This document shows positions 1-23,274 of a DNA stretch of 23,274 bases, piece after piece. The translations under genes were made by a program, and so were the position numbers. Each line of letters opens with the position of its first letter. The first letter of the stretch is position 1. This DNA comes from a virus, in IMG/VR virus record IMGVR_UViG_3300007514_000067, positions 1-23,274 of that record; one strand, 5' to 3'. The notes beneath the pieces were generated by a model that searched no databases, had not been told where the DNA came from, and saw only the letters and a list, made by a program, of their open reading frames with translations.

Positions 1-3000
1 GGACTAAGTTTGTTTAATTCTTGTGACACACGGTCAGGTAAAATACGTTGAGCGCCACCAGCAGTAGGTATTTTCACACTCACAGTAGCCTGACCACCAC
101 CACGCACACCCGCTTCCAACAACGACACATAATTTTGCAAATACTCATCATCGCTAGCCTCCGCTAATTTGCGGGCAGCCTCAATAAAAGAAAGATTCTC
201 TCTGCTCGCCTTCTCACCGACACGTTTCGTGATGTTCGCTGCCTTAATCATATGCGTAGGGTTAACACCATCTAACCATGCGTTAAAGAAAGCACCGAAA
301 ACGTTACGGAAAACGAATCCGGGTGTAGCGATCATTCCTGCTTTAAGGAAGTTTTGGAACTTGTCATAATATTTCAGGAAACCTTCAACTTCTCTAGGAG
401 TGTTCATTCGTTTAAACGCTTCAGCAGCAGCAACCATGCCCTCATTCAACTCTGTGTTGCCTGTTGCTATACGCCAAGGACCCCAGTTGGACATGCCGTC
501 CAACACTGAATCCATCCAAGTGTTGATATCTTGTTCATTCATCGCTCTTGGATTTGCTATAGGATCAAAGCCTCCCAATCTGAAAGATGGATCATAACCT
601 TGCACATTACTTTCAGTTAAAACAACTCGTTTTCGAGTAGGTATGCTAGGTAGATCAACACCTGCTTCTTGCAAGGAGGCTACACCACGTTGCATACCGG
701 ACAAGTTCATAAAATCTGCTGCTTCACGAGCCAAAGACTGTGCTTCTATCTCAGCGACGAGAGCCATTTCTTCTAACGCTGCAATATCACCAGCGGATTG
801 GGGGCTTTCAGACCCAGCAACACGTGTCCGTAACGCTTCAGCCTCTTGACGCAACCTTTGAGCCTCAGCAAACATCTTCTCAGACTTACCAGTAAGGTCT
901 TCTGTAGCCGCTACGATCTCTTCGTTAGTCATATCGAACTGTTTATATCTGACGGACGGTTTACGTCCAATACGTTCAATAGGATCTAAAGTCTCAGATA
1001 GTAGTTCTGATTCCTGTAACCGTGCCATACGATTAAGAACATCATCGAGAAGCCCTCTGGCTTCATCCATGTTGATCGTGCCATTAATAGGAATATCAAT
1101 AAAATTGTTGTGTCCAAACACATCGTCGCCTTTAGCGATGTTCATGTATTCTTCCCACGATGCCAAGGAATGATATAATTTGCTATATGATTGTTTTTGA
1201 TCTTCCCACGATGATGTCAAGGGTTTGTGTTGATTAATAATGTTTTCAACATCACTCATTACTGCAATAGACCGATCAGTTAACTTAATTTGTTTAGCAC
1301 TCTCATTAACTAACTTCAATTTTTCTACTACATTATGTCCAGAATCTTGAATTAGATGCCCCAACTCTTTGTTACCTGCTTGTAAATCTTGAACAATAGT
1401 CACAGGTTTACGAGCAACTCTCATAGACACAGAAGGACTAATTAAAACTTCCGCTTCAGGAATTCCTTCATAGGCTAAAATTGGTCCGTCCCGCATCACC
1501 ATAGAAAAAAGAATGTCTTTCTTTTTAACAGTGAACGCTTCCATCCTAGACTCACTCCTAATGTCGAAACCTGCTGGGCGTGAACCCTGCATTCCAAATA
1601 TGCCGGCTGCTTCAGGATCAAAAGCAGGGTTCAAACTAAAAGAAGGAGCGGTTTCTTGGCTCCCGAAACGGTAAACAGTTATTGTTTCTGGAAAGTCCGC
1701 TAACGATTCTTGGCTGAGTTTATGTAATTCTTTTTGAACGGCTCTTATCTCTTTAACACTTGGTTTCAGTTGATAAAAATCGCTTCTCGGATCAAGTATT
1801 CCTTCCAACACATCATCAGCGAAGAGATCACCACCTTCATCAACATAATCAATCGCAAAATCTGGATCCTGCATGTTTCTTAACTGGAAATATGCTCTAT
1901 AAACCTCTGGAGTTATCTTTTTTAAACCTTTAGCATCTATGACACCAGCATGAAACCCCTCTACACTGTCCTGACCTATACCCAATAACTCACGTAACAA
2001 AATAGTGTCACCGTCTTGACGGTTATTAAAAATCCTGTCTAAAACTTTGTTAACGTTTTCATTCTCTAATTTAGATAACCCTTTAAAGACAACCGGCTCA
2101 GAAGGAGAATAACCAATCTGTTTAGGTATCTGACGACCTACTAAACCTTCAGCCAACGAAGTAATCCTATGTTCAAAAGTCGTAATCTGAGGAGCGATCA
2201 CATTATTGAAATCGTCATGCAACTCCTGATACCTAGCACCCAACTCGTACTGTCGTAACAACAACTCGTCAACCTTGTCAGGAACTCTGCCATCAGGCTG
2301 TAGAGTATTACCGATAGCCGCCAACTCGCGTCCTATATCATCCAACTCGTCAGCAATGTTTTGCAACTCGCCAGCGACACTAACCTGACTTAAAACAAGT
2401 CTCTGATATTGATCCATTTCCTGTATGCCACGATCAACTTCATCTATCAAAACTTGTCTAGCCCAATCCTGATCTATTTGATAAACCAACGATCCATCAG
2501 GTCCTTTAGAAAATAGTTGAGGAAGTTTTTGAACTACTTCATCAACAAACTCTGGAGTGCCGTCTGAAATTGCTTGAGGAAATAGTCCACGTATAACATA
2601 ATGTTCCACCAAATTAGATACATCATCAGTCGCATCACCAGCATTAAGATGAAGCAACAACCGTTCAGTAAACTCAGGATCAGATTCCGCTATCCTCGCA
2701 AACAACTGATCAAGCGCACCAGTGCGTTCAGCATTCTTAAAGAAAGCACCTGTACCAACCATGTTGGATCTAACAGGAGTCAACATTTCTAAATCAACAA
2801 TAGTGGCATGGAACTCTCTGAGTTTTCTCGGTATTCTCGATTCTGCAACACCAATAGGCATATCATCCCTGAACTTCTCAGGAAACTCCAACCTACGACG
2901 GTAATTCTCCAAAACCCGAGAAACTTCCTTCAAATCCTCCTCACTAGTAGCCCTATAAGCCATAGCCGCAGTCTGCAACCTAGTCAAACGCTTAACACCC

Positions 3001-5408
3001 TTAGCCACATCACGAGCCTCAACAGCAGCAGCCTCAGCCACCATCTTCTCAGACTCCCTCCTCAAAGCATTCTGCATACTCTCAGGGAAACTCTCAATAG
3101 GCCAACCCTGACGTTGCAACTCAGCCAACCAAGCATTATTAGTGAGATCCATACCCACACCAGAACCCCAATTGTCCAACACTTTGAACAAATTGTCCTC
3201 ATACATGGCTTCACCAAAAACATCCATACTCAAATCGTTAATCTGCTGACGGACAGAAACACCAGCCTCACGAGGAGCCTCAACAATAAAAGGCTTATTA
3301 GACCCCTTAGCCTGATTGATAACCAACTCACCGTTATGAGTAGTTATTCTTCCAGCGCTACGAGCATCAGCCACAGCCTGCCCTTGTAGCGTCACAGGCT
3401 GACCCGGCCCCCAACCCCTGCGCTTAGACGACTGGCTTCTTAACATTCCAGAAATATCGAAATCATCCTCATAAATTTTGCTACTCATACCGAAACGTTT
3501 ACGCATAGATTGTGTCATACGACGAGGAATAAACCCTTGACCTTCCCTAGCGAGAAGGTCTTGCATGAGTTGTTTAAAGGCGGGGAGATCTTTTTCGGCT
3601 ACATCCCTGACACCTTTCATCATGCTGAGAACATCGTTAGCATATTGTACTAGCACTTCGTCAGGGAGTTCCCGCACCTCGTGCGGAAGGTTCTTAAACC
3701 ACTGGTTGTTACGGTTAATGCCTGTTGCTACATTATCAGCATTCAAGATTAGCATCTCTAATCGTGCAATAGCCTCCGCTAACTTGTAAGCATCTGAAGA
3801 AGTGATCTGCGCACCCACAACAGCAGAACGATTAAAAATAGCGTTACGCCCTTTTTTAACAATCTCTCTCGCAAGATTGCTTCGACCTTTAGCATACCTG
3901 TGCGACGATTCCGCAGCCCAAGCCCCAGCAATAGTCTCAGGGTTATTAGACAACATTGCCTGTTTCCACGCCTCATCAGATGGGCTGAATCTGTTGCGCC
4001 ACATTTTAACCAACCCGCCTTGCAGTTCATCACGAACCTCAGGGGTTAAAGTCTTCCAATACTCAGGATTAAAAACTTTTCTAGCGTCCTCTGTTTCACT
4101 CTCGGAAAGTTTCTGCCACAACCTCCAAGGTTTAACAGAACCAAAAACAGGCAAGTTCCTTAAAGTGCGTTGAATGAAATCCGCTTGACGGAAAACAGCA
4201 CCACCCTTAACACCCGTAGGTAATTTAACTTCTCTGGGCGCACGAGTAACAGTACCAACAGTCTTTCTTATATCTTCAGGAACCTGAGATGCTCTACCTT
4301 TACGCATGTCTTTAACAAAATCTTTATACTGCGCATCCGTGTAACCCCTCTTGTAAGCAACAGGAACGTTACGGACACGCTGACCATCTAACAAACGATG
4401 CAAAGGAGTGTCATCAGGGAACACGCGACGAGCCATTTTTGCAGCCCCAGTTAACCCAGCACCAGCAGCATCCAAATATTTGCCAACACCCTGTAAACTA
4501 CTATCACCAATAGCGGTACGAGTAGCGCCACGCATCGTAGCACCAGTACCCTTTAACCCCTCGAAAACCATTTTGTCAAGATTCCTACCAGCACGAGAAA
4601 CAGGACCAGTGAAAGGCACACGTAAACGCATACCAGCATCCAACCCCATCATCCTAGCAACACCCTGACCAGCCTCAGTTTTGTTCAAAGACCGAGAAAT
4701 AGAAGACATCGACCTGCCATCACGACCAGCCAAAATAGCGGCATCAATCGCTTTCTTCATCTTACCAGCAGAACCTTTACCAAGATTCTTAACACCAGCC
4801 TCGTTACCTAAACGAACCAAATCTTGAGGATTCAACTGACCTAATTTGTATAACTCGTCACCCATCTTTTTGTAGCCACCCATGTTACGAGCAATAACAT
4901 TATAACCACCCATATAAGTCAACGGATCAATAGCAACATCACCAATAAAACCGACAACACGATCCAAATGAATATTATCCGCCAACACACTGGCACCCAA
5001 AGCGCCAGCAGTTATACCACCAGTAAACGGAGCCAAAGCCATCAAACCCCAACCGACAGCAGTACGTTCCTCACGAATCAAATCACCGAAACCATAATGA
5101 GATTTAGTCTGATCCCACCAATCAGACGTATCAAAACCTTCACCTTGGAACCAGTCGATACCCTCTTTGAGGGTACTCGCAATAGCAGAACGACCCCAAT
5201 CAAGGACACCTAAAGCAGAAAGAATACCGCCCTTGCCCGGACTTGGAGCCTTAGGAGTACGAGGACCAACGACAACTTGAGATGATCTGGTAGGTAACTG
5301 TAAATTATTCAACCCACTAGGTTTAGGAGGTGTAAAAGGAGTAGGTATTTTACCTAACTTGGCTTTATTTAAAGCCTGCTGAACCTGCGTGTATACATTA
5401 GTAGCCAC
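1..5408 (-). CDS. Giant virion/ejection-type protein with a putative ADP-ribosyltransferase-like domain (partial, C-terminus beyond window)
   Basis: I translated this frame by hand from a GTG at 5408 and found no stop down to base 1, giving at least 1,802 residues. The GTG lies three bases past the stop of the upstream gene, and the next in-frame ATG is over 100 residues later. What is visible: a Pro/Ser-rich N-terminus (residues 20-60); a Gly/Ala-rich hydrophobic stretch (about 116-160) ending in DVAIDPLTYMGG; long helical charged regions; coiled-coil-like segments near 1003-1068 and 1493-1567; and an aromatic/hydrophobic segment near 1670-1710 (FLKAGMIATPGFVFRNVFGA). Residues about 1240-1330 carry VYRFG (R1247), SFS (S1256, S1258) and EAEVL (E1318, E1320), the R / S-x-S / E-x-E order of ADP-ribosyltransferases. 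Size, late-operon position and the absence of a tape measure suggest an internal virion protein ejected with the DNA; this is inference. I saw no lysozyme or transglycosylase motif or N4-type RNA polymerase motifs. The ORF is certain; the function is moderate to weak. Confidence 0.85.
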   Translation of the reverse strand, partial: MATNVYTQVQQALNKAKLGKIPTPFTPPKPSGLNNLQLPTRSSQVVVGPRTPKAPSPGKGGILSALGVLDWGRSAIASTLKEGIDWFQGEGFDTSDWWDQTKSHYGFGDLIREERTAVGWGLMALAPFTGGITAGALGASVLADNIHLDRVVGFIGDVAIDPLTYMGGYNVIARNMGGYKKMGDELYKLGQLNPQDLVRLGNEAGVKNLGKGSAGKMKKAIDAAILAGRDGRSMSSISRSLNKTEAGQGVARMMGLDAGMRLRVPFTGPVSRAGRNLDKMVFEGLKGTGATMRGATRTAIGDSSLQGVGKYLDAAGAGLTGAAKMARRVFPDDTPLHRLLDGQRVRNVPVAYKRGYTDAQYKDFVKDMRKGRASQVPEDIRKTVGTVTRAPREVKLPTGVKGGAVFRQADFIQRTLRNLPVFGSVKPWRLWQKLSESETEDARKVFNPEYWKTLTPEVRDELQGGLVKMWRNRFSPSDEAWKQAMLSNNPETIAGAWAAESSHRYAKGRSNLAREIVKKGRNAIFNRSAVVGAQITSSDAYKLAEAIARLEMLILNADNVATGINRNNQWFKNLPHEVRELPDEVLVQYANDVLSMMKGVRDVAEKDLPAFKQLMQDLLAREGQGFIPRRMTQSMRKRFGMSSKIYEDDFDISGMLRSQSSKRRGWGPGQPVTLQGQAVADARSAGRITTHNGELVINQAKGSNKPFIVEAPREAGVSVRQQINDLSMDVFGEAMYEDNLFKVLDNWGSGVGMDLTNNAWLAELQRQGWPIESFPESMQNALRRESEKMVAEAAAVEARDVAKGVKRLTRLQTAAMAYRATSEEDLKEVSRVLENYRRRLEFPEKFRDDMPIGVAESRIPRKLREFHATIVDLEMLTPVRSNMVGTGAFFKNAERTGALDQLFARIAESDPEFTERLLLHLNAGDATDDVSNLVEHYVIRGLFPQAISDGTPEFVDEVVQKLPQLFSKGPDGSLVYQIDQDWARQVLIDEVDRGIQEMDQYQRLVLSQVSVAGELQNIADELDDIGRELAAIGNTLQPDGRVPDKVDELLLRQYELGARYQELHDDFNNVIAPQITTFEHRITSLAEGLVGRQIPKQIGYSPSEPVVFKGLSKLENENVNKVLDRIFNNRQDGDTILLRELLGIGQDSVEGFHAGVIDAKGLKKITPEVYRAYFQLRNMQDPDFAIDYVDEGGDLFADDVLEGILDPRSDFYQLKPSVKEIRAVQKELHKLSQESLADFPETITVYRFGSQETAPSFSLNPAFDPEAAGIFGMQGSRPAGFDIRSESRMEAFTVKKKDILFSMVMRDGPILAYEGIPEAEVLISPSVSMRVARKPVTIVQDLQAGNKELGHLIQDSGHNVVEKLKLVNESAKQIKLTDRSIAVMSDVENIINQHKPLTSSWEDQKQSYSKLYHSLASWEEYMNIAKGDDVFGHNNFIDIPINGTINMDEARGLLDDVLNRMARLQESELLSETLDPIERIGRKPSVRYKQFDMTNEEIVAATEDLTGKSEKMFAEAQRLRQEAEALRTRVAGSESPQSAGDIAALEEMALVAEIEAQSLAREAADFMNLSGMQRGVASLQEAGVDLPSIPTRKRVVLTESNVQGYDPSFRLGGFDPIANPRAMNEQDINTWMDSVLDGMSNWGPWRIATGNTELNEGMVAAAEAFKRMNTPREVEGFLKYYDKFQNFLKAGMIATPGFVFRNVFGAFFNAWLDGVNPTHMIKAANITKRVGEKASRENLSFIEAARKLAEASDDEYLQNYVSLLEAGVRGGGQATVSVKIPTAGGAQRILPDRVSQELNKLS

Positions 5409-5410
5409 GA

Positions 5411-7831
5411 CTACTCTTTAAAAAGGTTCCCACCATAGATATCCCAATTTTCTTGACCTCTTAACTCAGGATTCTGGGCTGGCGTATCATTTCTTGTATC
5501 TTCAGGGAACCCACCCCATTCAATAGTTCCATCTGGTTTAGCAGTGTAAGTAAGACCTCTAGTTGCACTTACCGTAGATTTACCCATCACAGGTTGCCCC
5601 GTGTAGTTAGCCCAAACTAAAGCAGCATCAGGATCTCCATATGCCTTTTCAGAAATCATCCTTTCAAGCACATGCTTTTTGTCATAACCCGTAGGCAAGT
5701 AGTCATCATCTCCGGGTAAAATACCCGTTCTCTCACTAAGAGCAATTATTTCATTTGCCTCTTGATCCCACTCTGCAAAACGTGACCCCGCTACTCTCAT
5801 TATAGCATTTTCGATAATCCCCATAGGATCACCGAGATCACCAAATTGCTGTTTAGCGAGATTTGCTTCCAACACAGGACCTATTTGAGAGAACTGACTA
5901 GGAGTCATCCAATACTGACCATCAATAACTTCAATATTAGGTAGATTTATAGGTTCAACTTCGCCTGTAATAGGATTTGTTATCTCAAAATCTTTAGCGT
6001 AAAAACCAGACGGAATAGGCTCACCATAAACATCATCATCATCATCCATATTCCACGGTCTGCCAGTAGCAGGATTAAGACCTAAATCGTACCAACCCTT
6101 ACCACCCTCACGCCACATCTCCTCATAACGCTCCGCTTCCAAATCAACAGCATCAACAGCACGAGCCTCCTCAGCCTCCATGATATCCATCTGAAGAGCC
6201 AACAAATCTTTCTCCTGACGGGCAGCATTAGCCTCACCAATAGTCATACCAGCATAAGGACCCTGAGTCATAAACCCATAAGGTCTACCAGTAGCAGGAT
6301 TAATACCCTGCGCTAAACGATCCAACTCGGATTCACCAGCAGTAAACTCTTGCCCCGCTATACGCTCACCAGTTTGATAAGCCATCTCACCAATAGGAAT
6401 ATCCCCACGCATACCACCAAATATGGCATTAGGATCAGCCCCAAGATAATCGGCTACATCCCTAGCAGACAAAGCATCCTCACGCACCTCAGCGCGCCTA
6501 TCAGCCGTATCAATCTCAGCGCCCAAAATAATCTCAATAGCCTTACTTACAAGATCAGACTTGTAGCCTGCCATAATGTTAGTAAGCATCGCGTCACGGT
6601 CATCTTTAGCCAACTTACCTATACGGTAAAGAGAATCAATGTACTGGTATTGGGCATCTATCTGATCCCCATACAAAGTATCTATAGTGTCGAACTCCAT
6701 TTGAGAAGAAACAATATTTTCTGCCAAAGCAAGGTTGCCTATAACAGCCTTATCTGCCGCACGAGCAGTCTTGGATTTAGATTGTTCATCTTTCCAAGTT
6801 GCAAGAAGACGATCCATCTCGCCCTCTTTAAGAGGTTCACCCGTCATAGGATCTAACACAGTGTACTGATTAGCGAAAGTAGCATCTAACTGCTTCTGAG
6901 CCTCGTTTTCAATTATATCAATTTGTTCAATACCAGAATCTCTAGCAGCATTAGTAGCATTAGTAATTTCATCTAATCTGCGTTGGATAACATCCAACGC
7001 TTCAGTTTGGCTATCAACAAAATTGCCAACAGGAGTCAACTTTGGTTTAGGTTCATCGGGTCCACCAAAAGGAGTTTCACCACTGCCGTCTCCTCCGTTA
7101 CCTCCTACTTTATCAGGAACACACACACCATTCTCAGCATGAAATCCGGGACCGCATTGGACTGTGCCATCATCTGGTTGCGTTATCGTAGGAGGAGCAT
7201 AATCTTTTTGAAATTCAGGTGAATCCATCCAAGGTAACGTCGCTGAACCTGTATCAGCCAACCTTTGTTGAGCCGCTAAAATCTCAGGACCAAAATCTTG
7301 CATAACATCAGACTCAGGACCTTGACCGGCAAGGTAATTAAACCAATCTTCCGTACCAACAACATTCAAAAAATCATCCAACTGTTGTTGAGTGCCACCC
7401 CGTCCTTCAAAGTAACCTTCACTCGCTAAAAAATCTGTAGCAGCCTGTTCCCTCATCGCTATACGAGGATCAACAACCATCTCACCAGCATCAAACGCCG
7501 CTTGAGTCATCTCAGCAGGAACCGTAGTAGTAGTTTTAGGTACAGTATTAAACACATTAACAGGATCTATTAAATCGACACCAAATCTGTTTTGATCAAT
7601 CATCTGATCCATCCACTGCTCATTAGTCAAAGCAGGAGCAGGTGCAGTAGGAGGAGAAGGATTATATTGTATTCCTAAAATATCCCCAAAATTACCTGTG
7701 TTTTTGCTAACAGGAGGAGGACCACCAATTGCAATAGGGGCATTAGGATTTATTACATCAACAACTTCGCCATCAACAATGTCAAAACCTGCTTCACGTA
7801 AAGAATCTAAATTAAATCCACCAAAACCCAT
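5411..7831 (-). CDS. Large modular structural-type protein, 806 aa, function unknown
   Basis: The ATG at 7831 overlaps the upstream TGA by one base (TGATG), and the stop lies three bases before the giant gene. The N-terminal 220 residues are Pro/Asn/Thr-rich and probably flexible. A small Cys knob follows, CGPGFHAENGVCVPD (C226 and C237), of the C-x-P-G-x-n-G-x-C type seen in phage and extracellular proteins, then a Gly-rich linker (240-260). Residues about 275-460 are strongly helical and charged, likely coiled coil. The heptad NPATGRP occurs twice (511-517 and 586-592), flanking another acidic helix, so this part may be an internal duplication. An Asp run follows (DDDDD near 596-600), then a mixed C-terminal domain. 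I do not recognise the family. Its place between small virion-type genes and the giant protein suggests an internal core or ejection protein. Confidence 0.85.
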   Translation of the reverse strand: MGFGGFNLDSLREAGFDIVDGEVVDVINPNAPIAIGGPPPVSKNTGNFGDILGIQYNPSPPTAPAPALTNEQWMDQMIDQNRFGVDLIDPVNVFNTVPKTTTTVPAEMTQAAFDAGEMVVDPRIAMREQAATDFLASEGYFEGRGGTQQQLDDFLNVVGTEDWFNYLAGQGPESDVMQDFGPEILAAQQRLADTGSATLPWMDSPEFQKDYAPPTITQPDDGTVQCGPGFHAENGVCVPDKVGGNGGDGSGETPFGGPDEPKPKLTPVGNFVDSQTEALDVIQRRLDEITNATNAARDSGIEQIDIIENEAQKQLDATFANQYTVLDPMTGEPLKEGEMDRLLATWKDEQSKSKTARAADKAVIGNLALAENIVSSQMEFDTIDTLYGDQIDAQYQYIDSLYRIGKLAKDDRDAMLTNIMAGYKSDLVSKAIEIILGAEIDTADRRAEVREDALSARDVADYLGADPNAIFGGMRGDIPIGEMAYQTGERIAGQEFTAGESELDRLAQGINPATGRPYGFMTQGPYAGMTIGEANAARQEKDLLALQMDIMEAEEARAVDAVDLEAERYEEMWREGGKGWYDLGLNPATGRPWNMDDDDDVYGEPIPSGFYAKDFEITNPITGEVEPINLPNIEVIDGQYWMTPSQFSQIGPVLEANLAKQQFGDLGDPMGIIENAIMRVAGSRFAEWDQEANEIIALSERTGILPGDDDYLPTGYDKKHVLERMISEKAYGDPDAALVWANYTGQPVMGKSTVSATRGLTYTAKPDGTIEWGGFPEDTRNDTPAQNPELRGQENWDIYGGNLFKE

Positions 7832-8256
7832 CAGTAACTAGCCTCTCTAATCTGAGCCGCCCGCTCCGCACGATCCGCAGCCGCATCAAAATCACGACCA
7901 TATGCACTACCAAAATATTCGTTATACGCACCAACATTCTCAGCAGTCAAATTAAACAACGCATCCTGCAAAGCCATATCCGTATCACCCAACGTCGTAT
8001 ACAAATTCTCAAAATAATTAATCAAACCACGATTACGCAAACCAGAATCCTGCAAACCCCTCCGAGCATAACCAGTGTTCAACTTATGCAACGTATCAGG
8101 AATAGCCTTGTTGATATCATACCTCTGACGATCAGCAGTACCCATAGCCCTCTTCTTCTGATATGATGTACCAGCCAAAGCAGTAGCCAAACGAGTAGCA
8201 GGAGAAGTCCCCAACGGGTCCCTCACATTATAATCAGCCAAAGGATTGTACGCCAT
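7831..8256 (-). CDS. Phage protein of unknown function, 141 aa
   Basis: The ATG at 8256 overlaps the upstream stop by one base (TAATG), and the TGA overlaps the next start. The protein is mostly helical: a basic N-terminal half (SYQKKRAMGTADRQRYDINK), a central Arg-rich turn (GYARRGLQDSGLRNRGLINY) and an Ala/Asp-rich C-terminal helix. No catalytic motif, signal peptide or membrane segment is visible. Similar small helical proteins sit before large ejection-type proteins in podovirus-like late operons, so a minor virion component is plausible but not shown. Most codons here end in G or T. Confidence 0.8.
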   Translation of the reverse strand: MAYNPLADYNVRDPLGTSPATRLATALAGTSYQKKRAMGTADRQRYDINKAIPDTLHKLNTGYARRGLQDSGLRNRGLINYFENLYTTLGDTDMALQDALFNLTAENVGAYNEYFGSAYGRDFDAAADRAERAAQIREASY

Positions 8257-8471
8257 TACCGTCCCTGTTTAATACCCGGATAACGCCGCCTAACAGCGGC
8301 ACGAACACGCGCTTTCTGACTAGGAGAACCATGTTGGGCTACACGAGCCAACGCATTCCTAGCATGCGACCTGTCATTAATAGGATAACTACCAGAACCC
8401 GGCGCTTTAGAAGGAATAGCAAACTGGCTCCTCGGCATGTTTCTCCGCTGCCTTGCCGTTAATTTAGCCAT
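8256..8471 (-). CDS. Small basic phage protein with a HARNALARV core, 71 aa
   Basis: The ATG at 8471 overlaps the upstream TAA (TAATG). The protein is short and very basic. A core of YPINDRSHARNALARVAQHG is followed by SPSQKARVRAAVRRRYPGI. This arrangement (proline-flanked Ile-Asp-x-x-His-Ala-Arg-Asn-Ala-Leu-Ala-Arg, then a charged helix ending in a tyrosine-proline) is a recurrent small domain in tailed phages, seen alone or fused to larger virion or protease proteins; I know it from memory and could not search. The charge suggests nucleic-acid or capsid binding. Codons end almost only in G or T. Confidence 0.85.
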   Translation of the reverse strand: MAKLTARQRRNMPRSQFAIPSKAPGSGSYPINDRSHARNALARVAQHGSPSQKARVRAAVRRRYPGIKQGR

Positions 8472-8638
8472 TAGTTAAAAACCTGACCCGCAATGACAAG
8501 AGTGGCAGTTTCTACAACAACATTGAGAGTAACAGCGCCACTGCTGCCACCTCCGCTGAGAGCAGTCCCAGCAGTGACATCCGAAATGTCTCCCGTACTG
8601 GTCTGCGTTATACGCTGATTTATTCTCTGTACGCTCAC
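8471..8638 (-). CDS. Small structural-type protein with an AGTALSGGGSSG turn motif, 55 aa, GTG start
   Basis: The frame opens at a GTG (8638) preceded by an AGGGG ribosome-binding site (8648-8644) at a five-base spacing, just after the upstream stop. Its TAA overlaps the next ATG by one base. The product begins SVQRINQRIT and contains DVTAGTALSGGGSSGAVTLN followed by beta-strand residues. 'VTAGTxLxGGGxSGxVTL' is a common motif in phage tail-fibre and appendage proteins. A longer frame over the same bases (8475-8672) would give a Cys-rich, low-quality protein with no ribosome-binding site; I reject it. Likely a small tail appendage or decoration protein. Confidence 0.8.
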   Translation of the reverse strand: MSVQRINQRITQTSTGDISDVTAGTALSGGGSSGAVTLNVVVETATLVIAGQVFN

Positions 8639-8646
8639 AACAACCC

Positions 8647-8937
8647 CTATCCAAAGTAAGTGATCTGAACATCAGAATCTGATGATCCAGCCCTAATAAA
8701 TTTCACATCCGTCAAATCGTCTTGGTACAAATCCATGACACTATACGGATTCAAATAGTGACCAACAGAAGCAGTCGGTGTACCCCACCTGACTCTGATC
8801 GGTTCAGCACCATTCGTTATCATCGCCGCAATAGCACCAGTCGGCACAGTGCAAGCAACAGCCACAGTAGACACTGTTAATGCTTGATCACCGATAGACG
8901 ACCCATACTGAGAGGCGTTATATCTTATTCCTGACAT
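8647..8937 (-). CDS. Small beta-rich structural-type protein, 96 aa
   Basis: The ATG at 8937 directly follows the upstream TAA, with a purine-rich AAAGAGAGA as probable ribosome-binding site. The sequence is mainly beta-strand: an N-terminal YNASQYGSSIGDQALTVSTV, a Gly/Ala-rich middle and a C-terminal half with IRVRWGTPTASVGHYLNPY and DVKFIRAGSSDSDVQITYFG. It looks like a compact jelly-roll or Ig-like domain as found in small head decoration or tail appendage proteins. No known family was recognised with certainty. It lies in a run of short virion-type genes downstream of the fibres. Confidence 0.8.
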   Translation of the reverse strand: MSGIRYNASQYGSSIGDQALTVSTVAVACTVPTGAIAAMITNGAEPIRVRWGTPTASVGHYLNPYSVMDLYQDDLTDVKFIRAGSSDSDVQITYFG

Positions 8938-9087
8938 TTAATCTCTCTTTCCAAATATGTTTAAACGATTCGCATCTATCAAACTGTCCATTTGTTGTAT
9001 TTTCTGTTGTATCTTTCTTAATTCAAACTCAAGCGATCTGGCGTTATCGCCCACCATTTTTCGTGTTGGTCGATAAGTTAAAGTCAT
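8938..9087 (-). CDS. Small coiled-coil protein, 49 aa
   Basis: The ATG at 9087 overlaps the upstream TAA by one base (TAATG), and the TAA ends right before the next ATG, so the frame exactly fills the gap. The product starts MTLTYRPTRKMVGDNARSLE and then forms an amphipathic helix (FELRKIQQKIQQMDSLIDAN) typical of a short coiled coil, ending NIFGKRD. No function is recognised. The perfect tiling with both neighbours and the clean heptad-like helix support it as a real gene despite its length. It may oligomerise or bridge virion components. Confidence 0.72.
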   Translation of the reverse strand: MTLTYRPTRKMVGDNARSLEFELRKIQQKIQQMDSLIDANRLNIFGKRD

Positions 9088-9374
9088 TACTCTGCTTCCT
9101 CCGCTGGAGGTACCGCTGTGATATATCCATCTTCATCAACTATCGCATCAGCCCAAATGTTTTGACAAAAAGCCAAAGCCTCAGATTCAGTCACTTCCGT
9201 GACATCCCAAGTTTCAAGCCCAGTCAAATCACAAGTTTGAATCAAATAACCAATGTGGTAACCATTCTCATCTTTATAAGCACTCGGACACGCCTCGCCA
9301 CCTTTATCAGAAATCGCAGGCAACGGTCCAGTTCCCCATGTTCCTTCAGAAAGTTTCCATTTCAAATAAATCAT
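9087..9374 (-). CDS. Conserved-type phage protein, 95 aa, function unknown
   Basis: The ATG at 9374 overlaps the upstream TGA (ATGA). The N-terminus is YLKWKLSEGTWGTGPLPAI and the middle HIGYLIQTCDLTGLETWDVT, followed by EVTESEALAFCQ and an acidic tail (PPAEEAE). Short proteins with this WKLSEG...GYLI...LE.WDVTE...EAL pattern are, to my knowledge, frequent next to tail genes in marine phages, with no assigned role. The fold looks alpha/beta. Two Cys residues (in QTCDL and AFCQ) are not arranged like a metal site. A tail-associated or assembly role is inferred from position only. Confidence 0.82.
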   Translation of the reverse strand: MIYLKWKLSEGTWGTGPLPAISDKGGEACPSAYKDENGYHIGYLIQTCDLTGLETWDVTEVTESEALAFCQNIWADAIVDEDGYITAVPPAEEAE

Positions 9375-9925
9375 TGAGACAACTCTGCTTTCACTTGCGC
9401 TTCAACTTGATTGTTTCTTTCTTCAACAAGTTCATCCAATAAACCAATCTGACGCATCGCATCTAATTGCGACCATTGAACACCACCAGCCATGATTTGA
9501 AGATTGGTTTGTCGAGTCATCCGAGCAGCCCAATATTCAGGTTGAGCGTGTTCAATCTCATCGCGAGTAAAATGCGGCATTTCATTAAACAAATCTTCCA
9601 TAATCGCATACTCTTTCAACGAACCGTTGTATGTAACCATCAAATAATTCAAATCAATTTGTTTACTTTCAGCATCCAACGCATCCATCTCATCGCCTGT
9701 TTCTAACAATCTTTGAATCTCTAATTTTGATTTACGGATCGCTACTTCGTTTAGTTCCAACGCATGCCGAAGTGTTTGCATTTCTAAACACAACTGATAA
9801 AACTGCATTTCAATAGTGTCATGCTGTCTTAAAACAAAATTTTCTATTTGAAAACGTGAACGGCTTTGCTGAACTTCCGCTATCGCTTCAGGGAACTGCA
9901 TCCTGAGAGGGGCAACTTCGTTCAT
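9371..9925 (-). CDS. Helical phage protein near tail fibre genes, 184 aa
   Basis: The ATG at 9925 overlaps the upstream TGA by four bases (ATGA), and its own TGA overlaps the next ATG in the same way. The protein is almost entirely helical and charged, with long coiled-coil-like stretches (residues about 30-85 and 150-184). A less regular middle contains MVTYNGSLKEYAIMEDLFNE and IEHAQPEYWAARMTRQ. No catalytic or membrane motif is visible. Position directly after a fibre-type gene suggests a fibre chaperone, fibre-linker or minor tail protein, but I cannot decide between these. Confidence 0.82.
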   Translation of the reverse strand: MNEVAPLRMQFPEAIAEVQQSRSRFQIENFVLRQHDTIEMQFYQLCLEMQTLRHALELNEVAIRKSKLEIQRLLETGDEMDALDAESKQIDLNYLMVTYNGSLKEYAIMEDLFNEMPHFTRDEIEHAQPEYWAARMTRQTNLQIMAGGVQWSQLDAMRQIGLLDELVEERNNQVEAQVKAELSQ

Positions 9926-10959
9926 GGTGAAGCCTCCGAACTGCCAAAAGCCGCAGTTCCAGAACTACTTGACCAATTACCTGAATCGGCTAGATTAACA
10001 GTTGCAGTAGCCGTAGTTTCCGAAGCATAAGCCAAAAGAGAAGTAGCAGTAGTTTGACCACTACCTGACCAGTAACCGTGATTTCCTGTGTCTGAATATC
10101 CTGTTGTATAACCGCTATGGTTAAGTGTTGCGCTTAGTGTCGAATGAGTGAAACTAGAAGCATAATCCCATTTATCAATCGAAGAACCCAGATTGTAACC
10201 ACCACCTATATACCCTGCGACCTGCCCATTGGATAAACCATATCCACCATACGTACCAGTCGATAACGAAGTTTGTGTGGAGCCACTATCGGAAGAAAAA
10301 ATGACGCTAGTTATGACAGTTCCGGGGGCGTTGATGCCACCCCAACCGCCTCCAGATAACCCTCTGTCGCCGCTTTTCGCCATTCCTTGAACGTAATATC
10401 TTGCTACGTTTACCGTTGGTGAAATAGTGCTAGTGGAAGTATCGCTTGAAAAAGCAAACTTTTCGATAGATGTCGTATACGAACCTGCTTGAGTTATACC
10501 TGAACCATAATACCCTGCTGTGCCGCTATTAGCGTAACCGAAACCGCTTTGGTGTTCTGTTTGCGTAACAGTAGCACCAAGGTCAGAACTAACATTTGAA
10601 GGTAATGATACTTTCCAACTGCGCTTTGAACGGTAAGTCGGGTCGTCATCTTTGTTGATACCTGAAACGCTGTAACCAGCAACTTGATTATTGCAAATTC
10701 CTGAACAAACATTTCCGGTCAGAGTGGTTATTGCAGTAGTAATAACTTGGTAAGTTTGCAACGAAAACATAAACATGTTCAAATTTGTGTACTGATATGC
10801 TTTCTGCGTATAACCACCATAAGGCGAACTAGCACCACCAAACAGACCGCCATTCAACCAACTAGAAACAGCAGTAGACGGCCACGCCCTCTCCGTGTCA
10901 CGCCTGCCTTTCCAGTTGGAAACCGCAGAACTAGGGTTAGTCCTATCTTGTCGAAACAC
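9922..10959 (-). CDS. Tail fibre/spike-type protein with about five 50-residue beta repeats, 345 aa
   Basis: The ATG at 10959 follows the upstream gene by a few bases. The N-terminal 90 residues (Arg/Trp-rich, then SSPYGGYTQKAYQYTNLNMF) probably attach to the virion. From about residue 93 the sequence is a Gly/Ser/Thr-rich repeat with a period near 50: each unit begins with an (A/H)GY-type turn (AGY at 94, 148 and 248; HGY at 294; a degenerate LSGGGWGG at 201) followed by a helix-poor strand such as SIEKFAFSSDT or SIDKWDYASSF. This is the kelch-like or propeller-like 'I-x-K-(F/W)-x-(F/Y)' repeat seen in phage and cyanobacterial surface proteins. Likely receptor-contacting. C85 and C89 near the repeat start could form a disulfide. 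The repeat count and fold are inferred by eye. Confidence 0.85.
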   Translation of the reverse strand: MFRQDRTNPSSAVSNWKGRRDTERAWPSTAVSSWLNGGLFGGASSPYGGYTQKAYQYTNLNMFMFSLQTYQVITTAITTLTGNVCSGICNNQVAGYSVSGINKDDDPTYRSKRSWKVSLPSNVSSDLGATVTQTEHQSGFGYANSGTAGYYGSGITQAGSYTTSIEKFAFSSDTSTSTISPTVNVARYYVQGMAKSGDRGLSGGGWGGINAPGTVITSVIFSSDSGSTQTSLSTGTYGGYGLSNGQVAGYIGGGYNLGSSIDKWDYASSFTHSTLSATLNHSGYTTGYSDTGNHGYWSGSGQTTATSLLAYASETTATATVNLADSGNWSSSSGTAAFGSSEASP

Positions 10960-10970
10960 TATAAGACCTC

Positions 10971-11339
10971 TTAAGCAGTTATTCTATTTACGTAACCAAA
11001 AACGTTGACTTTATCAGCCACAGCCGCTGCACCTTTAACGATTAGCCCTGTGCTGGCTTTACCAGACAGTACCAATCCGGGGATTATTAACTGTAACCCA
11101 GACTCCGCAGTAACTGTGTACTCGATAATGTCATCAGCATCAGTTGTTCCACCAAATTGAATCGTGATCTTGCGATCCGATGAATCGGTGTTAGATGCAT
11201 ACAACCAAATCTCATCCAACGTAGTTGCTGTAGTTGTGGTGGTATGAATTGTTCCATATGCACCACTATCGACTGGCATTTCTATACCAGTACCATCTGC
11301 GGAACCTCCGCTGAGTTGTACTTTTGAATATGTTGCCAT
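10971..11339 (-). CDS. Virion appendage/decoration-type protein, 122 aa
   Basis: The ATG at 11339 has AAAGG at a good distance upstream. The protein begins MATYSKVQLSGGSADGTGIE, then GTIHTTTTTATTLDEIWLYA, an Asp-rich middle (DSSDRKITIQFGG) and a C-terminal GLVLSGKASTGLIVKGAAA ending in VNVFGYVNRIT. The mostly beta pattern and the 'iHt...deIwlyAsN......G..liiPGlvL....GFVNRI' signature match a group of small proteins common in marine phage tail modules, from memory. It is probably a trimeric or decoration-type virion protein. No enzymatic motif. Confidence 0.85.
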   Translation of the reverse strand: MATYSKVQLSGGSADGTGIEMPVDSGAYGTIHTTTTTATTLDEIWLYASNTDSSDRKITIQFGGTTDADDIIEYTVTAESGLQLIIPGLVLSGKASTGLIVKGAAAVADKVNVFGYVNRITA

Positions 11340-11354
11340 ATTACCTTTCCTTTA

Positions 11355-11960
11355 TTAACTGAAAATTTGATTATTCAGAATTAGTTGATCGTTGTTAGTA
11401 GTTACAGAAATAGCAGGAGTAGCGCCCCCTGAAGAAACAATAGGAGCCGTACCTGTGACTGAAGTGACTGTTCCAGTAGTAGGCGCAGCCCATTTTAAAC
11501 CTGTTGATTCTCCCGAATCCGCTGTTAAAACATAAGTGTTAGTACCAACCGTTAAAATACCAGCAGTATCATCTGCTGTACCAGCAATAAGATCGCCTCT
11601 AGCATTTATTAAACTTTTAGGTATTACCGTAGTATCAAGGGCTACTGTTCCTGTCGTATCAGGGAACGTAATAGTCTTGTCCGAACTGGGATCTGTAATA
11701 GCAAAAGTAGTAGTATGCCCATTACCAGTAGTAGCACCAGTAAACTCCATTGGGCTAGCACCCTCGAAAGTAGCCGCAGCCTTAAAAGTACTAGTCTGAG
11801 TTACTTGAAGGGTACCCGCTATTGTGGTTAAAGAACCAGCAACAGACAATGTGGGCGTTTGAGCCGCCCAATCAACAATGCTAGTAAAGTTAGCGTTCAT
11901 CTGGGTGGCTACAATCTTAGCCCCAGCAGAGAAAGTATTAGGTGGTACTATCGCTCCCAT
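11355..11960 (-). CDS. Tail fibre-type protein, 201 aa
   Basis: The ATG at 11960 abuts the upstream stop (TAAATG), with AGGAGAT as probable ribosome-binding site. The N-terminus (PPNTFSAGAKIVATQMNANF) resembles the start of many phage fibre proteins. The middle is Thr/Gly/Ala-rich beta repeat, including TITFPDTTGTVALD, GDLIAGTADDTAGILTVGT and LTADSGESTGLKWAAP. The end, GTAPIVSSGGATPAISVTT, is a typical fibre shaft or tip motif. It is probably a short trimeric fibre attached to the nozzle encoded just upstream. The absence of a peptidase-type chaperone domain and its small size suggest a structural rather than receptor-degrading role. Confidence 0.87.
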   Translation of the reverse strand: MGAIVPPNTFSAGAKIVATQMNANFTSIVDWAAQTPTLSVAGSLTTIAGTLQVTQTSTFKAAATFEGASPMEFTGATTGNGHTTTFAITDPSSDKTITFPDTTGTVALDTTVIPKSLINARGDLIAGTADDTAGILTVGTNTYVLTADSGESTGLKWAAPTTGTVTSVTGTAPIVSSGGATPAISVTTNNDQLILNNQIFS

Positions 11961-13706
11961 TTAACGCAATCTCCTAGTTCTATACATTCCAACAACCGAG
12001 GTCACACCCCACTTGCCTGTAGCATCAGCAGCAGGAAATGACACAAACCTCAAACTAATAGCCTTCGCTGTCCCAATTGACCCCCAACGGACAACCAAAT
12101 ACTTGTCTGTAGTGCCTTCTTGCGCCCATTCAGACGTATCCCATATACCATTACCGGAACCAGAAGGATCAGAATCCCAAGTTGCCTGTGTTATACCAGT
12201 GAAAGTACCTGATTGTATTTGTGAAGAATACGCTAAATTGTAATCTTTATACGCATACATGCTTAAAGCAACACTGTTATCTGATAGCAAAACAGTTCTT
12301 GTTTTGCCCCATCTTTTCAAAAATGTAGGACGGTTACCTTCAAACCAACTGGTCTGATAATAAGCATTAATAACATTAACAGCAGAAGCACCATAATCGT
12401 CAGTGTCCACATTCTGCTCTATTTTCGCTATCCTTATAGGCTTATAAGCGGCACCTGCTTCTATCTCAGATACAACCGCTATAGGAGAATGATCTTCCCC
12501 ACTAGGACGATACGATAACAATGCACGAGCATTAATGTCATAACGCACCCAAGCGCCCGTGTTACCTAAACTAGGATCCCACATAAACACGTTTCTACGG
12601 TTTGTTTGTTGAGATTCAGAAATGTTTTCAGCCGACTGATAGTCAACTGAAACCCACAGTTTCTCATCATACCACATCAAAGAAGGAGCATTATCTAAAC
12701 TTAAAGCAGGGTTACCAAGATCATAAGTCATAGCAGGATATATACGTTCAAACACATACACAGGTTCATTCTCAGGGTTTTGTAACAAATACACTCCCTT
12801 TTCTGCATACCAGAAAAAGATCCCCTGTCTACCCGCTATAGGTTTACAACCATCACGGTTACCCACCGCTCTCGTAAGATTACGCACTTCAAAAGTGTCT
12901 CTATCAAAACCATAAATAGCATAAACAGCGTTCTGTTTAAACACTAAAAGACGGTCTTGATCGGAAATAATTCCCGTTATGAAATCTCCATCTTCACCCA
13001 AATCAATGTCTATATAATCACTTGCTGTCCAGTTATCACCATCATTAGTTTTAGAAAAACGAACCCGATTAGGATTATCATCTTGAGTGACTTCTGTTAA
13101 ATGTGCTGCCCACACCATTTCATTCCATGTAGCGACATATCTAGCAAGAGGAAAAATACCATCACCACCCAAAGGGTTCCACCCACCCATAAGACCAGTG
13201 GTTCCATCCCAACGTACACAACTGTAATTGTACGGAGTTGTAGTACCAGACCCATTAGTGTAATAAGTGTAATTATTAAAAGTCACACCCTGCGGAGAAC
13301 GATCACCAGTAAATTCCACATCCGCACCACTATTTTGAATAGTGCCATCAAAATCACCATCAGCACCAGTGTTATACATCATCACTGTTGTATTCTTTAC
13401 ACTGTCATAAACACTTGCCAAAACCTGATTCTCACTAAATTTATAATGAACATTCAAACCCGTGATAATACCATCAGGATAAAGACTAGAATGATTAACC
13501 GCCTTAGGATTAATACGCTTAATACCATCCCTGCGACGAATACCACCCCTAGGGTCAACAGAAACATTCAACAACTCAGGAGATTCAGTCTCACCAAGAT
13601 TAAACTGATCAGCCCTAAAGTTTAACCCGCCAGTAAAATTAGATTTCTCATCGTAACGGTATGAATCAGTGGTTGGAGGAGGAGGTAAAGATACTTGTAA
13701 AGCCAT
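11961..13706 (-). CDS. Tail nozzle/tail tubular protein B-like, 581 aa
   Basis: The ATG at 13706 follows the upstream TAA directly. The N-terminus has the hallmark NFTGGLNFRADQFNLGETES and a PRGGIRRRDGI stretch shortly after, typical of large tail tube/nozzle or 'stabilisation' proteins of podoviruses. The body is rich in aromatic beta-strands (GFDRDTFEVRNLTRAVGN, KGVYLLQNPENEPVYVF, TGAWVRYDINARALLSY), consistent with a beta-propeller-like fold, and it ends in TSVVGMYRTRRLR. In podovirus late operons this gene follows the head-tail connector, exactly as here. The size and N-terminal motif support the family; T7 gp12 equivalence is by gene order rather than clear identity. Confidence 0.88.
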   Translation of the reverse strand: MALQVSLPPPPTTDSYRYDEKSNFTGGLNFRADQFNLGETESPELLNVSVDPRGGIRRRDGIKRINPKAVNHSSLYPDGIITGLNVHYKFSENQVLASVYDSVKNTTVMMYNTGADGDFDGTIQNSGADVEFTGDRSPQGVTFNNYTYYTNGSGTTTPYNYSCVRWDGTTGLMGGWNPLGGDGIFPLARYVATWNEMVWAAHLTEVTQDDNPNRVRFSKTNDGDNWTASDYIDIDLGEDGDFITGIISDQDRLLVFKQNAVYAIYGFDRDTFEVRNLTRAVGNRDGCKPIAGRQGIFFWYAEKGVYLLQNPENEPVYVFERIYPAMTYDLGNPALSLDNAPSLMWYDEKLWVSVDYQSAENISESQQTNRRNVFMWDPSLGNTGAWVRYDINARALLSYRPSGEDHSPIAVVSEIEAGAAYKPIRIAKIEQNVDTDDYGASAVNVINAYYQTSWFEGNRPTFLKRWGKTRTVLLSDNSVALSMYAYKDYNLAYSSQIQSGTFTGITQATWDSDPSGSGNGIWDTSEWAQEGTTDKYLVVRWGSIGTAKAISLRFVSFPAADATGKWGVTSVVGMYRTRRLR

Positions 13707-14513
13707 TTACCATTCCCAAGAGTAACGCAAACGATTGGGAAGAATAGAATTTGAACGCCACCTGCTAGCATTAACCGAATTTAATAACACTGGTTGTGGA
13801 GCAGGAGTGTCCTCAAACCTAGCACGAAGATTCTCCAACTCGCTGATAAACTGGGCGTAATACTGTTGACCCATACCAGCATCTTCCTGCTGTTGATAAC
13901 ATCTATAAATCACATACAAAGAAAGAACAGGATCAAAAGCCTCAGGTAAATCAGGAGTGTTAGCATCCGCTATTGTATTACGATATATCGGTGTTTGACC
14001 ACCGAAATCAACAGCGTTACGATAAGCCCTAACATACAAAGTTTCAACACCTGTAGGTGTGGGGTACAACCTCACCGATTGACCACTCACAGCAGCCGAA
14101 GCGCTACCACCTTGATTCCACATTGAGAAATAGTAAGGTGTGCCACCCGGAGTACGATTCAAAGGATAAATGATGTCCCCGACTTCGTAACCGATATATT
14201 CTAAAATGTGGCTATCTGTTTTTATTGCAGCGATTTCTCTTAGACTCAGATTGGTTGGTGCAGAACCACCAGTAAAAGCAACACCATCATGTGTGATACT
14301 CATATCAGTGGAAATTTCTGCCATGGTGTAATCTTTTTGACCATTAACAGTATCAAACGATAAAGCCACTTCATAAAACGGCCAACGTTTCTCTGAGTAG
14401 ACAATCAGATCATACCCTTCACGAATAAATTCGTTCAGAGTAGCATCTGTAATATCTGTTGTATCAATGTCAACTACTGCCCTGCAATAGTCACGCAAAC
14501 TGCTTAGTTGCAA
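13707..14513 (-). CDS. Head-tail connector / tail tubular protein A-like, 268 aa
   Basis: The ATG at 14513 begins MQLSSLRDYCRAVVDID; the pattern of a short helical start, then TDATLNEFIREGYDLIVY and EKRWPFYEVALSFDTV, matches head-tail connector/adaptor proteins of podoviruses (T7 gp11-like, P22 gp4-like by role). The central part is beta-rich, with VRLYPTPTGVETLYVRAYRN, and the C-terminus helical (LYVIYRCYQQQEDAGMGQQY). Length fits the family (about 190-270 residues). It lies between the capsid block and the nozzle gene, the expected position for the ring joining portal to tail tube. No start ambiguity. Confidence 0.88.
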   Translation of the reverse strand: MQLSSLRDYCRAVVDIDTTDITDATLNEFIREGYDLIVYSEKRWPFYEVALSFDTVNGQKDYTMAEISTDMSITHDGVAFTGGSAPTNLSLREIAAIKTDSHILEYIGYEVGDIIYPLNRTPGGTPYYFSMWNQGGSASAAVSGQSVRLYPTPTGVETLYVRAYRNAVDFGGQTPIYRNTIADANTPDLPEAFDPVLSLYVIYRCYQQQEDAGMGQQYYAQFISELENLRARFEDTPAPQPVLLNSVNASRWRSNSILPNRLRYSWEW

Positions 14514-14522
14514 AACAAACCC

Positions 14523-14729
14523 CTACTTGGTTTTAAATCTACTTACCTTTTTAGTAGGTGTTTTCACAGGAGCATTCTGAGGAATAGACGTATCTGCTAC
14601 TCGATGAATTCTGCGTGATGTTCCAACAGCCTCAGGCCGTGGTGACGCATCCCGGAAATTCCTGCCAGCCGAAGGTTTCCCTGCCGGTCTAGCGGTTTTC
14701 TTATACGCATGCTGTTCATATTTACTCAT
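14523..14729 (-). CDS. Small basic protein after capsid gene, 68 aa, unknown
   Basis: The ATG at 14729 has an AGGAG site six bases upstream. The protein is Lys/Arg-rich, Pro-rich and apparently disordered (KYEQHAYKKTARPAGKPSAG, then a C-terminal KTPTKKVSRFKTK). No hydrophobic core or known motif is visible. Its position directly downstream of the major capsid gene suggests a capsid-associated or DNA-binding minor head protein. This is a guess from charge and context. Confidence 0.75.
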   Translation of the reverse strand: MSKYEQHAYKKTARPAGKPSAGRNFRDASPRPEAVGTSRRIHRVADTSIPQNAPVKTPTKKVSRFKTK

Positions 14730-14766
14730 AATAAACTCCTGTAAAAACTACCCCTATGCCATCAAA

Positions 14767-15732
14767 CTATGCAGGTGTGATACCATACAAGTATGCTTGA
14801 CGGGCGCGGTTACTCGTAGTTAAGTTGCCGTAGCAAAGAATCTGAGAGTAAACCGCATCTGTGTCGGTTGGGCGCACGAACGGGGTTGGTTTAAACCATA
14901 CGTCGCTGTGGGCCACTAACTGAAGGTACTTGGTGTTAAGCATATACATTTTGCCTTCACCAGCAAGAGTACCATCAAATGTTATAGGACAACCCTTGAA
15001 TAGAAGATTTTGGAATCCACCATCAGCCATGTCGGTGTCAGTGTACCTAATCTGTCCCTCAAGAAGACCTTCGTATGTTTCATACTGTTTTTGTCCTGTG
15101 ATTATAATTGTTGGCTGGTCATTACCAACAGAAGCATCATTGTATGATGTAGCCATCTTTGCAAGAGTTAATGCTCCACCCACGTTTTGAACTTGTGATC
15201 TCCACCACGAGTTGTCAGCGTCAGTGGCATCAATACCCGCAAGAGCGGCTGTGCCATCATCATTGCCAAGACCGACTAGAGCCGATAGACCCATCCAGTC
15301 TTTACCACCATTGCCTGTGCTGTTACCGAAGAACATGGTGTTCATGTTCTCAATAATAGTTTCCTGAGTTTGGAAAATCTTTCCCTCAAGAAGGTCAATG
15401 ATTTGTGCTTCACCATTGTTTTTGGCTTCTTCAATACCGTTGATTGTTACTGTGGCAGCATACTGTCTCCACGAATACTCAGCAGCACTAATGCCTGTTT
15501 GAGCAGTTGTGGAAATAGGATCCGTACCAGCGTAAGAACCAGCAGTAGAGTTTTTACCATATATAATTGGAACGACAATATTTGCACCACCTGAAACACG
15601 CCTAATTGTCTGACCATTTGTCAAAGCGTAGAACAGTGGTCTAGCCGTGAAAATGTTATCAGTCAGTTTAGGGATATAGTTTTTCAGAGTGGTGGAAAGA
15701 ATCTCGTTAAAGTCAGCGTTACCTGCTGCCAT
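14767..15732 (-). CDS. Major capsid protein (HK97-type fold expected), 321 aa
   Basis: The ATG at 15732 has GAGG about eight bases upstream. The N-terminus is NADFNEILSTTLKNYIPKLT, followed by a Gly/Ser-rich loop (RRVSGGANIVVPIIYGKN), a long helical spine (KIFQTQETIIENMNTMFFGN) and a beta-rich A-domain-type region with PTIIITGQKQYETYEG and KGCPITFDGT near the end. This order of N-arm, E-loop, spine helix and peripheral domain is the HK97 layout, and 321 residues is normal for podovirus capsids. It directly follows the scaffold gene. There is no N-terminal protease-type delta domain, so a separate scaffold is probably used. The most abundant virion protein by expectation. Confidence 0.92.
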   Translation of the reverse strand: MAAGNADFNEILSTTLKNYIPKLTDNIFTARPLFYALTNGQTIRRVSGGANIVVPIIYGKNSTAGSYAGTDPISTTAQTGISAAEYSWRQYAATVTINGIEEAKNNGEAQIIDLLEGKIFQTQETIIENMNTMFFGNSTGNGGKDWMGLSALVGLGNDDGTAALAGIDATDADNSWWRSQVQNVGGALTLAKMATSYNDASVGNDQPTIIITGQKQYETYEGLLEGQIRYTDTDMADGGFQNLLFKGCPITFDGTLAGEGKMYMLNTKYLQLVAHSDVWFKPTPFVRPTDTDAVYSQILCYGNLTTSNRARQAYLYGITPA

Positions 15733-15760
15733 TTTTCTCTACCTCACTAATATCTATAAT

Positions 15761-16477
15761 TTATTTAGCAGCGAGTTCCCTTTTGGCAATTTCAAATGCC
15801 TCATGGATTGAAGACGGCTTTTCAATAGTAGAGGTCGAAGAACCCGCCTGTTTAGAACCCGTAGGTTCTACAACTGATGCGTCCCTCTTTGCTTCTGTAC
15901 GTTCCTGTTCTTTTTCCAATTTGTTTGCTTTATCAGCAACTTCACCATAACGTAAATGTGTTAATGCGGCTTCTAAGTTTCCGATTTTATTTTTTAATGC
16001 ATGCTGAAAAAGTTCAGATTCGTCAAAATCCCCATACTTGGTTTTCAAAGTGTCAACTTGCTGCGTTAATGCTTGTTTTTTATGCAAACGATCATAACCA
16101 TCAATCCGCGCTTCAAGTTCCTTGATCTTCTTATCAGAGGTATCTTCGCTTTCCCAACTGTCATATTCCTGTTGAGCCTGCTCAGGTGTAACTCCGAAAG
16201 CCTCACCAAGAGCCTTGATTGTGCCATCTGGATCTGACTCCAAAGATTGCACTATCGCTTCTGCTTGCTGTAACCGTCTACGTTCGGAAGCCAATTCCTG
16301 CGTCTTACGGGTGTAATCCGACTGTCTTTGGTATCCGTCCCGAAGTTCTTCAAGACTGACCTCTTGGTCTACTCCATCCACCTTAACGGCGTACATTTCA
16401 CCAGAAGGTTCCTCTAAAACCTCAACTGAAGACTCTGGATTGTCCACTTCAGTGGATTCCGCTGCATCCTCACTCAT
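15761..16477 (-). CDS. Capsid scaffolding protein, 238 aa
   Basis: The ATG at 16477 has a strong AAAGGAG ribosome-binding site. The protein has an acidic, disordered N-terminus (SEDAAESTEVDNPESSVEVL), a short conserved-looking domain (YAVKVDGVDQEVSLEELRDG, then YQRQSDYTRKTQELASERRR, seen in many phage scaffolds), then a long charged helix with coiled-coil character (residues about 60-190) and a Ser/Thr linker before a basic C-terminal helix (HEAFEIAKRELAAK). A helical, acidic protein with a basic C-terminal coat-binding helix, encoded right before the coat gene, is the classic scaffold profile. Confidence 0.9.
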   Translation of the reverse strand: MSEDAAESTEVDNPESSVEVLEEPSGEMYAVKVDGVDQEVSLEELRDGYQRQSDYTRKTQELASERRRLQQAEAIVQSLESDPDGTIKALGEAFGVTPEQAQQEYDSWESEDTSDKKIKELEARIDGYDRLHKKQALTQQVDTLKTKYGDFDESELFQHALKNKIGNLEAALTHLRYGEVADKANKLEKEQERTEAKRDASVVEPTGSKQAGSSTSTIEKPSSIHEAFEIAKRELAAK

Positions 16478-16540
16478 ATTTATTTCTCCTTTGGAGTCCT
16501 AAGGGTTGCTCCTATTAATAACTAGCGGTTTGTCCCGCTT

Positions 16541-18397
16541 TTATGATAAATCAGGTAACCCCATGTCCATTTGTCCACGGAGTTGATTCACCAACTGGGG
16601 CGGTATTTGCCCCATACCTGCTTGCATTCCACCACCCATGCCACCCATCTGAGGAGCAGATCCGGGTACAGCGCCTTCGGCTTCTGGAACTCCGGGTGTC
16701 TGCTGCATCAAATACTTGTCAGGGTCTTTAATGTCGAACGCATTTTGCAGCACATAACGTGCTATAGCCGCCGGATCAATAATCGTACCGATCATCGGAG
16801 CCATCGCATTCATCAAAGCAACCGCCTGTTGCTTACGCACAGTGTCATTTATTGGCTGTGTAGACCCAGCCTCAACACTAAAATCATACTCGCCTACAAT
16901 GTCATCCCTAGTGTAAGGAACAAACAAATCTGCACCAGCCCGTGCGCTCACACGCACAATCTGCTCACCAGTCATAAACTGTTGCATAACCTGAATAACA
17001 CGACGAGCGCATTCGCTGATACCAAGTTCAACAATCGCCAACTTCTCAGAAACCCTCGCATTACCAGCATCAGCAATAATAGACGCTTCAGTAGCAGTAC
17101 GCCTAATCTCAGGCATCTGACCACGAGCATACTCAGAAACACCAGAAACAGTATTAATGTCCTGCTCAATAATCGCAGACATATTATAAACCTCAGGAGA
17201 CAAAGGTGTTTGAGGCATCGGAATAACAACCTCACTTAAAGGCTTGTTTTCATCCACAACAGGAACAAGACGACCATCCTCATCCGACTCTAACGCTTCA
17301 CGCCCTTCAGGACCAAAAGAACGCTCGTGATACAAATACTTTCTCGCATAACGTTTACGAGCATTAACAAGTTGTGTACGAGTCATATCTAACTCTAATT
17401 GCAAAGACTCAATTGATTCCAAATCACCCATTGGATAAAAATAGTCAGGAACATCATAATTACGCAACATCACAAAAGGCTGACCATAAGCGTAAGGCAT
17501 CGGCATAGGGTCAACTAAAAACTCGTCGCTTTCTAAAGTAAACACAGCCATAGTGTTCTCTTCAATATCATAAAATTCGTAGATCGCTACTCGATCCACT
17601 TCAGTCAAATACTCTTCCTGAACAGTCCTGTCAGTATAAGAAAGAGTAGGAGAAACTCTAGAATCAGGAGTCAACCTTTTACGAACACTAGCCTTATAAC
17701 GTTTATCTTTTTTAGCCTCTTCAACAGGGCGAATAACTTTTTGACAAATCCACTGCGCATCATCTAAACATGTAGCCTCAGGGTCAATATACATATCGAA
17801 AGGAGAAACCCTTTCAATAAATGGTTGATCTTCTACAATCTCCATTGAACTATCAGGAATACCAGCAGCAATCTGTTCATCGTCAGGCAACTCTGTTGCC
17901 AACGCAGGATTTTCTGTCGCTAAAATATTTGCTTCAGCAACAGCCTCATCGAACATGACACCACGTTCTTCGTCAGTAAGCATTCTTTCCTGCTCAACAA
18001 ACTTCCAACCAACCTTTAACCATCCGTGACCAAAAATTAGAAAATCTCTAACAGACCTTTGGAAAGGTTTACGGAAATCGTGATGTCTCCACGCATAGTT
18101 AGTTATCGCTTCAACAAACGCTGCCCTGTCCTGATCTTCAGGTTCATTAGGGGAAACAACTATTTTAGGGTAGTTAACAGAAACACTAGGTGCAATAACG
18201 TTAACAGTGCTAAAGGCAAGATTAACTGCAACTAAATCATTGTTATTGATCGTAGTGTTAGGCCAATGTTTACCACGGTACAAATCAACCATGCGTATCC
18301 ACAGGTTGTCATAACCCATGTCTTCCCGCCAACGAGCAGAATCTCTCAGTTTTTGGGAAAGAATATTAAATTGTTCCGCACGGGATTTGCGCGCCAT
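16541..18397 (-). CDS. Portal protein, 618 aa
   Basis: The ATG at 18397 overlaps the upstream TGA (TGATG). The size and sequence fit a podovirus portal. An N-terminal helical region contains YDNLWIRMVDLYRGKHWP, followed by NLAFSTVNVIAPSVSVNYPK and the wing domain (RSVRDFLIFGHGWLKVGWKF). Then come ERVSPFDMYIDPEATCLDDA, a typical portal stem-proximal motif, a long central helix region (MTRQLVNARK-type segment around residues 335-350) and a Gly/Met/Gln-rich C-terminus (GGMGGGMQAGMGQIPPQLVN), common in barrel or tail ends of portals. It forms the dodecameric DNA gate and terminase docking site. Part of the gene (about 17,000-17,240) shows the G/T-ending codon bias described in the findings. Confidence 0.92.
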   Translation of the reverse strand: MARKSRAEQFNILSQKLRDSARWREDMGYDNLWIRMVDLYRGKHWPNTTINNNDLVAVNLAFSTVNVIAPSVSVNYPKIVVSPNEPEDQDRAAFVEAITNYAWRHHDFRKPFQRSVRDFLIFGHGWLKVGWKFVEQERMLTDEERGVMFDEAVAEANILATENPALATELPDDEQIAAGIPDSSMEIVEDQPFIERVSPFDMYIDPEATCLDDAQWICQKVIRPVEEAKKDKRYKASVRKRLTPDSRVSPTLSYTDRTVQEEYLTEVDRVAIYEFYDIEENTMAVFTLESDEFLVDPMPMPYAYGQPFVMLRNYDVPDYFYPMGDLESIESLQLELDMTRTQLVNARKRYARKYLYHERSFGPEGREALESDEDGRLVPVVDENKPLSEVVIPMPQTPLSPEVYNMSAIIEQDINTVSGVSEYARGQMPEIRRTATEASIIADAGNARVSEKLAIVELGISECARRVIQVMQQFMTGEQIVRVSARAGADLFVPYTRDDIVGEYDFSVEAGSTQPINDTVRKQQAVALMNAMAPMIGTIIDPAAIARYVLQNAFDIKDPDKYLMQQTPGVPEAEGAVPGSAPQMGGMGGGMQAGMGQIPPQLVNQLRGQMDMGLPDLS

Positions 18398-18651
18398 CAG
18401 ACCTTCTCTATGTTTCTACCTTGTGCTTTTGCTTCAGCGATAAGTTTATTTTCACGCTCACGTAAAGTTAAATGCTGTTCTTCAACAGGTAAACGAGAAC
18501 GTGCAACCGCTCCCGTAATAACCCGTAAACCCAATAACTTTTGTCTCCACTCCCATAACTCTTCAAGTTCCTTATCTGTTTTCGGTCCTTTATGAACCTC
18601 AACATATTCAGCAAACTCTTGAAAGGAAGCGGTTTGGGGTAAAACCGCCAC
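18397..18651 (-). CDS. Small helical protein before portal, 84 aa, GTG start
   Basis: The frame opens at GTG (18651), four bases after the upstream stop, with no obvious ribosome-binding site, so translation is probably coupled. Its TGA overlaps the portal ATG. The product is helical and charged (SFQEFAEYVEVHKGPKTDKE, then LEELWEWRQKLLGLRVI and an amphipathic C-terminal LRERENKLIAEAKAQG). A proline/Trp-rich helix hairpin followed by a coiled coil is visible, but no family is recognised. The position between terminase and portal suggests a head-completion or terminase-associated role, without proof. Confidence 0.75.
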   Translation of the reverse strand: MAVLPQTASFQEFAEYVEVHKGPKTDKELEELWEWRQKLLGLRVITGAVARSRLPVEEQHLTLRERENKLIAEAKAQGRNIEKV

Positions 18652-18655
18652 TGAA

Positions 18656-18958
18656 CTATGGGCGTTTTGTATGCGGAGTGTAAGTGTGACCAGCCAAATC
18701 TGGTTGCGGTTGCGAAGGCTCTACATTGCCAGTAGGTCCATGCTGATTGAATGGTGTTTCACGAACAGAATTCTCGCCGTATCCACCTGTCTGATTAGCA
18801 TACTTAGGGCTATCAAAACGTTGGGTAGGAGCATTAGGTATCGCAGCATCCCATAAAGGATTAGCAACTGCGGAACTACCACGTTCCATTCTGTTGTTCT
18901 GACCGCTTGGGCCATCAACTGTTTGTGATGCACTCGTGTGTGCAACATTTCTTGCCAT
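18656..18958 (-). CDS. Disordered hypothetical protein, 100 aa
   Basis: The ATG at 18958 is preceded by AGGAGG inside a small hairpin (18961-18975). The product is low in hydrophobic residues and rich in Gly, Asn, Pro, Gln and Thr (TSASQTVDGPSGQNNRMERG, later NQHGPTGNVEPSQPQPDLAG), so it is probably unstructured. It contains no cysteine and no membrane segment. Nothing in it assigns a function. It starts the head block after the terminase nuclease gene and could be a flexible minor virion protein. Confidence 0.75.
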   Translation of the reverse strand: MARNVAHTSASQTVDGPSGQNNRMERGSSAVANPLWDAAIPNAPTQRFDSPKYANQTGGYGENSVRETPFNQHGPTGNVEPSQPQPDLAGHTYTPHTKRP

Positions 18959-18960
18959 TT

Positions 18961-18975
18961 GAACCTCCTAGGTTC
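18961..18975 (-). promoter_or_regulatory. Ribosome-binding site within a hairpin before the 100-aa gene
   Basis: Minus strand GAACCTAGGAGGTTC is a perfect 6-bp inverted repeat (GAACCT / AGGTTC) with a three-base loop. It contains the AGGAGG ribosome-binding site for the ATG at 18958. Pairing would sequester the site, which could tune expression of the first head-block gene. The structure is visible; regulation is inferred. Confidence 0.45.
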
Positions 18976-18998
18976 TCATAAGTCTCTATAAAATACGC

Positions 18999-19667
18999 CT
19001 AACGTGTCCCACGTACCGTATTTTGACCAATTCTCATCGGTCCTTCTTCTTTTTCAGACGGAATTAACCGCCTAAACCAATCTACAGTCCAATAATCGTC
19101 CTGTTTCGTAGTGAATTCTGGCATAAACGCATACTGACGCATCTCATTAGCCAACGCAAGAGCCATAACACGGTCATCATGCGGGCTACCAGACATGCTA
19201 CCACGGTCATTACGCACATAAGTTCTTAATTCTGCGATAGTAAACCTATCATGCAAAACAAGTTCCTCATTGCGTAAAGCCATACCCAAATCATCAATCA
19301 ATAACGGTTTAGTAGTTCTAGTGGTTTTCCAACCAAACTCTTGAGAAATCTTAGAAGTTACTTGATTCAAACTTCTTTTACGAAAAAGATTAGGAGCGCC
19401 CAAATGACGCAACTGTGTGATCGTAGTCAAACCATGATTGTTAGACTCGACACAAGTTAAAGCATCGTTATACCATAAAGACAACAAATAAATATCGTTA
19501 GCGAAATCGTCAGGTGGAATATGTCCATGCCACACAGCAACCTGTTCACCAGTACGCACCTCCAAAACTTGAGCACAAGAATAGTCGCCATGAACTAAAC
19601 CCTCCGCAGTGTCAACACCTATACAATAAGGAACATGTCCTTGAGGCTCACGCCAAACTGTAAGCAT
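18999..19667 (-). CDS. terL: Terminase large subunit, nuclease part (separate or frameshifted frame)
   Basis: This 222-residue frame starts at an ATG (19667) inside the end of the ATPase frame, overlapping it by 20 bases. It begins LTVWREPQGHVPYCIGVDTA and carries the RNase H-like nuclease triad pattern: GVDTAEG (D19), VESNNHG (E74) and SPHDDRVMALAL (D164, D165). The normal large terminase continues straight from the ATPase into this 'x-VW-x-P-x-G-x-Y-x-IGVD' start, so the two frames are one ancestral gene split by a +1 shift. It may be a separate polypeptide (a weak AGGA lies three bases before ATG), a programmed frameshift product, or a sequencing or assembly indel; no long homopolymer is present at the junction. 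The nuclease cuts concatemeric DNA during packaging. Confidence 0.88.
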   Translation of the reverse strand: MLTVWREPQGHVPYCIGVDTAEGLVHGDYSCAQVLEVRTGEQVAVWHGHIPPDDFANDIYLLSLWYNDALTCVESNNHGLTTITQLRHLGAPNLFRKRSLNQVTSKISQEFGWKTTRTTKPLLIDDLGMALRNEELVLHDRFTIAELRTYVRNDRGSMSGSPHDDRVMALALANEMRQYAFMPEFTTKQDDYWTVDWFRRLIPSEKEEGPMRIGQNTVRGTR

Positions 19668-20553
19668 CTTTCCTAAACCTCGGAACTCTCTTATACGGCT
19701 CGTCTAAATAACCCATCTGCCCCTCCTCAATATGATTGCTCATTTCTTCCAAAGCATGCAAATCAAACACAGGGTTACCAGACTTAATAAACGCTTCTTC
19801 AGGAGTAGATGGATACTCTTGAGCCAACTGCCACGGCAACATAGATTCCTGCTTCGACTCGTACCATGACTGATCTCGGTCTTCTGTAGCAGACCAAGGA
19901 AAAAACATTGGTTTAAACTTGTTAGTACCAGTCTCAGAACCAACCCACAATTCGTGAAAAAAGTTACCAGAACCATTAGCAGTAGACAAACCTATAATGC
20001 TGCCACCAACATCGGCGACAGGTTCTATAGAAGCCCACGCTTCCTCAGGATTTGGAAGGAACGCCCATTCGTCAACCACAACCAGCGTAGCCGACTCACC
20101 TCTAGCAGGATCGGATGCTGAAGGCATCGATGTAACCAAACTACCATTGTCAAAGCCCATTTTTTGCTGATGTTCAACAAGAGATACAGGCCCCCTTTCT
20201 AACATCCATTCCGGTAAATGTTGAAAACCATACTTGGATTTTCTCAACAACAAAACCGATTCACGCTCCGTGCGTGACAAATCAATAATATTCTGATCTG
20301 GATGAAAGAACGCTAACCAAAACTGGTGGGCGGCTACAAGAGTAGTCCAGCCTATTTGTCGTGCTTTAAGAGTCAGACTGTACCTTTGGTTAGTCCAATT
20401 GTCTAACGCCTGTGACTGTGCGTCACGCAACTTGAATAATATGCGTCCATGCGCAGGGTGCGCTATATGCCAATAGTTTTCTAAAAAATGTTTCTCATCG
20501 GTTATGCACCGTCGCCATTCGGCTTCTTTTTGTAATTCTGTTAAAGTTGGCAT
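19648..20553 (-). CDS. terL: Terminase large subunit, ATPase part
   Basis: The ATG at 20553 overlaps the upstream stop by one base (TAATG). The 301-residue frame contains the packaging-motor ATPase motifs: a Walker A-like KARQIGWTT (63-71), Walker B VVVDE (D161, catalytic E162) and the coupling motif GLSTANG (188-194). It ends with YPSTPEEAFIKSGNPVFDLH and then terminates about 20 bases into the nuclease frame. In intact relatives the nuclease domain follows in the same frame (total about 500-600 residues). The ATPase motifs appear complete, so this half is likely functional. It powers DNA translocation through the portal. Confidence 0.92.
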   Translation of the reverse strand: MPTLTELQKEAEWRRCITDEKHFLENYWHIAHPAHGRILFKLRDAQSQALDNWTNQRYSLTLKARQIGWTTLVAAHQFWLAFFHPDQNIIDLSRTERESVLLLRKSKYGFQHLPEWMLERGPVSLVEHQQKMGFDNGSLVTSMPSASDPARGESATLVVVDEWAFLPNPEEAWASIEPVADVGGSIIGLSTANGSGNFFHELWVGSETGTNKFKPMFFPWSATEDRDQSWYESKQESMLPWQLAQEYPSTPEEAFIKSGNPVFDLHALEEMSNHIEEGQMGYLDEPYKRVPRFRKDAYSLA

Positions 20554-20735
20554 TATCCGGGGTGGTTTCTCAAAAAATTATCGTATGCTTCTTCAGAATC
20601 CAATATTACTGTAGTATACGAATAACTTTTACCATCATCACCTTTTCCTAGTGTAACAGTAATAGCACCTACTAACGTGCCAATCGCCACCAACAAACCT
20701 GTTATGGCTGTTATTAATTTAAGTGTCTTGTTCAA
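20553..20735 (-). CDS. Small membrane protein, 60 aa, TTG start
   Basis: I prefer a TTG start at 20735: it has a perfect GGAGG (20744-20740) four bases upstream and overlaps the ferredoxin stop (TTGA). A longer frame from 20768 would begin inside the ferredoxin gene without a ribosome-binding site. The product begins (M)NKTLKLITAITGLLVAIGTL, a clear N-terminal transmembrane helix, followed by VGAITVTLGKGDDGKSY and an acidic, soluble tail (ILDSEEAYDNFLRNHPG). It is likely anchored in the host membrane. No function recognised; the gene sits between ferredoxin and terminase. Confidence 0.75.
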   Translation of the reverse strand: MNKTLKLITAITGLLVAIGTLVGAITVTLGKGDDGKSYSYTTVILDSEEAYDNFLRNHPG

Positions 20736-20974
20736 TCTACCTCCACAAAAATGCACTCTCCGGGGCATTCTTCAGCAGCCTCAATAACGGCTTCTACTAA
20801 GTCGTCAGGTACTTGAACAGAATCAGTCATCTTATGTGTAGGTTCTTTAGGCGTTTCGGAACCTGCTTCTTTAACATAAAAAAGCCCATCCTGATGTCCA
20901 TAAAAAATGGAAGGACATATTTCTTCACATAAACCATCCCCTGTACAAAGATCTTGATCAATCCACGTTTTCAT
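20732..20974 (-). CDS. Single-cluster ferredoxin, 80 aa, with Asp in the second ligand position
   Basis: The ATG at 20974 follows the upstream stop by three bases. The sequence has CTGDGLCEEICP (C10, D13, C16, C20) and a C-terminal ECPGEC (C70, C74). This matches the one-cluster ferredoxin pattern C-x2-D-x2-C-x3-C-P...C-P. It closely resembles Pyrococcus furiosus ferredoxin, where the corresponding aspartate is a ligand of a [4Fe-4S] cluster that readily converts to [3Fe-4S] (established for that protein). The intervening region is long and acidic, with a charged loop near 36-58. It differs from cyanophage PetF, which is a [2Fe-2S] protein. It probably transfers electrons to a host or phage oxidoreductase, or binds a partner; no partner enzyme is encoded here. 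The cluster type is inferred. Confidence 0.88.
   Translation of the reverse strand: MKTWIDQDLCTGDGLCEEICPSIFYGHQDGLFYVKEAGSETPKEPTHKMTDSVQVPDDLVEAVIEAAEECPGECIFVEVD
20740..20744 (-). promoter_or_regulatory. Strong ribosome-binding site deciding the TTG start
   Basis: Minus strand GGAGG, located inside the ferredoxin 3' end, lies four bases before a TTG that overlaps the ferredoxin TGA. It argues for translational coupling and for the TTG start at 20735 rather than the longer frame. Confidence 0.6.
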
Positions 20975-20977
20975 TAT

Positions 20978-21094
20978 TTACCGGAACAACGATTGTACGA
21001 TCCGGGACAACGCCCCCACCAGATACACTGTAGAAGCGCCAACTATTCCCATCAACGTTAATATTATCCAGTCCTTCACGGTAGGCGGTTTCAT
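20978..21094 (-). CDS. One-helix membrane protein, 38 aa
   Basis: The ATG at 21094 overlaps the upstream TGA by four bases (ATGA), and its TAA ends three bases before the ferredoxin ATG. The product is MKPPTVKDWIILTLMGIVGA, then STVYLVGALSRIVQSLFR: a short cytosolic N-terminus, one hydrophobic helix (residues about 9-28) and an amphipathic, basic C-terminal tail. That is a typical small phage membrane protein. A longer competing frame (20958-21242) covers the same bases and lacks such features; I reject it. Its place next to ferredoxin suggests a membrane-linked role, but no function is known. Confidence 0.72.
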   Translation of the reverse strand: MKPPTVKDWIILTLMGIVGASTVYLVGALSRIVQSLFR

Positions 21095-21249
21095 TCGCAT
21101 GATTCACAAGTCTCAGGGTTTTCCAATCCGCATACGAGTTCTTCTTCGTCAGACCAGATATCGTATTCTTCAGATGAAAAGGCCCCATCATATACAAATT
21201 CAGGGCGTTCCCCAAAAGTCGTTTCATCTTCATAGTCAACACCTTTCAT
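21091..21249 (-). CDS. Small acidic Cys-containing protein, 52 aa
   Basis: The ATG at 21249 lies two bases after the upstream TAA. The product is very acidic (MKGVDYEDETTFGERPEFVY, then SSEEYDIWSDEEELVC) and ends CGLENPETCESCE, with C40, C48 and C51 in a C-x7-C-x2-C arrangement that could bind a metal or form a disulfide. Its TGA overlaps the next ATG. Small acidic proteins with a Cys-rich end are frequent in phage genomes, mostly of unknown role. Next to a ferredoxin, a redox or metal function is possible but unproven. A competing frame (20958-21242) is rejected. Confidence 0.72.
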   Translation of the reverse strand: MKGVDYEDETTFGERPEFVYDGAFSSEEYDIWSDEEELVCGLENPETCESCE

Positions 21250-21251
21250 AT

Positions 21252-22631
21252 TTAGAATGGATCTTCTTTTAGTTTGTACCAGTCATCAAGATTTATCTGC
21301 GGCATATAACCTAATTCAGGTTCAAATAAAGCCCTTATATCATTCTCCATCAGATCTCCAATATCAAAGTCATCTATCTGATAAGTCTCTGGTGGTACAT
21401 ACATTAGATCGTCTGCTGAACCAACAAATCCACCGGGCCACTCAATTTCCTCAGTCCATCCATAAGGGTATTGACGATCCCTTCCATAATTTTTAAAGAA
21501 CTCTTCCATATGTTCTTCTCTAGTCCATTCACCTTCTTTAATGCCAAAATTCTCTAAATCTTCAGGATTCATTCTTTTTATATGTGTGTCAACATTCCAA
21601 GCCTCGCTTCGCATAAGCAGTTCTTCGTATTTGTCTGATGCTAACTCTAAAATCGCTTTCTCTGTGTTTTCATTAATAGGTCCCCTCCAACCTATTTTTT
21701 TAGCCAACTTTTTGATTAATGAATCATAGCCCGGATGAGCCTTTGCCCCAAACCCAGATTTCGCAGAAGCATATCCCCTCATTTGTCCCCTCATCTCATC
21801 TAACTTACTAAAATCTTCCCGCAATCCAAACATGCGATCATATTCTTCGTCCGTTAATGGTTTAGGTTTTTTTGGAACTTTCCGCACAGGACCCGCCCCT
21901 TCTCTTCTTTTAGCATTTGGTAAGATTTCATGTTCATCCATAATCTTTTGATAATCCCATCCCGCATCAATCAAATCATCGTATTGTTTTTGAGACATTC
22001 CTCTTCTTTTACGTTCATGGTCAGGAGATTGCGGAAGTTCACCTTGCTTCTCTAATGCTTCTTCTCGTGTATTTTTTGCAATAAGTTCTTCTCTAGTTAG
22101 CGGCTGTTTCTTCCAATCCCTCTTAGACTTAGATTTAGGTTTAGGTTCTCTGCCCGTTTTAAACAATTTCAACTGATCAGCCTGTTTAATAGCATCTACT
22201 GGTTTATCACCACCAATACCCAAAATCTTAGCAATATGCTTCAATCCCGGTTTACCAAATTTCATTACAGGAAACAAACTCGCCTTCATCAAAGCGTTCA
22301 TAGGAAGAATGTCACCCTCATGTTCACCTGTAGCACCCACATCTCGGCCTCTTAAAGGTTCCAACATTCTTACAACCTGCTCAGAACTTAAACTACCCGG
22401 AATTCGAGGCACATGTTCATCAACCTTCCGAGCGCCACTCACAACCTTATCCATCACAGCATCCAAGTAGCCTCCAATAGGACCCATATAAGGTTCAGAC
22501 TCAGGTTCCATAGGACGACGACTAAAACGAGGATCCCCATAATCCCGAGACAACACCTCAGGATTCAAATCCTCCAACGGTACCCCCGCCTCAACCAACT
22601 TACGCAACGCCGCATCCAAACGACTACTCAC
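21252..22631 (-). CDS. Unknown protein between terminase subunits, 459 aa
   Basis: The start is a GTG (22631) overlapping the terminase small subunit end by eight bases; no better ATG lies nearby. I do not recognise the family. N-terminal residues 1-45 are encoded almost only by G/T-ending codons. Residues about 105-150 are hydrophobic/helical with a basic patch (KASLFPVMKFGKPGLKHIAK, then ILGIGGDKPVDAIKQAD). A Lys/Arg/Pro-rich linker follows (GREPKPKSKSKRDWKKQPL). The middle contains SPDHERKRRGMSQKQYDDLI, and the C-terminal third is rich in Glu, Trp and Tyr (GYGWTEEIEW-like, DFDIGDLMENDIRALFEPEL). No catalytic motif is clear. Placement suggests a packaging accessory or virion protein. Confidence 0.85.
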   Translation of the reverse strand: MSSRLDAALRKLVEAGVPLEDLNPEVLSRDYGDPRFSRRPMEPESEPYMGPIGGYLDAVMDKVVSGARKVDEHVPRIPGSLSSEQVVRMLEPLRGRDVGATGEHEGDILPMNALMKASLFPVMKFGKPGLKHIAKILGIGGDKPVDAIKQADQLKLFKTGREPKPKSKSKRDWKKQPLTREELIAKNTREEALEKQGELPQSPDHERKRRGMSQKQYDDLIDAGWDYQKIMDEHEILPNAKRREGAGPVRKVPKKPKPLTDEEYDRMFGLREDFSKLDEMRGQMRGYASAKSGFGAKAHPGYDSLIKKLAKKIGWRGPINENTEKAILELASDKYEELLMRSEAWNVDTHIKRMNPEDLENFGIKEGEWTREEHMEEFFKNYGRDRQYPYGWTEEIEWPGGFVGSADDLMYVPPETYQIDDFDIGDLMENDIRALFEPELGYMPQINLDDWYKLKEDPF

Positions 22632-23085
22632 TGTCAGGAACCACCCTCAAATGCAAAATCTGCGCCTCCAACTCATCAGCCAACTCAGCATCAGACAAAG
22701 CAGCAACATCCCGCTCATCCTCCACAACCATACGACGCTTCGGAGTGAACTTCTCAATATACTGCAAATACAAAGACGCAGCCTGAACACTCCCACCAAC
22801 AGCCTGCCTATGCAAAGAATCAATCACAGACTGAGTACGCTCAGGATGAATATTCAACTCCGCAGCACGACGATCCCACTCCTTAGCAAACCTAGGATCA
22901 CGCTTAATCCGCCGAATCGAATTCTCATTAATATCATTCTCGGCGGCCCACTCATACTGATGCGAAGGAACCCTATCGGGTCCCTGTAAAAGCCAATCTA
23001 AAAGATTCTTCCACTTTTTAGGCATGATCTTCTCGCCTGTCTCAGGGTCAGTCTTCCAGCCTTTCCCGCCACCATTCTGTGCCAT
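22624..23085 (-). CDS. terS: Terminase small subunit, 153 aa
   Basis: I take the ATG at 23085, with GGAGG (23095-23091) five bases upstream, rather than the TTG at 23097, which would consume that site. The protein has a short Gly/Lys-rich N-terminus, then helix-turn-helix-like DNA binding (YEWAAENDINENSIRRIKRD, followed by PRFAKEWDRRAAELNI), then QSVIDSLHRQAVGGSVQAAS, LYLQYIEKF and TPKRRMVVED. The 'A-x-G-x-x-x-A-x-x-L-y-L-x-x-x-e-k-f-t-P-x-r-R' pattern is characteristic of one terminase small-subunit type. An acidic C-terminal helix likely contacts the large subunit. It recognises the packaging site and begins the late operon. Confidence 0.88.
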   Translation of the reverse strand: MAQNGGGKGWKTDPETGEKIMPKKWKNLLDWLLQGPDRVPSHQYEWAAENDINENSIRRIKRDPRFAKEWDRRAAELNIHPERTQSVIDSLHRQAVGGSVQAASLYLQYIEKFTPKRRMVVEDERDVAALSDAELADELEAQILHLRVVPDSE

Positions 23086-23090
23086 AGTAA

Positions 23091-23095
23091 CCTCC
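23091..23095 (-). promoter_or_regulatory. Ribosome-binding site of terS
   Basis: Minus strand GGAGG with a five-base spacer to the ATG at 23085. It decides the start against the TTG twelve bases upstream. Confidence 0.7.
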
Positions 23096-23184
23096 AATAT
23101 AAAACGCTACTGTGTCCCAAAAACCTGTTCACCGAACTTCAGGTTGTAGCAAAAATATTGCCCAAAGTGGGACACTCTTGCCAT

Positions 23185-23215
23185 ATGATATGAATATGGT
23201 GATATCCCCCGTCAA
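23185..23215 (-). promoter_or_regulatory. Candidate late promoter
   Basis: Minus strand TTGACG (23215-23210) resembles a -35 box. TATCAT (23190-23185) resembles a -10 box, with a 19-base spacer, or a weaker CATATC with 17. It overlaps both palindromes, so a regulator bound there could block it. It would give a leader of about 95 bases before terS. Bacterial sigma-70-type promoter assignment is tentative. Confidence 0.35.
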
Positions 23216-23225
23216 GAGGGATATC
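23201..23225. repeat. Perfect 8-bp palindrome GATATCCC / GGGATATC, candidate operator
   Basis: Arms at 23201-23208 and 23218-23225 with a nine-base centre. The centre contains the candidate -35 box of the minus strand. Such overlap is typical of a repressor operator, which is my inference. Confidence 0.5.
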
Positions 23226-23274
23226 ACAGGAGGCTACAAGAACGACAGACAAGCCCAAGGGACAAAACCGTCCA

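What the first reader, a model, noticed from the sequence alone, without database searches (positions are those of the whole stretch)
1399..1692. ADP-ribosyltransferase-like signature inside a giant ejection-type protein
Residues about 1240-1330 of the open frame starting at 5408 read VYRFG (R1247), then SFS (S1256/S1258), and about 60 residues later EAEVL (E1318, E1320). That is the order and spacing of the R, S-x-S, E-x-E class of ADP-ribosyltransferases; the strand AFTVKKKDILF before the E-x-E also fits. T4 Alt is the established precedent of a virion-packaged, injected ADP-ribosyltransferase. A similar domain buried in a protein of at least 1,802 residues would be a new delivery architecture for host takeover. 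The motif is seen; the fold and activity are inference.
Basis: partly seen in the sequence, partly recalled or inferred. Interest (0 to 1): 0.7.

Follow-up and report, generated by a model that had tools for sequence, protein, structure and literature searches.

The report
ART-like cargo domain in giant phage protein
A giant protein that this uncultivated virus of bacteria probably injects into its host carries, in a stretch that related viruses fill with other enzymes, a small conserved domain with the signature of an ADP-ribosyltransferase, although its fold and activity remain unproven.

Summary
The motif is real and correctly placed: VYRFG (R1247), SFS (S1256/S1258) and EAEVL (E1318/E1320) lie in a giant gene that runs off the window; a near-identical contig gives all 2,168 residues. 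A loose R-S-E pattern is chance; the strict pattern is not. The same domain recurs in about five lineages and three architectures: giant proteins, a stand-alone ~190-residue protein encoded between portal and capsid genes, and a Chloroflexi-MAG protein. S1256, E1318 and E1320 are invariant in all 11 sequences; R1247 is kept in eight and is Gly in one lineage. The domain closes a variable slot (about residues 791-1352) between conserved blocks; other members' slots hold Fic or NUDIX enzymes. Most likely it is accessory effector cargo, probably a compact, divergent R-S-E ART-like enzyme delivered with the DNA. The ART fold is not established: two AlphaFold models are low-confidence, PDB fold search finds no ART, profile comparison with T4 ModA/ModB/Alt is negative, and R-to-S spacing (9-12) is shorter than in the R-S-E ARTs compared here (24-36). 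Verdict: observation confirmed, interpretation partly supported; new variant of a known kind (packaged phage ARTs/polyvalent proteins).

The parts
3..5408 (-). giant ejection-type protein gene, 1,802 aa in the window, truncated at the window edge; 2,168 aa in the near-identical contig IMGVR_UViG_3300009104_000047 (L004)
3063..5345 (-). conserved N-terminal block (about residues 22-782), shared with relatives that lack the ART-like domain
   Evidence: blastp of the full protein against 116 other members, (coordinates there are +3)
1353..3038 (-). variable cargo slot (about residues 791-1352); roughly 266 to 1,110 aa in relatives; other members hold Fic or NUDIX in their variable region
   Evidence: faster protein evolution than the blocks
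1374..1766 (-). ART-like domain (residues 1215-1345), at the C-terminal end of the slot
   Evidence: homologous domain in L049, L115/L026/L077/L135, stand-alone L136-L140, L141
1662..1676 (-). VYRFG, motif R1247 (strand 1)
   Evidence: R in 8 of 11 sequences, G in L115/L026/L077
1626..1643 (-). SFSLNP, motif S1256 / S1258 (S-x-[ST]-L-N-P)
   Evidence: S1256, L1259, N1260, P1261 invariant, S1258 is S or T
1506..1538 (-). AFTVKKKDILF, predicted strand before the E-x-E
   Evidence: K1296 and D1298 invariant; strands predicted
1440..1457 (-). EAEVLI, E-x-E motif E1318/E1320
   Evidence: both Glu and I1323 invariant in all 11
3..1352 (-). conserved C-terminal block (starts about residue 1353; continues beyond the window to the PFYTWTRKN motif near residue 1913)
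5411..7831 (-). 806-aa protein directly upstream, possible second internal virion protein (inference from position)
   Evidence: no match in isolates
11961..13706 (-). 581-aa protein, weak match to internal virion protein and amidase families
   Evidence: phrog_511 E 2e-4
13707..14513 (-). SU10-type head-tail adaptor
   Evidence: PF24175, 1.5e-16
14767..15732 (-). major head protein
   Evidence: phrog_9953, 1e-66
15761..16477 (-). scaffolding protein
   Evidence: phrog_3927, 8e-17
16541..18397 (-). SU10/P22-type portal protein
   Evidence: PF23899, 8e-32

Best explanation
The window belongs to a phage with SU10/P22-type portal and adaptor (podovirus-like). Its giant protein is most likely packaged in the virion and ejected with the DNA (inferred from position in the virion gene block and from size, not shown). 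Two conserved blocks flank a variable slot that different relatives fill with different modules (shown). In this clade the C-terminal end of the slot holds a domain of about 130 residues with a conserved [IV]TVYR[FY]G - S[FY][ST]LNP - KxD - E-x-E-[VLI]-[LI]-I signature (shown). I propose that it is a compact, divergent R-S-E-type ART-superfamily enzyme: Arg on strand 1 and Ser on strand 2 hold NAD+, and E1318/E1320 drive transfer of ADP-ribose to a host macromolecule (or NAD+ hydrolysis) straight after ejection, to tilt host machinery or defences (inferred). In the lineage with Gly instead of Arg the domain has either changed chemistry or kept only a binding role.
For: Domain found in about five lineages and three architectures: giant proteins, stand-alone ~190-aa proteins, and a 345-aa Chloroflexi-MAG protein. 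S1256, E1318, E1320 invariant in 11 of 11; R1247 in 8 of 11. S-x-[ST]-[LI]-N-P and E-x-E-hydrophobic-[LI] resemble STSINP and EYEFLLP of a PF03496 member, VSTSLYP and EMEVILP of T4 Alt and DEQEVMIP of ModA (the stand-alone reads DEQEVII). Slot architecture with Fic (5.5e-9) and NUDIX (to 7.6e-11) in other members. Domain absent from most members, so not a core structural part. Stand-alone version lies between terminase/portal and major head protein, the context that PMC9503650 takes as a sign of packaged ARTs. Purifying selection on the domain: dN/dS 0.08 (stand-alone), 0.12 (L115 v L077). Predicted order H-E(R)-E(S)-H-E-E-E(ExE) is compatible with an ART core.
Against: AF2 models have mean pLDDT 52.7 and 64.4; PDB fold searches list no ART; BFVD matches are uncharacterised phage proteins. 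No Pfam, NCBIfam or PHROG ART match. hhalign against T4 ModA/ModB/Alt is no better than column shuffles (10 of 60 shuffles score as high). R-to-S spacing is 9-12 against 24-36. Arg is Gly in L115/L026/L077, a lineage still under purifying selection in one comparison. No proteomics; packaging and ejection are inferred.
Confidence: 0.48

Rival explanations
1. Accessory effector or binding module of a fold unrelated to ART, in which the R, S and E-x-E positions are conserved for another reason (another enzyme, or a protein-binding domain).
For: No ART fold in PDB searches; no profile similarity to ART families; R-to-S loop too short for the helix usual there; other invariant positions (T1244, V1245, Y1246, G1249, L1259, N1260, P1261, K1296, D1298) are as conserved as the motif ones.
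Against: Order and local context of three motifs fit R-S-E ARTs; both Glu and the Ser are invariant across deep divergence; the setting (Fic, NUDIX cargo; stand-alone version in the capsid gene cluster) favours a modifying enzyme.
Confidence: 0.27
2. ART-derived domain that is no transferase any more: an NAD+/ADP-ribose binding module or NAD+ glycohydrolase, with catalytic Arg dispensable in some lineages.
For: Arg to Gly in L115/L026/L077 and L135 with S and E-x-E intact and purifying selection kept (dN/dS 0.12, L115 v L077). PMC9503650 describes ART clades with altered catalytic residues (RES).
Against: Arg kept in the window and in the other three lineages, including the most distant.
Confidence: 0.2
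3. The motif is a chance pattern in a structural stretch of an ejection protein.
For: A loose R-S-E pattern is expected about eight times in a protein of this size.
Against: Motif positions are invariant in independent architectures, including stand-alone proteins without the giant protein.
Confidence: 0.03

Closest known systems
T4 Alt, ModA, ModB (Alt/VIP2 family, R-S-E clade)
   Same: Order aromatic-R / S-x-[ST] / E-x-E-hydrophobic; S-to-E distance of similar size (50-62 v 67-72); Alt is packaged and injected
   Different: R-to-S 9-12 v 24-26; no detectable profile similarity; Alt is a separate head protein, not a module of a giant ejection protein
Polyvalent proteins of phages and conjugative elements (Iyer et al. 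2017, PMC5512222)
   Same: Very large, multidomain, probably virion-borne proteins with several effector modules, ARTs among them
   Different: Their ARTs are of the H-Y-D (Tox-ART-HYD2, PF18760) type; [quoted passage not shown] No PF18760 match here
[quoted passage not shown]
   Same: Head-packaged carrier with an effector domain
   Different: Carrier there is MuF with a C-terminal effector; here the domain is internal, between two conserved blocks of an unrelated giant protein
T7/P22/N4-type internal (ejection) proteins, N4 virion RNA polymerase
   Same: Place in the virion gene block, great size
   Different: No sequence match; the swappable slot with Fic, NUDIX or ART-like modules was not found described
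PHROG phrog_4776 (unknown function)
   Same: Only family with a recurrent weak match to the domain (L138, L141; E 0.02-0.2), over the same stretch
   Different: Sub-threshold, no function known

Membership tests
R-S-E ADP-ribosyltransferases | Arg on first core strand | tested here: inconclusive
   VYR[FY]G in window, L121, L049, stand-alones, L141; VYGYG in L115/L026/L077
R-S-E ADP-ribosyltransferases | S-x-[ST] motif on second strand | tested here: met
   S[FY][ST]LNP in all 11; first Ser invariant
R-S-E ADP-ribosyltransferases | [EQ]-x-E motif before a hydrophobic strand | tested here: met
   EAEVLI, EAELLI, EQEVII, EDEILI; both Glu invariant
R-S-E ADP-ribosyltransferases | Spacing R to S as in known members | tested here: not met
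   9-12 v 24-36 in T4 ModA/ModB/Alt and a PF03496 member
R-S-E ADP-ribosyltransferases | ART fold | tested here: inconclusive
   pLDDT 52.7 and 64.4; no ART match in the PDB
R-S-E ADP-ribosyltransferases | Detectable profile similarity to a known ART family | tested here: not met
   Pfam at E up to 10, hhalign v ModA/ModB/Alt
R-S-E ADP-ribosyltransferases | NAD+-dependent activity | not testable with these tools
   needs purified protein
Virion-packaged, injected effector protein | Encoded in the virion gene block | tested here: met
   portal, scaffold, major head protein, adaptor and tail-type genes upstream, endolysin downstream in L004
Virion-packaged, injected effector protein | Present in virions, enters the host | not testable with these tools
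   needs proteomics and translocation assay
Polyvalent proteins | Large multidomain protein with several recognised effector domains | tested here: inconclusive
   Fic or NUDIX in some members, ART-like in others; not shown together in one giant protein
ART-PolyVal (PF18760, H-Y-D type) | Match to the family model | tested here: not met
   no PF18760 hit in the giant protein or in any domain member

The most novel reading that the evidence does not exclude
A widespread family of giant phage ejection proteins with a dedicated, exchangeable effector slot between two conserved blocks, in which ART-like, Fic (AMPylation) and NUDIX modules replace one another, and in which the ART-like module founds a new compact R-S-E class that also travels as a stand-alone, capsid-cluster-encoded protein.
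Probability: 0.4. Interest if true: 0.72.

Novelty: new variant of a known kind. Interest (0 to 1): 0.52.

Why it matters
If true, phages with short tails and modest genomes carry host-modifying enzymes inside the very protein that is ejected with their DNA, and swap them like cartridges. It would extend packaged R-S-E ARTs from T4-like head proteins and MuF fusions to giant ejection proteins, and it marks a slot in which further early-acting effectors of uncultivated phages can be looked for by position alone. The stand-alone 190-aa version makes the activity directly testable.

Tried and rejected
Pfam, NCBIfam and PHROG scans of the giant protein and of the domain found no ART family. PDB sequence searches with the domain and its profile: nothing relevant. 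AF2 of the window domain and of the L141 domain: too uncertain; Foldseek on them gave no ART. hhalign v ModA/ModB/Alt: negative. tblastn of the domain and of the giant protein against 50,697 phage records: no homologue of the domain; the best-looking hits, H5 and H6, were translated and discarded as noise. phrog_4776 is the only recurrent weak match and could not be followed to true members. Two viral contigs pattern scans were wasted by an off-by-one gap in my pattern. Chance motif rejected on conservation. GNAT-like stretches seen by eye in the slots of L012, L079 and L114 did not pass Pfam for L012 (the others were not scanned), so they are not claimed.

Full report
Observation. The minus-strand frame starting at GTG 5408 is open to the window edge (1,802 aa). 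The whole gene is held in IMGVR_UViG_3300009104_000047 (99-100% identical in the matched parts, 2,168 aa) and a relative 85% identical overall in IMGVR_UViG_3300030419_000401 (2,146 aa). A bare R..SxS..ExE pattern is expected by chance in a protein of this size (87% of shuffles), the strict strand-context version is not (0 of 2,000), with the caution that the strict pattern was written afterwards.

Relatives. Among 122 open frames with it (735 to 3,384 aa where complete), the domain is found by hmmsearch only in the window clade and in L049, L115, L026 and L077; many of these frames are fragments that do not reach the slot. A profile scan of viral contigs added L135 and five contigs with the domain in another protein: stand-alone proteins of about 190 aa (L137, L138, L140), one frame with a longer C-terminal extension that looks ParB-like by eye (L136), and one with an N-terminal stretch that looks like a second ART of the H-Y type by eye (L139). 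A genome scan added a 345-aa protein in a Chloroflexi MAG (L141), 40% identical over the domain. None of 399 other Chloroflexota genomes has it, nor has any of 50,697 phage records.

Conservation. Across the 11 aligned sequences, S1256, E1318 and E1320 never vary; S1258 is Ser or Thr; R1247 is Arg in the window, L121, L049, the stand-alones and L141, but Gly in L115, L026 and L077. The motif residues were named before any alignment existed, so this is an independent test: three of three invariant with 16 invariant positions in 144, P 0.0011; four of four in the four R-bearing lineages, P 0.0003. The Gly lineage is under purifying selection in the only informative comparison (dN/dS 0.12, L115 v L077; L115 v L026 is too close to tell), as is the stand-alone (0.08). 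So loss of the Arg is real but not decay of the domain.

Architecture. Against relatives without the domain, the giant protein aligns in an N-terminal block (about residues 22-782) and a C-terminal block (from about 1353), and the part between varies from roughly 266 aa (L028) to 563 (L012), 816 (L044) and 1,110 aa (L013) (coordinates there run 3 higher). The ART-like domain ends some eight residues before the C block. The slot of L012 holds a Fic domain (PF02661, 5.5e-9, HPFEDGNGR), and L020, L059 and L081 hold NUDIX domains (to 7.6e-11) upstream of the C block. Between the two closest relatives the domain (dN/dS 0.65) and the rest of the slot (0.62) evolve faster at the protein level than the blocks (0.36-0.39). 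This is what an exchangeable cargo slot would look like. A member is encoded by an isolated phage, Cellulosimicrobium phage DS1 (1,783 aa, annotated hypothetical, followed by a peptidoglycan endopeptidase gene); in the window clade the next gene is likewise an endolysin.

Setting. Upstream in the window lie SU10/P22-type portal, scaffold, major head protein, SU10-type adaptor and tail-type genes. The stand-alone gene of L138 lies between terminase/portal and a major head protein, which PMC9503650 takes as a mark of packaged ARTs. That the giant protein is packaged and ejected is an inference from these positions and from its size; nobody has shown it.

Fold. AF2 of the window domain: mean pLDDT 52.7; of the L141 domain: 64.4, pTM 0.53, order helix, strand (VYRFG), strand (SFT), helices, two strands, strand (ExE), helix. 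The order is compatible with an ART core but not specific. Foldseek against the PDB lists no ART; BFVD gives uncharacterised phage proteins. hhalign against T4 ModA, ModB, Alt and relatives is not better than column shuffles. The domain alignment is shallow (Neff 2.2), so these negatives are weak, but they are negatives. The R-to-S distance of 9-12 is shorter than in the R-S-E ARTs compared here (24-36) while S-to-E (50-62) is ordinary.

Judgement. That this is a discrete conserved domain, accessory cargo of an ejection-type protein, is well supported. That the cargo is an R-S-E ART is the best single guess but not established; I put it near one half. The known background is packaged T4 Alt, MuF-fused ARTs and polyvalent proteins (PMC5512222, PMC9503650); [quoted passage not shown]

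Noticed in passing
L012 (slot, residues 482-576); L020 492-569; L059 582-650; L081 943-1016: Relatives of the giant protein carry Fic or NUDIX domains upstream of the conserved C block.
   Followed up: partly
L139:6559-7605, L136:6488-7579: The same ART-like domain is fused to what looks by eye like a second, H-Y-type ART (L139) or a ParB-like stretch (L136); Pfam does not confirm either.
   Followed up: partly
window 18999-19667 and 19648-20553, minus strand: Terminase large subunit is split over two overlapping frames that match adjoining parts of the same family; the DNA is identical in a second assembly, so it is hardly a simple sequencing error.
   Followed up: partly
L167 (MW590223.1 6593-11944): Cellulosimicrobium phage DS1, an isolate, encodes a 1,783-aa relative of the giant protein annotated hypothetical: a cultivable model.
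   Followed up: partly
window 5411-7831: 806-aa protein next to the giant one has no match in 50,697 phage records and no family above noise.
   Followed up: no
L115, L026, L077, L135: A lineage of the giant protein keeps the domain but has Gly in place of the Arg (VYGYG), still under purifying selection in L115 v L077.
   Followed up: partly
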